This document shows positions 1 through 64,000 of a stretch of 64,000 nucleotides of DNA, in pieces. The stretch spans positions 62,001 to 126,000 of the forward strand of contig NZ_JXMS01000004.1 in the NCBI RefSeq assembly GCF_001672295.1, in the 5' to 3' direction. How positions within the stretch are numbered: position 1 is the stretch's first letter; each line of letters opens with the position of its first letter. A model generated the notes under the pieces. The model was not told the origin of the DNA. It searched no databases and saw only the letters and a program-made list of their open reading frames with translations. Both the position numbers and the translations under genes were made by a program. This stretch comes from Halodesulfovibrio spirochaetisodalis (lineage in GTDB: Bacteria; Desulfobacterota; Desulfovibrionia; Desulfovibrionales; Desulfovibrionaceae).

Positions 1-672
1 AGCCAACTCGCAGGCAGCATTACACAGACCATTACCAACAGTGTAGAAAACACCCTTAGTGAGCACCTGACACAGGCATTGATGGAAGGAGAGTTCTACA
101 AAAAACTCAGTGTAGAGATGCACGAAGGTCTCCAGTCAATTTATTCTGAAATCACTGCCGGTCCTGCTGAACAAGACCCTTCAGAAGAAAAAGAAGCCAC
201 GCAGCTTTTTGGTGAAGCATCTGAACAGCTTGATGCTGTTTACACGACGCTTGAAAACGCCACAAATGACATCATGACCATTGTTGAGCACCAGATTCAG
301 ATGCGTGAACTCGCACTTGCACACCTACAAAATGCACGCCGTTCACAACCGGACAACAAAGACCTTGCGGCTCTTGCTTCCCTTGAAAGCAAACTTACAC
401 AGAATATGAACGAAATTATGACCGCACTCAGCTTTCAAGACCTTGCCGGTCAGCGCATCCTCCGTATTGTCGGAGCGCTCCAAAAACTCAAAACAACAGT
501 ATCTGACCTCTACTCTACCAGTGACTTTATTGCAGTGAAAAAAGCAGAACGCGAATCACAAGCAAAACAAGGGAATGCAAACAAACCAGTAACAAACTCT
601 GAGCTTAAAGGACCAAGCGACACTGCTACCCAGTCAGATGTTGACAATCTTCTCGCATCGTTGGGACTTTAG
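1..672 (+). CDS. cheZ: Chemotaxis protein phosphatase CheZ, 3' part (partial, starts before window)
   Basis: The reading frame is open from base 1, so the gene begins upstream of the window; 223 residues are visible. CheZ dephosphorylates CheY-P and ends the tumble or switch signal at the flagellar motor. The long helical body carries the family signature around FQDLAGQRILRIV (about residues 138-150 of the visible part), including the Asp/Gln pair used in catalysis. The last residues, DVDNLLASLGL, match the C-terminal CheY-binding helix of CheZ, which sits behind a flexible Ser/Thr/Asn-rich linker. An internal TTG/ATG at 79-84 is only an in-frame codon pair, since the same frame continues upstream without a stop. 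cheW lies elsewhere in the window and is not part of this transcript. Confidence 0.85.
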   Translation, partial: SQLAGSITQTITNSVENTLSEHLTQALMEGEFYKKLSVEMHEGLQSIYSEITAGPAEQDPSEEKEATQLFGEASEQLDAVYTTLENATNDIMTIVEHQIQMRELALAHLQNARRSQPDNKDLAALASLESKLTQNMNEIMTALSFQDLAGQRILRIVGALQKLKTTVSDLYSTSDFIAVKKAERESQAKQGNANKPVTNSELKGPSDTATQSDVDNLLASLGL

Positions 673-816
673 AATTTAGCTGTTTCTGATTACATTTGTA
701 TATATTTCCTGTATGTTGCACTTTGCTGCGTGCTTCCGTCAGCATATATTTTTTTCTGAGGAAATAGAAAAAAACGTTGAGACCACCGTCAATAGCATCT
801 TTTTGCAGATTTGCAA

Positions 817-845
817 TTGACAGTGAGTTACCAAGGTGTTAGCTA
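817..845 (+). promoter_or_regulatory. Sigma-70 promoter for the CAU tRNA
   Basis: TTGACA at 817-822 and TAGCTA at 840-845 are separated by 17 bases. The predicted start is about 12 bases before the mature tRNA 5' end, which fits a single tRNA gene with its own promoter and the terminator at 949-983. Confidence 0.6.
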
Positions 846-864
846 CTCCTCCTCAGCACATAAA

Positions 865-940
865 GGGCCTATAGCTCAGTTGGCAGAGCCTCCGGCTCAT
901 AACCGGCAGGTCGCAGGTTCAAATCCTGCTAGGCCCACCA
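865..940 (+). tRNA. tRNA with CAU anticodon, probably tRNA-Ile2 (lysidine-modified)
   Basis: A full cloverleaf is readable: acceptor GGGCCTA pairs with TAGGCCC, anticodon loop CTCATAA, T arm GCAGG-TTCAAAT-CCTGC, discriminator A and encoded CCA at 938-940. It is not the initiator, because base 1 is paired and the anticodon stem lacks the three G:C pairs. C4:G69 and C5:G68 in the acceptor stem and the CTCATAA loop resemble tRNA-Ile2, whose C34 is converted to lysidine by TilS. The tandem CAU tRNAs at the right end look like elongator tRNA-Met instead. The identity as Ile2 is an inference; elongator Met remains possible. Confidence 0.9.
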
Positions 941-948
941 GAAGACAT

Positions 949-983
949 AAGGATTTATGAGATATCTCATAAATCCTTTTTCT
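949..983 (+). terminator. Rho-independent terminator after the tRNA
   Basis: Bases 949-978 form a perfect 30-base palindrome (arm AAGGATTTATGAG, ATAT at the centre) followed by a T-rich stretch. It lies 9 bases after the tRNA CCA end. Confidence 0.8.
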
Positions 984-1027
984 GTATATAGCGCCAAACC
1001 AGGCAGCATCTCATAAGTAAAGTTCGT

Positions 1028-1062
1028 AAAAAAAGCTTCACACTGCATGTGAAGCTTTTTTT
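1028..1062. terminator. Bidirectional terminator between the tRNA and the minus-strand membrane gene
   Basis: Stem GCTTCACA/TGTGAAGC with loop CTGCA, flanked by seven A on the left and seven T on the right, so it can act on both strands. It follows the stop of the leftward gene at 1087. Confidence 0.8.
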
Positions 1063-1086
1063 GTCAGTTACGTATGCTTGAATCAA

Positions 1087-1398
1087 TCAATTCAGAATCC
1101 AAAACGCCAAGCCTACAACGGTACCAATAAGTATTGATGAAGGAAGCATAATAAACGGAGCTTTTTTATCATCGCGCATAGCCAGAATTGCCAATGGTAA
1201 CGTACAGATTCCGTAAACCAGCCCGCCTTTCCCCCACCACACAACAGGGACATGTATCTGCCAAAGCAGTACAGGCATGTACAAATGAAAAACAAAAGCT
1301 GAAGCACAAGCATATTTGTGCACCTTTGCCCGCAGCATAGGAACAACGTCAACGCAACCTGCTACTAACCCTATGCACAACAGCATCCACAACGACAT
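1087..1398 (-). CDS. Small hydrophobic membrane protein of unknown function
   Basis: 103 residues with about four hydrophobic helices: an N-terminal one (MSLWMLLCIGLVAG), one around VFHLYMPVLLWQI, one around GGLVYGICTLPLAILAM and a C-terminal one (IGTVVGLAFWILN). The short charged loops contain RDDKK. The start was placed at the ATG at 1398 because AGGAGG lies just upstream; the longer frame from GTG at 1419 contains that ribosome-binding site inside its coding part. I do not recognise a family. It is monocistronic, bounded by a terminator downstream and a palindrome upstream. It could be an envelope or small transporter component; no function is assigned. Confidence 0.6.
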   Translation of the reverse strand: MSLWMLLCIGLVAGCVDVVPMLRAKVHKYACASAFVFHLYMPVLLWQIHVPVVWWGKGGLVYGICTLPLAILAMRDDKKAPFIMLPSSILIGTVVGLAFWILN

Positions 1399-1428
1399 AC
1401 TCACTCCTCCTGTATTCACTCTTTTCGA

Positions 1429-1451
1429 CTACCTTGCACAATGCAAGGTAG
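1429..1451. promoter_or_regulatory. Perfect inverted repeat upstream of the membrane-protein gene
   Basis: Arms CTACCTTGCA and TGCAAGGTAG (10 bp, no mismatch) around the 3-base centre CAA. It lies 31-53 bases before the ATG of the leftward gene, so it is either an operator or a hairpin in that gene's leader. No T-run follows on either strand, which argues against a terminator. Confidence 0.4.
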
Positions 1452-1661
1452 TGAAAAACATGTATCATGGTAATTTTTAAGAATAAACCATCTCTTTATG
1501 CCATACCGTACGGAAGTAGCATAAAATTGATTTCCTTCTCACTTCTCACTACAGAAACGTCATTGCACGGCTGACTGTGGAACAGCCAGTACGCATAACA
1601 AAGGCAGCTACCGAATGCGCCGATCATTATGATATGAATCGTTCAAAAGCCACGGCCTGCC

Positions 1662-1692
1662 TTGACGAAGAGTACTTACTAACGTAGTACTC
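1662..1692 (+). promoter_or_regulatory. Promoter with overlapping candidate operator for the first Rrf2 gene
   Basis: TTGACG at 1662-1667 and TAGTAC at 1685-1690 have a 17-base spacer. The inverted repeat GAGTACT (1670-1676) / AGTACTC (1686-1692) fills the spacer and the -10 box. That position suits repression by a dimeric regulator, most simply the Rrf2 protein encoded 55 bases downstream. Confidence 0.5.
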
Positions 1693-1746
1693 TCATCAAA
1701 TATCGACACGCAATTAACAGACTTCGTAATTTAAGGGGCATAATTA

Positions 1747-2172
1747 ATGAAGCTTTCTGCGCGTACTCGCTATGCAGTCCGAATATTAGTAAAATTGGGA
1801 CGGCATGGCACTGACTCACCATTGAAAACAACTTCCTTATCTGAATCCTCCGGAGTATCCGTACAATTTATAGAACAAATTTTGCGTCCCCTGAAAAAAG
1901 CTGGACTGATCACCAGTATGCGTGGCGCCGCAGGCGGGCATATGCTTGCCCAAAAACCTGACTCCATCTCCGTTGGAGACGTAATTAGAATTATGGAAGG
2001 ACATGTGGGACTTACCGCATGTTGCGATAAAAAACTTGCGGATGACTGTCCTCGCAAAGAGTTCTGCACAACTCGGAGCGTCTGGATGAAGGCTTCACAA
2101 GTACTGGAAAACGAACTGAACTCTATCTCCCTGCAAGACATCATTGATGGAAAAGTTCATCCTCTTGAATAG
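1747..2172 (+). CDS. Rrf2-family transcriptional regulator with Cys cluster (probable Fe-S sensor)
   Basis: 141 residues. The N-terminal winged helix starts MKLSARTRYAVRILVKL and contains the family signature for helix-turn-helix and wing (SGVSVQFIEQILRPLKKAGL, then RGAAGGH). Cys92/93, Cys101 and Cys107 form a C-x7-C-x5-C pattern in the region where IscR and NsrR bind an Fe-S cluster, so a redox-, NO- or sulfide-responsive cluster is likely but not proven. An Rrf2 gene without this cluster follows, then a sulfide:quinone oxidoreductase, which suggests control of sulfur or Fe-S stress genes. AGGGGC precedes the ATG. A strong terminator follows at 2232-2273, so it is its own transcription unit. 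Confidence 0.85.
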   Translation: MKLSARTRYAVRILVKLGRHGTDSPLKTTSLSESSGVSVQFIEQILRPLKKAGLITSMRGAAGGHMLAQKPDSISVGDVIRIMEGHVGLTACCDKKLADDCPRKEFCTTRSVWMKASQVLENELNSISLQDIIDGKVHPLE

Positions 2173-2231
2173 CCGTTACCAGTCACCCTGTTACAAATTT
2201 TGCTCTGCAAAAACGTACTTATAGCGTACGT

Positions 2232-2273
2232 ATAAGAAAGCCTCGCTCAAAAAAATAGCGAGGCTTTCTTATT
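2232..2273 (+). terminator. Rho-independent terminator after the first Rrf2 gene
   Basis: Perfect stem ATAAGAAAGCCTCGCT / AGCGAGGCTTTCTTAT with an A-rich loop and a short T-rich tail. Confidence 0.8.
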
Positions 2274-2401
2274 ATCAATCATTTTATCTTTTCTATTACT
2301 TTCCCCTAACCCTCTTCAGTCGTTACTAATAATTCATTTCGCTCCAATCCCCCCTTCTCATAACCCCCTATAATACACATACGTTTTTTTGCGAATCCTT
2401 G

Positions 2402-2429
2402 TTGACACCCTTTTCTGATTCAGCTATTT
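2402..2429 (+). promoter_or_regulatory. Likely promoter for the second Rrf2 gene and sulfide oxidoreductase
   Basis: Consensus TTGACA at 2402-2407 with a weak -10 CTATTT at 2424-2429 (16-base spacer). The predicted start falls at about the left edge of the palindrome at 2440-2466. Confidence 0.45.
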
Positions 2430-2439
2430 CCGACCTATC

Positions 2440-2466
2440 TAATCCGGATTAAATTAATCTGGATTA
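2440..2466. promoter_or_regulatory. 27-bp palindromic candidate operator
   Basis: Arms TAATCCGGATTAA and TTAATCTGGATTA around a single central A, with one mismatch in 13 bp; each arm also contains a smaller palindrome (AATCCGGATT, AATCTGGATT). Length and symmetry resemble Rrf2-family operators. It lies just after the predicted promoter, where bound protein would block transcription. The protein that binds it is not known. Confidence 0.6.
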
Positions 2467-2520
2467 CAAAAGTAGGAATTAGCTGAAAGCGAAACTGCAC
2501 ACCACCAAAAGGAGCATGTC

Positions 2521-2931
2521 ATGCGTATCTCTACCACTGCACATAATGCATCGTTATTGCTTGCTCATCTTGCTCTTCAGGATGGCAATAAACCAGTTCC
2601 AGCAGCAACTTTGTCTGACAAAACAGGCATCTCTGTTAAGTTCATCGAAAAGATTATTCGCTCATTGAAGTCAGCCGGCATGGTACGAAGCGTACGCGGA
2701 GTTGCCGGAGGCCATATTCTTTGCAGACGTCCAGAGGACGTAACTCTGGCACAGGTACTGAGAGTAATCGAAGGCGGAGTAATTGCCCCTACTCCCCAGT
2801 CTGATGATGAAATTATGCAGCCTGGAGTTGTTGGTTCATGGGACAGTGTAGCTCAGGCATTAGAAGACACTCTTGAAAAGATCACTCTTGCAGACCTCAT
2901 GCAGAGCGAAGCTTCAAGCTACAGTCAATAA
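2521..2931 (+). CDS. Rrf2-family transcriptional regulator without Fe-S cysteines
   Basis: 136 residues. The DNA-binding half keeps the family signature (ISVKFIEKIIRSLKSAGM, RGVAGGH at about residues 38-65). The effector region has only one Cys, in HILCRRPED, and no C-x-C-x-C cluster, so it must sense its signal in another way or respond without a cluster, as CymR-type members do. A strong AAGGAG precedes the ATG. The gene lies 229 bases before the sulfide:quinone oxidoreductase on the same strand and behind its own palindrome, so it most likely regulates itself and that downstream pair. The effector is unknown. Confidence 0.85.
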   Translation: MRISTTAHNASLLLAHLALQDGNKPVPAATLSDKTGISVKFIEKIIRSLKSAGMVRSVRGVAGGHILCRRPEDVTLAQVLRVIEGGVIAPTPQSDDEIMQPGVVGSWDSVAQALEDTLEKITLADLMQSEASSYSQ

Positions 2932-2957
2932 ATTTGTCGGTGACAGATCATTTATAC

Positions 2958-3054
2958 AGGATGCGGCTTTGTCGCATCCTGCTTTGTGCTGTTACCAGCG
3001 TTTGTAAATCTATTCAGGAAAAGCCCGGTGCGTTGCCCACCGGCAAGCTTTTCC
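2958..3054 (+). promoter_or_regulatory. Two stem-loops in the leader between the Rrf2 gene and the sulfide oxidoreductase gene
   Basis: First stem AGGATGCG / CGCATCCT (2958-2980, loop GCTTTGT). The second runs from 3017 to 3054, pairing GGAAAAGC+CCGGTG with CACCGG+GCTTTTCC around a 7-base loop and a 3-base bulge. Neither has a T-run after it, so they are not simple terminators. They may stabilise or attenuate the message entering the next gene. Confidence 0.4.
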
Positions 3055-3160
3055 GTGAGTATATGTTGCTTTTTCAATCGTCTAAACATGACGTAACCGC
3101 TTACCGGTAGGCACGCCTGCCGGAAAGACTACTTCACTGATATGTAAGAGGAGATCAGGC

Positions 3161-4399
3161 ATGAAGAAACTACTTATTCTCGGTTCAGGTTGTGGCGGCA
3201 CAATGATTGCTGCAAAAATGCGCAAGCTGCTTGCCGAGAAAGAATGGGAGATCACCATCATCGACCGTGATCCGATGCACCACTACCAGCCAGGCTGGTT
3301 GTTTGTGCCTTTCGGTATCTACACTCCAGGTGATTGTGTAAAGCCTAAGGCTGAATTCATCCCTAAAGGTGTTAACTTCGTACTGGATACCATTACCAAT
3401 ATTGACCCTAAGAACAAAGTTGTTAGCACCAAAGAAGGCAAGTACGATTACGACTGGGTTGTAATCGGTACTGGTTGTCGCGTTGTGCCTGAAGAAGTTG
3501 AAGGCATGATGGATGACTGGCGCGGTGACATTCACGACTTCTACACACCTGACGGTGCTGCTGCACTCATGCCTAAGCTGCATGACTTCACCAAAGGTAA
3601 ACTCATTCTGAACATCGCTGAGACACCGTACAAATGTCCAGTTGCTCCGCTTGAATTCCTCTACATGGCAGATGACTTCTTTAAGAAGCGCGGCGTGCGT
3701 GACAATATCGAGATCGAACTCGTTACTCCGCTCACTGGCGCATTCACCAAGTCTGTTGCTAACAAAATCCTTGGTGGCCTCTGTAAAGAAAAAGGCATTA
3801 ACATCGTGCCTAACTTCGTACTCGACAGCGTAGATACCAAAAATAAAGCGCTTGTTGACGTAATGGGTGAAGAGATTAACTACGACTTGCTCGTATCCAT
3901 CCCACCTAACTTCGGCCAGCAGGTTCTCGAAGATTCCGGTATCGGCGATGCAATGTGCTTCGTACCAACCGACAACTACACTCTCAAAGCTGAAGAGCAC
4001 GAGAACATGTACGTTATCGGTGACGCAACCAACGTTCCTACTTCTAAAGCTGGTTCTGTTGCTCACTTCGAGTGCGACATCATCTGCGAAAACCTCTTCT
4101 CTGAAATCAATGGCGGCGAAGCACACCACAAGTTCGATGGTCACTCCAACTGCTTCATTGTAACCAGCCTTGAAAAAGCGTCTCTCATCGACTTTAACTA
4201 CGAGACTGAGCCGCTTCCAGGTAAATTCCCGCTTCCGGGCGTAGGTCCGTTCGACCTCCTCGGCGACACACGCATGAACTACTACGGCAAGCAGATGTTC
4301 CGTTGGGTTTACTACAACCTCATGCTGAAAGGTCACGAGCTTCCGTTTGAGCCAAACATGTACATGGCTGGCAAAATCGACGTTCGTAAAAACAAATAG
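3161..4399 (+). CDS. sqr: Sulfide:quinone oxidoreductase-like FAD protein
   Basis: 412 residues, the usual size for the family. The N-terminal Rossmann motif GSGCGG (8-13) binds FAD adenine. The second FAD segment is YVIGDATNVPTSKAG (284-298). Cys159 (in ETPYKCPVAP) and Cys331 (in GHSNCFI) match the two redox cysteines that sulfide:quinone oxidoreductases use to take up sulfide sulfur and pass electrons to FAD. A C-terminal amphipathic section (MFRWVYYNLMLKG) suits peripheral membrane binding and quinone access. AGAGGAG precedes the ATG. The DUF1641 gene follows 11 bases later and Rrf2 regulators precede it. In a sulfate reducer the role could be sulfide sensing, detoxification or polysulfide metabolism; flavocytochrome-type relatives are less likely. 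Confidence 0.8.
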   Translation: MKKLLILGSGCGGTMIAAKMRKLLAEKEWEITIIDRDPMHHYQPGWLFVPFGIYTPGDCVKPKAEFIPKGVNFVLDTITNIDPKNKVVSTKEGKYDYDWVVIGTGCRVVPEEVEGMMDDWRGDIHDFYTPDGAAALMPKLHDFTKGKLILNIAETPYKCPVAPLEFLYMADDFFKKRGVRDNIEIELVTPLTGAFTKSVANKILGGLCKEKGINIVPNFVLDSVDTKNKALVDVMGEEINYDLLVSIPPNFGQQVLEDSGIGDAMCFVPTDNYTLKAEEHENMYVIGDATNVPTSKAGSVAHFECDIICENLFSEINGGEAHHKFDGHSNCFIVTSLEKASLIDFNYETEPLPGKFPLPGVGPFDLLGDTRMNYYGKQMFRWVYYNLMLKGHELPFEPNMYMAGKIDVRKNK

Positions 4400-4410
4400 C
4401 GGAGCGTACC

Positions 4411-5016
4411 ATGACCAATGAAGAACTCATTTTAGCTCGCCTTGAAGCTATGGAAGAAAAAATCAGCATGATGCACAGTCGCGCTGAGACCATGGCTGAA
4501 CTCGGAGCCACTGTTACTCCGATTATGCGCGACACTCTTCACAACGTTCTGCTTGGCGAACTTGATTCCCTGCAGCACCGCTGTGAGCTTGACGACATCT
4601 CTGCCCTGTTGAAACGCTTTGTAATGAGCGTACGCAACATCACATGGGCACTTGAGCGTCTTGACGACCTCGTAGACATCTGGGCACTTACTGAGCCTAT
4701 GATTAAGCCTACGTTCCTTGCTGCTATTGATAAGTTCCAGGAACTCGACGAAAAAGGTGTATTCAAATCCATCAATGCACTTGCCGGCTCCATGGGCAAA
4801 ATCACTGACAAGTACACACCTGAAGAAATCGGCCGCATGGGCGATGGACTGGTTGTACTTGCAGGTCTTCTCGAAAAAATGGGCGATGCAGATCTTGAGA
4901 ATGCACAGCCTGTCAGCCCTCTTGGTATGGTTGGAAAACTCCATTCTGCCGAATCCAAGCAGGCACTCGGCCTTGTTATGGAACTTCTTGCTGCTCTCGG
5001 CAAAGAAAAAGCATAA
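4411..5016 (+). CDS. DUF1641 family protein, partner of the sulfide oxidoreductase
   Basis: 201 residues, soluble and mostly helical, with no signal peptide. The DUF1641 character shows in the middle, where ALERLDDLVDIWALTEPM is followed by Gly/Met-rich turns such as SINALAGSMGKITDKYTPEEIGRMGDGLVVLAGLLEKMGD. Families with this domain are commonly encoded next to sulfide:quinone oxidoreductase-like or formate-dehydrogenase-like genes, and the molecular role is not known. It starts 11 bases after the preceding stop with GGAGCG as ribosome-binding site, and a strong terminator ends the unit, so the two proteins are co-made. I infer an accessory or membrane-recruiting role for the oxidoreductase. 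Confidence 0.75.
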   Translation: MTNEELILARLEAMEEKISMMHSRAETMAELGATVTPIMRDTLHNVLLGELDSLQHRCELDDISALLKRFVMSVRNITWALERLDDLVDIWALTEPMIKPTFLAAIDKFQELDEKGVFKSINALAGSMGKITDKYTPEEIGRMGDGLVVLAGLLEKMGDADLENAQPVSPLGMVGKLHSAESKQALGLVMELLAALGKEKA

Positions 5017-5039
5017 CATCACCGAATATCGAATAGATA

Positions 5040-5073
5040 AAGCCCTCTGCAACATTTTGCAGAGGGCTTTTTT
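5040..5073 (+). terminator. Rho-independent terminator after the sulfide oxidoreductase unit
   Basis: Stem AAGCCCTCTGCAA / TTGCAGAGGGCTT with loop CATT and a T-run. Confidence 0.85.
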
Positions 5074-5436
5074 ACGCTGTACAACGCATGAACTCTTTAT
5101 TTTCGTCCCGACAATAAATTCCTACAAAAATAGTAGGAAAAAGGTTGAACCGAATTCTCTGATACTGTAACGTCAATTCCATGCAGTGAGTATTTAGAGC
5201 TCACAAGCAGGACACTGATACTATCTACTGCTATCAGTATGTTCAAAAAACATCGAACAGAAGTCTGGTCGATGTGCGTGTTGATATTTTTTTTGCCTTT
5301 AAATCATACCTTGCAAGTATGATTTTATATAGTCTCATTGTACAGGGCATGCACTGCAGCTGCTCCTATTGTACAATGTTCATTTTACCGGATTACATAA
5401 TCTGATCGTGGGCACGCTCAACAAGGAGGAGAGGAC
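5074..5436. other. Structured intergenic region before a small gene
   Basis: This 363-base gap has no convincing open frame. It contains at least three short inverted repeats between 5214 and 5326 (separate entry), followed by a T-rich and promoter-like AT-rich stretch before the small gene at 5437. Confidence 0.5.
5214..5330 (+). other. Cluster of three stem-loops, candidate small RNA or leader
   Basis: Stems are ACTGATA/TATCAGT (5214-5238), CATCGA/TCGATG (about 5250-5273) and AAATCATAC/GTATGATTT (5301-5325, loop CTTGCAA). The last is followed by TTATAT and could end a transcript. Spacing and order look like a small structured RNA on the plus strand, but I do not recognise the family and cannot show that it is transcribed. 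Confidence 0.3.
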
Positions 5437-5619
5437 ATGGTTCAACCTGCAACATCAAACAGCCCGAAAAACTGGAATGATCTTTGGGAACCCCAAAACA
5501 AGGAACGCTGGGAAAAGAAAGCCTCAGCGCGAATCAACTGTACAGGCAACGAAACTGTTGACTGTGCTGCAACCAAACCAATGGATTGGGACATGTGGCA
5601 GCCGAGTAAAAAACGATAA
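5437..5619 (+). CDS. Small protein of unknown function (60 residues)
   Basis: A near-ideal ribosome-binding site (AAGGAGGAG) lies at the right distance from the ATG, and a terminator follows 11 bases after the stop, which makes this short frame credible. The protein is Trp-rich (five W, in NWNDLW, RWEKK, MDWDMW and WQPSKKR), hydrophilic, has two Cys and no signal peptide or membrane helix. A longer alternative frame in the same region (from 5369) lacks a good ribosome-binding site. I do not recognise the family. It stands alone after the structured intergenic region. Confidence 0.6.
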   Translation: MVQPATSNSPKNWNDLWEPQNKERWEKKASARINCTGNETVDCAATKPMDWDMWQPSKKR

Positions 5620-5630
5620 CACAATTTTCT

Positions 5631-5665
5631 GATCCTCCTGCGATTGCTCACAGGAGGATCTTTTT
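5631..5665 (+). terminator. Rho-independent terminator after the small gene
   Basis: Stem GATCCTCCTG / CAGGAGGATC with a 10-base loop and TTTTT. Confidence 0.8.
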
Positions 5666-5982
5666 CAACTTGCCTCATATTTTCCTTCTTCCTCCCTCAC
5701 AGCCATCAATTCTCCCTCTCTGAACGTACGGTTTACATACTTTTCTTGACCATACTCGCATGTTATGGCATAGCTCACATCCGCTTTGCGACACGCAATA
5801 ATTTGCAATAATCAAACAAAGGCATGCGTTGCCGGTTTACGGGAAAAGTACAAAGCAGCCAGCCATATGGCACTACCCTGTTATTTTACCCTATTACTGG
5901 ATTTATTCTCCGTTTTCGTTGATACTGACGCTGTTTTACAGGCGAAACAATATATTCGCCCAAACTTGTTGAGAGAACGTTC
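5666..5982. other. Intergenic region upstream of the Nif3-like gene
   Basis: A 317-base gap. TTGACC (5746-5751) with CATAGC (5769-5774) at 17 bases is a weak promoter candidate. A small hairpin GGCGAA/TTCGCC (5941-5960) lies just before the gene. A short frame at 5786 has no ribosome-binding site and is not called. Confidence 0.4.
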
Positions 5983-6987
5983 ATGAAAACAGCTGACCTT
6001 ATCAAAAAAATTGAAGATACTGCCTTTCTGTGCGGAGCGGCTTCTTGGGATAACTGTGGCATACAGATTCCTAATGAAAGCAAAGAAGTACGCAAGCTCG
6101 CTGTTGCACTAGACCCTACTGCAGATACCATTCAGACGGCAATCGTACAGGGAGCGGACTTTGTTCTTACGCACCATCCTTTGCTGATGAAACCCCGGTA
6201 CCTGAACAAACTTGATGCGCATTTTTCTATTGTATCATCACTTATTAAAAATAATGTGTGTCTTTACAGTGCGCATACTTCACTTGATGCAAACCCAGAA
6301 GGCCCTGCAGGCTGGCTGGCACGTGCTCTTGACCTGCAGTCATGCAAACTTCTCAGCACAACCTGCAGTTTTGAGCCTGAGGCCATAGCGTTTTCTTCTG
6401 CTCAAGGTGTCGTTACTGACGCTGTACGGAATAAATGGGAAAAACTTCCGTATATTCACAGCGTGCGCAACGTTGAACAAATGATCAACGTAACATATAA
6501 TAAAGAACATCGAAGCACGGTTCTGGCACAGCTTGCTGCTGATCTGGATACCTTGCCGATTTTTATACCTTCTACACCGGATACCGGATCTCAAAGCCTT
6601 GGCTTTGGTACAATAGGCACTTTGCCAAAACCTGTATCTTTTGGCATATTCGCCGAGCAGCTTGCCTCAGTGGTAAATCGTGATTATTGGGTAAAAAGCG
6701 GGCCTACACCTGACACAGTATCAAAAGTTGCGTACTGTACAGGATCCGGAAGCGACTTTGCTCCAAAAGCTTTTGCTCTGGGAGCAGATGTTTTTATTAC
6801 AGGCGATGTTAAATATCACTCTGCTCTGGATACTACCGGATGCATTCTTGATGTTGGACACTTCAGCCTTGAAGAAGAAATGATGCGCCAGTTTGCTTTG
6901 CAGTTAAAAGCAAAACTGAATGACATTGAGATATTTTTCCTGCCAGCGCAGGACCCGATGCGATTGGTCGGCCCTTTCGCAGAATAG
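5983..6987 (+). CDS. Nif3-like dinuclear metal centre protein
   Basis: 334 residues. The Nif3/DUF34 core is split: the N-terminal part has THHPLLM (His64, His65) and SAHTSLDA (His98, Asp102), and the C-terminal part has GDVKYHSALD and DVGHFSLEE, which together supply the ligands of the two-metal site. The middle (about 125-235) is an insert of the PII-like kind found in the longer family members that form hexameric rings. The annotation GTP cyclohydrolase I type 2 for such proteins is weakly supported; the cellular role is unsettled. The zinc-ribbon gene follows 54 bases later on the same strand, an arrangement frequently seen in these bacteria. Confidence 0.8.
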   Translation: MKTADLIKKIEDTAFLCGAASWDNCGIQIPNESKEVRKLAVALDPTADTIQTAIVQGADFVLTHHPLLMKPRYLNKLDAHFSIVSSLIKNNVCLYSAHTSLDANPEGPAGWLARALDLQSCKLLSTTCSFEPEAIAFSSAQGVVTDAVRNKWEKLPYIHSVRNVEQMINVTYNKEHRSTVLAQLAADLDTLPIFIPSTPDTGSQSLGFGTIGTLPKPVSFGIFAEQLASVVNRDYWVKSGPTPDTVSKVAYCTGSGSDFAPKAFALGADVFITGDVKYHSALDTTGCILDVGHFSLEEEMMRQFALQLKAKLNDIEIFFLPAQDPMRLVGPFAE

Positions 6988-7041
6988 AAATTTCATAGTT
7001 TCGGTGAATCCGAATCCTACGGTTTTCAGGAGGAAAAAACC

Positions 7042-7794
7042 TTGAGCCTGTACTTAAAGCAAATTGAACAGCTCGTTGCACTGCAGCTTGTTGATGATGA
7101 AATCCTTGGTATCACCAGTGAACTTGATGAAGCTCCAAAAGAAGTTGAAGCTCTTCAGGAACGCTTTGATGCGCTTGAAAGCCAGCGCAACCGCTTCCTT
7201 GAGAAGATTGATCACCTCAAGGCACAGGAAAAACGCATCAACTCCGAGATCGAAAACGACTCTCTTAAAGTTAAGAAAAGCAAGTCCAAACTCATGCTCG
7301 TTGGTAACACCAAAGAGTATCACGCAATGATGCGTGAAATGGACAACCTTGAAAAACTTAACCGTCTTCGTGAAGAAGAAAAGAATGCTCTTGCAGAAGA
7401 ACTCAGCCGTCAAGAAATGGCTGTTTCTGACATGGATGAACGCTACAGCATTCTTAAAGAAGATCTGGAAGAAAAGAAAACCAGCCTCAAGCAGCGTGTT
7501 GACGAAGCAAACAAGGTTCTCGAAAAGCTGGACAAAAAACGTAACGAAGCAGGCAAGGAAGTACCGACTCCTATTCTCAGCCGTTACGAGTTTATCCGCT
7601 CCCGTCTTGAAAACCCTGTTATTGTTGCTGTTAAAGAACAGGTCTGCAACGGTTGTCATATTGCTATTCCGCCGCAGAGCTACATTGAGCTTCAGAAAGG
7701 ACACCAGATTCTCAGCTGTCCTAACTGCCAGCGTCTGATCTACTGGTCAGAACACTTCATGAGCGAAGCAGACAGAGCTGAAGCCGAAGCATAG
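7042..7794 (+). CDS. C4-type zinc ribbon coiled-coil protein
   Basis: 250 residues starting at TTG, chosen because AGGAGG lies 8 bases before it and no ATG fits. Residues about 10-180 are highly charged heptad-like sequence (Glu/Lys/Leu-rich), a long antiparallel coiled coil. The end carries a zinc ribbon, Cys202-x2-Cys205 and Cys226-x2-Cys229, with the typical PPQSYIELQKG between the pairs. The family (zf-RING_7, CT398-like) has proposed links to nucleic-acid or envelope processes, but the function is not settled. rnpB begins 11 bases after the stop, so the RNA gene's promoter must lie within this gene or the two share a transcript. Confidence 0.8.
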   Translation: MSLYLKQIEQLVALQLVDDEILGITSELDEAPKEVEALQERFDALESQRNRFLEKIDHLKAQEKRINSEIENDSLKVKKSKSKLMLVGNTKEYHAMMREMDNLEKLNRLREEEKNALAEELSRQEMAVSDMDERYSILKEDLEEKKTSLKQRVDEANKVLEKLDKKRNEAGKEVPTPILSRYEFIRSRLENPVIVAVKEQVCNGCHIAIPPQSYIELQKGHQILSCPNCQRLIYWSEHFMSEADRAEAEA

Positions 7795-7804
7795 AACATA
7801 TTTT

Positions 7805-8166
7805 GGAGTTGGACAGGTTATCGCCGCGCACATTAGTGCGGGGAGGAAAGTCCGGGCTCTAAAGGGCAGAGCGCTGGGTAACACCCAGGGGGAGTGATCT
7901 CCGGAGAGTGCCACAGAAAGCAAACCGCCTAAGCAGCTTGCTGCCGGTAAGGTTGAAACGGTGAGGTAAGAGCTCACCAGGTACCATGGTGACATGGTAG
8001 GCTAGGTAAACCCCGTTCAGAGCAAGACCAAATAGGAAAACAGTTACGACCGGCCCGGTCGTTGTTTTCGGGTAGGTTGCTTGAGGTTATGAGTAATCAT
8101 AACCCTAGACGAATGATAACCGCCCTCGCAAGAGGGAGACAAAACCCGGCTTATAGTCCTGACTCC
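7805..8166 (+). ncRNA. rnpB: RNase P RNA, type A
   Basis: The ends pair as helix P1 (GGAGTTGGAC with GTCCTGACTCC). Conserved blocks are present in order: GAGGAAAGTCCGGGCTC near the 5' end (P4 5' half), ACAGAAA, AGACGAATGATAACCGCC, and ACAAAACCCGGCTTATAG near the 3' end. About 362 nucleotides, normal for bacterial type A. It is the catalytic RNA that removes 5' leaders from pre-tRNAs, including the tRNAs at both ends of this window. Confidence 0.95.
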
Positions 8167-8175
8167 ATATTTTTG

Positions 8176-8202
8176 AAAAAAGGGTGCACTGCACCCTTTT
8201 TT
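8176..8202 (+). terminator. Terminator of rnpB
   Basis: AGGGTG/CACCCT stem embedded in A-run and T-run, 10 bases after the RNA end. Confidence 0.75.
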
Positions 8203-8251
8203 CATATGCTATACTTTTTCCCATCATCGCACTTTATGTAAGGAACTCCCT

Positions 8252-9433
8252 ATGCATTGCTGGTCCATCATTCTTGCCGCCGGTTCCGGCACCCGCCTTT
8301 CCGCTGCTACCAACGGTATCAAAAAGCAATTTTTAACATGGAAAGGCGCCCCGCTCTTCTGGCACTCCGCCATCACCTTCTCCCACACAAGTCGCATGCG
8401 TGGACTTGTTTTTGTCTTCCCTGAAGAAGAGCTGGAAGAAGCTACAGACATGCTCACAAAGCTCGATTTCGGGCGCAGATTAGGCCTCCCGTGGAAAGTT
8501 GTAGCAGGCGGAGCACGCAGGCAGGACTCAGTATACAATGGGTTACAAGAGCTACCATCCTCATGCACTCACGTGCTTGTACATGATGCAGCACGCCCGT
8601 TTTTCTCTGCTTCTCTGAGCAATGCGATTCTCGATGTGCTTACAAGCGGATCAAACGCGGTAATTCCAACATTACCGGTAACAGACACCATAAAAGTTGT
8701 ATCTGAGAATACTGTAGATCACACGTTAGACCGCTCCACCCTGCAAGCATGCCAGACCCCGCAAGGGTTCGATAAAAACATGCTTCTTGATGTCCACACC
8801 AAGTGCAATGAAGAAGGGTGGGAGGTTACAGATGATGCCTCAATCGCAGAGCAAGCTGGTTTCAGCGTAACAACTGTTTCGGGAGAAACATCAAATATCA
8901 AAATCACAAATCCGGAAGATCTGGCTATGATCGAACAAAAACAAGCTACTATGCCTGTCCCTGTGACCGGCTGGGGGTATGACGTCCACCGGTACGGCGA
9001 AGGTCGCCCAATGAAGCTCGGAGGCATTCCGATTCAAGGCGGGCCGGAGGTTGTTGCACACTCTGATGGTGATGTGCTTCTTCATGCATTATGCGATGCC
9101 CTCCTTGGCTGCATGGGTGAAGGAGATATCGGCGAACATTTCCCAGACTCTTCAGAGCAGTTTAATAATATTTCAAGCGGCGTACTTCTCAATGAAGTCT
9201 ACGACAAGTTTCTGCAAAAAGGATACACCCTTACAAACGTAGATCTCACCATCATCGCACAAGTTCCACGTCTTGTACCTTGGAAGCCGCAAATCAAAAA
9301 AAATATCTGCCGCATGCTCAAGCTCAATGATGAGCAGGTTAATGTAAAAGCCACAACAGAAGAAAAACTCGGCTTTACCGGTGAAAAAAAGGGCATCAAA
9401 GCCGTTGCTGCCGTCATGGCGTTGCGCGGCTAA
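8252..9433 (+). CDS. ispDF: Bifunctional IspD/IspF of the MEP isoprenoid pathway
   Basis: 393 residues. The N-terminal half (1-230) is the 2-C-methyl-D-erythritol 4-phosphate cytidylyltransferase, with AAGSGTRL (9-16) and VHDAARPF (110-117). The C-terminal half (238-393) is the 2,4-cyclodiphosphate synthase, with YDVHRYGEG, giving Asp244 and His246 as metal ligands, and HSDGDVLLHALCDALLG, giving His278. The two activities are not consecutive in the pathway (IspE acts between), yet the fusion recurs in several proteobacterial groups. AAGGA precedes the ATG. It stands alone between the rnpB terminator and two strong terminators. Confidence 0.95.
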   Translation: MHCWSIILAAGSGTRLSAATNGIKKQFLTWKGAPLFWHSAITFSHTSRMRGLVFVFPEEELEEATDMLTKLDFGRRLGLPWKVVAGGARRQDSVYNGLQELPSSCTHVLVHDAARPFFSASLSNAILDVLTSGSNAVIPTLPVTDTIKVVSENTVDHTLDRSTLQACQTPQGFDKNMLLDVHTKCNEEGWEVTDDASIAEQAGFSVTTVSGETSNIKITNPEDLAMIEQKQATMPVPVTGWGYDVHRYGEGRPMKLGGIPIQGGPEVVAHSDGDVLLHALCDALLGCMGEGDIGEHFPDSSEQFNNISSGVLLNEVYDKFLQKGYTLTNVDLTIIAQVPRLVPWKPQIKKNICRMLKLNDEQVNVKATTEEKLGFTGEKKGIKAVAAVMALRG

Positions 9434-9461
9434 CCGCAGCACTCTTTAACGCCTCTGGCGG

Positions 9462-9493
9462 CCAAAGAACCTTTTTGAAAAAAGGTTCTTTGG
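9462..9493 (+). terminator. Strong hairpin, probable ispDF terminator
   Basis: Perfect 15-bp arms CCAAAGAACCTTTTT / AAAAAGGTTCTTTGG with a 2-base centre. The preceding CTGGCGGC and following ACTCTCC give it the look of a repeated terminator element seen in this bacterial group; that recurrence is from memory, not from this window. Confidence 0.6.
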
Positions 9494-9569
9494 ACTCTCC
9501 AAAAGCTTTTACTCGCGAGATCAGGCCGTCGTTATATGAGCCTCGCGACTTATGCAATATTACCTTTCC

Positions 9570-9613
9570 AATAAATAAGGCTGTCCCTCGCATGAAGGAC
9601 AGCCTTATTTATT
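9570..9613. terminator. Second terminator hairpin between converging genes
   Basis: 17-bp perfect arms AATAAATAAGGCTGTCC / GGACAGCCTTATTTATT with a 10-base loop. A- and T-rich ends make it usable from both sides. Confidence 0.7.
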
Positions 9614-9793
9614 AAAAATCGATGACAAATCAGCCTAGTACTACATCACCGTATTGCAGCTTAAGTCGTCGTCCAATTTTCTTTCGTTACAGAACATTAA
9701 ATTCCAAACCCACAAACAATGTTGGGCAGAGCACTTGCCCTCGGCGAGCCGTCAGGAAGCCATTGAAGGCATCCCGCCGAAAGGCGTGAGGCT

Positions 9794-10837
9794 CTACGAC
9801 TTCGACGGGCTAGGCTTTTCATCTGAAAAAACAGCGGCAAGCAGTGTTTTCATCCGCTGTTCATAGGTGTGTTTTGCCAGCACTAATGTTTGAGCATTAC
9901 GGGCGTATTCCATACGTGTATTGCGGTCGTCCACAAATTCATCAATCATCTCTGACAACTCTTCTGCAGACTCAAACATCACCAGCTCTTCATACGAGAA
10001 CATTCCGTCCATCAAAGTTCGCTTATCTACAAGCTGAAACCCACCACAGGACGCAATCGCAAACGTTTCCATATTAACAGCATCACCAGCTGCAATGTTT
10101 GCAGAATGCAAGTTAACTATAATAGCCGCATCTCTGTATAGTGCCTTGCGTTCAGAGCGTGTGAGAGAAGACTGTTTCCCCTGATAATACGGGCGATACT
10201 GATCATATGCCCCCCAGCCTTCGCCCCATAGCACCATGCCTCTTCCAATATGCGACGAAAGAGCGTTGGCTAACTCGTCACTGGCATCTCCCAGCACTAC
10301 AATCATATCTTCTGCTGCCGTGTGGGTACTTACAGGAGTACAACACGCACTCTTTGCAGCAAAAGGAAGGTATACTGCGGTATGCCCGAGCAACGCCAAT
10401 TCACTGATAAACGGCTCGTGCTCAATGGTCGCTACCACATCATATCCCTCAACAAGTTTTCGCCAGAAAGGAAACAATGAACATTCTTCAATCATCCAGC
10501 AAACAGTCTTGACCTTCTGTGACTGTAACTGTTCCCGCACATCAGCGGACAATGGCGACTGAGGGAACGCCAGTACCACATCCACCTGCTGTGCTTGCGC
10601 CACAGCTGCAACGGCTTGCGCCATTAGCTCGACTGCCTGAGCACCTAACAATTCCTGCTGCTCAAGTTGTATAGGCAAGTGCTGCAAAGCTGAACACATA
10701 GGAAGCCACGCCGCAGTATCAAACAATACAACGTCGTGTCCCATTTTTTCCAATGCCTCAGCACAGCCAGTCAAAACACAGGAAGAAGGCTTATCCATTG
10801 GAGGAACAAGTAAGAGTTTCCTTTTAGTATGCATCAT
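9794..10837 (-). CDS. CgeB-like glycosyltransferase family protein
   Basis: 347 residues with two Rossmann-like halves and no signal peptide or membrane helix. The first half (1-170) includes LLVPPMDKPSSC, VCWMIEECSLFPFWRK and ATIEHEPFI, as in DUF3880-type N-domains. The second half carries GEGWGAYDQYRPYYQG, then YRDAAIIVNLHSANIAAGDAVNMETF and CGGFQLVDKR, the acceptor/donor region typical of CgeB-like glycosyltransferases. The start is at the ATGATG after GGAGGA; it overlaps the preceding gene by 14 bases, so translation is coupled. The acceptor is unknown; flagellin or cell-surface glycan are possible. It is the second gene of a two-gene minus-strand unit. Confidence 0.7.
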   Translation of the reverse strand: MMHTKRKLLLVPPMDKPSSCVLTGCAEALEKMGHDVVLFDTAAWLPMCSALQHLPIQLEQQELLGAQAVELMAQAVAAVAQAQQVDVVLAFPQSPLSADVREQLQSQKVKTVCWMIEECSLFPFWRKLVEGYDVVATIEHEPFISELALLGHTAVYLPFAAKSACCTPVSTHTAAEDMIVVLGDASDELANALSSHIGRGMVLWGEGWGAYDQYRPYYQGKQSSLTRSERKALYRDAAIIVNLHSANIAAGDAVNMETFAIASCGGFQLVDKRTLMDGMFSYEELVMFESAEELSEMIDEFVDDRNTRMEYARNAQTLVLAKHTYEQRMKTLLAAVFSDEKPSPSKS

Positions 10838-12038
10838 CTTCCTCCACTGGCGCTGTGCAATGCTGTAACAGCCAGTCCTGCTCGGCGTAAAAATTATTGA
10901 TTCCCTGCGGCACCGTTTTACTTATTCCGGTAATACCAACAAATTCTGACGCCATTCCCCGTAAAGCAAGTCGCTCCGATGCATGCCCCTCTGTGCCGAA
11001 CACAGGCATATACGTCACACCAACTTCATCAAGCATAGACACATATCCTGTTACTCCCTCGGGATATTTCTCATCAATTTTACCTGATAAAAAGCGCTGC
11101 AACTGCTCATTGCCAAAAACATGCATGCACGCAAATTCTTCACTGCAATTCTCAACGGGAATGCACGGAGCGCACACAGTATCTGCCTGCCATACCCTAT
11201 GCCCAAGCCCGTATGGACCATTTGCCATACACCATGCAGAAGAATGGAAAAACGCATTCACCGGCGTTCCCACATGAGCTGCCACGTGCATCAAATCAGA
11301 CTCAGGTGTTACAAGCATATCCAACGTACTGATAATAGCAGCGTCATCTTCAAATGAAGTATCAAAACAGCGAGTAACAGTCTTTGCTGCTATCTTTTCT
11401 TTCAACAGCGGCAGCAACTCTGCCACAAGCGCTTCATCTTCCACTTCCCCGAACAGCACAACATCTGTTTCCCTGCTTGCTGTACACACTGCGTTAATGC
11501 AACCAGCAAGTACGTTAACAGGCAGTGCTCTGCCGTTCCGGTCACGAAGAACAACACCAACGCCGCCACCCTTGCGCATTGCAATGGGGTTAACCATATG
11601 TGATGGAATCGGAGAATCAGCTAAATGCGCCCATACATCCATTACATTCAAAAACCGCTGCCGCCCCTGAACACGTGACAAGCAGGTACACCACTGACTA
11701 CAGAACTCACGTCCCATATGCTTCCAGTAGCCATGAAGAACCTCCCGTGGGAAAAGTGCAGACAATTCCATATTCTTCACAGAGCCATGAAGATTATAAA
11801 CAGCACTGAACGAAATTGCCTCTGCTTCCAGAGAGTCAACGACCATTGCACCATTTCCATGCCTTTCTGCAACGACATGCAAGGTGGCTTCAGGATACAA
11901 AAAAGCGGCAACCTGACTTTGTTCCGGCTGCACAACTAGATGTACTTCTGCCTCGCCTCTCAGCAAGGACAGCATCAACCGTTTTGTCAAAAGCAGTTCT
12001 GTAACGTCACCCAGTTGAATCACACAATATTTCTTCAT
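10824..12038 (-). CDS. Glycosyltransferase family 9-like (heptosyltransferase-like) protein
   Basis: 404 residues when started at the ATG at 12038 (MKKYCVIQLGD), which matches the first strand of the family fold; the frame stays open to 12077 but the extra 13 residues look non-native and neither start has a strong ribosome-binding site. The C-terminal half has the GT9 signature, TPESDLMHVAAHVGTPVNAF (about 246-265), followed by a Cys pair in CAPCIPVENCSEEFACM. It overlaps the CgeB-like gene by 14 bases. In GT9 enzymes the donor is an ADP-heptose-like sugar; here donor and acceptor are unknown. The two genes probably glycosylate the same surface target. Confidence 0.7.
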   Translation of the reverse strand: MKKYCVIQLGDVTELLLTKRLMLSLLRGEAEVHLVVQPEQSQVAAFLYPEATLHVVAERHGNGAMVVDSLEAEAISFSAVYNLHGSVKNMELSALFPREVLHGYWKHMGREFCSQWCTCLSRVQGRQRFLNVMDVWAHLADSPIPSHMVNPIAMRKGGGVGVVLRDRNGRALPVNVLAGCINAVCTASRETDVVLFGEVEDEALVAELLPLLKEKIAAKTVTRCFDTSFEDDAAIISTLDMLVTPESDLMHVAAHVGTPVNAFFHSSAWCMANGPYGLGHRVWQADTVCAPCIPVENCSEEFACMHVFGNEQLQRFLSGKIDEKYPEGVTGYVSMLDEVGVTYMPVFGTEGHASERLALRGMASEFVGITGISKTVPQGINNFYAEQDWLLQHCTAPVEEDDAY

Positions 12039-12237
12039 AATAAAATCATGTTTGTAAAAATAAATGGGACACCACATTGTGTCAGGAACATTGTCCGCGC
12101 GGCTCTACTGGCAGGGCCCACATCTCAGTTTCCAAAGTATCGCCTTGAACAGTGAGAGCAAGCGTACTGAAATTGCACGCTCATACTTACGCAAGGCAGT
12201 ATTTTACAAGATGCTGGACACAATATATAAGACAGGT

Positions 12238-12927
12238 ATGCGCTATTATCCTCTTCTATTAGATCTTCACGATTCACACTGTCTGATTGTGGGAATCGGT
12301 AAAGTCGGTCAGCGAAAACTTGCCACACTCCTTAAAGCAAATCCGGCACATGTCACTGTTCTGGATACATTTGCACTGGAGGATGTGGAAGATTCCGAGC
12401 TGCTGCAGTTGCTTAACAACCCACTTGTTACCTACGCCTGCCGCGATTTTGAAGCAAGCGATGTTACAGGAAAAACTCTCGTTTTTGCTTCAACCGGTAA
12501 CAGGGCTGTTAACAAAGCGATTTCCAGCGCATGCGCAGAACAATCTATCCTGTGCAATGTTATTGACGACCCTTCTGCGGGAACATTTACCGTTCCGGCT
12601 CACATTGAAAAAGGGGATTTGCTGATAACACTTTCAACGGGCGGCGCAAGCCCTGCCCTTTCCCGCAAGATCAAAAAAGAGCTGGAACAACAGGTTGGCA
12701 ATAAATATGCCCCTGTTGTCACGCTGATGGGCAGGATTCGTCCATTGATACTTGAACAGGCAAATGATACTGCACAGAACACAGCTGTGTTCCGCAGTCT
12801 TGTATCTTCTGCCATTGCAGAGGCCATTCAGCAAGGGGATCGGGCGACAGCTGAAGAGATTTTACGGTCTACCCTTCCGGAGACACTGCATTCTAACATA
12901 GGAGCGTTACTCCATGAGCTCATTTGA
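12238..12927 (+). CDS. Precorrin-2 dehydrogenase / sirohydrochlorin ferrochelatase-like (sirohaem branch)
   Basis: 229 residues from ATG 12238 (MRYYPLLLDL), the normal family start; the open frame reaches back to 12064, but that extension would overlap the upstream promoter area. The NAD-binding motif VGIGKVGQRK sits at about residues 16-25, and STGGASPALSRKIKKELE at about 137-154 is the family signature around the dimer and tail. It converts precorrin-2 to sirohydrochlorin and may insert iron. In sulfate reducers sirohydrochlorin feeds sirohaem for sulfite reductase and, by the alternative route, haem itself. ccsA-like and hemA genes follow, with a 14-base overlap to the next start. Confidence 0.85.
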   Translation: MRYYPLLLDLHDSHCLIVGIGKVGQRKLATLLKANPAHVTVLDTFALEDVEDSELLQLLNNPLVTYACRDFEASDVTGKTLVFASTGNRAVNKAISSACAEQSILCNVIDDPSAGTFTVPAHIEKGDLLITLSTGGASPALSRKIKKELEQQVGNKYAPVVTLMGRIRPLILEQANDTAQNTAVFRSLVSSAIAEAIQQGDRATAEEILRSTLPETLHSNIGALLHELI

Positions 12928-13732
12928 GCTATTTTCCATTCTCGTCGTTACGTTGTATTGTCTGGGTGCTCTTACCGTTTTCGCTGGTTCCATTAGCAAA
13001 AATGCAAAGCTGAAACAGTTATCCAACGCATTGACTATTACAGGTTTCGGCCTGCATACGGTTCTGCTCGGCTATGCTATGGCGTTGAACGGATGGGCAC
13101 TGCCTTCCGGTTACTATATCTCCATGCTCTCATGGAGCTTATTGCTTATATACTTTTTCATGTGGTGGCGCTTCAAGCTGTCCTTTTTATCACTCACGGC
13201 ATCACCACTGGCTCTGGTTCTGTTCATCGGGTCTTTCCATGCAAAAGGCGCTTCACAACTGCCTAAGGCATGGTCAGGTGCGTTTTTTGGATTGCACATC
13301 GGCACCCTCTTCTTAAGCTTCGGCCTGCTTGCAATGGCATTCGGTGCAGGAATTTTATTCACAAGACTCGACCGAAAAATAAAATCAAAAGAGCCGCTTA
13401 ACGATTTTGAAAAAGAAATGCCGGCATTATCCACTTTTGACAAAGTAAACCAACTTGCTGTAGTTGCCGGTTTCCCTTTGTACACTGTCGGGTTGGTGAC
13501 CGGATTTATCTGGGCACGTATCGAATGGGGAAGAATCCTCAGCGGTGACCCGAAAGAAATTGTGTCCATCGGCGTCTGGTTTGTCTACGCATGGCTGTTC
13601 CATCAACGACTCGTTATGGGATGGCGCGGACGAAAAGCAGCACATGCAGCTATCTGGATTTTCAGTATCTGCATGTTCTCACTGATCGGAATTAATATTT
13701 TCACAACAACCCATCACAGCTTTCTTCAGTAA
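12914..13732 (+). CDS. CcsA/HemX-like integral membrane protein (cytochrome c assembly family)
   Basis: 272 residues with about eight hydrophobic helices, including ELFSILVVTLYCLGALTVFA at the N terminus and FSICMFSLIGINIFT at the C terminus. Charged loops contain RLDRKIKSKEPLNDFEKEMP between helices 5 and 6. Periplasmic histidine candidates are seen near GLHTV and GLHIG, as expected for a haem-handling CcsA/HemX relative. The family either exports or holds haem for cytochrome c maturation or, as HemX, modulates HemA level. The position between the precorrin-2 dehydrogenase and hemA favours the HemX-like interpretation. AGGAG lies upstream of the ATG; hemA begins 5 bases after the stop. Confidence 0.8.
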   Translation: MSSFELFSILVVTLYCLGALTVFAGSISKNAKLKQLSNALTITGFGLHTVLLGYAMALNGWALPSGYYISMLSWSLLLIYFFMWWRFKLSFLSLTASPLALVLFIGSFHAKGASQLPKAWSGAFFGLHIGTLFLSFGLLAMAFGAGILFTRLDRKIKSKEPLNDFEKEMPALSTFDKVNQLAVVAGFPLYTVGLVTGFIWARIEWGRILSGDPKEIVSIGVWFVYAWLFHQRLVMGWRGRKAAHAAIWIFSICMFSLIGINIFTTTHHSFLQ

Positions 13733-13737
13733 TCAAT

Positions 13738-15045
13738 ATGGATCGCGATATTTATCTTATAGGTCTTAACCATAAGACCGCCGGTGTTGAAGTCCGCGAA
13801 AAATTCGCTCTCACAGACTGCAAACATCTTGAAGAAGGCGTTGTGCCTGTTGATGGATGTATTAAAGAAGCGCTGACTCTTTCTACTTGTAACCGTGTTG
13901 AACTGCTCGTAGTCGCCGAAGGCGACAATGCAATCGAGCACGTTCTTGAATGCTGGGCAAAAGCACGCAACCTCCCTGTTGAGGAGCTTGCACCGTACGT
14001 ATACAAGCACAAAGGGCTTGATGCCGTAACCCACCTCTTTACGGTTGCCGCAAGCCTTGATTCACTGGTTATTGGTGAACCACAAATTTTGGGGCAGCTT
14101 AAAGACGCCTACCACGACTCTGTAGACAAAAACACCACTGGTGTTGTGCTCAACAGACTGCTGCACAAAGCATTTTCTGTTGCCAAGCGTGTCCGTACTG
14201 AAACTGGTGTCGCCTCAAGCGCTGTTTCCATTTCCTACGCAGCGGTTGAACTTGCTAAACGCATTTTCGGTGACATGAGCGAGCACAGTGCTATGCTCAT
14301 TGGTGCCGGTGAAATGGCAGAACTTGCAGCAACACACCTGCTGAACAACGGTATCAGCAAAGTCTATGTAGCAAACCGTACGTTCGCCCGCGGTCAAGCT
14401 TTGGCAGAACAATTCAACGGTGAAGCTATCCCGTTTGAGCAGCTTTTCGACCAGCTGGAAAAAGTGGATATTATCATATCCTCCACTGGTGCCCATGAAG
14501 CTGTTATTCGCGCTAAAGACATCAAACAGGTGCTTAAAAAGCGCAAGAACCGCTCCATGTTCTTTATCGATATTGCAGTGCCACGCGACATTGATCCGGA
14601 CGTTAACGGTCTGGATAACGTTTACCTGTACGACATTGATGATCTTAAAGAAGTTGTTGAGGAAAACCTTGCACAACGTCAGGAAGAAGCAAACAAAGCT
14701 CGTCGAATTGTAGACTGTGAAACCGTCACTTTTAATAAGTGGCTTAAATCTCTTCAACTACAGCCGACAATTGTTGACCTTATTTCCAGAACCGATGCCA
14801 TTATGGAAGAAGAGCTTGCAAAAACACTCAAGCATATCCCTGATGCAACGCCTGAAATGGAGATGCACCTGCGTGAAATGATCAACGCAATCTCTAAAAA
14901 GGTAAATCACGAGCCGATCTCTTTCCTCAAGCGCCGTCATGAAGAAGAGGAAGCTGGTGAACGGTACATTGATATTACCCGTCGCATGTTCAATCTTGAT
15001 CGGGACAATGTGACGGAAAAAGCGCATCCGCATCGTAGACGATAA
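13738..15045 (+). CDS. hemA: Glutamyl-tRNA reductase
   Basis: 435 residues. It reduces glutamyl-tRNA to glutamate-1-semialdehyde, the first committed step of C5 tetrapyrrole synthesis. The N-terminal catalytic domain has GLNHKTAGVEVRE (9-21) and TLSTCNRVEL with the nucleophile Cys51. The SLVIGEPQILGQLKDAY block (about 109-125) and the NADPH-binding segment (IGAGEMAELAATHL, about 185-198) follow. The C-terminal dimerisation helix is present (EMHLREMINAISKKVNHEP). Length and order are standard. It starts 5 bases after the ccsA-like gene, so both are made from one message, and the Cys-rich 111-residue protein follows 44 bases later. Confidence 0.95.
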   Translation: MDRDIYLIGLNHKTAGVEVREKFALTDCKHLEEGVVPVDGCIKEALTLSTCNRVELLVVAEGDNAIEHVLECWAKARNLPVEELAPYVYKHKGLDAVTHLFTVAASLDSLVIGEPQILGQLKDAYHDSVDKNTTGVVLNRLLHKAFSVAKRVRTETGVASSAVSISYAAVELAKRIFGDMSEHSAMLIGAGEMAELAATHLLNNGISKVYVANRTFARGQALAEQFNGEAIPFEQLFDQLEKVDIIISSTGAHEAVIRAKDIKQVLKKRKNRSMFFIDIAVPRDIDPDVNGLDNVYLYDIDDLKEVVEENLAQRQEEANKARRIVDCETVTFNKWLKSLQLQPTIVDLISRTDAIMEEELAKTLKHIPDATPEMEMHLREMINAISKKVNHEPISFLKRRHEEEEAGERYIDITRRMFNLDRDNVTEKAHPHRRR

Positions 15046-15089
15046 CGCAGCCTTATTTCGTATCCAGCTCAGCAAAAAGGAAGACTCAC

Positions 15090-15425
15090 ATGCGACTGTA
15101 CCTGCTCGAAGATCTCACAGGCGAAGATATTACTGCCATTTCAAAGCGTTTCAATGAACTGGAACTTGCAGGATCAATGGAAGGAATTTACTGGCTTCCA
15201 TGCCCTCAAGACTTGCTCTCTGAGACCCAACAAGCGCACGCTGATGAATGCGGCCCGCACTGTATGGCTGTTGAAATTGATGGCTCTACCTTGCGCATGG
15301 AATTGCTCGTTCGTGCCCGCAACAAGTTACGTTGTGAATGTGTCTCCTATGCTTCCCCCGAGCTTCGTACGCATATGATTCAATATATTGATAATATGCT
15401 CGCTGAACTCAACATCTATGTCTAG
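15090..15425 (+). CDS. Conserved-looking small protein of unknown function beside hemA
   Basis: 111 residues, soluble. AAGGAAG precedes the ATG. The N-terminal part (LYLLEDLTGEDITAISKRF) looks like an alpha/beta start; the middle has a Cys/His-bearing stretch, LPCPQDLL at about 36-43, and DECGPHCM at about 52-59, then LRCECVSYASPELR near 79-92. Five cysteines and one His could bind a metal or form a redox site, which fits its place at the end of the haem operon, but I recognise no family. A lone ATG-rich stretch and the tilS start follow within 24 bases. The function is unknown; a haem-operon accessory role is an inference. Confidence 0.65.
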   Translation: MRLYLLEDLTGEDITAISKRFNELELAGSMEGIYWLPCPQDLLSETQQAHADECGPHCMAVEIDGSTLRMELLVRARNKLRCECVSYASPELRTHMIQYIDNMLAELNIYV

Positions 15426-15449
15426 CATGAGCTGTTTCGTACACAGATC

Positions 15450-16469
15450 ATGAACACAAATCTCCCCACAAGTTTACAAGCACTCAATCCCAAGGCAGCA
15501 CACACCTGCCTTGGGATTGAGAATTTTATCACAAGCAAGCTGCAAAAATCACTTTCTGGGACTGTTTTGCTTGTTGCTTTATCGGGGGGAGTTGACTCCA
15601 GCGCATTACTTATCATCCTGACATGCCTTGCAAAAAAGAGTGGCTTCACAGTAAAGGCAGCTCACTTCAACCATCAGATTCGTCATGAATCCGATGCAGA
15701 AGAAGCACATGCACAAAGCCTCTGCAACGCATTACACATTGAATTACTTACCGAAAAAGCAGATGTCTGCACCTATGCTTCTGAGAATAAACTTGGTCTC
15801 GAAGAAGCTGCACGCATACTGCGATATGAATTTCTCGAATCCAGTCGCGTTAGCATAGGCGCTGACTGGATTGTCACAGGCCATCACGCCAATGATCTTG
15901 CAGAAGACGTTGTTATGCGTCTTATCCGCGGAACCGGCTGGCCTGCCCTTGGGGGAATGGAAGCTATTTGTAATAATCGCAGGATATTACGACCACTGCT
16001 CATGACACCCAAAAGCACACTTATTTCCTTTGCTCGGTCTTCTTCGCTTATCTGGTGTGAGGATGCATCGAACACAGACAAAAACTTCTTACGCAACCGC
16101 GTACGAACTGAGGTTATCCCATTGTTATGCAAAGAGAATCCCGCTTTTCTCGAAGCAATAACATCTCTATGGGAACTTGCACAGATTGATAGTGATCACT
16201 GGGCGGCTATAATAGATCAACACCTTGATAAAACTGACTTTGAGCAACCTGTCTTGCTTAAAGAAGATCTGAATTCCATGTCCCTCGCCACACGCCTTCG
16301 AATGTACAAGGCAGTACTTGGCAGCATGGGGAAGGGACAGCCGCTTCAACATAACCTGCTTGCTCTTGATGCAGCGTGGAAAGCCAATGTCGGCGGCAAG
16401 GTCGTACAGTTTCCCGGCAACAAGATTGCCACTATCCGTAAGGGCTCGATTTATTTTAGTTACCGATGA
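15450..16469 (+). CDS. tilS: tRNA-Ile lysidine synthetase
   Basis: 339 residues from ATG 15450. The PP-loop ATPase motif SGGVDSS lies at 45-51, then HFNHQIRHESDAEE, and the family block GHHANDLAEDVVMRLIRGTGW. It converts C34 of CAU tRNA-Ile2 to lysidine so that AUA is read as Ile; the candidate substrate tRNA lies at 865-940. The N-terminal region before residue 30 is unusual: it spans a perfect 16-bp inverted repeat, and no clear ribosome-binding site precedes the chosen ATG, so the true start may differ. The C-terminal domain is shorter than in E. coli TilS. It is likely co-transcribed from the hemA operon; adk has its own promoter downstream. Confidence 0.85.
   Translation: MNTNLPTSLQALNPKAAHTCLGIENFITSKLQKSLSGTVLLVALSGGVDSSALLIILTCLAKKSGFTVKAAHFNHQIRHESDAEEAHAQSLCNALHIELLTEKADVCTYASENKLGLEEAARILRYEFLESSRVSIGADWIVTGHHANDLAEDVVMRLIRGTGWPALGGMEAICNNRRILRPLLMTPKSTLISFARSSSLIWCEDASNTDKNFLRNRVRTEVIPLLCKENPAFLEAITSLWELAQIDSDHWAAIIDQHLDKTDFEQPVLLKEDLNSMSLATRLRMYKAVLGSMGKGQPLQHNLLALDAAWKANVGGKVVQFPGNKIATIRKGSIYFSYR
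15483..15521. repeat. Perfect 16-bp inverted repeat at the tilS 5' end
   Basis: Arms CTCAATCCCAAGGCAG and CTGCCTTGGGATTGAG, no mismatch, around the loop CACACAC. As RNA this is a very stable hairpin 33 bases into the called coding sequence. It is followed by AATTTTATC, so it could act as a terminator for the haem operon with a re-start for tilS, or as a translational control element. Confidence 0.8.
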
Positions 16470-16492
16470 TTATTTATTTTATCTCTCTGCGA

Positions 16493-16521
16493 TTGACAGA
16501 CGTAACAGCCTGCTGTATTTC
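16493..16521 (+). promoter_or_regulatory. Sigma-70 promoter of adk
   Basis: TTGACA (16493-16498), 17-base spacer, TATTTC (16516-16521). The predicted start is about 20 bases before the adk ribosome-binding site. Confidence 0.6.
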
Positions 16522-16552
16522 ATTTGTGAAATAAATGACAAGGAGGAATGAG

Positions 16553-17227
16553 GTGAACATTCTCATTTTCGGACCAAATGGCAGTGGTAAAGGTACTCAG
16601 GGCGCTCTCATTAAGAAAAAGTACGATGGCATGGCTCACATTGAGTCCGGTGCTATCTTCCGCGCACACATTGGCGGCGGCACTGAGCTTGGCAAGAAAG
16701 CTAAAGAATACATCGACCGCGGTGACCTCGTACCTGACGAAATCACCATTCCTATGGTTCTCGAAACCTTAAAAGTAGAAGGCGCAAAAGGCTGGCTGCT
16801 TGACGGTTTCCCACGCAACATGGTTCAGGCTGAGAAACTGTACGAAGCTCTCAAAGCTGAAAACATCAAGCTTGACTATGTTGTAGAAATCCTTCTTCCT
16901 CGTGAAGTTGCTAAAAACCGCATCATGGGTCGTCGTCTTTGTGAAAACGACAACAACCACCCTAACAACATCTTCATCGAGCCAATCAAGCCAAACGGTG
17001 AAGAATGTCGTGTCTGTGGCGGCGCACTTTCTGCTCGTGCGGATGACCAGGACGAAGATGCAATCAACAAGCGTCATGACATTTACTACAACACCAGCGA
17101 TGGTACCCTCGCTGCTGCTTACTTCTACAAAGATCTCGCTGCTAAAGGTGAGACCAAATACATTGAGCTTGATGGTGAAGGCACAATCGAATCCATCAAA
17201 GAAACTCTTATTTCTAAGCTCTCTTAG
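16553..17227 (+). CDS. adk: Adenylate kinase with metal-binding LID
   Basis: 224 residues starting at GTG 16553; the longer ATG start at 16535 would place the AAGGAGG ribosome-binding site inside the coding region. The P-loop GPNGSGKGTQ is at residues 7-16, and DGFPRN at 84-89 is the AMP-side signature. The LID carries Cys130, His136 and the pair Cys152-x2-Cys155. That C-x5-H ... C-x2-C order matches the metal site reported for Desulfovibrio gigas adenylate kinase, which binds Zn, Co or Fe, and differs from the four-Cys Zn LID of Gram-positive kinases. It interconverts ATP, AMP and ADP. It has its own promoter and terminator. Confidence 0.9.
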   Translation: MNILIFGPNGSGKGTQGALIKKKYDGMAHIESGAIFRAHIGGGTELGKKAKEYIDRGDLVPDEITIPMVLETLKVEGAKGWLLDGFPRNMVQAEKLYEALKAENIKLDYVVEILLPREVAKNRIMGRRLCENDNNHPNNIFIEPIKPNGEECRVCGGALSARADDQDEDAINKRHDIYYNTSDGTLAAAYFYKDLAAKGETKYIELDGEGTIESIKETLISKLS

Positions 17228-17248
17228 TTTTACAGTTCGCGATCAGAA

Positions 17249-17280
17249 AGACCTCCTGCACATGCAGGAGGTCTTTTTTT
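17249..17280 (+). terminator. Terminator of adk
   Basis: AGACCTCCTGCA / TGCAGGAGGTCT stem followed by TTTTTTT. Confidence 0.85.
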
Positions 17281-17385
17281 GTGCGAAGAATAACACATCA
17301 AATCTACCTTATACTGTGGCTTTACCAAGACATTTCGATATAGTTAACTGTCCATTCCCCATCGTTTATTGCTGGAAGGTGCAGT

Positions 17386-19377
17386 ATGATCCGTCAATAC
17401 TTTTCCGTAGTATTTGTCTCTTTTGCCATGGGCGTATTTCTGCTCGCGTCTCCGCTTGCATCTCCTTGTGCGGCCAGCAAAATAATGAATAACCCCCTAA
17501 CTCCGCCCAACACATTCAGCCCACAAGCTACACTCACAAGCTACCTCACGCATATAACGGAAGCTTTCTCATTGTTGCAGGAGGCCTTTGTACTTGACCT
17601 GAACTCAGACAGAATTTTTACACATACCCCAAAGGTATTACGGCTTCGCGAGGAAGCAAACCTCCACTTTAGAAAAGCAATAGATTGTATTGATCTCTCT
17701 GAAGTTCCAGCAGTCTATAAAAAAGAAATTTCAAAAGAAGTAGTCATTCAGCTCAAGGAAGTGCTGGATAGAATTGACCTACCGAACCTTACTATGGTTC
17801 CAGTTGTGGACAGCTCAGGAAAAACACTGGAAAAATGCTGGCGTGTGCCCAAAACTCCCATAGAGATGACCTTAATTACCGAAGGAGATCGGAACGGCGA
17901 ATACTTATTCAACGCGGAGACTGTAGCTAAGGTTCCAGAACTATATGAGATGGCAAAACGCCTTCCATATAAGAACCATGATACAGAATATTTTTTCCAA
18001 TTTTATATTTCCACCCCCGGCAGCCTTCTTCCGCCTAAGTGGTTCCACTACATCCCCCGCTGGATGTCAGCAGAGATTTATTTTGGCGAAACTATATTTC
18101 AATGGACAATGCTGTCGCTCTCCTTCCTTTTCCTCATCATTGTGACTTCCCTTGTGTACAGATTCTGCAGCAAACGCATCAATCCGGAGCATCCTATCCG
18201 CTCTGACATGTACAAACTGGCTCTTCCTCTCATACTTTCGTTTCTCGCCTATACACTGATGCATTTTCTTGAAAACACTATCAACCTGTCAGGCGCAACG
18301 CTGTACTATACCACTGGATTGCTCGACGTTATAAAATGGCTGAGTGCAGCATGGGCAATTGTCGTTGGTGGTAGCCTTGCCGCAAATATTTTCATTGCAA
18401 ACCCTAACGTTAACCCACAATCCATTGACGCAAGTCTGATACGAACTATCGCCTATCTTTTCAGCATCTTTTTAGCTATCTGCATTCTCTTCTATGGTGG
18501 ATCCAACCTAGGATTACCACTTATTCCCATCGTCACAGGTTTAGGTGTGATTGGTCTGGCAGTATCACTTGCAGCCAAGCCAACCATTGAAAATATCATC
18601 GGTGGGCTGACCCTCTTTGCTGACCGGACAGTCCGCATCGGGGAGTACTGTGCTTTTGAAGACCAATGGGGGAAAGTCCTGCATATCGGCCTACGGTCAA
18701 CACGCATACGCGCCGGAGACAGAACAGTCATTTCCATCCCGAATGCTATTTTCTCCCAGATGCAGCTGGTCAACATTTCTCATCGTGATATTTACAGATT
18801 CAGTGAGTACCTTCACCTCAGACAAGAAACTACCGGTACACAGTTGCGCTGGATAATTGCCCACATTCGAGAAATGCTTGTGGCTCATCCCAAAGTGCTC
18901 TCAAAATATCTGTACAGAGTAAAATTAGATTCCTATGGAAATTATTCCAAGGTCATCCGAGTATACACTTTTATCAGCGGAGACTTACGGTGGGAGGAAT
19001 ATCTGGAAGTGCGACAGGATCTGCTATTCCGCATTGCTGAAATCATCCATGAAGCAGGAAGCGATTTTGCGTACCCGTCACAGACAATATACCTTGCCAA
19101 AGATCGTGGTAAAATTACTCCAACAGAACAAGTCCTGATGGACATGGAACGACCTGAGCAAGAGTATCCGTACCCGAATACCAGTGATAACCGCTATGAC
19201 GAACTGCTGGACAGGATGCATTATCCACCGACGAGCGAAGAAGATTTTGTAGGCTTGCCACTCAGAGACAAAAGCGAGTTGGATGATGACGAAAATGCCG
19301 AAGTAGCAGCAGGCGATGAAGATACTAAAAACGCTGATGAGGCAGAGAAAAAGGACTACAGAGTCCTCCGACGATAA
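17386..19377 (+). CDS. Large MscS-type mechanosensitive channel with N-terminal extension
   Basis: 663 residues. An N-terminal hydrophobic segment ending near SPCAA looks like a signal peptide. Residues about 30-225 form a soluble, presumably periplasmic domain without a family I recognise. Five hydrophobic helices follow (about 233-395), the last being the pore-lining helix with GLGVIGLAVSLAAKPTIENI. The conserved MscS beta domain comes next, with LFADRTVRIGEY and DRTVISIPNAIFSQMQLVNIS, then the alpha/beta cytoplasmic domain, then an acidic Glu/Asp-rich tail (about 625-655). MscS channels open under membrane tension to release solutes in osmotic downshock. It is monocistronic and converges on trkH through a shared terminator. 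Confidence 0.8.
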   Translation: MIRQYFSVVFVSFAMGVFLLASPLASPCAASKIMNNPLTPPNTFSPQATLTSYLTHITEAFSLLQEAFVLDLNSDRIFTHTPKVLRLREEANLHFRKAIDCIDLSEVPAVYKKEISKEVVIQLKEVLDRIDLPNLTMVPVVDSSGKTLEKCWRVPKTPIEMTLITEGDRNGEYLFNAETVAKVPELYEMAKRLPYKNHDTEYFFQFYISTPGSLLPPKWFHYIPRWMSAEIYFGETIFQWTMLSLSFLFLIIVTSLVYRFCSKRINPEHPIRSDMYKLALPLILSFLAYTLMHFLENTINLSGATLYYTTGLLDVIKWLSAAWAIVVGGSLAANIFIANPNVNPQSIDASLIRTIAYLFSIFLAICILFYGGSNLGLPLIPIVTGLGVIGLAVSLAAKPTIENIIGGLTLFADRTVRIGEYCAFEDQWGKVLHIGLRSTRIRAGDRTVISIPNAIFSQMQLVNISHRDIYRFSEYLHLRQETTGTQLRWIIAHIREMLVAHPKVLSKYLYRVKLDSYGNYSKVIRVYTFISGDLRWEEYLEVRQDLLFRIAEIIHEAGSDFAYPSQTIYLAKDRGKITPTEQVLMDMERPEQEYPYPNTSDNRYDELLDRMHYPPTSEEDFVGLPLRDKSELDDDENAEVAAGDEDTKNADEAEKKDYRVLRR

Positions 19378-19402
19378 AATCGCTAGTGCTTGTAATTATA
19401 GA

Positions 19403-19449
19403 AAAAAGCCAGAGAGAACCGTGTGTAACATCGGTTCTCTCTGGCTTTT
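19403..19449. terminator. Bidirectional terminator between the MscS gene and trkH
   Basis: AAAAGCCAGAGAGAACCG / CGGTTCTCTCTGGCTTTT, perfect 18-bp arms with A- and T-runs at the ends, between converging genes. Confidence 0.85.
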
Positions 19450-19490
19450 CATGTCATTTTATTTTGCTGCGGAAGCACCCGCAGGTATTT

Positions 19491-20939
19491 TTATTTTTTC
19501 CAAAACTCAGGAACAAACAATATGAAAACTGTATAAATTTCCAATCTGCCAAGCAGCATGCACAGGGTCAAAACCCATTTGGCAAACGCCGGAAGGTGTG
19601 CAAAGTTCTCTGCAGGCCCTACAGATCCGAGTCCCGGGCCAATGTTGCCGATACATGCAACAACAGCGGCGAAGGATGTAAGAACATCAAGTCCTGTGGC
19701 AGAAAGTAAAAATCCAGAAAGAACAAACAGCGCAAGATAAATAACAAAAAAGCCAAGTACACCGGACATAACACTTTGCTGAACAGTACGGCCGCCAAGC
19801 TTAATATGCTTAACAGCTCTCGGGTGCACTAACCGGAACAACTCATGATAGCCCTGCTTGAGCAACAGTTGAATACGCATGCACTTCATGCCACCACCTG
19901 TTGAGCCTGCACACCCACCTAAAAACATGAGGAAAAGCAGCATTGCCTGTGCAAGAGGCGCCCATAATTCATAATCCGCTGTGGCAAAACCGGTTGTAGT
20001 ACAGATGGAAACAACCTGAAACGCTGCATACTGTACTGAAGCCGAAAACGAATCGTAATTAGAACCATACACAGTAAATGTAATTACCGCTGTGAACACC
20101 AGAATAATCAGAGTGTAAAACCTAAACTCAGAATCTTTCCAGAAACACTTCATATCGCCTGCAAGCGCCCTGAAATGCAAAGAAAAGTTTGCACCGGCAA
20201 TAAACATAAAAATGGTAATTACCCAGTCAATGTAGGCACTGTCATAATACCCTGCAGACGTATTCTTTGTGGAAAATCCACCCGTCGCCATTGTCCCGAA
20301 GGTGTGACAGATGGCATCAAACAGATCCATGCCGCCAAACATGAGCAAGATGCAAAGCAGGAATGAAAAGAGAACGTAGACCTTCCAGAGTGCTGCGGCT
20401 GTATCCTTGATACGCGGCTTCAACTTATCAGGGACAGGCCCGGGAACTTCCGCTTTATACAGCTGCATGCCACCGACTCCAAGGAACGGCAAGATAGCCA
20501 GTGAAAGCACGATGATGCCCATCCCGCCGAGCCAGTGTGTCAAACTGCGCCACATAAGCAGACTGCGCGGCACAGCTTCAATATCAGACAATACACTGGA
20601 ACCAGTCGTAGTAAAACCGGATATGGACTCAAAAACACAATCTGTCCACGAAGGAAAAACTTCACCAAAGTAGAACGGTAATGCCCCCGCAAGTCCGGCA
20701 GCAAGCCAGCCCACAGCAACAATAGCCATCCCCTCTCTGTGATTCATCATCAACTTTTGCTTGGGACGAAACGTGAGAAACAGAGCCGCCCCGACCCACA
20801 AGGTCACCACCGTGGAACTAAGCAGCGGGAATAATCCTGCATCCTGATAATAGAGAGCCCAACCAATAGGAAAGAACATTGTCAGGCCAACAGCGCCTAA
20901 CAATGCTCCAATGATGTAAAGGCAGTATTTAACACGCAT
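19491..20939 (-). CDS. trkH: Trk-type potassium uptake membrane subunit TrkH
   Basis: 482 residues with about ten hydrophobic helices. Four filter-like loops are visible in order: SGFTTTGSS (about 107-115), MATGGFST (about 220), TTTGFATADY (about 313) and GNIGPGLGSVG (about 433). These line the K+ pathway of the TrkH/KtrB family. The protein is a proton- or sodium-dependent or gated K+ transporter in the inner membrane. It begins 7 bases after the trkA stop, so both subunits are co-expressed. No promoter is evident in between. Confidence 0.9.
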   Translation of the reverse strand: MRVKYCLYIIGALLGAVGLTMFFPIGWALYYQDAGLFPLLSSTVVTLWVGAALFLTFRPKQKLMMNHREGMAIVAVGWLAAGLAGALPFYFGEVFPSWTDCVFESISGFTTTGSSVLSDIEAVPRSLLMWRSLTHWLGGMGIIVLSLAILPFLGVGGMQLYKAEVPGPVPDKLKPRIKDTAAALWKVYVLFSFLLCILLMFGGMDLFDAICHTFGTMATGGFSTKNTSAGYYDSAYIDWVITIFMFIAGANFSLHFRALAGDMKCFWKDSEFRFYTLIILVFTAVITFTVYGSNYDSFSASVQYAAFQVVSICTTTGFATADYELWAPLAQAMLLFLMFLGGCAGSTGGGMKCMRIQLLLKQGYHELFRLVHPRAVKHIKLGGRTVQQSVMSGVLGFFVIYLALFVLSGFLLSATGLDVLTSFAAVVACIGNIGPGLGSVGPAENFAHLPAFAKWVLTLCMLLGRLEIYTVFILFVPEFWKK

Positions 20940-20946
20940 ACTGAAC

Positions 20947-22344
20947 CTACACGGATTGCAGTGTTACCAGCAAAGCCTGTTCGACTCGGGCAACGTTTTC
21001 CGGAGTGGTAAGGATAATAATGCGGTCATCAGGGTGGATGACACTTTCACCGCTTGGAATAATAATCTCTGTTCCGCGGGTAATCCCCATAACCAGAGTT
21101 CCTTTAGGGAACGGAAGGTCTTTAATAGGCTTCCCGACAATTTCAGAATTATTTTCTGCAATAGCTTCAAGTGCTTCAGCACCTTCACCACTGATGGAAA
21201 CAGAGGAAAGAACTTTACCCTGTCGCACGTATTGAAGAATTGAGTTAACAGCAGACAATCGAGGTGAAACAGAATGGTCAATACCGACCGCTTTAATCAG
21301 CGGCTGGTACGCCAGCTTGTTTACACGGGTAACGGTTTTCTTCACGCCTAGGTTCTTAGCAAGGAGTGATGTAAGAATATTAGTTTCTTCATCTGAGGTA
21401 AGAGAGACAACAACGTCCATCTCCGCAATATTCTCTTCCTGCAAAAATTCCTGATCCGTTCCGTCACCGCAAAGCACCAGAGGCGCATCAAGCTTTTCAG
21501 CCAAAACGCTGCATCTGGCAGGGTTGGAATCAACAATCTTGGTATGAATGCCTTTTTCCTCGAACAAGGAAGCAAGCCTGAAACCAATATTGCCACCACC
21601 GATGATGAACGCATTTTTAATAGGATCAAGGCTTCTGCCACAAGCCTTACGGACGGACTCGATACTGGTATCTTTGCAAACAAAGTACACAATATCGTCC
21701 TGTTTAAGCACATCACCACCGCCCGGAATAATCAGCACTTCATCGCGCACAATAGCAGCGATGATAACATCTGTATCCGGTACAACACTTCGGAAGTTCA
21801 TAAGCGGCTGATCCAATAAAGGACCATGCTCAAGGCGAACGCCGATCAGCTTAACTTTGCCAGCAGCAAATTCATTGTAATCCACCGCTCCCGGCATAGA
21901 CAGAAGGCGGTCGATACTTTTGATAACTTCAACTTCAGGGTTGATGATCGCAGAAATATTGAGAAGATTTTCTGATAACTCTTTACTATATCCGCTGTAT
22001 TCTTCGTTGCGGATACGTGCGAGTTTTTTAGCACTAGGAGCAATAATATTGGCAAATAAACATGCAATAATATTAACTTCATCACTGTCTGTAACTGCCA
22101 GAAAAATATCGGCATTTTCAGCACCAGCATTTTTCAGCACTTCTGGACTGGAACCGGAACCAAGAATTGTCTGCACATCCAGAACCTCAGAGATTCTTCT
22201 GAGTGCATTTTCATCCTGATCGATAACAACAACCTGCTTATTTTCCTGAGCAAGACGATGCGAAATGTGATAACCCACTTCGCCAGCTCCGACGATAACA
22301 ACTTTAAGCTGGTCAACCTTAGGTTCCCGATGGAATAAACGCAT
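20947..22344 (-). CDS. trkA: Trk potassium uptake regulatory subunit TrkA
   Basis: 465 residues in two similar halves, each an RCK N- and C-domain. The first NAD-binding motif is VVIVGAGEVGYHIS (about 17-30) with acidic VIDQDE behind it; the second is IIGGGNIGFRLAS (about 236-248) with KIVDSNP. The start was placed at ATG 22344 (MRLFHREPK); the open frame reaches 22362 from TTG, but GGGAG lies before the ATG. TrkA binds NAD(H) and ATP/ADP and gates TrkH. The upstream 22363-22560 region is a plain intergenic gap with no element that I can name. Confidence 0.9.
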   Translation of the reverse strand: MRLFHREPKVDQLKVVIVGAGEVGYHISHRLAQENKQVVVIDQDENALRRISEVLDVQTILGSGSSPEVLKNAGAENADIFLAVTDSDEVNIIACLFANIIAPSAKKLARIRNEEYSGYSKELSENLLNISAIINPEVEVIKSIDRLLSMPGAVDYNEFAAGKVKLIGVRLEHGPLLDQPLMNFRSVVPDTDVIIAAIVRDEVLIIPGGGDVLKQDDIVYFVCKDTSIESVRKACGRSLDPIKNAFIIGGGNIGFRLASLFEEKGIHTKIVDSNPARCSVLAEKLDAPLVLCGDGTDQEFLQEENIAEMDVVVSLTSDEETNILTSLLAKNLGVKKTVTRVNKLAYQPLIKAVGIDHSVSPRLSAVNSILQYVRQGKVLSSVSISGEGAEALEAIAENNSEIVGKPIKDLPFPKGTLVMGITRGTEIIIPSGESVIHPDDRIIILTTPENVARVEQALLVTLQSV

Positions 22345-22564
22345 AAAGAGAGTCACTCCCAAGAACGTGAGATATAAAAAAAGTTAGGGGCATACGCCCC
22401 GACTATTGTGACCATGAAAATATGTCACTAAAACATCTCACAGATAATTGAATCCTAGACACTGCAGCAAGCTATGCACACCACATATTTCACTGCACTG
22501 TATTGAAAAATTTATCAGATTCAAGACACAACATCAACCATGCAGAATCACGGAAAAATGCAAA

Positions 22565-22598
22565 GAAAAAAGCCCGCTGAACAGCGGGCTTTTTTTTG
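22565..22598 (-). terminator. Terminator of rpsT
   Basis: Stem AAAAGCCCGCTG/CAGCGGGCTTTT around loop AA, read leftward after the rpsT stop at 22618. Confidence 0.85.
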
Positions 22599-22617
22599 AA
22601 AAGTCAAGCAGGACAGA

Positions 22618-22884
22618 CTAGGCTTTAATGCCAGCAACAGCCTTGCTCAGACGGGAGATCTTGCGTCCAGCGGTTTTCCAGTGGATAACGCCTTTACCGG
22701 CTGCTTTATCCAGAATACCGTTAGCTACGCGGAGAGCTTCCTGAGCTTTCGCCAGATCTTCTTCGAGTACTGCTGCGCGAACGTCTTTAACAACGTTACG
22801 AACGCGAGTTTTCATTGCGCGGTTACGTGCAGCACGCTTAAGGGACTGACGATGTCTCTTGATGGCAGATTTATGGTTAGCCAA
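22618..22884 (-). CDS. rpsT: 30S ribosomal protein S20
   Basis: 88 residues from a TTG start at 22884, fixed by TTTGGAGGA upstream and by the invariant N-terminal [16 protein letters not shown]. The longer frame to 22899 includes the ribosome-binding site. Basic helical body, normal size. S20 binds 16S rRNA early in 30S assembly. It has its own consensus promoter (22955-22983) and terminator; in E. coli the initiation codon is also non-ATG and used in autoregulation, so the TTG here may serve similar control. Confidence 0.95.
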
Positions 22885-22954
22885 GGTAATTTCCTCCAAA
22901 ACTATATGGTAGTAAGATTCAAAATAAAGACCTTACTGGAACACGGGAACTAGC

Positions 22955-22983
22955 TCATTACGCTCATCACAGCGCACTGTCAA
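22955..22983 (-). promoter_or_regulatory. Strong promoter of rpsT
   Basis: On the minus strand TTGACA (22983-22978), 17-base spacer, TAATGA (22960-22955). The distance to the TTG start is about 70 bases. Confidence 0.65.
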
Positions 22984-23025
22984 CTTATTTCCCATTTTTT
23001 ATAAACAATCCAGTGAGGGAACAAT

Positions 23026-25116
23026 CTACATCTGCAAAGCAGAAAAATCAGCAAGACGACCAAGCTGCTGTACAAGGGCGCTCAACAGATTCAAACGGTT
23101 TGCGCGCACCTTCTGGTCGTCACACATAACCATAACATTATCAAAGAATGCATCAACTGCAGGACGAAGTTCTGCAAGCAATCCAAATAATGCATCAAAG
23201 TCTTCTTCTGCCCAAAGCTGTGCAAACTTAGGAGCAACATCTTCGAGAGCTTGTGCAAATGCTTTTTCAGCATCATTTTCAAATAATGCTGCATCGTATG
23301 TACCGTTCAGCTCAATGCCTGCTTCACTACCCTGCTTGCGGATAATATTAGCAGCACGCTTGAAGGTAAGAACAGCCTGATCGAATCCTTCGCCTTTGCT
23401 GTATGCAGCAAGTGCTTTCAAACGAGCATCTGCAGCCCATACATCATCAGCATCAGCACCGAGCACTGCTTCAACCAACAGGGTTTCATATCCCTTGCTG
23501 GTAAAGTAGTTCTTAAGACGCTGCGCAAAGAACTCATTAAGCTTGGTAAGAGCTTCCTGCTCATCCAGCTTCCAGCTGATACCTTCGTAACGGCTTTGCG
23601 CAGTTGCAAAAAGCTCTGCTGCAGAAATACGAAGATGTTTTTCAATAATAATACGTGCAATACCAAGACAACAACGGCGCAGTGCGTACGGATCAGCAGC
23701 ACCTGTCGGAATCATGCCGAGCCCGAAGCACCCCGCAAGGGTGTCAGCCTTGTCCGCCATGGAAACCAAAGCACCACCCATTGAGGACGGAACCGGAGAG
23801 TCTGGGCCTGCAGGCAGATATTGCTCTGCAATAGCCTGAGCAACAACATCGGTTTCACCTTTACGTGCTGCATAAATGCCGCCCATGATACCCTGAAGGC
23901 TGTCAAATTCACCAACCATTTCAGAAACAAGGTCAGCTTTACATATGCGACCTGCACGTTCAGCATCAGTTGCAATCTCAGGAGCAACCTTAGAAGCAAG
24001 GTCAGCACACAGACCGGAAATACGACGAGTTTTGTTGCCCATGCTACCAAGCGGTGCAAGGAAGATAACGTTGTCGAGTTTTTCAAGCCATGTGTCGATG
24101 TCAACTTTCAGGTCAGTATTCCAGAAGAAACGACCGTCTTCGAGGCGCGCACGCAATACACGCTCCCAGCCTACTTTTACCACTTCCATTTCATTCGGAG
24201 TAGTATTCAGTACAGTCAGGAAGTGCGGCAACAGGTTGCCTTCGGCATCTTCTACACCAAAGCTCTTCTGATGGCTCTGCATGCTGGTAAGTAATGCCTG
24301 ACGCGGCAGTTCAAGGAAAGACGCATCAAAATCACCAAGACATGCGATTGGATGCTCAACAAGTCCCTGTACTTCATCAAGAAGACTGTCTTTCCAGATA
24401 ATGCGTCCGCCTGCTTTCTCAGCAAGGGCATTGCCTTCTTCAATAATTGTAGCACGACGTTTTTCTGCAGAAAGAACAACTGCGCACTTTTCTTCAATAG
24501 TATGTGCATAGTCCGTTGCGTTCGCCACAACAAACGGTCCTGCTGCATGCACGCGATGACCGTATGTTTCGTTGCCGGAAGCAAGTTCAGCAACTTCAAA
24601 CGGAACAACCGCGTCATCAAGCATCGCCAGCACCCAACGAAGCGGGCGGGCAAATGTAAATTCCTGATCACCCCATTTCATCTTCTTAGCAAAAGGAAGA
24701 TGGGCAATCATTTCAGGGCAGAACGTCGCAAGCAGGTCAGCAGTTTTTGCACCACCCATTTTTTTACGAACTGCAAGGTACTCACCTTTATCAGTTTCAA
24801 GGCGGAAAGCATCAGCAAGGTCTACACCCTGAGTCTTTGCAAAGCCAGCAGCAGCTTTTGTCGGGTTACCGTCTGCATCATATGCGATGCGAACAGGAGG
24901 ACCCGGAACGACTTCTTCACTTTCCTTCTGCAACCCGGCAATGTCATACACCATTACAGCTGCACGACGAGGGGTTACGTGTGATTCTACCTTGTCAAAT
25001 TCCACATTGGATTCTTTAAGAAAGCTGGAAAGACGAGTAATTAATTCTTTTTCCAACCCCTTTTGAAAACGGGCGGGAAGCTCTTCTGTGCCGATTTCCA
25101 AAACAAATAAGGACAT
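23026..25116 (-). CDS. glyS: Glycyl-tRNA synthetase beta subunit
   Basis: 696 residues, typical of bacterial GlyS. The start MSLFVLEIGTEELPARF is the family N terminus, and AGGAAG lies before the ATG. Other family blocks are HVTPRRAAVMV, GRFFWNTDLK and DPYALRRCCLGIAR. The C terminus holds the anticodon-binding DALR-like region (VLTFKRAANIIRK). With GlyQ it forms the alpha2beta2 enzyme that charges tRNA-Gly. It follows glyQ by 16 bases. The gap to rpsT contains the rpsT promoter and no obvious terminator for this operon. Confidence 0.95.
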   Translation of the reverse strand: MSLFVLEIGTEELPARFQKGLEKELITRLSSFLKESNVEFDKVESHVTPRRAAVMVYDIAGLQKESEEVVPGPPVRIAYDADGNPTKAAAGFAKTQGVDLADAFRLETDKGEYLAVRKKMGGAKTADLLATFCPEMIAHLPFAKKMKWGDQEFTFARPLRWVLAMLDDAVVPFEVAELASGNETYGHRVHAAGPFVVANATDYAHTIEEKCAVVLSAEKRRATIIEEGNALAEKAGGRIIWKDSLLDEVQGLVEHPIACLGDFDASFLELPRQALLTSMQSHQKSFGVEDAEGNLLPHFLTVLNTTPNEMEVVKVGWERVLRARLEDGRFFWNTDLKVDIDTWLEKLDNVIFLAPLGSMGNKTRRISGLCADLASKVAPEIATDAERAGRICKADLVSEMVGEFDSLQGIMGGIYAARKGETDVVAQAIAEQYLPAGPDSPVPSSMGGALVSMADKADTLAGCFGLGMIPTGAADPYALRRCCLGIARIIIEKHLRISAAELFATAQSRYEGISWKLDEQEALTKLNEFFAQRLKNYFTSKGYETLLVEAVLGADADDVWAADARLKALAAYSKGEGFDQAVLTFKRAANIIRKQGSEAGIELNGTYDAALFENDAEKAFAQALEDVAPKFAQLWAEEDFDALFGLLAELRPAVDAFFDNVMVMCDDQKVRANRLNLLSALVQQLGRLADFSALQM

Positions 25117-25132
25117 CTTAACTTCCTATAGA

Positions 25133-26014
25133 CTAATCGTTAGTATTTGCAGGCATCAACGGGAAACCAAGCTCTTCACGCTGCTGTGCGTACAAACGGG
25201 CAACAGCAGAAGCAAGAGCACGTACACGGCCGATGTAGCCGGTACGCTCCGTGATGGAAATCGCACCGCGAGCATCAAGCATGTTGAACGTATGAGAACA
25301 TTTCAAACAATAGTCGTATGCTGGGAGCGGCAGTCCTGCGTCACAAAGCTGCTGACATTCTTTTTCAAACATGTTGAAAAGATCCAGAAGCATTTTCGGA
25401 TCACTGTGTTCGAAGTTGTACTTGGACATCTCAACTTCGTTCTGATGATACACCTGACCGTAGGTTACGGTATCGTTGTACATAAGATCGTACACAGATT
25501 CTTTTTCCTGCAGGTACATGCAGATACGCTCAAGGCCGTAGGTAATTTCTACGCTGGTAGGGTGCAGATCAATACCACCAACCTGCTGGAAGTACGTAAA
25601 CTGTGTAACTTCCATACCATTCAGCCACACTTCCCAGCCAAGTCCCCATGCACCAAGAGTCGGAGACTCCCAGTCATCTTCAACAAAGCGGATATCGTGT
25701 GCAGCAGGATCAATACCCAGCGCACGCAAGCTGTCGAGATACATTTCCTGAATATTGTCAGGAGAAGGCTTCAAAATAGCTTGAAACTGGAAATAGTGCT
25801 GCAGACGGTTCGGGTTTTCACCGTAACGGCCGTCGGTCGGGCGACGGGAAGGTTCAACGTAAGCCGCCTTCCATGGTTCCGGACCGATAACACGCAAAAA
25901 CGTTGCGGGGTTAAACGTACCGGCACCACACTCGATGTCGAACGGCTGCTGCAATACACAGCCCTGTTTGGACCAGAAGTCCTGCAGGGTGAGGATAACG
26001 TCTTGGAAGTTCAT
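25133..26014 (-). CDS. glyQ: Glycyl-tRNA synthetase alpha subunit
   Basis: 293 residues. The start is ATG 26014 ([19 protein letters not shown]), with AGGGGA upstream; the frame extends 12 codons further without a ribosome-binding site. Class II motifs are present, including [19 protein letters not shown] (about 47-65), [17 protein letters not shown] and [14 protein letters not shown] near residue 155. This is the catalytic half of the two-subunit glycyl-tRNA synthetase, common in proteobacteria. recO precedes it by 68 bases. Confidence 0.95.
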
Positions 26015-26082
26015 GTTGTTCCCCTGAATACTATATTCTCTACACGGCATATGCCGAGTTGTTGTGGTAGCGTTATGTCGCG

Positions 26083-26820
26083 CTAAACGCGCCTAAACAT
26101 TCCGTTTTCCCAGGAAAGACCTATATGATATTGGATAAAGCCGTCAATAACTCTTGATAGCTCCTTACGAGCCTTCACAGAAAGGTTCAACTCAGTCCAA
26201 CGAAGCGGAGAATTTTCCTGCACAAATCGCAAAGCGTCAAGAGATTCCTTACTTAATCTGAACCTTGGGCCTTGCGTGAACGCACATGCGGAACAAGTCA
26301 GCACCCCTTCTTGAACATGAAAAACCGGATATTTCAACTCATTGGAGCAAGTCTGACACATATGTAGTTCTGGATTATACCCTTGGTCAAATGCAAAGCG
26401 TGCACGAAAGAAAATAGGCCAAAGCTTATCCAGCGTCTCTGATTCATTCAATAACTTCAGCATATCAGAGAAAAGACTGTATGCGGCAGGTGCGCCTTCA
26501 AAAGAAATACCCATGGCTTCCATAAATTTCTGACAGTTGACAGCAAGCCCAAGCCGTTCATAGTTGCCACGAAGCATATCGGGCGAATCCATGAGGGTGC
26601 CCTCTTCCAAAGAAAAATATGTAGCGAGCTTACTGCCTTTCACGCGGAATAACACACGGTTCAAATGATCAAGACAACCGCAAAAACGCCTTCTGCTCCG
26701 GCAACCACCAAAAGCGAACGCGTTCATTATTCCTCGTGTAGGAGACAAAAAGCGGACCCATAGGTCCGCTTCTTTAAATCTTCCAATACGGAGAATTATA
26801 ACTTTTTCCGTAAATTCCAT
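26083..26820 (-). CDS. recO: DNA repair protein RecO
   Basis: 245 residues. The N-terminal OB-like domain (1-80) starts [19 protein letters not shown] and contains [19 protein letters not shown]. The helical C-domain carries a zinc finger, Cys155-x2-Cys158 and Cys176-x2-Cys179, usual for RecO. With RecR it loads RecA on SSB-coated single strands in gap repair. It follows the RodZ-like gene with a gap of 5 bases, so it is translated in the same operon. Confidence 0.9.
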
Positions 26821-26825
26821 CAGAA

Positions 26826-27788
26826 CTATGAGCCGGTAATATGTACTGTTCGTACTTTACCGTCTGTACCATTAAATGGATATGGTACTCCGTCAAGAGT
26901 GAGTGAAATACCGCCAGAGTTCCCTAAACGCAGCGCAAGGTTATTCGGGAAAGAAACTGTGTGACCTTCCCCATCACGCAATAAAAACTCTTTGCGAGGG
27001 AATCCGTCACCTGTTGCTTCAATCCAGCAATCAGCAGTTGCCTGAATGCGCAGTAAGTGCATTGGGCCTGCTGGAGCCTTTTCGGCAACCTGCTCTGCCT
27101 GTTTCTTCTCTGCCACATCAGCAGGAGCAACAACAGGTGTCTTTGCTACTGGTTTTGGCGCAGGAGCTGGCTTCGCTTTTGCTACCGCCGGTTTTGGAGT
27201 AACTTTAGCTGCTTTTTTTGGTGCTTCTGCTACAACTTTCGGCTCAGGCTTTGCTTCCTTTTCTACCTGTGCAGGGGCTTCTTTAACTGCCGGCGCAGGT
27301 GTAACTGCTTCTGCTTTTTCAACCGGCTCTACCGGCTCAGCTTTTTCAGGAGCGGCAGGCTTAGGCTGTACAGGCACTTCAACGGTTGCGTCATCGCTGC
27401 TTAAATCAGCAGAGCTGGATTGAACAAAGAAGTATCCGGCAACAGCAAGAGCTATCACAAGCACGATAATAACAATCAGCTTTCCAGAAATCCCTTTACG
27501 TTCCCGACGGGAAACAACCGGCTCAGCAACTTCTTCCTCAAGTTCTTCTTTATATGCAACGTCTACCATTGCACCAAGCTCTTCAGGATCAAGTCCTACA
27601 ACCATTGCATAACTTTTAACAAAGCCTTTCACGTATACTGCATGAGGCAGTTCTGATTTAGTACCTGATTCTATAAATGCAATTGTGCGCGGTGCCAATT
27701 TAATGCGTTCGGAAAGATCTTGAATAGTTAAACCTTTCCTTTCACGTTCCTCACGCAACAGGGTTCCGAGCTCAAGCATTTCAGACAT
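26826..27788 (-). CDS. RodZ-like helix-turn-helix membrane protein (HTH_25 plus DUF4115)
   Basis: 320 residues. Residues 1-75 are an XRE-type helix-turn-helix (ELGTLLREERERKGLTIQDL). One membrane helix follows at about 104-122 (LIVIIVLVIALAVAGYFFV), preceded by basic RRERKG. A Pro/Ala/Lys-rich linker with repeated PKPA, KAEP and VAK units spans about 130-240, and a C-terminal beta domain (LRIQATADCWIEATG ... LDGVPYPFNG) matches DUF4115. This architecture is that of RodZ, which links MreB to the cell wall. Start ATG 27788 has GGAGG just upstream; the longer frame adds four codons. It lies between a SurA-like gene and recO. Confidence 0.8.
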   Translation of the reverse strand: MSEMLELGTLLREERERKGLTIQDLSERIKLAPRTIAFIESGTKSELPHAVYVKGFVKSYAMVVGLDPEELGAMVDVAYKEELEEEVAEPVVSRRERKGISGKLIVIIVLVIALAVAGYFFVQSSSADLSSDDATVEVPVQPKPAAPEKAEPVEPVEKAEAVTPAPAVKEAPAQVEKEAKPEPKVVAEAPKKAAKVTPKPAVAKAKPAPAPKPVAKTPVVAPADVAEKKQAEQVAEKAPAGPMHLLRIQATADCWIEATGDGFPRKEFLLRDGEGHTVSFPNNLALRLGNSGGISLTLDGVPYPFNGTDGKVRTVHITGS

Positions 27789-27800
27789 CTGTACCTCCAC

Positions 27801-28733
27801 TTACAGCCGAACGTCTACGACGGCATTATTACGCAGTTTATCAGCGTATTCTTTAAAACTCGCTTCAAGACGCGGTGCTCTCAGCTTCGCTTCAATTTCC
27901 TGCGTCACATCTTCAAGTGAGCGCAGTGAGCCTTTAGTCTTACTATGCAACTTGATCAGCGCCTTATTAGACCCAAGTGCCAAAACTTGAGAAACAGAGC
28001 CTGACTTCATATCGCCCACTGCAGCCATCATCTGTGGTGAAACATCTTTTACGTCCAGCTCGCCAAGGTAGCCACCCTGTTCCTTGCCAGGACCCACAGA
28101 ATATTCCTGCACTGCTTCTTCAAATGAAATCCTGCCAGCAGAAAGTTCGCTTCGAACTGAACCCGCATCGGCATCGGGGCCGAAAACAAGCAGGCTTACT
28201 TCTACTTTTCCATCTGCGGCAAACTCTGCCTTATGTTCATTATAGAATCGCTCAACTTCTTCTTTTGTGATCACAACCTTACGGCCGACCATCAGCCCAA
28301 GAAGACGCTGACGAATAATAGACGCCCGAATACGTTCTTTCACAGAATCAACAGTCAGACCCTCTTTCTCAATCTGCTCTCTGGCTTTGTCGAGAGTCAT
28401 CCCACGCTGCTGAGCCACTTTACGTAACTCATTTTCAATCTCGGCTTCCTCAACGGTAATGCCGCGACGTTCAGCGTCCTGTAAAAAAAGTTTTTCTTCG
28501 ACTACTTTCTCAAGAACAGCACTCAGAATAGATTTTACTTTGGGACTGTCAGCATACTTTGAGCCATACACTCCGGCTTTTTTAAGTTCCGGCACTGCAA
28601 GCTGCTTCAAATCATATAGTGTTACAATTTCACCATTCACCACCGCGGCAATCTTGTTAATCAGTTGCTCAGCATGTGCTGGTGCTGCAAGCATTACAAT
28701 CGCTGCCAGCGCAATTAAAAATCTGGAGGCCAT
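27801..28733 (-). CDS. SurA-type periplasmic chaperone / peptidyl-prolyl isomerase
   Basis: 310 residues. A signal peptide ends at about AHA-E (residue 22). The SurA N-domain (about 23-160) starts INKIAAVVNGEIVTLYDL. A parvulin-type domain lies at about 168-265, with LLVFGPDADAGS and FEEAVQEYSVGPGKEQGGYLGELDVKDVSP. Only one parvulin domain is present, so it is shorter than E. coli SurA (two). It helps fold outer-membrane proteins. GGGAGAAG precedes the ATG. The PpiC-like lipoprotein lies upstream and the RodZ-like gene begins 12 bases downstream, so it belongs to an envelope operon. Confidence 0.85.
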   Translation of the reverse strand: MASRFLIALAAIVMLAAPAHAEQLINKIAAVVNGEIVTLYDLKQLAVPELKKAGVYGSKYADSPKVKSILSAVLEKVVEEKLFLQDAERRGITVEEAEIENELRKVAQQRGMTLDKAREQIEKEGLTVDSVKERIRASIIRQRLLGLMVGRKVVITKEEVERFYNEHKAEFAADGKVEVSLLVFGPDADAGSVRSELSAGRISFEEAVQEYSVGPGKEQGGYLGELDVKDVSPQMMAAVGDMKSGSVSQVLALGSNKALIKLHSKTKGSLRSLEDVTQEIEAKLRAPRLEASFKEYADKLRNNAVVDVRL

Positions 28734-28908
28734 ATTCTTCTCCCGATAGAGGTGATAAACATCTGCACACCACAGCTCCCCTTGTGATGCGCGAGTTCTT
28801 ACTTCTTGGGTCTGTATTACCTTTTAGGCAATTATGCAATCATGAGAGAATACAAGATCCCTATCTGTAAAAAAAATTTATACAGCATTTTTGCATTTCT
28901 TTTCAACC

Positions 28909-29937
28909 CTATGGATCAGAGTTCTTACCGACCTCTGACTCAGGTTCCCTGTAAGGCTCCTCTATCGCTTCCTCCTGCTTCGGCGCTGAGTTAGACAGCA
29001 TCTGCTCATTATTTTTTTCATATATCTTTTCGGACAACAGCGGCGTAACTTCAATTTTTGCTGAAGCAATTTGTTCTTCAAGCCATGTAATGAAGGCACC
29101 ATTTAATTTTTGCTCAATCAAAATCCGCTCAATAACCGAGTACGCCTGAGACGGCCCGAGAATTTTTTCAGGAATAGCGGCAAGCAGCACAAGCTGTTCG
29201 TAACCATAAGCAGTTGTACTAATATTGCTGCTATGTTTCGGCCTTAAGCGTTGCAATGCTGAAGCCCACTGATGTGGCAATCTGTCCTTCTTCAACTTCA
29301 TTTCACGTACAGTAATTTCAGAAGGCAATGTTTCTGCCACTGTTTTCCAATCGTCAGCTTTTTCAAATAATGATGATGCGCGCAGCACAGCCTTTCGATC
29401 TGTTCCCCGCACCAGCAAAACATGAATACGCTCCGGAATGTAAAACTCTGACAAATTTTCTTTATAGTATCGTTCTGCCTCTTGATAGGTCAGTGAAACT
29501 TTCGGACGGAGCACGTCATTAAAAAAGAGTCGCATCTCAAGGTGCCGTTTCAGAAAAAGTCGCCATACTGCAATATCAATATATTCTTCAGTCAGCGTAC
29601 GTTCAAACAGATCGTCAGGATAGTCCGCTCTAATTGCCGCCTCTTCTTTTTCCAAATCTTCAGCAGAGACACTCAGGCCTTCTTCTTGCAGTGCTGCCCC
29701 GACAAGCTTGTAGATGATGAGTTCTGAAAGCACATTGCCGTACTCTGCACTCATAGACTCAACAGAAGGAACAACTCCGGAAACCCATCCAATGTTATTC
29801 AAATCATAACGGGCTTCCAGTTCTTTCAAATAAATAGGAGTGCCATTAACACGGGCAACAACACCCTTTTCTTCCGGATGCTGTGTACAACCGGCAACAA
29901 CCATTACAAGCACCAGCAATAAGATGATTCGACGCAT
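28909..29937 (-). CDS. PpiC-like lipoprotein (peptidyl-prolyl isomerase family, possibly inactive)
   Basis: 342 residues from ATG 29937 (MRRIILLLVLVMVVAGC). The lipobox VVAGC at residues 13-17 marks a lipoprotein; the next residue is Thr rather than Asp, so outer-membrane targeting is plausible. A SurA-like N-domain begins VVARVNGTPIYLKELEARYD. A parvulin-like segment (about 170-265) is weak and lacks the obvious FxxxA..YS and GG blocks, so isomerase activity is doubtful and a chaperone role is more likely. The C-terminal tail is Glu-rich. AAAGG lies before the ATG; the longer frame to 30009 would overlap mfd. It sits between mfd and surA. Confidence 0.75.
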   Translation of the reverse strand: MRRIILLLVLVMVVAGCTQHPEEKGVVARVNGTPIYLKELEARYDLNNIGWVSGVVPSVESMSAEYGNVLSELIIYKLVGAALQEEGLSVSAEDLEKEEAAIRADYPDDLFERTLTEEYIDIAVWRLFLKRHLEMRLFFNDVLRPKVSLTYQEAERYYKENLSEFYIPERIHVLLVRGTDRKAVLRASSLFEKADDWKTVAETLPSEITVREMKLKKDRLPHQWASALQRLRPKHSSNISTTAYGYEQLVLLAAIPEKILGPSQAYSVIERILIEQKLNGAFITWLEEQIASAKIEVTPLLSEKIYEKNNEQMLSNSAPKQEEAIEEPYREPESEVGKNSDP

Positions 29938-29947
29938 TCGATACCTT

Positions 29948-32900
29948 TTACGCAGTAATAAGAGGTTCAAGTTCTTTTTTAAGTTTAGCAAGACGTGTAC
30001 GCAAATCATCTGTTCCTTTCAAGCGCAGTTCTAACGTCGCAGGAGGTGTCAGCTTTGCTCTGTCTGTATTATCGTTAACCCATCCAACAAGCAGTGCCGG
30101 AGAAATAACATCCGCATTCTCTGCCCATGTAAGGCGTACTTTATCACGTAAAATATCCGCACGCTCAACCTGAATTTCCATGAGGAAGCGTTTAAACTCA
30201 AGCACACCAAGAAAACTGACTAATTCTGGCGGTAACGCGCCAAACCGGTCACGAATTTCAAGTTCAACATCCTGCATATGGACAGCGTCAGTTGCAGATG
30301 AAAGTGCCTTGTAGAATTTCAACCGCTCTTTTCCGTCTGGAATATATGATTCAGGAATATGTGCATTGATACCGATATTAATTTCAGTCTCAACAACCAC
30401 ATCTTCCTTCTCACCCTTCAGCCGCTTCACTTCGGCTTCAAGCATCTCCAGATACATATCCAGACCGACACGTGCCATCTGACCGGACTGGGCTTCTCCT
30501 AAAATATTACCGGCACCGCGAAGGCGTAAATCTTCCATTGCTACCCTGAAACCGGCACCAAGGTAATCGAGTTCAAGGATAATGCGCAGACGCTTACGCG
30601 CAGGAGCTGGAAGCTTATCCAGATTATTCACAACAAACACAGCATGCGCCTGTCTGTCTGATCGCCCTACGCGACCGCGCAACTGGTACAACTGCCCGAG
30701 CCCGAACATTTGAGCCTGATCGACAATAAGCGTGTTTGCACGCGGAAAGTCCAAACCGGACTCAACAATGGAAGTACACACAAGAACGTCCAGCTCACCA
30801 TGCCAGAATTTATGCATGGTTTCTTCCAGACTCTTTTCAGTCATTCTTCCGTGAGCCATCCCAATGCGGGCATCAGGCACCAGCTCGCGAACATACTCAG
30901 CCACACGCTCAAGACCTTCAACCCGATTGTATACCCAGAACACCTGCCCTTCACGGGCAAGCTCGCGCTCCAGCACACCTTTCAATTCCAATGCTTCACG
31001 TTCAATAAGAGCAGTCTGTACCGGCTTGCGTCCCACAGGGGCAGTTTCGATAACAGACAACTCACGCACACCGGACATAGACAATTGCAATGTCCTCGGA
31101 ATTGGCGTTGCTGTCAGGGTTAATACGTCAACATTACGTTTCAGTTTCTTAAGCTTTTCTTTATGACGAACACCGAAACGTTGTTCTTCATCAAGAACAA
31201 GAAGACTCAAATTCGGCAAATCAACATCATCTGATAAAAGACGATGCGTCCCGATTAAAATATCTATCTGTCCACGAGCCGCAGCAGAAAGCACTTCCTT
31301 TTGACGAGTACGCGTAACAAAGCGACTGAGCAACCCGATGTGCACAGGGAAACGGGAAAGACGACTCTTGAATGTCTGGTAATGCTGTTCTGCAAGCACT
31401 GTTGTCGGGCACAGCAGCGCAACCTGTTTGCCTTCACACGCTGCTCGGAACGCTGCACGGATAGCAACTTCTGTCTTACCGAACCCTACGTCGCCACAAA
31501 CAAGTCTGTCCATAGGCTCCGGCTTCAGCATATCATCAAGAACATCCTGAATTGCTCTTGCCTGATCTGGAGTTTCCTCAAACCCGAACGATGCTTCAAA
31601 CTCACGGTACAGTTCATTGACAGGGCCATAGGTAAAGCCTTTTGCCACTCTGCGCCATGCGTACATTTCCATAATGTCGTGAGCGACTTTTTCAATGGCC
31701 TTACGTGCCTTGGACTTACTCGCTTGCCACGCCGAACCGCCAAGCTTATCCAAAGGCGGGGTCGCGCCATCCGGTCCTTTGAAAAGCTGAATAAGAGAAA
31801 GGCGATCCACCGGAAGATACAGCTTGTCCTCGCCGGCATACTGAAGCAGCAGAAAATCGTTGGAAACATCTCCAAGGTCAAGACGATGCAGCCCGCCAAA
31901 AGTTGCAATACCGTAATCTCTGTGAACCAAATGTGCGCCGACTTTAAGATCGTCATAATCTTTAAGTCCGGAAAAAGCTCCAGAACGGGTACGGGGCTGG
32001 CGTTCCACTTTTGGCTGTAAAACATCTTCGCCCAGCAGGAGAACATTATCCCACTCAAGCTCAATGCCACGCCGAAAAGAAGAAACAAGAGCAAACAATC
32101 CCCGTTCCCTCGGCGCATAGCACATATGCGGCATTAAGCCGTCCTGTTCAGCAAGCGTCAAAAACTTCGTACGACTCCGGTCAGTTGCAAAACTAAGTAT
32201 GACCTGCCGCTTTTCTTTCATCCACTCGCGTAGCTTAGCCACGAGTGTATGCCACGGGCGCTCTGCATCTTCCGGCTTCTGAAAAATATCTTGAAACGCG
32301 CCATAACTGCGCTCCTGCAATGATGCACCTTGCAGCTCCACACCCATTTTTAATTCTTCAAAATGAAGCCTTCGGAACTGCTGCCACACATCCCCTGCTG
32401 CGTCTGCAGAGCGTAATACACAATTTGCAGGCTGCCGCACTCCATACGCTTCTGCCTGTTCATCTAAAAACGAAATCCATGAACGCTCCGATTCTTTAAG
32501 CGCTTCACGCATTCCCCCTTCTGAAGGGAGCACATACACAGCATTTTTCGGAAGCCAGCTTTCCAGAAAGCTGGCATTATTATAGAAACACCCCGGCAAA
32601 AAAGTGTAATCACCATTTTCAGCAGCATGCTGTAGCGCAGATGCCTGGCCGTTAGCCAGTACACCTTTTGCTTCAAGTTGTTTCCACCATACAGAGGCTT
32701 GCGCAATATTTGAATCGCTCAACACAACAGGTGCTGCCGGAAGCAGCACAAGTTCCTGAATGTTACCGCGGGAACGTTGAGAGGTAGGCTCGAACAGACG
32801 AATTTCTTCCAGAATATCCCCGAAGAATTCCATACGCACAGGCAGGGTAAAACCGGGACAGAAGATATCCAGGATGTCACCACGCAGGGCGATTTCTCCG

Positions 32901-33409
32901 GGCTGTGTCACCAGAGGTACACGAGTGTATCCCCACTCCACAGCCTGTTCGATAATAAGATCCGGCCCTGTTTCATCACCGATTACGAGTAACAGTTCGT
33001 TATGAGAAAAAATATCTACAGGAGGCAGGGCAGGAAGGAAGTTATCTATGGAAAGCAGTACGCCTTGAGAAGAACGCTTCAGGCCGAGACCGTAAAGACT
33101 TGCCATGCGTGTTGCCCAACGGGACTTTCCGTAGGAACCTGCAGGATGCTGTGGAACAGTAATCCACTCGTCATCCCACTGTGGTGTCACCAGAGGAGCT
33201 GCGCCTCTGGAACAGTTGGGAGTAAAAAGGCGCAGCAGGCCATTAAGCTCTGCAAATTCCTTGGCATCACGTGCAATAACAACTACGTGTTCGCCTCTAT
33301 CCCGTAATGTTCGTGCCAAACGTGCCTGACTTGCAGGTCCGCTTCGCGCCACATGAACAACAGCATCTTTTTCGTTTTGAATTTTTCTGACAATTTCAGA
33401 AAACAGCAC
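29948..33409 (-). CDS. mfd: Transcription-repair coupling factor Mfd
   Basis: 1153 residues from GTG 33409 (GGAGCAGTGAC upstream). The order is standard: UvrB-like N-terminal domains (up to about 350), the RNA-polymerase-interacting domain with KVGAHLVHRDYGIATFGG (about 492-509), the RecG-like helicase with GDVGFGKT (about 638) and DEEQRFG, RGRVGRSDRQA, and the C-terminal TRCF domain ending in the leftward operon. It pushes stalled RNA polymerase off DNA and recruits UvrA. The PpiC-like lipoprotein begins 10 bases after the stop. The promoter should lie in the short gap after the cheW terminator. Confidence 0.95.
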   Translation of the reverse strand: MLFSEIVRKIQNEKDAVVHVARSGPASQARLARTLRDRGEHVVVIARDAKEFAELNGLLRLFTPNCSRGAAPLVTPQWDDEWITVPQHPAGSYGKSRWATRMASLYGLGLKRSSQGVLLSIDNFLPALPPVDIFSHNELLLVIGDETGPDLIIEQAVEWGYTRVPLVTQPGEIALRGDILDIFCPGFTLPVRMEFFGDILEEIRLFEPTSQRSRGNIQELVLLPAAPVVLSDSNIAQASVWWKQLEAKGVLANGQASALQHAAENGDYTFLPGCFYNNASFLESWLPKNAVYVLPSEGGMREALKESERSWISFLDEQAEAYGVRQPANCVLRSADAAGDVWQQFRRLHFEELKMGVELQGASLQERSYGAFQDIFQKPEDAERPWHTLVAKLREWMKEKRQVILSFATDRSRTKFLTLAEQDGLMPHMCYAPRERGLFALVSSFRRGIELEWDNVLLLGEDVLQPKVERQPRTRSGAFSGLKDYDDLKVGAHLVHRDYGIATFGGLHRLDLGDVSNDFLLLQYAGEDKLYLPVDRLSLIQLFKGPDGATPPLDKLGGSAWQASKSKARKAIEKVAHDIMEMYAWRRVAKGFTYGPVNELYREFEASFGFEETPDQARAIQDVLDDMLKPEPMDRLVCGDVGFGKTEVAIRAAFRAACEGKQVALLCPTTVLAEQHYQTFKSRLSRFPVHIGLLSRFVTRTRQKEVLSAAARGQIDILIGTHRLLSDDVDLPNLSLLVLDEEQRFGVRHKEKLKKLKRNVDVLTLTATPIPRTLQLSMSGVRELSVIETAPVGRKPVQTALIEREALELKGVLERELAREGQVFWVYNRVEGLERVAEYVRELVPDARIGMAHGRMTEKSLEETMHKFWHGELDVLVCTSIVESGLDFPRANTLIVDQAQMFGLGQLYQLRGRVGRSDRQAHAVFVVNNLDKLPAPARKRLRIILELDYLGAGFRVAMEDLRLRGAGNILGEAQSGQMARVGLDMYLEMLEAEVKRLKGEKEDVVVETEINIGINAHIPESYIPDGKERLKFYKALSSATDAVHMQDVELEIRDRFGALPPELVSFLGVLEFKRFLMEIQVERADILRDKVRLTWAENADVISPALLVGWVNDNTDRAKLTPPATLELRLKGTDDLRTRLAKLKKELEPLITA

Positions 33410-33438
33410 TCGTCACTGCTCCAGATTTATATAAACTA

Positions 33439-33476
33439 AAAAAGCCGCCAGACCTAAAAGGCAGGCGGCTTTTGCT
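33439..33476 (-). terminator. Terminator of cheW
   Basis: AAAAGCCGCC / GGCGGCTTTT with a loop of 14 bases, read leftward after cheW. Confidence 0.75.
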
Positions 33477-33534
33477 TTTTACCAGAGGCAATCATTCTGA
33501 GGTGCCATATAGAAACACAACCTCATGAACAAAA

Positions 33535-34011
33535 CTACATCTGTCCAAGCACATCAAGATCGTCATTAGAAAGCAGACGATCAAGGTCAAGTAAAATAAG
33601 CAGACGATCCTGCAGCTTACCAACACCACTGATGTACTCAGATTCCATACCTGCAACAACAGCCGGAGGCGGTTCCACCGTGCTAGCTGGAATACGCAGC
33701 ACTTCTGACACGGAATCAACCACAAACCCGACGATCATGTTGTTAATCTCGATTACAATGATTCGGGTGTGTTTGTCATGCTCTTTGGAGCTAAGCCCAA
33801 AACGTCTTCTGAGGTCAATGATAGGAATAACTTTACCGCGCAGGTTAATTACCCCTTCCACAAAATTCGGAGCTTTCGGCACTTTAGTGATTTCCATAGT
33901 ACGGATAATTTCCTGTACCTTAAGAATATCAACACCAAATTCTTCTTCACCTATACTAAAGGTGACAAGTTGCATCAGCTCGTCATCCTGCTTCTTCTGA
34001 GGTTCATTCAT
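33535..34011 (-). CDS. cheW: Chemotaxis coupling protein CheW
   Basis: 158 residues. AAGGAG lies 9 bases before the ATG at 34011. The family blocks are QLVTFSIGEEEFGVDILKVQEI (positions about 13-34 with the FG(V/I)D core), VINLRGKVIPIIDLRRRFG (55-75) and VVDSVSEVLRI. CheW couples receptors to CheA. An acidic tail and an upstream poly-acidic head are normal. It is monocistronic here. Many Desulfovibrio genomes carry several cheW genes, so the array it serves cannot be told from the window. Confidence 0.9.
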   Translation of the reverse strand: MNEPQKKQDDELMQLVTFSIGEEEFGVDILKVQEIIRTMEITKVPKAPNFVEGVINLRGKVIPIIDLRRRFGLSSKEHDKHTRIIVIEINNMIVGFVVDSVSEVLRIPASTVEPPPAVVAGMESEYISGVGKLQDRLLILLDLDRLLSNDDLDVLGQM

Positions 34012-34129
34012 ACAGAACAACTCCTTGCTTCCCGTGCAGCGCTATGCGGGAAAAATTTAGTAAATCGACATATACCTGTTCTCACAATCCAAAGCAACTA
34101 CGGGGTGATACCTACAGCTATAAAAGCGG

Positions 34130-34158
34130 TTGTAAAAACACAGAGTGTTGGATAGTAT
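34130..34158 (+). promoter_or_regulatory. Promoter for the small gene at 34213
   Basis: TTGTAA (34130-34135), 17-base spacer, TAGTAT (34153-34158). Confidence 0.55.
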
Positions 34159-34212
34159 AACCTCGCTCAAAAGCAATTGTATGCAACGCTATCCGCGAGG
34201 AGTACCAAATTG

Positions 34213-34440
34213 ATGGCGAACATCTTACCTTTCCCTGAAGAAACGCCGCTTGCCACGCAGATTAAATCGCTTGGCGACGAGGAACTTCTTGATTTCTGGG
34301 AAGAAACACAATTTCTTGAGCGCTTTCTTAAAGAAGGCGCCCCTGTGCCGAATCAAAACTCCATGCAATATGAAAAATTGATTCTACAGGAACTTCAGCT
34401 GAGATCATGCAGGCGCTGTGCTGCTACTGCTCAACCATAA
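34213..34440 (+). CDS. Small protein of unknown function (75 residues)
   Basis: The start was set at ATG 34213 (MANILPFPEETPL) behind GAGGAG, not at the longer frame's TTG 34177. The protein is soluble and rich in Glu and Leu (SLGDEELLDFWEETQFLERFLKEGAP), with two Cys in a C-terminal basic SCRRCAA motif. It has its own promoter and terminator, so it is a real unit, but I do not recognise it. It lies between cheW and ugd without functional link. Confidence 0.6.
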   Translation: MANILPFPEETPLATQIKSLGDEELLDFWEETQFLERFLKEGAPVPNQNSMQYEKLILQELQLRSCRRCAATAQP

Positions 34441-34459
34441 AAGATTTTTCCTGAAGAAA

Positions 34460-34497
34460 AACCCTGCCGTTGAATGCTCATCGGCAGGGTTTTTCTT
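34460..34497 (+). terminator. Terminator of the 75-residue gene
   Basis: CCCTGCCG / CGGCAGGG stem with TTTTTC after it. Confidence 0.8.
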
Positions 34498-34552
34498 TTC
34501 TTAAGGCATAATGACAACGGCATTATAAATGCCGCCATGTTGCAAGGTGTTA

Positions 34553-35884
34553 TTAAGATTTGCGACCAACGCAGAAGTAGGCAAAGCCTTTTTCTGCCAT
34601 AGCTGCAGCATTGTACAGGTTGCGGCCGTCAAAGAGGATAGGAGCTGTAAGCGACTCTTTTACACGATCAAAGTCCGGTGTGCGGAACTGGTGCCACTCA
34701 GTGACAACCATCAGAGCCTGGGCACCTTCCAGTGCTTCATACTGCTCGTCCACAATTTCCACCAGATCGTTGTCTGCAAATCGATCTTTTACTTTTTCAC
34801 CTGCAACAGGGTCAAACGCACGTACGCGCATACCCTTTGAGGTGAGCTCTTCAATGATGGTCAGCGCTGCTGCTTCACGGGTATCATCTGTGTTTGCTTT
34901 AAACGCAATACCCCATAACGCCAGAGTCTTTCCTTCTACACCGCCCTGAGGCTCAAAGTACTCTACAAGGCGCTCTGCCATACGTTTTTTCTGGCGCTTG
35001 TTCACATTATCGACCGCTTCAAGCAACTCAGGAGTATATTCATACTGATGTGCTGTGTGGATGAGTGCTTTTACGTCTTTAGGGAAGCAGGAGCCACCGT
35101 AGCCAACGCCCGGATAGATAAACTCATATCCGATACGATGGTCAGAGCCAATGCCTGTGCGTACATCACGTACATCAGCACCAACGCGCTCACAAATGTT
35201 CGCCACTTCGTTGATAAAGGAAATTTTAGTAGCGAGCATGCAGTTTGCTGCATATTTGGTCATCTCTGCACTACGCACACCCATGACAATCAGCTTTTCA
35301 CGGCTGCGGGCAAACGGTGCATACAATTCGCCAAGAACTGCTGCTGCATTTTCATCTTCAGTGCCGACAATAACGCGGTCAGGCTTCATAAAGTCATTTA
35401 CCGCATCACCCTCTTTCAAAAATTCCGGGTTGGAAACAACTGTGAAGTCAATAGATACACCGCGTTTATCAAGCTCTTCCTGAACAAGAGAAGTAACAAA
35501 ATCTGCAGTTCCTACAGGTACTGTAGATTTATCAACAATAATTTTCGGGGTAGTCATCACGGCACCGATTTCACGGGCAACCTGCTCAACATAACAAAGG
35601 TCACATGAGCCATCATCGCTGGAAGGAGTACCAACGGTGATGAAAACCACATCGCATTTTTCAATGCCTTCTTTCAGGCTGGTTGTGAAAGTAAGACGCT
35701 TTTCTGCGTAGTTGCGCTGAACAAGCTCTTCAAGACCAGGTTCCCAAATGTGAACCTGTCCGTTGGAAAGCATTTCAACAACTGCAGGATTAACATCAAC
35801 ACAAGTAATTGCGTTTCCCATTTCTGCGAAACATGCAGCGCTTACCAAGCCAACATAGCCAGTACCAACAATACAAACGTTCAT
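34553..35884 (-). CDS. ugd: UDP-glucose 6-dehydrogenase
   Basis: 443 residues from ATG 35884 (MNVCIVGTGYVGLVSAACFA), with CTGGAG upstream; the open frame is 6 codons longer. The Rossmann motif GTGYVG sits at 7-12. The catalytic centre is visible as GYGGSCFPKDVKALI with Cys at about 260, and ALWGIAFKANTDDTREAAAL marks the second Rossmann domain. It oxidises UDP-glucose to UDP-glucuronate for capsule or lipopolysaccharide sugars. It has its own promoter and is monocistronic. Confidence 0.95.
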   Translation of the reverse strand: MNVCIVGTGYVGLVSAACFAEMGNAITCVDVNPAVVEMLSNGQVHIWEPGLEELVQRNYAEKRLTFTTSLKEGIEKCDVVFITVGTPSSDDGSCDLCYVEQVAREIGAVMTTPKIIVDKSTVPVGTADFVTSLVQEELDKRGVSIDFTVVSNPEFLKEGDAVNDFMKPDRVIVGTEDENAAAVLGELYAPFARSREKLIVMGVRSAEMTKYAANCMLATKISFINEVANICERVGADVRDVRTGIGSDHRIGYEFIYPGVGYGGSCFPKDVKALIHTAHQYEYTPELLEAVDNVNKRQKKRMAERLVEYFEPQGGVEGKTLALWGIAFKANTDDTREAAALTIIEELTSKGMRVRAFDPVAGEKVKDRFADNDLVEIVDEQYEALEGAQALMVVTEWHQFRTPDFDRVKESLTAPILFDGRNLYNAAAMAEKGFAYFCVGRKS

Positions 35885-36254
35885 AAACGAACTCCAGTTC
35901 ATCTCGTATAGAGATGTCAGATTTCATGTAAATATGGACACCCTCTTTACTGAGTTGTACCTGAACAGTCAATTATGTGCAGGAAAGAATTATACTGCAT
36001 ATACTTCTAAGTAGTTGCTTACGCTGCACTCAAGGGGGTCTTATCAACTTAAAAGCCCTGCATCACACGACTGCGTTGACTTTTATATTGTACGCTTTCA
36101 CAAGTTTTCAATCGGTTCACGTACACTTTGTGCATGAAATTTATTGTAAAAGAGTGTATAAAGCCTGTAGTGCCGGAAAAACTATGTTTTCTTTGCCCAC
36201 GACTTTCTATAAAGTGACCAGACACATATGGGTTTACTGACTTGAGGAGAATAT
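35885..36254. other. Divergent intergenic region between ugd and pdxJ
   Basis: A 370-base gap. It holds the ugd promoter (35944-35972) and a good GAGGAG site before pdxJ. No clear pdxJ promoter, hairpin or open frame with a ribosome-binding site is seen. Confidence 0.5.
35944..35972 (-). promoter_or_regulatory. Promoter of ugd
   Basis: On the minus strand TTGACT (35972-35967), 17-base spacer, TAAAGA (35949-35944). Confidence 0.6.
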
Positions 36255-36980
36255 ATGCCCGTTTTAGTAGTTAATGTTGATCACGTTGCCACACTCAGAC
36301 AGCAACGATTTGGTATTGAGCCGGAACCGATTACTGCTGCACACATGGCAGAACTTGCCGGAGCCCGTGGCATTATCATGCATCTTCGTGAAGACCGCCG
36401 TCACATTCAGGATCGCGATGTCGAGCTGGTATCACAGTGCCTGAACACCCGCTTCCACTTTGAAATGGCTGCAACTGAAGAGATGAAAGAAATTGCGCTT
36501 CGTATAAATCCGTACATGATCTGTCTTGTACCGGAAAAACGTGAAGAGCTCACAACAGAAGGCGGCCTTGCAGTTGCCGGTCGTGAAGACGTTCTGCGTG
36601 AATACCTTGCACCGTTCCACGCAGCAGGCATCAAATCAAGCCTCTTTATTGAAGCTGATGAAAAGCAGATTGACGCTTCCCATGCCTGTGGCGCTGAATA
36701 CATCGAACTGCACACCGGACACTTTGCAGACGCAAAAACTCCGGAAAAAATGCAGCTTGAGCGTGACAAAATTATCAAAGGTGTAGCATACGCTAAACGC
36801 CTCGGCCTTAAGGTTAACCTTGGCCACGGCCTGAACTACACCAACGTATACGAATTTGCGAACGTGCCGGGTATCTCTGAGTACTCCATCGGCCATTCCA
36901 TCGTATCCCGCGCTGTGCTTGTCGGTATGGATCGCGCAGTACGTGAAATGAAAGACATCATCAGCACCTTTGCTGAGTAA
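36255..36980 (+). CDS. pdxJ: Pyridoxine 5'-phosphate synthase
   Basis: 241 residues. The TIM-barrel begins [18 protein letters not shown]; the catalytic His is in [34 protein letters not shown] and [11 protein letters not shown] are the family blocks with the phosphate-binding and His residues. It makes pyridoxine 5'-phosphate from deoxyxylulose 5-phosphate and 3-amino-2-oxopropyl phosphate. GAGGAG precedes the ATG. acpS begins 21 bases downstream, as in many proteobacteria (pdxJ-acpS). Confidence 0.95.
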
Positions 36981-37001
36981 TATACTTTGCGGAGCAGTCA
37001 G

Positions 37002-37376
37002 GTGATTGTCGGACTTGGTATTGATACAACCGAACTGGATCGCATCCAGAAATCGTTTGAACGACACGGAGAGCGGTTCACATCGCGCATTTTGCATCCT
37101 AATGAACAAAGTACATTGCCCAAGCACCCTGTGGCATACCTTGCAGCCCGTTTCGCTGCCAAGGAAGCTGCGGTTAAAGCGCTTGGTACTGGATTTACTC
37201 AGGGCATTCAGTTTCAGGATATTGAAATCCGCTCTGAGCCTTCAGGAAAACCTGTGCTTATACTGCATAACAAAGCAGCTGAGGCTGCCGATGCATTATC
37301 CGCGACACAATACCACGTCAGCTTAACCCACGGCAGAGATACTGCTTCTGCTGTTGTTATACTGGAGTCGTTATAG
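37002..37376 (+). CDS. acpS: Holo-acyl-carrier-protein synthase
   Basis: 124 residues from GTG 37002 ([19 protein letters not shown]), behind GGAGCAG; the longer frame from TTG adds 5 codons that overlap this site. The Mg2+ site Asp is in [10 protein letters not shown], and [13 protein letters not shown] is the second signature. It attaches 4'-phosphopantetheine to acyl carrier protein. Its end lies 25 bases before the ATG of the NAD(P)HX-repair gene. Size is usual. Confidence 0.9.
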
Positions 37377-37401
37377 TCACTATCGCGAAAGCGGAGGCTC
37401 A

Positions 37402-38967
37402 ATGGCATACATTCCCCTGCCCACACCGGCAGAGATGAACAGCTGGGATACTCAGGCAATCACTACCTTCGGTATCCGCGAAGAAATTCTTATGGAAAAC
37501 GCCAGCCGGGAAGCATTACATGTGCTTCTCCGGCTGACGGGTTCTGTTGCAGGCAAACGAGTGCTCGCGTTTATGGGCAGCGGTAACAATGGTGGAGATG
37601 CCGCAGCTGTGGCAAGACACCTGCATAATCTTGGAGCCAAGGTTCTTCTTCTCCATACCAAGCCTGTGCGGGAGTACCGCAAGACAACCGGCTACCACTT
37701 CAAGCTCGCCAGAACCATGGGGACGCCTCACACACGACTTACCGCAGAGAATGCTGCACGCCTTTTACAAGGAGAGCAGCCGGACATCATCATCGATGGC
37801 CTTCTCGGTACTGGCATGCGCGGTACCCTTTCTTCCGACAAAGCAACTCTTATTGAACACATCAATAGGCTGGGAAAAACTGCTTTTGTCTTTGCTCTGG
37901 ATATCCCTTCCGGCCTGCACGGACGCCTTGGAACAGCTGACCCCATAGCGGTCCAGGCAGACGCCACCGTTACATTTGAAGCCGCAAAGTGCGGCCTTAT
38001 GATGCCTGAAGCTTCAACATGGACAGGCGATCTGCACGTACGTCCCATCGGCATACCTGCACAAGTACGTGATTCACACCCCTCATCATGCGTAGGTATT
38101 ACAGAGCATATACTTGAACTGCGCAGCCCGTCTTTCAGTACCATGCATAAGGGCTCTGCAGGGAAAATTCTCATTATCGGCGGTTCAAAGGGCCTCACAG
38201 GCGCACCGCATCTTGCATCTCTTGGAGCCATGCGTTCCGGCGCAGGATATACAACGGTTGCTTCCCCTGCGCTACTGACGCAAGAAATCAAAGCAGGACA
38301 ACCGGAAATATTAACGGTTGCTCTCGGTGACGCAGACACATGGCCTACCAAGATTCCGAATTCGCTTAAAGACGCTATCCACCATGCAGACAGCCTCGTT
38401 ATCGGCCCCGGAATGGGACGCTCAGCTGAAGCTGCATCACTTCTGCACAAACTAATAGAACTGCATCGTCCACCTACAGTATTTGACGCTGATGCTCTCT
38501 ATCATCTTGCTGAAGATAAAAATCTTTTACAATTACTCTCCGACAGTGACATTCTCACCCCGCATCCGGGTGAAATGGCCAGACTCTGTCAAACAACAAT
38601 CAGTGAAATTCAGGCAGACAGACTCTCTTCCGCCGGATTGCTTGCTGACACATTTGCAGGTGTTCTCATTCTTAAAGGTGCCGCAAGTTGCATCGCACAG
38701 AAAGGTTACGCAACAGCCATATCCCCTTTCTGCACCCCTGCACTTGCCGTTGCCGGTTCCGGAGATGTACTTTCCGGAATTTTAGGAACCCACCTAGCAC
38801 ATGGAATTCCGGCACGAGACGCAGCCTGCCTTGGAGTTTATGAACACGGGCTTGCCGGCGAATTTTTAGAACGGGAATATCCCGCCAGAGGCAACCTGCC
38901 TCAAGAAATCGCCCATGCTTTGCCAAAAGCCGTAAGGGAGTATCTATGCTCAACGCCTACGATCTGA
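37402..38967 (+). CDS. nnrED: Bifunctional NAD(P)H-hydrate epimerase / ADP-dependent dehydratase
   Basis: 521 residues from ATG 37402 (GGAGG four bases upstream); the open frame is 16 codons longer. The N-terminal YjeF-type epimerase (1-215) has GSGNNGGDAAAVARHL (near 60) and IDGLLGTGMRG. The C-terminal ribokinase-like dehydratase (about 230-515) has GGSKGLTGAP, TPHPGEMARL and AGSGDVLSGILG. Together they repair hydrated NADH and NADPH. It overlaps the next start by 22 bases, hence coupled translation. Confidence 0.9.
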   Translation: MAYIPLPTPAEMNSWDTQAITTFGIREEILMENASREALHVLLRLTGSVAGKRVLAFMGSGNNGGDAAAVARHLHNLGAKVLLLHTKPVREYRKTTGYHFKLARTMGTPHTRLTAENAARLLQGEQPDIIIDGLLGTGMRGTLSSDKATLIEHINRLGKTAFVFALDIPSGLHGRLGTADPIAVQADATVTFEAAKCGLMMPEASTWTGDLHVRPIGIPAQVRDSHPSSCVGITEHILELRSPSFSTMHKGSAGKILIIGGSKGLTGAPHLASLGAMRSGAGYTTVASPALLTQEIKAGQPEILTVALGDADTWPTKIPNSLKDAIHHADSLVIGPGMGRSAEAASLLHKLIELHRPPTVFDADALYHLAEDKNLLQLLSDSDILTPHPGEMARLCQTTISEIQADRLSSAGLLADTFAGVLILKGAASCIAQKGYATAISPFCTPALAVAGSGDVLSGILGTHLAHGIPARDAACLGVYEHGLAGEFLEREYPARGNLPQEIAHALPKAVREYLCSTPTI

Positions 38968-39413
38968 TGACAAAGACCCCAGAGACTATTGCACCGGACG
39001 ACGACATTGTAACCGCAGCACGCATAATGCTCGACAAGCGTTACAACGGGCTACCGGTAGTTGAATCTGACGGTACGCTGGTCGGCATAATTTGCCAGAG
39101 CGACCTCATTAATCAGCATAAACGACTCAATATTCCATCATTATTTACGGTGCTGGATGGCATTATCCCGCTGCGTTCCGGCTCAGACATGGATGCAGAA
39201 ATGCGAAAAATTTCTGCAAGTAAAGTTGCAGAGGCAATGACTCCGGCTCCCACGTCGGTAACTGAGGAAACCCCTATTGACGAAATTGCCACCCTTATGG
39301 TGGATAACAAGTACCACTCACTGCCAGTTGTCAAAAATGGCAAATTAGTGGGAATTGTAGGCAAAGAGGATATATTACGCACACTCCTGCCAAAGGAAGA
39401 ACCCAAAGAGTAA
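38946..39413 (+). CDS. Two-CBS-domain protein
   Basis: 155 residues, almost entirely two CBS domains. The first (about 8-60) has DLMTKTPETIAPDDDIVTAA and GLPVVESDGTLVGII, the second (about 96-150) VAEAMTPAPTSVTEETPIDE and SLPVVKNGKLVGIVGKEDIL. CBS pairs bind adenosyl nucleotides and sense energy state. No effector domain is attached. AGGGAG precedes the ATG, and the gene is embedded by overlap within the pdxJ-cimA run, which may mean energy control over one of its neighbours; the partner is unknown. Confidence 0.85.
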   Translation: MLNAYDLMTKTPETIAPDDDIVTAARIMLDKRYNGLPVVESDGTLVGIICQSDLINQHKRLNIPSLFTVLDGIIPLRSGSDMDAEMRKISASKVAEAMTPAPTSVTEETPIDEIATLMVDNKYHSLPVVKNGKLVGIVGKEDILRTLLPKEEPKE

Positions 39414-39421
39414 CTAAAACT

Positions 39422-39913
39422 GTGCTTCTTTATTTAAAAAACGCAGAAGAGACAGAACTTCTCGGAAAATATATTGCACAGGCTCTCGTATCTACAGAAC
39501 CTGTGCAAACTTTATTGTTTAAAGGTACACTTGGCTCCGGCAAGACAACTCTTGTCCGCTCGCTCGTACAGCACCTCCCCGGTGGTGATGAGGCTGAAGT
39601 AAGCAGTCCAAGTTTTAACGTATACAACCTGTACCCGACCACACCGGAAACCGCCCATTACGACCTCTACAGGCTGGCTGGCGGTGGCGTTGATGAGTCC
39701 TTCCATGAACTGCTTGATGAAGAGCAGACCCTCATGCTTGTTGAGTGGGCTGAAAATCTTCCTGAGCACGAATACCCGAAAGAATGGTTGCAATTCAGTT
39801 GGATTCCATGCGAAGAAGGACGACAAATTGACATTTTGGTAAAAGGGGCAGGAGCTACCCGAGTATTCGAGGCATTAAAACCACTTGTGACCTCGATGCT
39901 AGTAGCACCATAG
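39422..39913 (+). CDS. tsaE: tRNA threonylcarbamoyladenosine biosynthesis ATPase TsaE
   Basis: 163 residues from GTG 39422. The Walker A motif GTLGSGKTTL is at about 35-44; SSPSFNVYNLY and HYDLYRLAGG follow, with the conserved Glu/Trp (MLVEWAENLP). TsaE works with TsaB and TsaD to add t6A37 to ANN-decoding tRNAs, which includes the Met and Ile tRNAs of this window. No strong ribosome-binding site is visible before GTG. It starts 8 bases after the CBS gene stop. Confidence 0.9.
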   Translation: MLLYLKNAEETELLGKYIAQALVSTEPVQTLLFKGTLGSGKTTLVRSLVQHLPGGDEAEVSSPSFNVYNLYPTTPETAHYDLYRLAGGGVDESFHELLDEEQTLMLVEWAENLPEHEYPKEWLQFSWIPCEEGRQIDILVKGAGATRVFEALKPLVTSMLVAP

Positions 39914-39971
39914 TTATTACGTAGATTCAATCTACCATTCTCATTCTCTTTCTAACGACAAAGGAATCAGT

Positions 39972-41186
39972 ATGCGTATTCTGGTTCAGAAGTTCGGCGG
40001 AACTTCGGTTGCCAATTTAGAGTGCATGAAAAAAGTACGTGAAAAAGTTCTTGCCGCTCGTGCCAAGGGATTCAAAGTAGTGGTTGTACTTTCTGCAATG
40101 TCAGGAGAAACCAACCGCCTGCTTGGCCTTGCCAAAGAATGGTCCACGTCTCCGGATCCGGCTGAAATTGATGTTCTTGTTTCAACCGGTGAACAGGTTT
40201 CCGTGGCTCTCTTTTCCATGCTTATGAAAGATGCCGGAGTAAATTCTCGTTCTCTGCTTGGGTATCAGGTTCCTGTGAGCACAGATTGTGATCACGGTAA
40301 CGCACGTATTCTCGGAATCAATCAGGACAAACTTCAAGCATTGCTTGAAGAACATGATGTTCTTGCAGTTGCCGGCTTCCAGGGCTGCACTGATGAAGCT
40401 CGTGTAACAACACTCGGCCGCGGCGGCTCAGATACTTCCGCTGTGGCATTTGCTGCCGCACTAGGCTGCGAGTGCGAGATATATACAGATGTTGAAGGCG
40501 TTTATACGACAGACCCGAACATTGTAAGCACTGCTCGTAAAATGGACCGCGTTTCCTATGATGAAATGCTGGAGATGGCTTCCATGGGAGCCAAAGTTCT
40601 GCAGATTCGCTCTGTCGAATTTGCAAAAAAGTATAAAGTACCAGTTCTGGTCCGTTCAACATTTTCAGACGCCCCAGGCACGTTAGTAACTCAGGAGGAT
40701 TCACGCATGGAAGCCGTTTTAGTTTCAGGTATCGCATATGACAAGGATCAGGCGCGCGTAACGCTGCGTGATGTTCCGGACGTGCCGGGTATCGCTTCCA
40801 AATTGTTCGGTCCGCTTGCTGCAGGCGGCGTTGTTGTTGATATGATTGTCCAGAACCCGAGCCGCGAAAATAAGACAGACATGACCTTTACGGTTCCACG
40901 CGGCGATCTGGATAAAACTCTTGAGCTGATGGCAGAAATTCAAAAAGAGACAAACGCTGCGGAAGTTCTGCACGATTTACATGTTTGTAAAGTGTCTGCA
41001 ATCGGCGTTGGTATGCGTAACCATTCCGGTGTTGCTGCACAGGCTTTTGATGCCCTGCGCAGAGAGAACATTAATATTTTAATGATTAGCACCTCAGAAA
41101 TTAAAATTACCTGCCTTATCGAGGAGAAGTACACGGAGCTCGCAGTAAGAACACTGCACGATGCCTTCGGGCTCGGCAAAGAATAA
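39972..41186 (+). CDS. lysC: Aspartate kinase
   Basis: 404 residues. The N-terminal kinase domain starts RILVQKFGGTSVANLE (KFGGTS motif), with TTLGRGGSDTSAVA and YTDVEGVYTTDPNIV. Two ACT domains follow (about 260-330 and 345-400), with NILMISTSEIKITCLIE, so the enzyme is of the feedback-inhibited two-ACT type without homoserine dehydrogenase fused. It phosphorylates aspartate at the start of the Lys/Thr/Met branch. AAGGAATC precedes the ATG. cimA begins 16 bases after the stop. Confidence 0.95.
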   Translation: MRILVQKFGGTSVANLECMKKVREKVLAARAKGFKVVVVLSAMSGETNRLLGLAKEWSTSPDPAEIDVLVSTGEQVSVALFSMLMKDAGVNSRSLLGYQVPVSTDCDHGNARILGINQDKLQALLEEHDVLAVAGFQGCTDEARVTTLGRGGSDTSAVAFAAALGCECEIYTDVEGVYTTDPNIVSTARKMDRVSYDEMLEMASMGAKVLQIRSVEFAKKYKVPVLVRSTFSDAPGTLVTQEDSRMEAVLVSGIAYDKDQARVTLRDVPDVPGIASKLFGPLAAGGVVVDMIVQNPSRENKTDMTFTVPRGDLDKTLELMAEIQKETNAAEVLHDLHVCKVSAIGVGMRNHSGVAAQAFDALRRENINILMISTSEIKITCLIEEKYTELAVRTLHDAFGLGKE

Positions 41187-41202
41187 AAAAGTTGAAAGGG
41201 CC

Positions 41203-42822
41203 ATGAAAAAAATTCAGATCTACGACACAAGTTTGCGTGATGGAACTCAATCAGAAGATATCAGCCTTACCAATGACGACAAGCTGAAGATTGCTCATAA
41301 GCTTGACGAACTTGGGATAGACTTTATCGAAGGCGGCTGGCCGGGTTCCAACCCGGTTGATATGGCGTTCTTTGATGATATGAAACGCACAACCCTTAAG
41401 CATGCAAAAATTGCTGCTTTCGGGAGCACCCATCACCCGGGCTTTACAGCGGAAAACGACCCCAACCTACGTAACCTGCTTAGTTCCGGGGCTGATGTGT
41501 GTACAATATTCGGCAAAACGTGGGACATTCACGCCACCGAAGCGCTACGAATTCCGCTCGAGCAAAACCTGAAAATTATTCATGACTCTGTTGCGTTCCT
41601 TCGATCAATGGGAAGCGATGTTGTTTTTGATGCCGAACATTTCTTCGACGGTTTCAAGACAAATCGCGAATACGCCCTTGCCGCTATCACCGCTGCGCAT
41701 GAAGCAGGAGCCCAGACACTCACGCTGTGTGACACCAATGGCGGAACACTGCCGCACGAAGTTACTCAAATTGTGCAGGCTGTAGCAAAGGCACTTCCTG
41801 AAGCGCGTATCGGAATCCATGCTCACAATGACTGTGAGCTGGCAGTGGCAAACTCTCTTGCTGCGGTTCGTGCAGGCGCAACCCATATTCAGGGAACCAT
41901 TAACGGCATCGGTGAACGATGCGGTAATGCGAACCTCTGCTCTATCATCCCGACCCTTGAGTTGAAATTCGACAACGAATACACCACTCTTGGCAGGGAT
42001 AAGTTGGCACTGTTAACGAGCACATCAGCTTTTGTAACAGATGTCGCCAACATAATGCCATTTGACCGCCAGCCGTTTGTCGGCAGGTCAGCATTTGCGC
42101 ATAAAGGTGGTGTTCATGCGAGTGCGGTTAACCGAAACTCAGCGCTGTATGAGCATATTGATCCAGAAATTGTAGGCAACAGACAGCGAGTTCTGCTCAC
42201 AGAACTTGCAGGACGGGCTAACATTGTCAATATGGCTAAAAAATTCGGATTCCATCTGGATAAAGATGAGCCTGTTGTCAAAGGTCTGCTCAATGAATTA
42301 AAAAAACGTTCCAGTATGGGCTATGATTACGCAGCAGCAGAGGCATCAGTCGAACTGCTCCTGCTTAAAAAACTGGGACGCCGCGGAGTGCGGGAATTCT
42401 TCACGCTCAAACAGTTCCGCGTACTGGAGCTCAAAGAAGCGCAAGATAAAGACCCAATCTCCGAAGCCTCTGTCATTGTTGAAGTTGAAGGAATCACAGA
42501 GCATACAGCAGCAACCGGTCGCGGTCCTGTTAACTCTCTGGATAATGCGCTACGTAAAGCGCTCTGCAATTTCTACCCTCGACTTTCTGAAATGAAGCTG
42601 CTTGATTTCAAAGTACGAGTGATGACAGCAGAGTCTCCGGAAGGAGGCGGCACAGCATCGTTTGTACGTGTACTTGTTGAATCGGGTGACCACTTGTCGC
42701 GCTGGGTGACTGTAGGTGTTTCCTACAACATCATAGAGGCAAGCTGGCAGGCGGTAGCCGACTCCATTACATACAAGCTCTACAAAGATGAACACGAACA
42801 GCGTGCTCAGCTGGAGAAATAA
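41203..42822 (+). CDS. cimA: Citramalate synthase (CimA type of the 2-isopropylmalate synthase family)
   Basis: 539 residues from ATG 41203; the longer frame to 41161 would overlap lysC. The HMG-CoA lyase-like barrel starts IYDTSLRDGTQSEDISL, with GGWPGSNPVD near residue 44, CDTNGGTLPHE and the metal-binding HAHNDCELAVANSLAA. INGIGERCGNANLC follows, then the C-terminal LeuA regulatory domain (about 400-530). The GTQSE-EDI start and long C-domain match the CimA subgroup, which makes (R)-citramalate from pyruvate and acetyl-CoA for isoleucine. A pure LeuA annotation is less likely. Confidence 0.85.
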   Translation: MKKIQIYDTSLRDGTQSEDISLTNDDKLKIAHKLDELGIDFIEGGWPGSNPVDMAFFDDMKRTTLKHAKIAAFGSTHHPGFTAENDPNLRNLLSSGADVCTIFGKTWDIHATEALRIPLEQNLKIIHDSVAFLRSMGSDVVFDAEHFFDGFKTNREYALAAITAAHEAGAQTLTLCDTNGGTLPHEVTQIVQAVAKALPEARIGIHAHNDCELAVANSLAAVRAGATHIQGTINGIGERCGNANLCSIIPTLELKFDNEYTTLGRDKLALLTSTSAFVTDVANIMPFDRQPFVGRSAFAHKGGVHASAVNRNSALYEHIDPEIVGNRQRVLLTELAGRANIVNMAKKFGFHLDKDEPVVKGLLNELKKRSSMGYDYAAAEASVELLLLKKLGRRGVREFFTLKQFRVLELKEAQDKDPISEASVIVEVEGITEHTAATGRGPVNSLDNALRKALCNFYPRLSEMKLLDFKVRVMTAESPEGGGTASFVRVLVESGDHLSRWVTVGVSYNIIEASWQAVADSITYKLYKDEHEQRAQLEK

Positions 42823-42826
42823 AAAA

Positions 42827-42853
42827 AAGACCGGACGAAAGTCCGGTCTTTAA
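42827..42853 (+). terminator. Terminator of the pdxJ-cimA operon
   Basis: AAAGACCGGAC / GTCCGGTCTTT with loop GAAA. It lies between convergent cimA and ribB and can serve both. Confidence 0.85.
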
Positions 42854-42882
42854 CGTTGTGTTGCAGGGTGTAGCGCTACGCC

Positions 42883-43527
42883 CTAAATTTTCTTTTCGGT
42901 TCTGTAAGCAACGAGATCTTCGATGGTAAGCATTGGCATCTCGTATTTTTTTGAAATCTCAACCAGTTCCGGCATGCGTGCCATTGTTCCGTCGGCATTT
43001 GTTACTTCACAAAGCACACCACAGGAACCAAGACCGGCAAGACGCATAAGGTCTACGGTAGCTTCTGTATGACCACGACGCTCTAATACGCCGCCCTCAC
43101 GGGCGCGGAGTGGAAATACATGTCCCGGGCTATTGATGTCAGATGAGCTTGCACAGTTACAGGAAGCTGCTTTTACTGTACGTACACGGTCAGCAGCAGA
43201 TACGCCGGTTGTTACACCTTCAGCAGCTTCAATGGAAACAGTAAACGCTGTCTGGTACTGGCTGTTGTTTTCATCCACCATCATAGGCAGATCAAGCTGC
43301 TTCACCTTATCATCTGTCATACAAAGACAGACAATACCGCTACATTCGCGGATAAGCAAAGCCATCTGTGCAGGGGTGAGGTGCTCAGATGAAAAGATCA
43401 TATCACCTTCGTTTTCACGATCTTCATCATCTGTCACAATAACGCCAGCTCCCTGCTGCAATGCAGCAAGAGCCTTTTCTACACGTTCTTCCGGGGTACC
43501 AAACTGATCAAGTAAAGACTGATTCAT
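42883..43527 (-). CDS. ribB: 3,4-dihydroxy-2-butanone 4-phosphate synthase
   Basis: 214 residues from ATG 43527, with GGAGA upstream. The catalytic and metal-binding block [19 protein letters not shown] (41-59) is intact, and [20 protein letters not shown] closes the active site. No GTP cyclohydrolase II domain is fused, so it is the monofunctional enzyme that gives the four-carbon unit of riboflavin. It is controlled by the FMN riboswitch just upstream. Confidence 0.95.
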
Positions 43528-43605
43528 GGAATTCTCCAAAAAGTTTAAGAATCGCAAGAATCAGGGCAAGTAAAAAGCAGTGCAAAAGAATAGAGCAGCA
43601 TATAC

Positions 43606-43635
43606 ACGCTGCCAAAAAGAAATGCAGGCTGCATT
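43606..43635 (-). terminator. Candidate riboswitch terminator before ribB
   Basis: Read leftward: AATGCA, 3-base loop GCC, TGCATT, then TCTTTTT. It sits immediately downstream of the FMN aptamer (3' side) and would end transcription when FMN is bound. Confidence 0.45.
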
Positions 43636-43770
43636 TACTCTCTTCCATCCGGACTGTCACCGTCGGCTCTGGAATTACACCAGATCTGCTGACCTTCAAA
43701 ATGAAGCGCTCGCGGGCTTTCCTAAAGAGGATTTACCGCCGGTAGGGAATTACACCCTGCCCTGAGAATA
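43636..43770 (-). promoter_or_regulatory. FMN riboswitch (RFN element)
   Basis: Read on the minus strand it starts TTCTCAGGGCAGGGTG and contains the conserved segments AATTCCCTACCGGCGGT, the AAAGCCCGCGAGCGC block, GGTGTAATTCCAGAGCCGAC and GACAGTCCGGATGGAAGAGA. These are the standard arms of the RFN aptamer. It lies about 110 bases before ribB, and the short hairpin plus T-run between (43606-43635) may be the expression platform. Confidence 0.95.
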
Positions 43771-43842
43771 AATTCGCGTTACAAAAATGGCTATACGGTT
43801 CCGCGTGTTCTGTCAACAGAACCGTATGCATTTCGATAAATT

Positions 43843-44940
43843 TTACGCAACTCCCCCACCTGTTATGACAGAGAAACCGCAGTCATCGTCTTTTTGCGAA
43901 TACTGAACTATCATATTCCTTCCACGCCCTTTCGCTTCATAGAGCGCCGAATCAGCAGCATCCAGCAACGCTTCTGCTTTGTTTGCACACTCAATATCCG
44001 CCGCATATGCAAAACCGCAGGAAACGGTCATTTTAACATCTCGACGCACAATCCGCCCTTTCGGATCTCTAATAACAAACTCATATGTTTTAAGTCTGGA
44101 AAGAATGGACTGAGCTATCGCCACAACATCTGCAACTGCATCACCAAGCAGCAATATGGCAAACTCATCACCGCCAAAACGACAGCAGCGAATTTCAGCA
44201 TCTTTATGGTGCCTATGTGCCACATCCTGCATTATCTGAGAAAATGTCTGAAGCGCCTGATCACCAATACGATGCCCGAACTGATCATTAAAATCTTTCA
44301 GATTATCGATATCGAGCAATAACAAACAAAGCGGTGTTGAACTGCACTGCCATGCTGCAACACCGGAAGCGAGATTCTCATCAAAGGCACGCCTGTTAAA
44401 CAGCCCAGTCAGACTGTCAGTCTTGCAAATCAAGTCAAGACGTTCTGCATCTTCTTTCAAAACCGCGATGACTTCCTCAAAAGTGCTTCGTAACTGAGCA
44501 ATGACTTCTTCGGGGTCAGCGCCACTGCGAACAGCAGCTACGCTTTTCTCCTTAAGCCCCTCTACTGCCCCCTTATGAGCGTAGACACTGTTGCGAAAGT
44601 CAGTTGCGAGATCAACAGACTCTTTCAAAGCCTCTTCAAGCCTCTTCGCATATGAGCTTGCCAGAATCCCCTGATACTTACGCAACACGACTGTATATCG
44701 TTCTTCAGTAAAACAGGCTGATTCCAGTGTGGTGCGAAATAAATCCGCAATGGCTTTTTTTTGATCCTGAGAATAATACGAATATTTCTGGGTGCTTCGT
44801 AAACATGAGAGCAATGAGCGCCACCTATCATCACGTGGAACGCCCAACCGTTCAAAAAGATCACAGTATTTATGACCTGCTTCAAAATAACAAATTCTTT
44901 CTGAAGTGTTGTTAGACTGCAACATTGCCCCCTTATACAT
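43843..44940 (-). CDS. GGDEF-domain diguanylate cyclase
   Basis: 365 residues, soluble. The N-terminal 170 residues are helical with no domain I recognise and Cys-containing (SACFTEERYT). The catalytic domain (about 172-345) starts with the typical DSLTGLFNRRAFDEN (175-189); the active-site motif is intact as FGGDEF (255-260). The autoinhibitory I-site position (RxxD) reads D-A-E-I, so product inhibition is unlikely. It makes c-di-GMP for surface or motility switching. The ATG at 44940 has only a weak AAGG before it; another ATG at codon 6 is possible. It lies 53 bases downstream of the nuclease gene on the same strand. Confidence 0.85.
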   Translation of the reverse strand: MYKGAMLQSNNTSERICYFEAGHKYCDLFERLGVPRDDRWRSLLSCLRSTQKYSYYSQDQKKAIADLFRTTLESACFTEERYTVVLRKYQGILASSYAKRLEEALKESVDLATDFRNSVYAHKGAVEGLKEKSVAAVRSGADPEEVIAQLRSTFEEVIAVLKEDAERLDLICKTDSLTGLFNRRAFDENLASGVAAWQCSSTPLCLLLLDIDNLKDFNDQFGHRIGDQALQTFSQIMQDVAHRHHKDAEIRCCRFGGDEFAILLLGDAVADVVAIAQSILSRLKTYEFVIRDPKGRIVRRDVKMTVSCGFAYAADIECANKAEALLDAADSALYEAKGRGRNMIVQYSQKDDDCGFSVITGGGVA

Positions 44941-44993
44941 ACCTTATTCTGTGATGCATCTAAGATTAAATCTATATGCATCTCCCTCGGCTG

Positions 44994-45662
44994 TTATTCT
45001 AAGAGAATATCAGTAGTATTCGGCCACAGCTTACAAACACGAGCAGGGGCATATCCATTATAAAATGCCTCAACAGCCGAATCAAAATAAACCCTGTTTC
45101 TTTTTGCAATTGATTGTGCATTGCTACACGTTATTGCAAAGGATCGCTTGCTTCTACGGTTCCCGATTACCTTCCCCGCAGATTTAAAATAAGTAATAGC
45201 TCTTTTCCACATGCCAACTTTACTTTGCATTGCATCTTTCTGCAATTGTAGCAAACCAGCAATATAGAACTTATCTCTTTTACCATGAGGATAAACAAAA
45301 GCAGCACCTTTTTGCACTAGAAAAGAGCCAAGATCGAGATTATTACGATAATTTACAATTGCGACAACTCTACCATACCTATCCTGAGAGATTATTTTTT
45401 GAAGAACAACCTCTTTATGGAGGACTACCTCTGTCAAAAACATTTTTGCATCAGTCGCGAAGTACTGTTCTTTTCGTTTATCAGATTTTATTTCTGGAGT
45501 ATCTACATATGCCAGACGTACTCTTTGCCCATTAGTAAGGACAAACGTATCGCCATCTACAATCTTGGCAACCTGATATACTTCTGCTGCAAAAGAATAT
45601 CCCGCTAACAACATCACAATAACGAACGAACACCATATACGGGTCACTGCTTTTGCAACCAT
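44994..45662 (-). CDS. Secreted thermonuclease-like (SNase) nuclease with Cys-rich C terminus
   Basis: 222 residues from ATG 45662, preceded by GAGGTGG; the longer frame would run into the rpoD terminator. The signal peptide ends near FAA-EV (about residue 26). The staphylococcal nuclease fold follows: VDGDTFVLTNGQRVRLAYVD, TPEIK and QDRYGRVVAIV, holding the catalytic Arg/Glu positions. The last about 50 residues (GNRRSKRSFAITCSNAQSIA ... NRVYFDSAVEAFYNGYAPAR ... VCKLW) resemble the Ada-like metal-binding or Excalibur-type modules found after nuclease domains. It degrades extracellular or periplasmic nucleic acid. It shares a strand with the cyclase. Confidence 0.8.
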   Translation of the reverse strand: MVAKAVTRIWCSFVIVMLLAGYSFAAEVYQVAKIVDGDTFVLTNGQRVRLAYVDTPEIKSDKRKEQYFATDAKMFLTEVVLHKEVVLQKIISQDRYGRVVAIVNYRNNLDLGSFLVQKGAAFVYPHGKRDKFYIAGLLQLQKDAMQSKVGMWKRAITYFKSAGKVIGNRRSKRSFAITCSNAQSIAKRNRVYFDSAVEAFYNGYAPARVCKLWPNTTDILLE

Positions 45663-45682
45663 TACCCACCTCATCGTACATA

Positions 45683-45715
45683 TAAAAAAAGGCGGCTTCA
45701 AATGAAGCCGCCTTG
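45683..45715 (-). terminator. Terminator of the rpsU-rpoD operon
   Basis: Minus strand AGGCGGCTTCA / TGAAGCCGCCT, then a run of seven T. It comes 6 bases after the rpoD stop. Confidence 0.85.
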
Positions 45716-45720
45716 AATGT

Positions 45721-47493
45721 TTAGTTCTCGTAGTAAGACTTTAATGTCTGACTTCGAACCGGATGGCGCAGTTTTCGAAGCGCTTTTGCTTCGATCTGTC
45801 GAATACGTTCACGAGTAACGTTAAACAGTTTGCCAACCTCTTCGAGCGTATGGTCGGATTTTTCACCGATACCGAAACGCTTACGCAGAACCTGCTCCTC
45901 ACGAGGAGTAAGGTCTGCAAGTACACCGGCAATCTGCTCGCCAAGTTTAGTGTTGACCACTTCCTCAGCTGGAGCAACTGCTTTTTTATCTTCAATGAAA
46001 TCACCGAGGCTGGAGTCCTCTTCGTCACCAATCGGTGTTTCAAGAGAGATAGGCTCTTTTGCAATTTTCAGGACTTTCTTAACCTTATCGATCGGGTAGT
46101 CCATGCGTTCTGCAATCTCTTCAGGTGTCGGATCACGTCCGAGCTCCTGAACGAGGTAACGGGAAGTCCTGATCAACTTATTGATAGTCTCAATCATATG
46201 CACAGGAATACGGATTGTACGAGCCTGATCCGCGATAGCGCGAGTAATAGCCTGACGAATCCACCATGTTGCGTAGGTTGAGAACTTGTAACCACGCTGA
46301 TATTCGAACTTATCAACGGCCTTCATAAGACCGATGTTCCCTTCCTGAATCAGATCAAGGAACTGCAAGCCACGGTTTGTGTACTTTTTAGCAATACTTA
46401 CAACAAGGCGCAGGTTGGAACGGATAAGTTCCTGTTTCGCACGCATTGCAGCAGTATTACCGTACTTGATACGCCACAGAACTTCTTCAAGGTCTGTAAC
46501 GTTGTGACAACATTTTTCCTGCAGACGATGCAGGATCTCGATCTTACCGAGAATCATTTCCTTAAAGGAGAACAATTCGTCAACAGTAAGGCCAAGCTCA
46601 TCAGCTGCCACTACCGGATTCACCTCACGGTCATCAAGCTGCTTGAACAGAACCTGAATCTCGGACTGAGTTTTACCAGTAGAAAGAATATATGCAGAAA
46701 GGTCACGCTGGCAGTTATGCATCTGACGAACGTAATCTTCAACAGTCTCGATAACTCGGTCGATGAGAGTTTTTTCCAGTTTGATATCACGAAGACGAAT
46801 TACAACATCTTCTTTGAACTGGATAATTTCTTTCTGAAGACCGTACACTCTGCGATCAAGCGTACAGCAGTCATCAAGCTTGTCGTAGATCTTTCTTTTC
46901 TTTTTGTAGATGTTGCGAATTTCATCAAGAAGCTTGATAACGCGCTCACGCTGGTTCAGTTCGTCTTCGCTCGGATCATCCTCTTCGATGGTCTTAACGA
47001 CGTCCTTCAACTTAACGCGGTTTTCTCTCAGGTCTTCACCAACACTTACAAGCTCTTCAACAGCCACAGGCACTTCTACGAGTGCATATAATACATCCTG
47101 CTCGCCAATTTCGATCTTCTTAGCGATGACAACCTCACCGTCACGGTCAAGCAACGGCACTGCGCCCATTTCACGCAAGTACATACGCACTGGGTCTGTA
47201 CTACGTGACGCATAATCGGTAGTCTCTTCTTCTTCGTTAAATTCAATAACGTCATCAGAAGACAGGTCTTCGTCACTATCAGCATCAGCAACAGGAACTT
47301 CTTCATTCATCTTGTTGCTGTCAACAATAGCAATATTCAACTGGTCAAAAATCCCGATGATCTCTTCAACCTGTTCGGGAGTATTCACTTCAGCCGGTAA
47401 CGCTTTGTTGACCTCATCAAAAGTCAGGAACCCGTTGACTTTGCCCTTCGCAATCAAGGACTTAATTTGCTGGATGTCCTTAATATTCCCCAT
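45721..47493 (-). CDS. rpoD: RNA polymerase primary sigma factor
   Basis: 590 residues. Region 1.1 (about 1-80) is followed by region 1.2 ([20 protein letters not shown], 101-120), a non-conserved helical insert, and region 2 ([61 protein letters not shown]). Region 3 follows ([20 protein letters not shown]). Region 4 ends with [20 protein letters not shown], the -35-binding helix. Size and order are those of a group 1 factor, and the promoters called here match its TTGACA/TATAAT preference. It overlaps dnaG by 14 bases, closing the macromolecular synthesis operon. Confidence 0.95.
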
Positions 47494-49303
47494 TGGACCT
47501 CCCCAAGGATTCTTTTAAGGCCAGAAGAAAATCCATTTCTGCATCCTGTTCGCCCCCCTCTGTTATGTGCCGCATTGCGGCTACTAGGGATTGCCCTTGC
47601 TGTTGGCGGCGAGTTCTTTCCAGGAACATACAGACGTCGTTCAATTCTTCCTGTTCTTTTTGCATTGCAGCCGTATCAACAGTACGGTGCTTAATCCAAA
47701 ATACTTTTTCTTTACCTTCAAGGTACTCAGCGGCATCATTGCCGTAAGCAGAAATTTTGTTCCAGAGCGATTCAGCCCAAGAGGACTGCAACAGCTCTAT
47801 TCCACCATACTGCTCCAGTGTAAGCACATGGTGAGGATAGCGCACAACAAACTGCAGCACTCGCTCTTCCAATGATGCAGCCAAAACAGGACGCGGGGCT
47901 GTTCCCTGCGCAGTGCCCTGCTTTTTATTCCAGTTGCCGGACGCATCACGATTTTTCCGCTGGGAATAGGAAGCACGTGGAGCCGCCTGTGCAACTTTTT
48001 TTGGAGCAACAAGTCCGCGTAGCTCTGATTCATCCAACCCAAGTCCTGAGGCCACACGGGACACATAGAATGAACACAGCTCCGGCTGTTCCATGCTGCT
48101 CAAAAAACGGGTAGTCCAGTCCATGACATCGCGCGGAGCGTACATACTCACGGTCGCAGTGCAAAAGGACAGCCCGTCAGGAGATTTTTCCAGCAGTTGC
48201 TGAAATGCTTCTACGCCCTGCTCGTGTAAGAAGCTGTCGATGTCTTCGCCATCCGGCAACAAAACAACACGACACTTCATTCCCTTAGCCAGAATCATTT
48301 CGCAGCTCTTTAAAGCAGCCTTTCGCCCTGCTTCATCGCCATCAAAGATGAGATCAACAGAAGAACAAAAGCCGCCAAGCCGCTTCACCTGATCCGGCGT
48401 CAGAGCCGTACCGAGCACACCGCAGGCATTTTCAAAACCAAACTGGTGCAAAGTGAGCACATCCATATACCCTTCTGTAAGAAAGGCACTTTTGGTTGCA
48501 GAAATCGCCCTACGAGCCTGAAAAAGCCCGTAAAGATGCTCACCTTTTTTGTAGATCGCTGAATCGCTACTGTTGATATACTTTGCCTGATCACTTTTTC
48601 CAATGATTCTACCGCCAAAAGCGATAACCTGACCGGAAAGATTCTTGATCGGGAAAATAAATCGGCCACGGAACCGGTCATACATACGCCCGCGTTCATT
48701 GCGTGACAAAAGACCGGCCTCAGCTGCCTGTTTTTGCGTCATCCCCTGTGCAACCAGTGCGTCAGAAAGGGATTGCCATGTATCAGGAGCCCAGCCCAGT
48801 TCAAAACGTTCGACAATCTCGGGCGAAAGTTTACGCCCCTTTATGTAATTACGGCATTCCCGTGCATCGTGCTTGGATAAATTTTGACGAAAGTGATTTT
48901 TTGCAAGTTCATACATGGTATAACATTGCTTTTTAAAATCACGTTCCTCTTTAGCACGCGGGTCAGCCTTATATTCAGTTAGTTGAACTCCGGTTTCTTC
49001 AGCTAACTGCTGAAGACCTTCTCGGAACTCCAACCCATTTACTTTACAGAAAAAGTCAATAACATCGCCAGCCGCCTGACAGCCAAAGCAGTAGTAAAAC
49101 CCTTCTTCTTCGTTAATAGAGAAAGAAGGTGTCTTCTCCTGATGAAAAGGGCAAAGTCCCATCCATCTGCCACCGGCATGACGCAACTCCATGTAGCGCC
49201 TGGCCACGTCAGCAATATTAAGACGGGCTTTAATTTCTCTTACAGCAGAAAAACCGCTATGTGTCATGGCTGATCCAGAATCGTTACGATACCCAGAAGA
49301 CAT
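47480..49303 (-). CDS. dnaG: DNA primase
   Basis: 607 residues. The N-terminal CHC2 zinc finger ([19 protein letters not shown], then YCFGCQ) is followed by the Toprim core with [13 protein letters not shown] and [12 protein letters not shown]. The helical C-terminal domain binds DnaB. It makes RNA primers. The ATG at 49303 shares its A with the mutS2 stop (TAATG); a second ATG 12 codons in is possible. rpoD overlaps it by 14 bases. Confidence 0.95.
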
Positions 49304-51603
49304 TATCGCAATTCAACAATTGTCATCCCGTCACCACCAAGATCGGCAGGTGCAATACGGAATGAAGCAACGGCCGGGGAATTTTTGAGATGCATATGAA
49401 TCTCACGGCGCAACGCACCAGTCCCTTTACCGTGCACAACTTCAAGCTCTTCAATATTGCTGAGCAGCGCCCGGTCAATAAAGGCCTCAAGTTCACTTAT
49501 AGCTACATCAGCACGCTTTCCCCGTAAGTCAACCCTAAAAGAAGTTTTACGCTCAACTTTTACTGTAGTACGAGGTTGTTGAACAGTTTTATTTCCTTCA
49601 TCTGCAAAAGAAACATCCTGTAAATTTACCCACATGGCCACACCGGAAAGATTAATCTTAACCTTTCCTCGTTTATCATCAATTTCTTCAACAACCCCTG
49701 ATTTTTTCCAAGGGTTATATTTCAATGTAAGGCCGGGTTTAATTTCCTGCGGCTGCAGCGCCTGTGCTTTAGGTTGCTCAGCTTTATCTGCATCAGCAAG
49801 CTTCTGACGAGTTTTAGCCAGCTCTTTCAGCGCCTGCTTATGTGTAATCTTCTGTGTTTTTAAATCACTCAGAACACTTTGTGCTTCTTTCTGAATATCA
49901 CCGAAAAGCTTGTCGCGTTCACGCTCGTAACGTGTGTTCAACTTTTTCCGGCGCTCTTCAAGGCGCGTACGCTCGCTATCGAGCTTGGCTACCTCACGCT
50001 CACGTTCAACAGCTAATGTGTTGAGTCGTTCAATAAGACTGGAAGTATCTTCACCATCCATAAGCAAATACTGCTCAGCACGGCGAAGCACGTAATCAGG
50101 CATGCCGTGTTCACGGGCAACATCAAGCGCCTGAGATGCACCAACCTGATCGTACGCAAGACGGTACAACGGTTTTTTGGTGCTCGGGTCGAACAATACT
50201 GATGCAGCACGAACTTTCTCATTGGAAAGCGCATACGCCTTCAGTGCAGGAAAGTGCGTTGCAGCACAAATGTATGCCCCGCGTTCCAGCAATTCGTCGA
50301 TAACAGCCTGTGCCAGTGCCGCACCCTGTGCCGGGTCAGTACCTGCACCAAACTCGTCAAGAATAACAAGCGTGCTGTCATCAGCAGTATCCCAAATACC
50401 ACTTAAATTAGTGATCTGAGCGGTGAATGTAGATACATTTTCTTCGAGACTTTGTTCGTCACCGATGAACGCAAAAATATTTTTCCAGAACGGAATAGAG
50501 CTGCCTTCTTTAACAGGCACAGGCAAACCGCTCATTGCCATAATGGCGATAAGCCCCACTGTTTTAAGACAAACAGTTTTACCGCCCGCGTTACCACCAC
50601 TGATAAGCAACGCGAACTGCTCTTTTTTAAGTTCAAGCGTTACCGGAAGAGCACCGCCATCAGACAATGCAAGTAACGGATGGAGCGCATCCATAAGATG
50701 CAATTTGTTTTCATCACTGAATTCCAGCGCTACACCACCGAACTTGGAGGCAAGAGTACACTTGGCAAGCAGCACATCCACATGCACCATCAAGCTGTAC
50801 ACGCCGTGCAACGCACCGTAGTTAGCGCGTGCAAGGCCTGTGAGGAATTCAAGAACCTTATGCTCTTCCTCACGTTCCTGCTTCTTCAGTTCCGCCAGTT
50901 CGTTGTTGAGGTCAACAAGGAACATCGGCTCAAAGTAGCAGGTCTCACCAGTCTGGGAATAGTCGTGGATGATCCCCTGCACACGTCCCTTAAAATTACT
51001 TTTAAGCGGCAGCACATACCGATCATTTGCCAGTGTGATGTATTCGTCCTGAAGGTATTGAAGGATGCCGTGTGAATTAACAAAATCCTTCACTTTACGG
51101 GTACACGTCTGATGGATTCTACGAATCTCCTGACGCACCAGTAAAAGTTCCGGAGAACTGTTGTCACGGATAAGACCATCATCCCCAACACAACGGGAAA
51201 GACCCGAAGCACATTGCTCCGGCCATGGAAATTTATCTACCATTGCCAGCAAAAGCGGCCATGGAGAGTCTTCTGTGCTTACACGAATAGAAGCACGCAG
51301 ATCGCAAGCCTGAACGAGCACCTGACGCAGTGCCCACAAATCATCAAGATCGAGCACAGCCGTCGGCGAATCAATAAAGCCAAACATACCTGCAAGGTCG
51401 GGAAAAGAAGAAAGCGTTACTGTAACAGTACGCGCCCACTCCTGCCCCTGTCTGAACAATTGCGCATCTTGCTGCGCATCTTCACGACTGGCTGCAGGAG
51501 CAATAGACAAACACGCACTGGCGCCTGCCTCCGAAACAGCAAAGTCCGCAAGGCGCTCAAGCACCTTACGGAACTCTAAATTGTGTATGGTACGCTGCTC
51601 CAT
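49303..51603 (-). CDS. mutS2: MutS2 family ATPase/nuclease
   Basis: 766 residues. The MutS-type ATPase has SGGNAGGKTVCLKTVGLIA (about 333-351), FAFIGDEQSLEENVSTF, LVILDEFGAGTDPAQGAALA and THFPALKAYA; the clamp is a long coiled coil (about 510-640). The Smr nuclease domain is at the end (VDLRGKRADVAISELEAFID, about 687-706, then VVHGKGTGALR). The mismatch-recognition domain is absent, as usual in MutS2. It acts in recombination control or in stalled-ribosome handling, per known relatives. It sits between yqeY and dnaG, which is not the E. coli order. Confidence 0.9.
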   Translation of the reverse strand: MEQRTIHNLEFRKVLERLADFAVSEAGASACLSIAPAASREDAQQDAQLFRQGQEWARTVTVTLSSFPDLAGMFGFIDSPTAVLDLDDLWALRQVLVQACDLRASIRVSTEDSPWPLLLAMVDKFPWPEQCASGLSRCVGDDGLIRDNSSPELLLVRQEIRRIHQTCTRKVKDFVNSHGILQYLQDEYITLANDRYVLPLKSNFKGRVQGIIHDYSQTGETCYFEPMFLVDLNNELAELKKQEREEEHKVLEFLTGLARANYGALHGVYSLMVHVDVLLAKCTLASKFGGVALEFSDENKLHLMDALHPLLALSDGGALPVTLELKKEQFALLISGGNAGGKTVCLKTVGLIAIMAMSGLPVPVKEGSSIPFWKNIFAFIGDEQSLEENVSTFTAQITNLSGIWDTADDSTLVILDEFGAGTDPAQGAALAQAVIDELLERGAYICAATHFPALKAYALSNEKVRAASVLFDPSTKKPLYRLAYDQVGASQALDVAREHGMPDYVLRRAEQYLLMDGEDTSSLIERLNTLAVEREREVAKLDSERTRLEERRKKLNTRYERERDKLFGDIQKEAQSVLSDLKTQKITHKQALKELAKTRQKLADADKAEQPKAQALQPQEIKPGLTLKYNPWKKSGVVEEIDDKRGKVKINLSGVAMWVNLQDVSFADEGNKTVQQPRTTVKVERKTSFRVDLRGKRADVAISELEAFIDRALLSNIEELEVVHGKGTGALRREIHMHLKNSPAVASFRIAPADLGGDGMTIVELR

Positions 51604-51607
51604 AAAA

Positions 51608-52051
51608 CTATGCGAGCTTTGCGCGAACTGATGCGCTCAGTTTCTTACCGTCTACGCGACCTTTGTATTCTGCCATAATGGCATTCATTACCTTACCCAT
51701 ATCCTGCATACCGGAAGCACCGGTTTCAGCTACGGTTTTGGTAACGAGCTCTTCAAGCTCTTCATCGGAAAGCTGGCTTGGCAGGTATGTCTGCAAAACT
51801 TCAAGCTCTGCAACTTCTTTTTCTGCAAGGTCTTCACGATTTGCCGCGCGGAACTGTTCAATAGAGTCCTGACGCTGCTTCGCCTGCTTCATCACAACAT
51901 CAAGCATTTCTTCTTCAGTAAGTTCACGCTTGAGGTCAATCTGCATATTTTTCGCAGCAGTTTTCAGATGACGCAGTACACCAAGTGCAACTTGCTCCTT
52001 GGCTTTGTAGGCAGTAATGTAATCTTTATCGATCTGCTGAATAAGGCTCAT
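51608..52051 (-). CDS. yqeY: GatB/YqeY domain protein
   Basis: 147 residues. The family block MSLIQQIDKDYITAYKAKEQ at the start and a repeated LxxLxAA helix set, VVMKQAKQRQDSIEQFRAAN (about 61-80), EVAELEVLQTYLPSQLSDEE and MGKVMNAIMAEYKGRVDGKK (about 117-136) are seen. This helical domain also ends GatB and binds tRNA there. The stand-alone role is unsettled but the gene often sits next to rpsU and dnaG. The mutS2 start is 4 bases after the stop. Confidence 0.9.
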   Translation of the reverse strand: MSLIQQIDKDYITAYKAKEQVALGVLRHLKTAAKNMQIDLKRELTEEEMLDVVMKQAKQRQDSIEQFRAANREDLAEKEVAELEVLQTYLPSQLSDEELEELVTKTVAETGASGMQDMGKVMNAIMAEYKGRVDGKKLSASVRAKLA

Positions 52052-52086
52052 GCTGTCACTCTTATCTAATTAAAGCATAGAATAAT

Positions 52087-52112
52087 GCGGGGATTCGATA
52101 ACGAACCCCCGC
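52087..52112 (-). promoter_or_regulatory. GC-rich hairpin between rpsU and yqeY
   Basis: Minus strand GCGGGGGTTCG TTAT CGAATCCCCGC, with one G.U pair. No T-run follows. It is read-through-permissive and may lower expression of the genes after rpsU or serve as processing site, as known for rpsU-dnaG messages. Confidence 0.5.
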
Positions 52113-52158
52113 TAAGAAGCATCTATTCGATGCACCCGCCGTAGCGGAGAACACAGTA

Positions 52159-52362
52159 CTAGTACTGGTTCATCTTTCTCATCTTCTTAAGAAGACGTTT
52201 ACGGGCGGCTGCTTTCTTCTTCTTACGCATTACGCTAGGTTTTTCGAAATGCTGACGTTTTTTCATTTCTGAAAGAATGCCTGCCTTTTCTACCTGCTTC
52301 TTAAAGCGGCGAAGCGCGATGTCGAAGTTGTAGTCGCTATCATCAAGATATACGCCTGGCAT
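52159..52362 (-). CDS. rpsU: 30S ribosomal protein S21
   Basis: 67 residues, close to the usual size. The beginning [20 protein letters not shown] matches the family, and the end is a basic tail, [30 protein letters not shown] lies before the ATG. S21 helps mRNA binding in initiation. It is the first gene of the macromolecular synthesis operon and has a good promoter. Confidence 0.95.
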
Positions 52363-52423
52363 GAAATATCACCACCTTCTTTACTTACTATCTCAAGCAA
52401 AATCACGCTCAAGACAAGAGCAC

Positions 52424-52452
52424 AATCTACGGGCGTATTTATTTTTTTGCAA
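52424..52452 (-). promoter_or_regulatory. Promoter of the rpsU operon
   Basis: Minus strand TTGCAA (52452-52447), 17-base spacer, TAGATT (52429-52424), about 60 bases before the rpsU ATG. Confidence 0.55.
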
Positions 52453-52475
52453 GTTATTTTTTATTACTTACACAT

Positions 52476-52512
52476 AAAAAAAAGCCTGCTTAAACTAGCA
52501 GGCTTTTTTTAA
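52476..52512 (-). terminator. Terminator after the HU unit
   Basis: AAGCCTGCT / AGCAGGCTT with A- and T-runs; read leftward it follows the stop of the 60-codon gene. Confidence 0.85.
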
Positions 52513-52521
52513 CAAACAAAA

Positions 52522-52704
52522 CTAATGACTGTGTCCGTGATTATCATGCTTAGCATGAAGAATGGACTTAAGAATTACGTAACCGAGTCCACCAAGAATT
52601 ACGAACAGAACAGCATAAAATGCTCCGAAGAATACAAAGTGGTCAGGCATCCACCAAGGGATATCCTGAGGCAATGCGCTATGCAAAGTTTCACCGTGCA
52701 GCAT
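52522..52704 (-). CDS. Small single-span membrane protein with His-rich tail
   Basis: 60 residues. One hydrophobic helix (about 23-47, FVFFGAFYAVLFVILGGLGYVILK) separates a Pro/Trp-rich head (LPQDIPWWMPDHF) from a positively charged, His-rich tail (HAKHDNHGHSH). The His cluster could bind metal. It starts 18 bases after the HU stop and ends at a strong terminator, so it is co-transcribed with HU. I recognise no family; similar tiny proteins accompany respiratory complexes, but nothing here proves a link. Confidence 0.6.
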   Translation of the reverse strand: MLHGETLHSALPQDIPWWMPDHFVFFGAFYAVLFVILGGLGYVILKSILHAKHDNHGHSH

Positions 52705-52721
52705 AATAAAGCCTCCTGCTA

Positions 52722-52994
52722 CTACTTAACAGCTTCTTTGAGCAGCTTTCCTGGGCGGAATTTTACTACTTTAGTTTCTGGAATGATAATTGGCTCACCG
52801 CTCTGCGGGTTGCGTCCCAAGCGCTCTTTGCGCTCTTCAACAACAAAAGTACCAAAACCTGTTAAAGTCAGTTTACCTTCAGCCACAAGAACTTCCTGTA
52901 CAGATTCGAGAAATGCGTTCAGGGAGCGTTCTGCATTCGCTTTGGTAAGGTTCGCCTTCTCAGCAATTCTTTCTACGAGTTCCGCTTTGGTCAC
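52722..52994 (-). CDS. hup: DNA-binding protein HU
   Basis: 90 residues from GTG 52994, fixed by GAGGAGG and by the standard start [20 protein letters not shown]. The longer frame contains the ribosome-binding site. The arm [20 protein letters not shown] and the C-terminal [10 protein letters not shown] are intact, with the Pro that intercalates in the DNA bend (NPQSG). HU compacts and bends DNA. The 60-residue gene follows in the same unit. Confidence 0.95.
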
Positions 52995-53165
52995 GGCCAC
53001 GTCCTCCTCTCTGGGGTTGCAATAATTTTCGCCAAAGCGCACACACTCCAGCTACAAAAATATTACTGTTATTTGAGATATCAGCCCAAACTTGTTAGTC
53101 GATACCAGATGCATGCAGCATATGCAACGGTTTATACGCTCTAACGCCTTGCAATTAGGGCTTTC

Positions 53166-53984
53166 CTACTTTTTAGGGCAACTTTTCAGTGCATCGGCAA
53201 GCAGTTGGAACTGACGTGTCGTTAATGTCTCAGGCCTTGCTGTCCCTACTACTCCGGCTTTCTCCAATGCATCGTCAATACCTGAAGCAATGCAACCCTT
53301 TAATATCTTCTGCAATTGTTTTCGGCGTTGCTGGAAGGTAACTTTAAGTAACCAGGAAAGCGCCGCAGGGTCAAAATCGCGTTCTTCAACAGGAATAGGT
53401 ACAAAACTGAGTACAGCAGAATCAACTTTAGGACGCGGGATAAACACACCGGGAGGAACAATGAACTCGCGTTTAGGCTTACAAAAACTCTGCAGCCATA
53501 CAGAAAGAGCCCCGTACTGTTTAGATGAAGGCGCAGCAACAATTCTGTCACCAACCTCTTTTTGAATCATAAAAACAGCACGCTTAAGACCTGTGGCTTT
53601 GCTCAAAATATCCCACATAAGCGGAGAAGCAACGTTGTACGGAAGGTTCCCGATGACTTTCCACGGCTTATCAGAGGTAAGATTTTCCCATGGAAACAGT
53701 AACGCATCAGTAAGGACAACCTGAAGTTCCGGATCGCCTGCAGGCGGCTGGCGCTTATGCTCATGCGCCCAGTGATTGTCTTTTTCAAGAATAGTGAACC
53801 ATGCCGGCTTGCGGTCATGAATAAGATGTGTCAGCGCTCCAGGGCCGGGGCCGATTTCGATGACATGGTCATCGGCTTCAATCTTAAGCGCATCAACAAT
53901 GCGGTTGGCTGTATTTTTGTCCTGCAGAAAGTTCTGCCCAAGACTTTTCTTCGCGCGTGGTCCTTGCTTAATATCCAGTGCCAT
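53166..53984 (-). CDS. rsmA: 16S rRNA dimethyladenosine methyltransferase
   Basis: 272 residues from ATG 53984 (MALDIKQGPRAKKSLGQNFL), the usual N terminus; the extension to 54047 overlaps otsA. AdoMet-binding motif EIGPGPGALTHL and NLPYNVASPL (the catalytic NLPY) are present; the C-terminal helical domain ends with TTRQFQLLADAL. It dimethylates A1518 and A1519 in the 30S. No good ribosome-binding site is seen, so translation may be coupled to otsA, whose stop lies 23 bases upstream. Confidence 0.9.
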   Translation of the reverse strand: MALDIKQGPRAKKSLGQNFLQDKNTANRIVDALKIEADDHVIEIGPGPGALTHLIHDRKPAWFTILEKDNHWAHEHKRQPPAGDPELQVVLTDALLFPWENLTSDKPWKVIGNLPYNVASPLMWDILSKATGLKRAVFMIQKEVGDRIVAAPSSKQYGALSVWLQSFCKPKREFIVPPGVFIPRPKVDSAVLSFVPIPVEERDFDPAALSWLLKVTFQQRRKQLQKILKGCIASGIDDALEKAGVVGTARPETLTTRQFQLLADALKSCPKK

Positions 53985-54007
53985 GTATGTATATCCAGAC
54001 AGGTAGA

Positions 54008-55438
54008 CTATGGTGCAAACGCAGATGCAAAGAAGCTGTCTACCCATTTAAAAATGTCGTTTTTGCGGATTGATTCCCGCATTCTATCCATCCGTTTCCG
54101 CCGCTCACCTTCATCCATCATATATGCCTGATGGATAGCAGCAGCTACACCTTCTACATCAAAAGGATTCACCAGTATAGCCCCATTTCTGAGCTGTGCG
54201 GCGGCACCGGCAAACTCACTCAACACCAGCACGCCGTTACGTTCAACATTGGCAGCACAGTACTCTTTCGCCACCAGATTCATCCCGTCCCGAAGCGGTG
54301 TAACCAACGCAATATTGCTTGCGCGGTAATACGCAAGCAGCTCTTCAAAATTGAGATTTTTGTACTGATAGTGGATTGCCACATAGCCGGGCTCAGAAAA
54401 TTCACCATTTATCTGTCCAACAAGCCTTTCAATTTCCTTTTTCAGCTTCGCATACAACGGAATCGTCGCCCTGCTCGGCACAACTACTTGGAGCAGGCTT
54501 AATTTTCCCCGCAATTCCGGATAACGGGTAAACAATTTTTGCATGGCATGAAGTCGATGTGGAATACCTTTTGTATAATCAAGCCTGTCCACACCAAGAA
54601 TGATCTTTCTATCCGGCAACGCACTGTGCACATGCTGAGCCTGCTTGCGAACCACTGCAGAACGGGCTGTTCTGTAGAATTTTTTATAGTCAATGCTGAT
54701 GGGAAATGCGCCTATCCTGATTGTTCTCCCGCCAACTTTCGCAGTCACCACCTGCCCGCGTCCGGTTACTTTCACATGAGGCGCCAGAATAGAAATTGCC
54801 TGAATAAAATTGCGGCGATCATGCAGCGTCTGAAAACCAATCTGGTCAAACTCAAGCAGCGCGTTCAATAATTCTGAACGCCACGGAAGACGCCTGAAGC
54901 TGTCCACAGCCGGAAACGGAATGTGCAGGAAAAACCCTGTCCGCCGATTGTCGCCAGCTTCACGCATATACTTTGCCACATGCATAAGATGATAATCATG
55001 CACCCATACATAATCATCTGCATTGCCGCTTTCTACCGTTTTACAAGCAAACAATGCGTTCACATCCAGATAGGTCTGCCAGTAATCAGGATTAAAATTA
55101 CATTCAAACTGCGAATCATGGAAAAGAGGCCATATTATCTGGTTGGTAAACCCGAAATAAAAATTGGCTATCTGCTCATGGGTCAACCCCACCTGCTGTA
55201 ACGTGTAGCCTGTTTCCTGTGAAAAAAGACGCAGTGCTGCATCCACTCCCTCCACATCCGGAGCGCCGGACCAGCCTATCCATGTACCTTTATTTACAGT
55301 CAATACCGGAGTTAATGCTGTCACTAACCCACCAGAAACAGGGGAAGAATGACAGGTGCCACCTGCGCACTCTAACGAAACTGGCAATCTGTTTGAAACA
55401 ACAATTACGCCCTGACCGGCTCCAGATGTCTTGGACAT
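54008..55438 (-). CDS. otsA: Trehalose-6-phosphate synthase
   Basis: 476 residues, normal for a GT20 enzyme. [10 protein letters not shown] (14-23), [10 protein letters not shown] (50-59), [14 protein letters not shown] (about 143-156) and [18 protein letters not shown] (about 278-295) are the nucleotide-sugar and glucose-6-phosphate blocks. It makes trehalose-6-phosphate from UDP-glucose (or GDP-glucose) and glucose 6-phosphate, giving the compatible solute trehalose after OtsB. A 283-base gap separates it from otsB, with a terminator between. rsmA follows. Confidence 0.9.
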
Positions 55439-55670
55439 GGGTACTCCTTTTACAGTTATTCAGCCTGTTAGAATACCCAGAGATGCGGATTGAAACAATG
55501 AGAGTATATCCAGATTGACGACAAATCCGCACATTGCGACCCCATTACGACAACGTCAGACGGTCACGTCTGCCTTTCCATGCTTCGAAGCATACGATTT
55601 CTCAATACATAACAAACCGTTGCTCTAGCCAGACAGATAGGAGATTCGACAATAACCTCTATCTTCAATA

Positions 55671-55707
55671 AAAAACCCCGCACTGTTTTTTCAGTACGGG
55701 GTAAAAA
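55671..55707 (-). terminator. Terminator between otsB and otsA
   Basis: Minus strand ACCCCGTACTG AAAAAA CAGTGCGGGGT, then TTTTTT; one internal mismatch. It separates otsB from otsA into different units. Confidence 0.8.
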
Positions 55708-55721
55708 TATATATAGCTAAA

Positions 55722-56534
55722 CTAGGACAAAGACGACGCAGCAGCATTGATAAAATCAATTATGTGTCGACCATCCGGTCTTTCAGGAAGCAGCCATTTT
55801 GCAGCTGAAACGCGCGGTTCACGGCCTATAAGAATAGTATGTCCCTGCTCTCCCAGCGCGCGGAATGCATCTTCATCCGTCACGTCATCACCGATGTACG
55901 CTGTGACAGCATCCTTTGGCTCTTCTTCAAGAACAGAATAAATCGCACGGGACTTATTGATGCCGGGAACACGCATCTCAACGCCTTCGTGAAAATCCAG
56001 AAGCTCGAGTCCGAATTCTTCCGCGACCGGCTCCCACAATTCTTCCACATCTGTCAGGTATTGCGGAATAAGCTCAGCATTTATGCTGCTGACATGCGCA
56101 GCAACGCTGCTGGGCTTGCGCTCAATAGCATGTGGAGCCAATAACGATGCGACCTTGGAGGCTGCAATCTGCAATCCCTCTTTGGCTTTTTCTGAGATGG
56201 CTACTTCTTCCAGCTTCCCTGACGGCCTGAGGTGCTCGCAACCATGGGAACCCCACGCTTCAAACGGCAGTCGACTTTGCAACAAAGGCTGAATCTCTAG
56301 GACCCTGCGCCCGCTCACAAGCACTGTACGGCAATGCTTGACTACAAGAAGTCGTTCAAAAGCCTCCCGCACACCATCATACGGAAGGGCGTTGTCTCTG
56401 TCCGGCACAATTGGCGCCAGCGTACCGTCATAATCAAAAAAGAGAACCGCCCTGCGACAGGCAGCCAGTTGTTGTCCGAAATCAGCCTGCTGTTCAGCTG
56501 TCCACACTTTTGTCATGGCTGTCATGGTCTCCAT
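55722..56534 (-). CDS. otsB: Trehalose-6-phosphate phosphatase
   Basis: 270 residues. HAD-superfamily motifs are seen: motif I FFDYDGTLAPI (33-43, catalytic Asp), motif II LVSGR, motif III with Lys in PGINKSRAIY, and YIGDDVTDEDAFRALGE (motif IV). It removes the phosphate from trehalose-6-phosphate. Several start codons lie close together (ATG at 56534, 56525 and 56516); the first with AAGAGTAAGC is used. It overlaps the end of the DUF2062 gene by 41 bases. Confidence 0.9.
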   Translation of the reverse strand: METMTAMTKVWTAEQQADFGQQLAACRRAVLFFDYDGTLAPIVPDRDNALPYDGVREAFERLLVVKHCRTVLVSGRRVLEIQPLLQSRLPFEAWGSHGCEHLRPSGKLEEVAISEKAKEGLQIAASKVASLLAPHAIERKPSSVAAHVSSINAELIPQYLTDVEELWEPVAEEFGLELLDFHEGVEMRVPGINKSRAIYSVLEEEPKDAVTAYIGDDVTDEDAFRALGEQGHTILIGREPRVSAAKWLLPERPDGRHIIDFINAAASSLS

Positions 56535-57015
56535 GCTTACTCTTATACTGCTTGATAAGTCGGATCATGCGGCGCTGACGGAACCGTGTAACTGCCCTGA
56601 ACGTAATAAAATAGGACAAAATAGAACATGGCACTGCCATTATCAGCCCGCCTGTCATCATAACGATAACAATACCACCACCCTGCTCAAGCAGATCTTT
56701 AAGTTCCATATGATGCGGATCGAACGAAACATCAATAGGAATAAGCCAGTTACCTATAATAAAACAGGCAGTATAAAATGGAACCCAGTTTAACGGGTTG
56801 GATATCCACGTACCTGCTGCCGCTGCAATTTTGCTGCATCGTACCACAAACGCAAGTGCAACAGCCACCACTGTCTGAAACGGAAGAATAGGCAAGCAGC
56901 CGGAAAAAACCCCGACAGCCATACCCAACGCAATAGAATGGGTTGAAACTTTCAACCGCATTACGCGGAGATAATTGTATTTAATCGCCCGCTTAAATGA
57001 GACCCAAAACCGCAC
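56494..57015 (-). CDS. DUF2062 membrane protein
   Basis: 173 residues from GTG 57015, 6 bases after GAGGAG. The block SIALGMAVGVFSGCLPILPF (28-47) is the DUF2062 signature; three hydrophobic helices and a basic, His-rich C-terminal tail follow (KQYKSKHGDHDSHDKS). Such proteins are small inner-membrane proteins of unknown function; members are sometimes attached to glycosyltransferases. It is co-transcribed with otsB. The EF-G gene lies upstream. Confidence 0.8.
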   Translation of the reverse strand: MRFWVSFKRAIKYNYLRVMRLKVSTHSIALGMAVGVFSGCLPILPFQTVVAVALAFVVRCSKIAAAAGTWISNPLNWVPFYTACFIIGNWLIPIDVSFDPHHMELKDLLEQGGGIVIVMMTGGLIMAVPCSILSYFITFRAVTRFRQRRMIRLIKQYKSKHGDHDSHDKSVDS

Positions 57016-57038
57016 CAAAAACTCCTCGTTTCTGACCC

Positions 57039-59078
57039 TTACGACAGTGTATCAAATCGTAAGAATTGAATTACAAGCCCCGCACGCCCCTGTGTTACAG
57101 AGCGCAAATCGGTAGAAAACCCGAAAAGACTGCACATTGGAGCCAACGCTTGCACCATCTTCAATCCTGCACGGTCAAAAAGGTTTTCAACTTTTGCGCC
57201 TTTCGCGCCAAGCAGGCTGATAGCATCCCCGACATTTTCATCCGGAACAGAAATCTCTACATCCATAATCGGCTCAAGCAATTCCGGCTTTGCATTTGCC
57301 AATGCAGCCTTCAATGCCATGCCCGCAGCCATACGATACCCTGGTTCTGAAGAGCTGTCAGTTCGCTTAATTTCCTGCACTGTGACCTCTACGTCCTGCA
57401 CAGGATACCCCTTGATAACCCCGCATTGCAAGCCGTCCAGAACCCCCTGCTCCACAGCATCAACCCATGCTGTAGGCCACTCTGATGTATCAAACGCAAA
57501 CCGGACAACATTACCTGAATCACGCTCACGGGGTGCAACAGAAAGACTTGCGTACCCGTAGTGCTTTTTCTCACCGAGTTCGCGGTCAAATTCTTCCACA
57601 GCAGCACCGGTGCCACTGATTGTTTCCTGATACACGACCTGCGGATTACCCACACGCGGAGCAACATGGTATTCTCTGCGCAGTCGATCTACCACAACCT
57701 CAAGGTGCAGCTCTCCCATACCTGAAATAACCCGCTGCCCTGTTTCTGGACTCTGCTCATACTGCAATGTCGGGTCTTCAAGCAAAAGCTTTTCAAGGAC
57801 CTCATCAAGTTTATCTGCTTCTTCAGAGTTTGAAGGCTCAAGCGCACGGGAAATTACAGGACGATAGCCGGAAATATTTTCGAGTACGTACGGCTGTGCT
57901 TCTGTTGCCAGAGAATCGCCTGTTCGGGCAAATTTCATTCCCGCCAGAGCAACAATTTCTCCGGCACGGGCTTCTTCCACCTGCTCCCTGTGGCTTGCAT
58001 GCAGCATATAAAGACGAGCCGGTTTTTCTTTTTTCCCCTGAGTACTGTTATGCACATAGTCACCGGAGCGCAGTGTACCGGAGTAAATACGGGCAAGAAC
58101 CATTTTTCGCCCTTCATCCATATACACTTTAAACGCAAGCGCAGCTAGCGGGCTGTCCGGTGCAATGACAAGCTCTTCAGTTGTTCCAAGATCAGGCCTG
58201 AGCGCTTTGGGTGCTGTTACATCAAGCGGGGACGGAAGATAATCAAACGCACCATCCAGTACGCACTGAACACCGCAATTCCGCAGTGCTGAACCACTGA
58301 AAACCGGCGTAATTTTCAACTCCAACGTAGCCTTGCGGATACATTCTTTTATCTTTTCAAGCGGTATTGTTTCACCCGAAAGATACATTTCCATAATGTC
58401 GTCGTCGAAATCAGCCACTGTTTCCAGCAGACGTTCGTGCCACTCCTCTGCAAATGCCAGTTCAGCACCTTCCAGCGGAGAGCGCGAGTATTCACGCCCT
58501 TCTGTTTCCTGATCAAAATCGAGACGTTCGAGCGTCAACACGTCTGCAAGACCGTAAAATTCATCGCCTTCACCAAGCGGTGCCACCAGCACCAGCGGGG
58601 AGGCATTCAAGCGCTCGCGCATGGATTCCAGCACAGACATAAAATCCGCACCGAGTCTGTCCATCTTGTTGATGAACGCAATTTTAGGGACAGAAAATTT
58701 TTCTGACTGACGCCAGACAGTTTCTGACTGCGGTTCAACACCACCCACAGCACAAAAAACACCGACCGCACCATCCAGCACACGCAAAGAACGTTCTACT
58801 TCAATGGTAAAGTCAACATGCCCCGGGGTATCGATGATATTGATGACGCCGTTGTTCCATTCACATGACGTACATGCTGAAGCAATAGTAATTCCACGTT
58901 CCTGCTCTTCCGGCATAAAGTCCATGGTTGCAGTGCCTTCATGCACTTCGCCCATGCGATATATCTTGTCAGTATAATACAGAATACGTTCTGTAAGAGT
59001 GGTTTTTCCGGCATCAATGTGCGCAATAATACCAATATTTCTCAAGCTGTTCAGATACGAAGTCGTGCTCTTGCCCAT
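57039..59078 (-). CDS. Elongation factor G, second-type paralogue
   Basis: 679 residues from ATG 59078, with AAGGTGG upstream. The G domain shows G1 AHIDAGKTTLTE, G2 ERGITIASA, G3 DTPGHVDFTIE and G4 NKMD. Domains II to V follow, with ISGMGELHLEVVVDRLRREY. Compared with canonical EF-G it is short and has a replaced G-prime insert. This matches the EF-G2 class, whose members carry out ribosome recycling or have no known essential role. It lies away from the str operon (rpsL, rpsG and tuf are not nearby). It is followed by DUF2062 and otsB. Confidence 0.85.
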   Translation of the reverse strand: MGKSTTSYLNSLRNIGIIAHIDAGKTTLTERILYYTDKIYRMGEVHEGTATMDFMPEEQERGITIASACTSCEWNNGVINIIDTPGHVDFTIEVERSLRVLDGAVGVFCAVGGVEPQSETVWRQSEKFSVPKIAFINKMDRLGADFMSVLESMRERLNASPLVLVAPLGEGDEFYGLADVLTLERLDFDQETEGREYSRSPLEGAELAFAEEWHERLLETVADFDDDIMEMYLSGETIPLEKIKECIRKATLELKITPVFSGSALRNCGVQCVLDGAFDYLPSPLDVTAPKALRPDLGTTEELVIAPDSPLAALAFKVYMDEGRKMVLARIYSGTLRSGDYVHNSTQGKKEKPARLYMLHASHREQVEEARAGEIVALAGMKFARTGDSLATEAQPYVLENISGYRPVISRALEPSNSEEADKLDEVLEKLLLEDPTLQYEQSPETGQRVISGMGELHLEVVVDRLRREYHVAPRVGNPQVVYQETISGTGAAVEEFDRELGEKKHYGYASLSVAPRERDSGNVVRFAFDTSEWPTAWVDAVEQGVLDGLQCGVIKGYPVQDVEVTVQEIKRTDSSSEPGYRMAAGMALKAALANAKPELLEPIMDVEISVPDENVGDAISLLGAKGAKVENLFDRAGLKMVQALAPMCSLFGFSTDLRSVTQGRAGLVIQFLRFDTLS

Positions 59079-59105
59079 GCAATCCACCTTCACTCAAGTG
59101 AGAAA

Positions 59106-59930
59106 TTATACTTCGGAAAGAAGAGAAAAACGTCGATGAATAAACCACTGTGGCACTAATTGCGGCCAAATCCAGCAGCCTTCCTGCCCTGCTCCTAATG
59201 AAACAGGTACGGTGTCCGGCACAGTATCCACTACATCCGCCTCGCAACAAATAGCTGCAAGAGAAGAGACGGTTGCAAAATCATCCGCTGCCACATCCAC
59301 AATGCTCAAATCAGGATGCGCCCATGAAAGCAAATCACGGTCAAAGGCACCACCGGAAACAATGCCGATAGACTTGTACTGCGGTTCAAACCAGACCTGT
59401 ACTCCGCCTGACAATACACCTGCGTTATGAACAACCTGTCTTGCATCATCACCAAGCGCGAGAATTCTACCGCTCGCTCCTTCCACAGACAGCTCGTCCA
59501 ATAACGTCGCAGTCTGTTCCTTGCTCACCTGCACGGCCATTTCTATGCCTGCCAGTTCAAGTGCAGCAAGACATTCCGCCGCAACAGGAGTTTCACCGGA
59601 GAACACCACGAGGATGTCTTCCACACCACTGAGTAGTGGCATCATTGCAGCAGCCAGCAATCGAACACCGGACACATAGGAGGAGTCAACAATCACGGCT
59701 GTCCAGTCAACAGGACGGCTCTCTGCAATAGAGATATGCCCCTGCCGCCAATGGTTCTCCTGCCTTCCCCATGTAACCTGAGGAGTGCCGTACAACACAT
59801 GGAGCCTTGCAATGGTTGTTTTCAGCCATGCGCGACGATTATCCGGCACGGCATCGTACGCAGAGCCGAACTGCTCATCATCGAGCGCAACGGACTCCAA
59901 CCATTCAGGAAAAAAGCTATTATCAAACAT
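59106..59930 (-). CDS. Protein of unknown function between lptG and the EF-G paralogue
   Basis: 274 residues from ATG 59930 behind GGAG; the frame to 59966 has no ribosome-binding site. No signal peptide or membrane helix. The protein looks like two alpha/beta lobes: the first with VDWTAVIVDSSYVSGVRLLA and VEDILVVFSGETPVAAECLA, the second with GRILALGDDARQVV and IGIVSGGAFDRDLLSW. The pattern faintly recalls aldehyde-dehydrogenase/histidinol-dehydrogenase-like folds, but I see no catalytic Cys or His and do not assign it. It ends 27 bases before the EF-G start, and lptG stops 56 bases upstream. Confidence 0.6.
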   Translation of the reverse strand: MFDNSFFPEWLESVALDDEQFGSAYDAVPDNRRAWLKTTIARLHVLYGTPQVTWGRQENHWRQGHISIAESRPVDWTAVIVDSSYVSGVRLLAAAMMPLLSGVEDILVVFSGETPVAAECLAALELAGIEMAVQVSKEQTATLLDELSVEGASGRILALGDDARQVVHNAGVLSGGVQVWFEPQYKSIGIVSGGAFDRDLLSWAHPDLSIVDVAADDFATVSSLAAICCEADVVDTVPDTVPVSLGAGQEGCWIWPQLVPQWFIHRRFSLLSEV

Positions 59931-59986
59931 ATATACTCCATACATGCATAGTCGCAAGTATGACAAATATTATTATATTTACGGAA

Positions 59987-61102
59987 TTACGAATTACTGC
60001 CGGAAAGGGTCATCGATGACGTCTTTTTCACGCGGGAACGTGTGTACCAGAGAATTCGTCCAAGCGTTATGACAGCAAATAATATATTGGAGAACCATGC
60101 TCCGAATACCGGATTAATATATCCCCGCTCGCCAAGTGCCCCAAACCATGTAAAGAGCGCATAAAACGCAAAGGTAAGGATAAGGCCGACAGAGACATTG
60201 ATATACAGGCTGTCTCTCCAAGTGAGCAGCATAAGCGCCACAAGCCCCATGATGACAACCGCAGCTGCATACGCAATTTTCTGATGATACGTTGTGCGTA
60301 ACGCTTCCACGTTGGAACCGGACTGTTCAAGCCTCTCGATGGCAGCACCAAGCTCCCACAGCGCCAGACGGTTCAAGTCTGTATCTACAGATACCGTCCT
60401 GAAAACTGCAAGCTTTTGCTTTAACGGTACGACAAGCTCCGGCGTATTAACAACAGCATAGCTGCCCGGTTCTGTCTGAATGACGGATGAAAGTACCCAG
60501 TCATTCGGGCGCACAACTGCACTTTTCGCTTTGATAACTTCCTGAATAGCATCGCCGCCGTCAGACATACGCATGATGGTCACCCAGTCGGCTCTACCTT
60601 CCTTCAGGTACGCTTTTTTCAGGTTCACGACATAGTTGTCTTCAAGGAACCAAATATCAGAAGCGACAGTCTTTTCTGCGCTTTCACCGCGCACATCTTC
60701 CTTCCATATCCTTCTTGATTCCACGTCTCCCATTACCCCTAAGTACTGGGAGAACCCGAGCTGTACGACAGCCCAGAACAAACCTATGTAGAGAATGAAC
60801 CTTGCGAGTGACACAAAAGAAACACCGCCAGCCTGCAGCGCGACAAGTTCCTTGTTACGGGACATTACACACAACTGCACTGTACAGGACAGCAAGAATA
60901 CCGCTGGAAGAATCTGAGAGATAATCAGCGGCAGCTTACAGATAAAATACAGCGCAACAGTGTAAATACCGAGGCCAGCTTCAATAAAGTCATCCAGTTT
61001 TTCAAACAGGTCGGTCAGCAGGTAAATAGCTGTGCCGATCCCGAGAATAAGCAGCATTAAAAACAGATTCTGCTTCAACATATAGCGGGTTAACAGTGTC
61101 AT
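59987..61102 (-). CDS. lptG: Lipopolysaccharide export permease LptG
   Basis: 371 residues. Three N-terminal membrane helices (about 13-30, 55-75, 101-120), a periplasmic beta-jellyroll domain (about 130-275) and three C-terminal helices (about 280-360) give the LptF/G architecture. TVQLCVMSRNKELVALQAGGVS is the coupling-helix region that meets LptB. The ATG follows the lptF stop directly (TAA ATG). With LptF and LptB it extracts lipopolysaccharide from the inner membrane. Confidence 0.85.
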   Translation of the reverse strand: MTLLTRYMLKQNLFLMLLILGIGTAIYLLTDLFEKLDDFIEAGLGIYTVALYFICKLPLIISQILPAVFLLSCTVQLCVMSRNKELVALQAGGVSFVSLARFILYIGLFWAVVQLGFSQYLGVMGDVESRRIWKEDVRGESAEKTVASDIWFLEDNYVVNLKKAYLKEGRADWVTIMRMSDGGDAIQEVIKAKSAVVRPNDWVLSSVIQTEPGSYAVVNTPELVVPLKQKLAVFRTVSVDTDLNRLALWELGAAIERLEQSGSNVEALRTTYHQKIAYAAAVVIMGLVALMLLTWRDSLYINVSVGLILTFAFYALFTWFGALGERGYINPVFGAWFSNILFAVITLGRILWYTRSRVKKTSSMTLSGSNS

Positions 61103-62266
61103 TTACTGTCCCCCTTTACGCTTGCCAAAACGCAGAATCACATGCGTAATCATGGCAGTCACGTTTATGGTTCGCTCTTTAGCGGTCAGGTACAGTCCAA
61201 CCACAGCCAGCACAGCAAACAGCGCATTCGGAATCCACAGGCTGATGTCCGGTGGAAGCCCTCCTCCGCCTTCGCCGCTTTTCATACTGATGGAAAGCAG
61301 ACTGTAGTACACAAGGAAGTTACCAAGAGCCATAACTACGCCCATCTGCTGGCGCATTCCCTCAAAGGCACAGGCCAGCGGCATGGCAAAAATACCAAGC
61401 ACGATGCACGCGAACGGCATAGCCCAGCGTTTCGGGATTTCAACATCTGTCTTGCGGATAAAAGACTTACTTTCAGCAAGGGAAGGATCTTTCTTAATCG
61501 CCTGTAACTGCGCATACGACATGCCGGAAGGACGCAGCTTTCCTAAATGCACACCTTTTACAAGCTGTGACAAAGAAAGACGCACAACGTACTGGTTGAA
61601 CCCGAGCACGCTGATCTGGTTTTTATCCTGACGATAAATTTTACCGTTATGGAGGACAAAGCGGATTTCGCCCTGCTTGGTATCAGAAATAATTTTGCCC
61701 TTTGGAGCAATGATCGTCACGCCGCCAGTATCTTTACTGGTATCCTGAACAAGCACGTGTTCCAGATCGCCGGTGGCAAGACTGGAACTGCGTGAATAAA
61801 TCATAAGTTTCGGGATAGAGTTATTAAACACACCCGGCTGTAAAACTACTTTTGCGCGGGTCTGGGCTAACTCAAGAATGGATGAACGGAAGTTGTCCAT
61901 TCCCCATGCAATACCGAACATGGATACCCACAGTGTAAGTACGGTACACAGGGAACCAAAAACTACAGGTGCCGGAAGAAGTTGATACAGGCTGACGCCG
62001 CCTGCTTTCAATGCCACAAGTTCCCTGTCGGAGCTCATACGCAAGAAGGTAAGAAACACGGACAGCATGGTGGCTATAGGAATAATCATAAGCAGAACAG
62101 CCGGAATCAGGTAGCCGAACAGCTTCAGCATTTCAATCAACCCGATATCCAGCCCGAGAAACAGCTCTCTGAGCTGCAATACTTTTCCGATTACGATCAG
62201 GAAAACTAATGAAAACATGGACAGACAGAAAATGGAAACGTGTTCCTTAAAAATCTGTCTGTGCAC
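61103..62266 (-). CDS. lptF: Lipopolysaccharide export permease LptF
   Basis: 387 residues from GTG 62266. The same six-helix plus periplasmic-domain plan as LptG; the coupling region reads FLRMSSDRELVALKAGGVSL (about 72-91). The tail after the last helix is basic. It heads a two-gene unit that ends after lptG; lptB, lptA and lptC are not in the window. LptF and LptG could be swapped, as assignment rests on order. Confidence 0.85.
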   Translation of the reverse strand: MHRQIFKEHVSIFCLSMFSLVFLIVIGKVLQLRELFLGLDIGLIEMLKLFGYLIPAVLLMIIPIATMLSVFLTFLRMSSDRELVALKAGGVSLYQLLPAPVVFGSLCTVLTLWVSMFGIAWGMDNFRSSILELAQTRAKVVLQPGVFNNSIPKLMIYSRSSSLATGDLEHVLVQDTSKDTGGVTIIAPKGKIISDTKQGEIRFVLHNGKIYRQDKNQISVLGFNQYVVRLSLSQLVKGVHLGKLRPSGMSYAQLQAIKKDPSLAESKSFIRKTDVEIPKRWAMPFACIVLGIFAMPLACAFEGMRQQMGVVMALGNFLVYYSLLSISMKSGEGGGGLPPDISLWIPNALFAVLAVVGLYLTAKERTINVTAMITHVILRFGKRKGGQ

Positions 62267-62293
62267 TAAACTTACTCTAAACAGAACAGCCCC

Positions 62294-62479
62294 CTAATGG
62301 TCACTTTCTGATTGTTTAAAAAAATTATTAAGCATTTCTGCTTCCTTGGGGCTCAGATTGAAACGCATACCAGCCTGATCCAGCAACCGCCTCAAGTTAG
62401 CCGGATGCTCTTTCAAATGTTCCTGTACGTAGGCAACAGCTTTTCTTACAAGTTCACTCTTAGGCATTATCGTTGCCAT
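62294..62479 (-). CDS. Small helical protein of unknown function upstream of lptF
   Basis: 61 residues with AAGGAG six bases before the ATG. Two or three charged helices (MPKSELVRKAVAYVQEHLKE, NLRRLLDQAGMRFNLSPKEA) are seen, with no Cys and no membrane helix. The gap to lptF is 27 bases on the same strand, so it heads that operon. The size and helix pattern resemble small DNA- or protein-binding factors, but no family is recognised. Confidence 0.6.
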   Translation of the reverse strand: MATIMPKSELVRKAVAYVQEHLKEHPANLRRLLDQAGMRFNLSPKEAEMLNNFFKQSESDH

Positions 62480-62636
62480 TTTCAGCTCCTTGTTATTAGT
62501 GGTAGATACAACCTGAACCTTTCACTTGGAAAAACATGGCAATCTAACTTACTAACCCGCGCCTTGCAACTCACTCTACTATACTGTATTTTTCTAAGGT
62601 TGTTGCCATTAACACTAAACCATATACGATTTATAT

Positions 62637-63446
62637 ATGACTGAACTTTATTCCGCTGTTATTCTTGGCATTATCGAAGGTTTGACAGAATTCCTTCCTG
62701 TATCTTCTTCCGGTCATCTCATCATCGCCGGACACCTTCTTGACTACACCGGCCCAAAAGCGGCTGTTTTTGAAGTGTTCATCCAGCTAGGCGCTATCCT
62801 TGCTGTTGTAGTCCTCTATCTTAACAGATTTTTAGGATTACTGAAGAACACACCGGAAATCCCGTTCTCCGGCATTCGCGGGCTCTGGATGCTTTTTCTT
62901 ACCTCACTGCCAGCCAGTATTTTAGGGCTTCTTCTGGCAGGGTACATTAAAACATACCTGTTCAACCCCATTACCGTATCCTTTGCTTTAGGCATTGGTG
63001 CGATATTTATTTTATGTGTTGAAAAGTATGCGCCATCACACGATACCGATAAAGCAACCTTTCATTCTCTGGATGACATGACGCCAAAGCTTGCGCTCGG
63101 CATCGGCTGTTTTCAGTGTCTTGCCCTGTGGCCGGGTTTTTCCCGCTCCGCCGCAACAATAATGGGTGGTATGCTCTTAGGCGCGCGCCGCACTCTTGCC
63201 GCTGAATATTCATTTCTGGCAGCAGTACCTATCATGTTTGCAGCAACCGGATACGACATGCTGAAACATTATCAACTGTTTACTACTGCCGATCTTCCCT
63301 TTTTTACTGTAGGATTCGTAGTCTCATTCATCTCCGCCCTTATTGCAGTAAAAACCTTTATCACTCTTGTGGGTAAGATGACGTTTAAACCATTCGCTTG
63401 GTACAGACTTATTGTTGCACCGTTAGTATACTTTTTCTGGACATAG
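62637..63446 (+). CDS. uppP: Undecaprenyl-diphosphatase
   Basis: 269 residues with about eight helices. The two active-site motifs are clear: GIIEGLTEFLPVSSSGHLII (12-31) and PGFSRSAATIMGGMLLGARR (about 169-188). It recycles undecaprenyl pyrophosphate in cell-wall and O-antigen synthesis and confers bacitracin resistance (BacA). No strong ribosome-binding site is visible. It is the last protein gene before the tRNA array. Confidence 0.9.
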   Translation: MTELYSAVILGIIEGLTEFLPVSSSGHLIIAGHLLDYTGPKAAVFEVFIQLGAILAVVVLYLNRFLGLLKNTPEIPFSGIRGLWMLFLTSLPASILGLLLAGYIKTYLFNPITVSFALGIGAIFILCVEKYAPSHDTDKATFHSLDDMTPKLALGIGCFQCLALWPGFSRSAATIMGGMLLGARRTLAAEYSFLAAVPIMFAATGYDMLKHYQLFTTADLPFFTVGFVVSFISALIAVKTFITLVGKMTFKPFAWYRLIVAPLVYFFWT

Positions 63447-63483
63447 TTTTTTGACGGTAAAACGACTTTTTTTCAAAAAACGC

Positions 63484-63512
63484 TTGCATTGTGCGTGAGA
63501 TTTCCTTAAACA
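63484..63512 (+). promoter_or_regulatory. Promoter for the tRNA-Met array
   Basis: TTGCAT (63484-63489), 17-base spacer, TAAACA (63507-63512), about 30 bases before the first tRNA. Confidence 0.5.
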
Positions 63513-63548
63513 CTCTCCCGTCGCAACGAAGTGTGACGCACAAGAGAT

Positions 63549-63625
63549 GGCGAGGTAGCTCAGTTGGTTAGAGCATGCGGCTCATATCCGCAGTGTCGGG
63601 GGTTCAATTCCCTCCCTCGCTACCA
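63549..63625 (+). tRNA. tRNA-Met (CAU), copy 1 of a tandem array
   Basis: Seven-base acceptor GGCGAGG with CCTCGCT (first pair G.U), D arm GCTC/GAGC, anticodon stem TGCGG/CCGCA with loop CTCATAT, T arm GGGGG-TTCAATT-CCCTC, encoded CCA. It is not the initiator. The G4:C69, A5:U68 pairs and the TCATAT loop fit elongator tRNA-Met, unlike the other CAU tRNA at 865-940. Confidence 0.95.
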
Positions 63626-63661
63626 TCTTATTACACACTTTAGGCCGACCACATACTTGAT

Positions 63662-63738
63662 GGCGAGGTAGCTCAGTTGGTTAGAGCATGCGGCTCATAT
63701 CCGCAGTGTCGGGGGTTCAATTCCCTCCCTCGCTACCA
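63662..63738 (+). tRNA. tRNA-Met (CAU), copy 2 of a tandem array
   Basis: Identical to copy 1 including encoded CCA; separated from it by a 36-base spacer that recurs after each copy. Confidence 0.95.
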
Positions 63739-63774
63739 TCTTATTACACACTTTAGGCCGACCACATACTTGAT

Positions 63775-63851
63775 GGCGAGGTAGCTCAGTTGGTTAGAGC
63801 ATGCGGCTCATATCCGCAGTGTCGGGGGTTCAATTCCCTCCCTCGCTACCA
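63775..63851 (+). tRNA. tRNA-Met (CAU), copy 3 of a tandem array
   Basis: Identical to copies 1 and 2 in tRNA and in both spacers. Confidence 0.95.
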
Positions 63852-63887
63852 TCTTATTACACACTTTAGGCCGACCACATACTTGAT

Positions 63888-63964
63888 GGCGAGGTAGCTC
63901 AGTTGGTTAGAGCATGCGGCTCATATCCGCAGTGTCGGGGGTTCAATTCCCTCCCTCGCTACCA
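63888..63964 (+). tRNA. tRNA-Met (CAU), copy 4 of a tandem array
   Basis: Identical to the others. The window ends at the last base of its spacer, so more copies may follow. Confidence 0.95.
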
Positions 63965-64000
63965 TCTTATTACACACTTTAGGCCGACCACATACTTGAT

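Follow-up and report, generated by a model that had tools for sequence, protein, structure and literature searches.

The window analyzed here is a stretch of 64,000 nucleotides from Halodesulfovibrio spirochaetisodalis (C34:62001–126000, on a contig of 184,990 bp), whose draft genome (G000) comprises 3.61 Mb in 59 contigs. At its right end there is a tandem array of tRNA-Met genes, located downstream of an ORF that we take to belong to the uppP (bacA) family and oriented in the same direction. The features of the locus are as follows:

62637–63446, + strand: ORF for a 269-aa protein, presumably a uppP (bacA) homologue; this upstream neighbour is kept in nine of nine genus mates, with 68–92% identity
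63484–63512, + strand: candidate promoter (TTGCAT - 17 nt - TAAACA), recognized by eye, with a putative function
63549–63625, + strand: tRNA-Met(CAT) copy 1, assigned to the elongator type by elimination (ARAGORN, RF00005)
63626–63661, + strand: spacer 1, 36 nt
63662–63738, + strand: tRNA-Met copy 2 (ARAGORN, RF00005); a second copy is present in the relatives too
63739–63774, + strand: spacer 2, equal to spacer 1
63775–63851, + strand: tRNA-Met copy 3 (ARAGORN, RF00005), belonging to the private excess according to the genus comparison
63852–63887, + strand: spacer 3, identical
63888–63964, + strand: tRNA-Met copy 4 (ARAGORN, RF00005)
63965–64000, + strand: spacer 4, identical, up to the window edge
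L011:2001–2231, beyond the window: tRNA-Met copies 5 and 6, followed by the terminator

The repeat unit of the array consists of a 77-nt tRNA gene and a 36-nt spacer. Tandem Repeats Finder reported a period of 113 with 100% matches and 0% indels at 63546–64000, and each of the four tRNA-Met(CAT) genes located by ARAGORN within the window scored 67.3 bits against RF00005. Spacers 1–4 were identical, the fourth one stopping at base 64000. The initial annotation had described four perfect 113-bp units reaching the window edge, and this description was borne out; its wording of "at least four" copies was also correct, since the contig carries six. The whole array contains six tRNAs and five identical spacers, with copy 6 reaching 190 bp past the window; beyond it the sequence changes and contains a strong terminator hairpin (-21.9 kcal/mol, z -7.9). 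A seventh identical tRNA-Met gene was found alone on contig C1. At least two intact tRNA genes of the same type thus lie head to tail, as in chromosomal tandem tRNA operons of the metZWV/argVYZQ type. A leader, conserved by eye, precedes the array, and the hairpin terminator lies at its other end. The candidate promoter stretch was nearly unchanged by eye across six tRNA-rich genomes of the genus (TTGCAA in G002), and a scan with a consensus promoter gave no match on the array strand at the leader. Spacer 1 contained neither a promoter or terminator match nor a stable fold, and no N was present in the window. Elsewhere in the window, an FMN riboswitch (43633–43773, - strand) and a class A RNase P RNA (7805–8170, + strand) were detected.

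The array tRNA was identified as elongator Met by elimination, in agreement with the initial annotation. Its overall similarity does not decide its identity (53/77 with metU and 55/77 with ileX). Initiator tRNA-Met is encoded by separate genes, which start with CGCGGGG and have a GGG/CCC anticodon stem. At 865–940 the window has another CAT tRNA, called Met by ARAGORN, which contains the pairs C4–G69 and C5–G68, as E. coli ileX does. We take these pairs to be a mark of tRNA-Ile2 and, because they are shared with ileX, the gene at 865–940 is probably a tRNA-Ile2. A tandem array of tRNA-Ile2 or initiator genes was ruled out in the same way, given the separate initiator genes and the occurrence of the ileX-type pairs elsewhere.

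The initial annotation had proposed comparing the locus in related genomes. This was carried out with nine genus mates (G001–G009) in addition to G000; the genus includes Halodesulfovibrio, and G002 is Halodesulfovibrio sp. MAG N3. In all nine, uppP was followed by exactly two tRNA-Met genes in the same orientation. The two genes were separated by 144–166 nt in G003, G004, G006, and G007 (UppP 68–72% identical), and these spacers hold, as judged by eye, a terminator-like hairpin and a promoter-like sequence. In G001, G002, G005, G008, and G009 (UppP 90–92%), the spacer was of 23–44 nt and lacked a terminator, and the leader was in common with that of G000. Spacers varied between species except for a shared end near TTGAT. 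The excess over two copies was therefore private to G000 among the ten genomes of the genus. Since all nine genus mates have two copies, sequence comparison identifies two copies as the ancestral state, six having been seen only in G000; eight of these nine relatives are drafts, so that their arrays could be collapsed, and G006 consists of one contig. A two-gene tRNA-Met operon at this site is thus genuine and unremarkable, resembling E. coli metZWV in build. Perfect unit repeats at this site of G000, with none at the same site of the relatives, correspond to the pattern of a recent amplification by unequal recombination, and in this respect the earlier argument from identical spacers to a recent origin holds.

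The conserved uppP neighbour in all nine genus mates, together with the single isotype, led us to reject a mobile or phage-like tRNA array. tRNA array units, which have been argued to spread horizontally, contain at least 20 tRNAs of many isotypes (Tran et al., 2016, as cited in an excerpt of PMC5966550). The array shares with them, as far as that excerpt describes them, the dense clustering of tRNA genes, but its six tRNAs belong to one isotype and occupy a single conserved site of the chromosome.

Among the closest known counterparts are the tandem tRNA operons of E. coli. metZWV of E. coli K-12 consists of three identical 77-nt tRNA-Met genes with 33-nt spacers, in units of 110 bp; in contrast to the array, it encodes the initiator, has three copies, belongs to a finished genome, and its spacers are 93.9% identical and not perfect. 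In argVYZQ and glyVXY, identical tRNAs also lie head to tail, but spacer identity within these arrays ranges from 0.29 to 0.96, with none perfect among those examined. This range covers eight arrays in three finished E. coli genomes, with 15 comparisons made between their spacers (metZWV 0.939, glyVXY 0.917); tyrTV, with one spacer only, gave no comparison. Of the 60 listed among 5375 matched genomes, H29 and H41 were examined, picked for shorter matches. A further likeness is the uppP/tRNA-Met site of the genus mates themselves, with the same neighbour, orientation, and tRNA in nine of nine, although these have two copies and G000 has six. No report of the array was found among the papers listed on Halodesulfovibrio and tRNA, on Desulfovibrio/aestuarii genomes, or on assembly errors at tRNA genes, including the excerpt of PMC9174804.

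The Met array was not the only exact repeat in the draft. G000 contains 113 tRNA genes, and 15 of its 30 consecutive same-type tRNA triplets, at eight places, had spacers that matched base for base (Met 4, Phe 4, Ser 2, Asn 2, Pro 1, Val 1, and Arg 1). The extra spacer bases showed 0 differences in 2213. The other half of the triplets was unrepeated, even where identical tRNAs are joined by short loops (Gly 87 and 45, Lys 136 and 142). In G005, none of 13 same-type triplets had equal spacers (38 loci, with 92 tRNAs by ARAGORN versus 93 Rfam matches), nor did any of ten in G009 (13 loci examined, which hold 54 of its 91 Rfam matches); the one-contig genome G006 has no same-type triplet and provides no control. 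When the 15 extra copies were subtracted, G000 equalled G005 in six of seven families, and its total became 98. The collapsed counts, G000 first and G005 second, were:

Met site: 2 and 2
Phe: 2 and 2
Ser: 3 and 3
Asn: 4 and 4
Pro: 6 and 6
Val: 4 and 4
Arg: 8 and 6

The Phe array has six copies in G000, two in eight relatives, and one in G002. It lies at L012:3376–4181 (G000:C57) and is built of six perfect 146-bp units. A promoter-like TTGCAA-17-TAGATA can be read by eye in every 70-nt spacer, and the array raises the same real-or-assembled question as the Met array. The Ser spacer is 154 nt long, and the Asn spacers measure 307 and 252 nt. Over the eight places, the product of loop number and unit length had a mean of 721 bp with a CV of 0.20, and loop number was inversely related to unit length (rank correlation -0.87, n=8); this relation includes only runs of two or more and rests heavily on the Met, Phe, and Ser arrays. 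Spacers that were related but unequal occurred in G005 (identity 0.86–0.96) and in the Arg array of G000 (0.96–0.99), suggesting from their sequences that duplication and divergence are ongoing in the group. A single N was located at L017:3064 (G000:C25), at the edge of a 21-nt spacer of a nine-copy tRNA-Arg(ACG) array, and a second single N, in the Pro region, lies in a hairpin at a distance from the tRNAs. The tips of contigs C21 and C25 fall inside a common 224-bp Thr-Tyr tRNA stretch (99.6% identical); among the 28 of 118 contig ends examined, several more stop in rRNA, and 18 matched none of the stretches compared.

These results leave an assembly cause as slightly the leading explanation, ahead of real amplification, because exact repeats occur at eight tRNA places of one draft, their collapse returns the numbers of G005, and a tRNA repeat lies at two contig ends. 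On balance, copies 3–6 were probably made by unrolling of an assembly loop, the real locus being a two-gene operon. In the initial annotation, an assembly product had come up only in closing; its anatomy and its argument for recency stand, and the higher tRNA-Met dosage and the copy-number variation between strains that it raised are hypothetical. The real locus would then have one promoter, two identical 77-nt tRNAs separated by a 36-nt spacer, and one terminator, and the usual RNases would presumably process its transcript into mature tRNAs. Two identical tRNAs would form a loop (tRNA–spacer–tRNA) in the graph of a short-read assembly, and the assembler or a gap closer may have circled this loop several times, giving six printed copies; a loop product near 721 bp would be expected if unrolling ends at the size of a fragment or gap, although this product leans on three arrays. 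Exact extra loops at unrelated loci were found at eight places in G000 versus 0/13 in G005 and 0/10 in G009, the latter with one exact repeat of a 1223-bp unit. The spacers of finished E. coli arrays (0.29–0.96), never perfect in those examined, count for an artefact, as does the N at the spacer edge of the G000 Arg array. Exact equality at eight places of one draft, with 0/2213 differences, calls either for one shared technical origin or for many events in quick succession. Against the loop explanation, 15 of the 30 triplets were not exact, including the short Gly and Lys loops, whereas every loop between identical tRNAs would be expected to be affected. In addition, reads or k-mers well above 77 bases in length resolve a two-copy array of 190 bp, so that an artefact needs a short k or gap filling. 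The window has no N, and the second single N is distant from tRNAs. The two-copy state of the relatives is itself drawn from eight possibly collapsed drafts out of nine, and the related, unequal spacers of G005 and of the G000 Arg array point to real duplication.

Real recent amplification, in which unequal recombination between the two ancestral tRNA-Met genes gave six, with similar events at seven other tRNA places, is a reasonable though less probable alternative; tRNA dosage would be raised, and one promoter would give a six-tRNA transcript. Unequal crossing-over in an array of two copies would yield just this arrangement, with n tRNAs and n-1 identical spacers flanked by an unchanged leader and a terminator. 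Two repeats of G009 indicate that recent duplication may be real in the group: a pair of 606-bp Asn spacers with two differences, hard to obtain by loop copying, and a 1223-bp unit carrying tRNAs for Asp and Val, repeated exactly in tandem (G009:C4:341500–346800, L244), a repeat missing in the G005 counterpart. G009 is a draft too, and runs of 390 and 270 N interrupt its arrays for Gly and initiator Met. The related, unequal spacers of G005 speak for amplification as well, and so does the gain of tRNA genes by tandem duplication in laboratory evolution of Pseudomonas fluorescens, although the duplications given in the excerpt of that report were of 45–290 kb (PMC7661048). However, expansions at eight places in one lineage, none with a difference, would be needed, and neither Met nor Phe exceeds two tandem copies in the nine relatives. 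Gene numbers are also high for use (7 Met and 6 Phe genes for 2.8% and 4.2% of residues), and the rank correlation between tRNA copies and amino-acid use was 0.24 as printed and 0.45 after collapse (mechanically picked ORFs, window plus 80 kb). That all eight exact expansions are real seems rather unlikely; unequal recombination would then have amplified the arrays for Met, Phe, Ser, Asn, Pro, Val, and Arg in a very short burst, on a background already rich in tRNAs, and the genome would be caught while its tRNA dosage rises. Direct repeats of 113 bp without a mismatch would be expected to grow and shrink, and this favours an unstable copy number, with a culture mixing array lengths of which the assembly printed one. 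All nine relatives have two copies, though, and argVYZQ spacers differ among the three finished E. coli strains, yet each keeps four tRNA-Arg genes; we consider such a mixture very improbable.

The genus contains tRNA-rich genomes (113, 93, 91, 89, and 83 tRNA genes, and 66 in the MAG G002) and tRNA-poor ones (59, 57, and 56, and 53 in the 86%-complete G003). G005 has 92 genes with 35 anticodons and G006 has 59 genes with 41 anticodons; Lys-CTT, Gly-CCC, Pro-CGG, and Val-CAC are present in G006 and absent from G000 and G005. The G+C content of the tRNA-poor group, in stretches of 8–12.5 kb, was 0.52–0.62 versus 0.43–0.47 in the rich one, and it may explain part of the difference. A search of 24 genomes of the order gave 38–78 tRNAs (132 or fewer candidates scored in each), and a count over 199 genomes of the order, with 23 candidates scored per genome, was set aside. 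Codon bias of ribosomal proteins as a test of growth rate was also set aside, its values not being comparable (8–12 ORFs in G004, G006, and G007 versus 16–18 in G000, G005, and G009). Counts of rRNA operons are likewise not comparable (six in the one-contig G006, three in G000, one in G008, and none found in seven drafts).

Predictions of growth rate and codon adaptation make use of tRNA gene counts. Should the extra copies stem from assembly, draft genomes would show too many tRNA genes at tandem arrays, and adjacent spacers that match exactly would be an easy sign to watch for. Should they be real, the lineage would represent a natural case of rapid tRNA gene amplification at many loci, a process known otherwise from large duplications during laboratory evolution, as in the excerpted PMC7661048. 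Either way, the occurrence of tRNA-rich and tRNA-poor genomes within the group provides a useful contrast on why tRNA gene numbers change.
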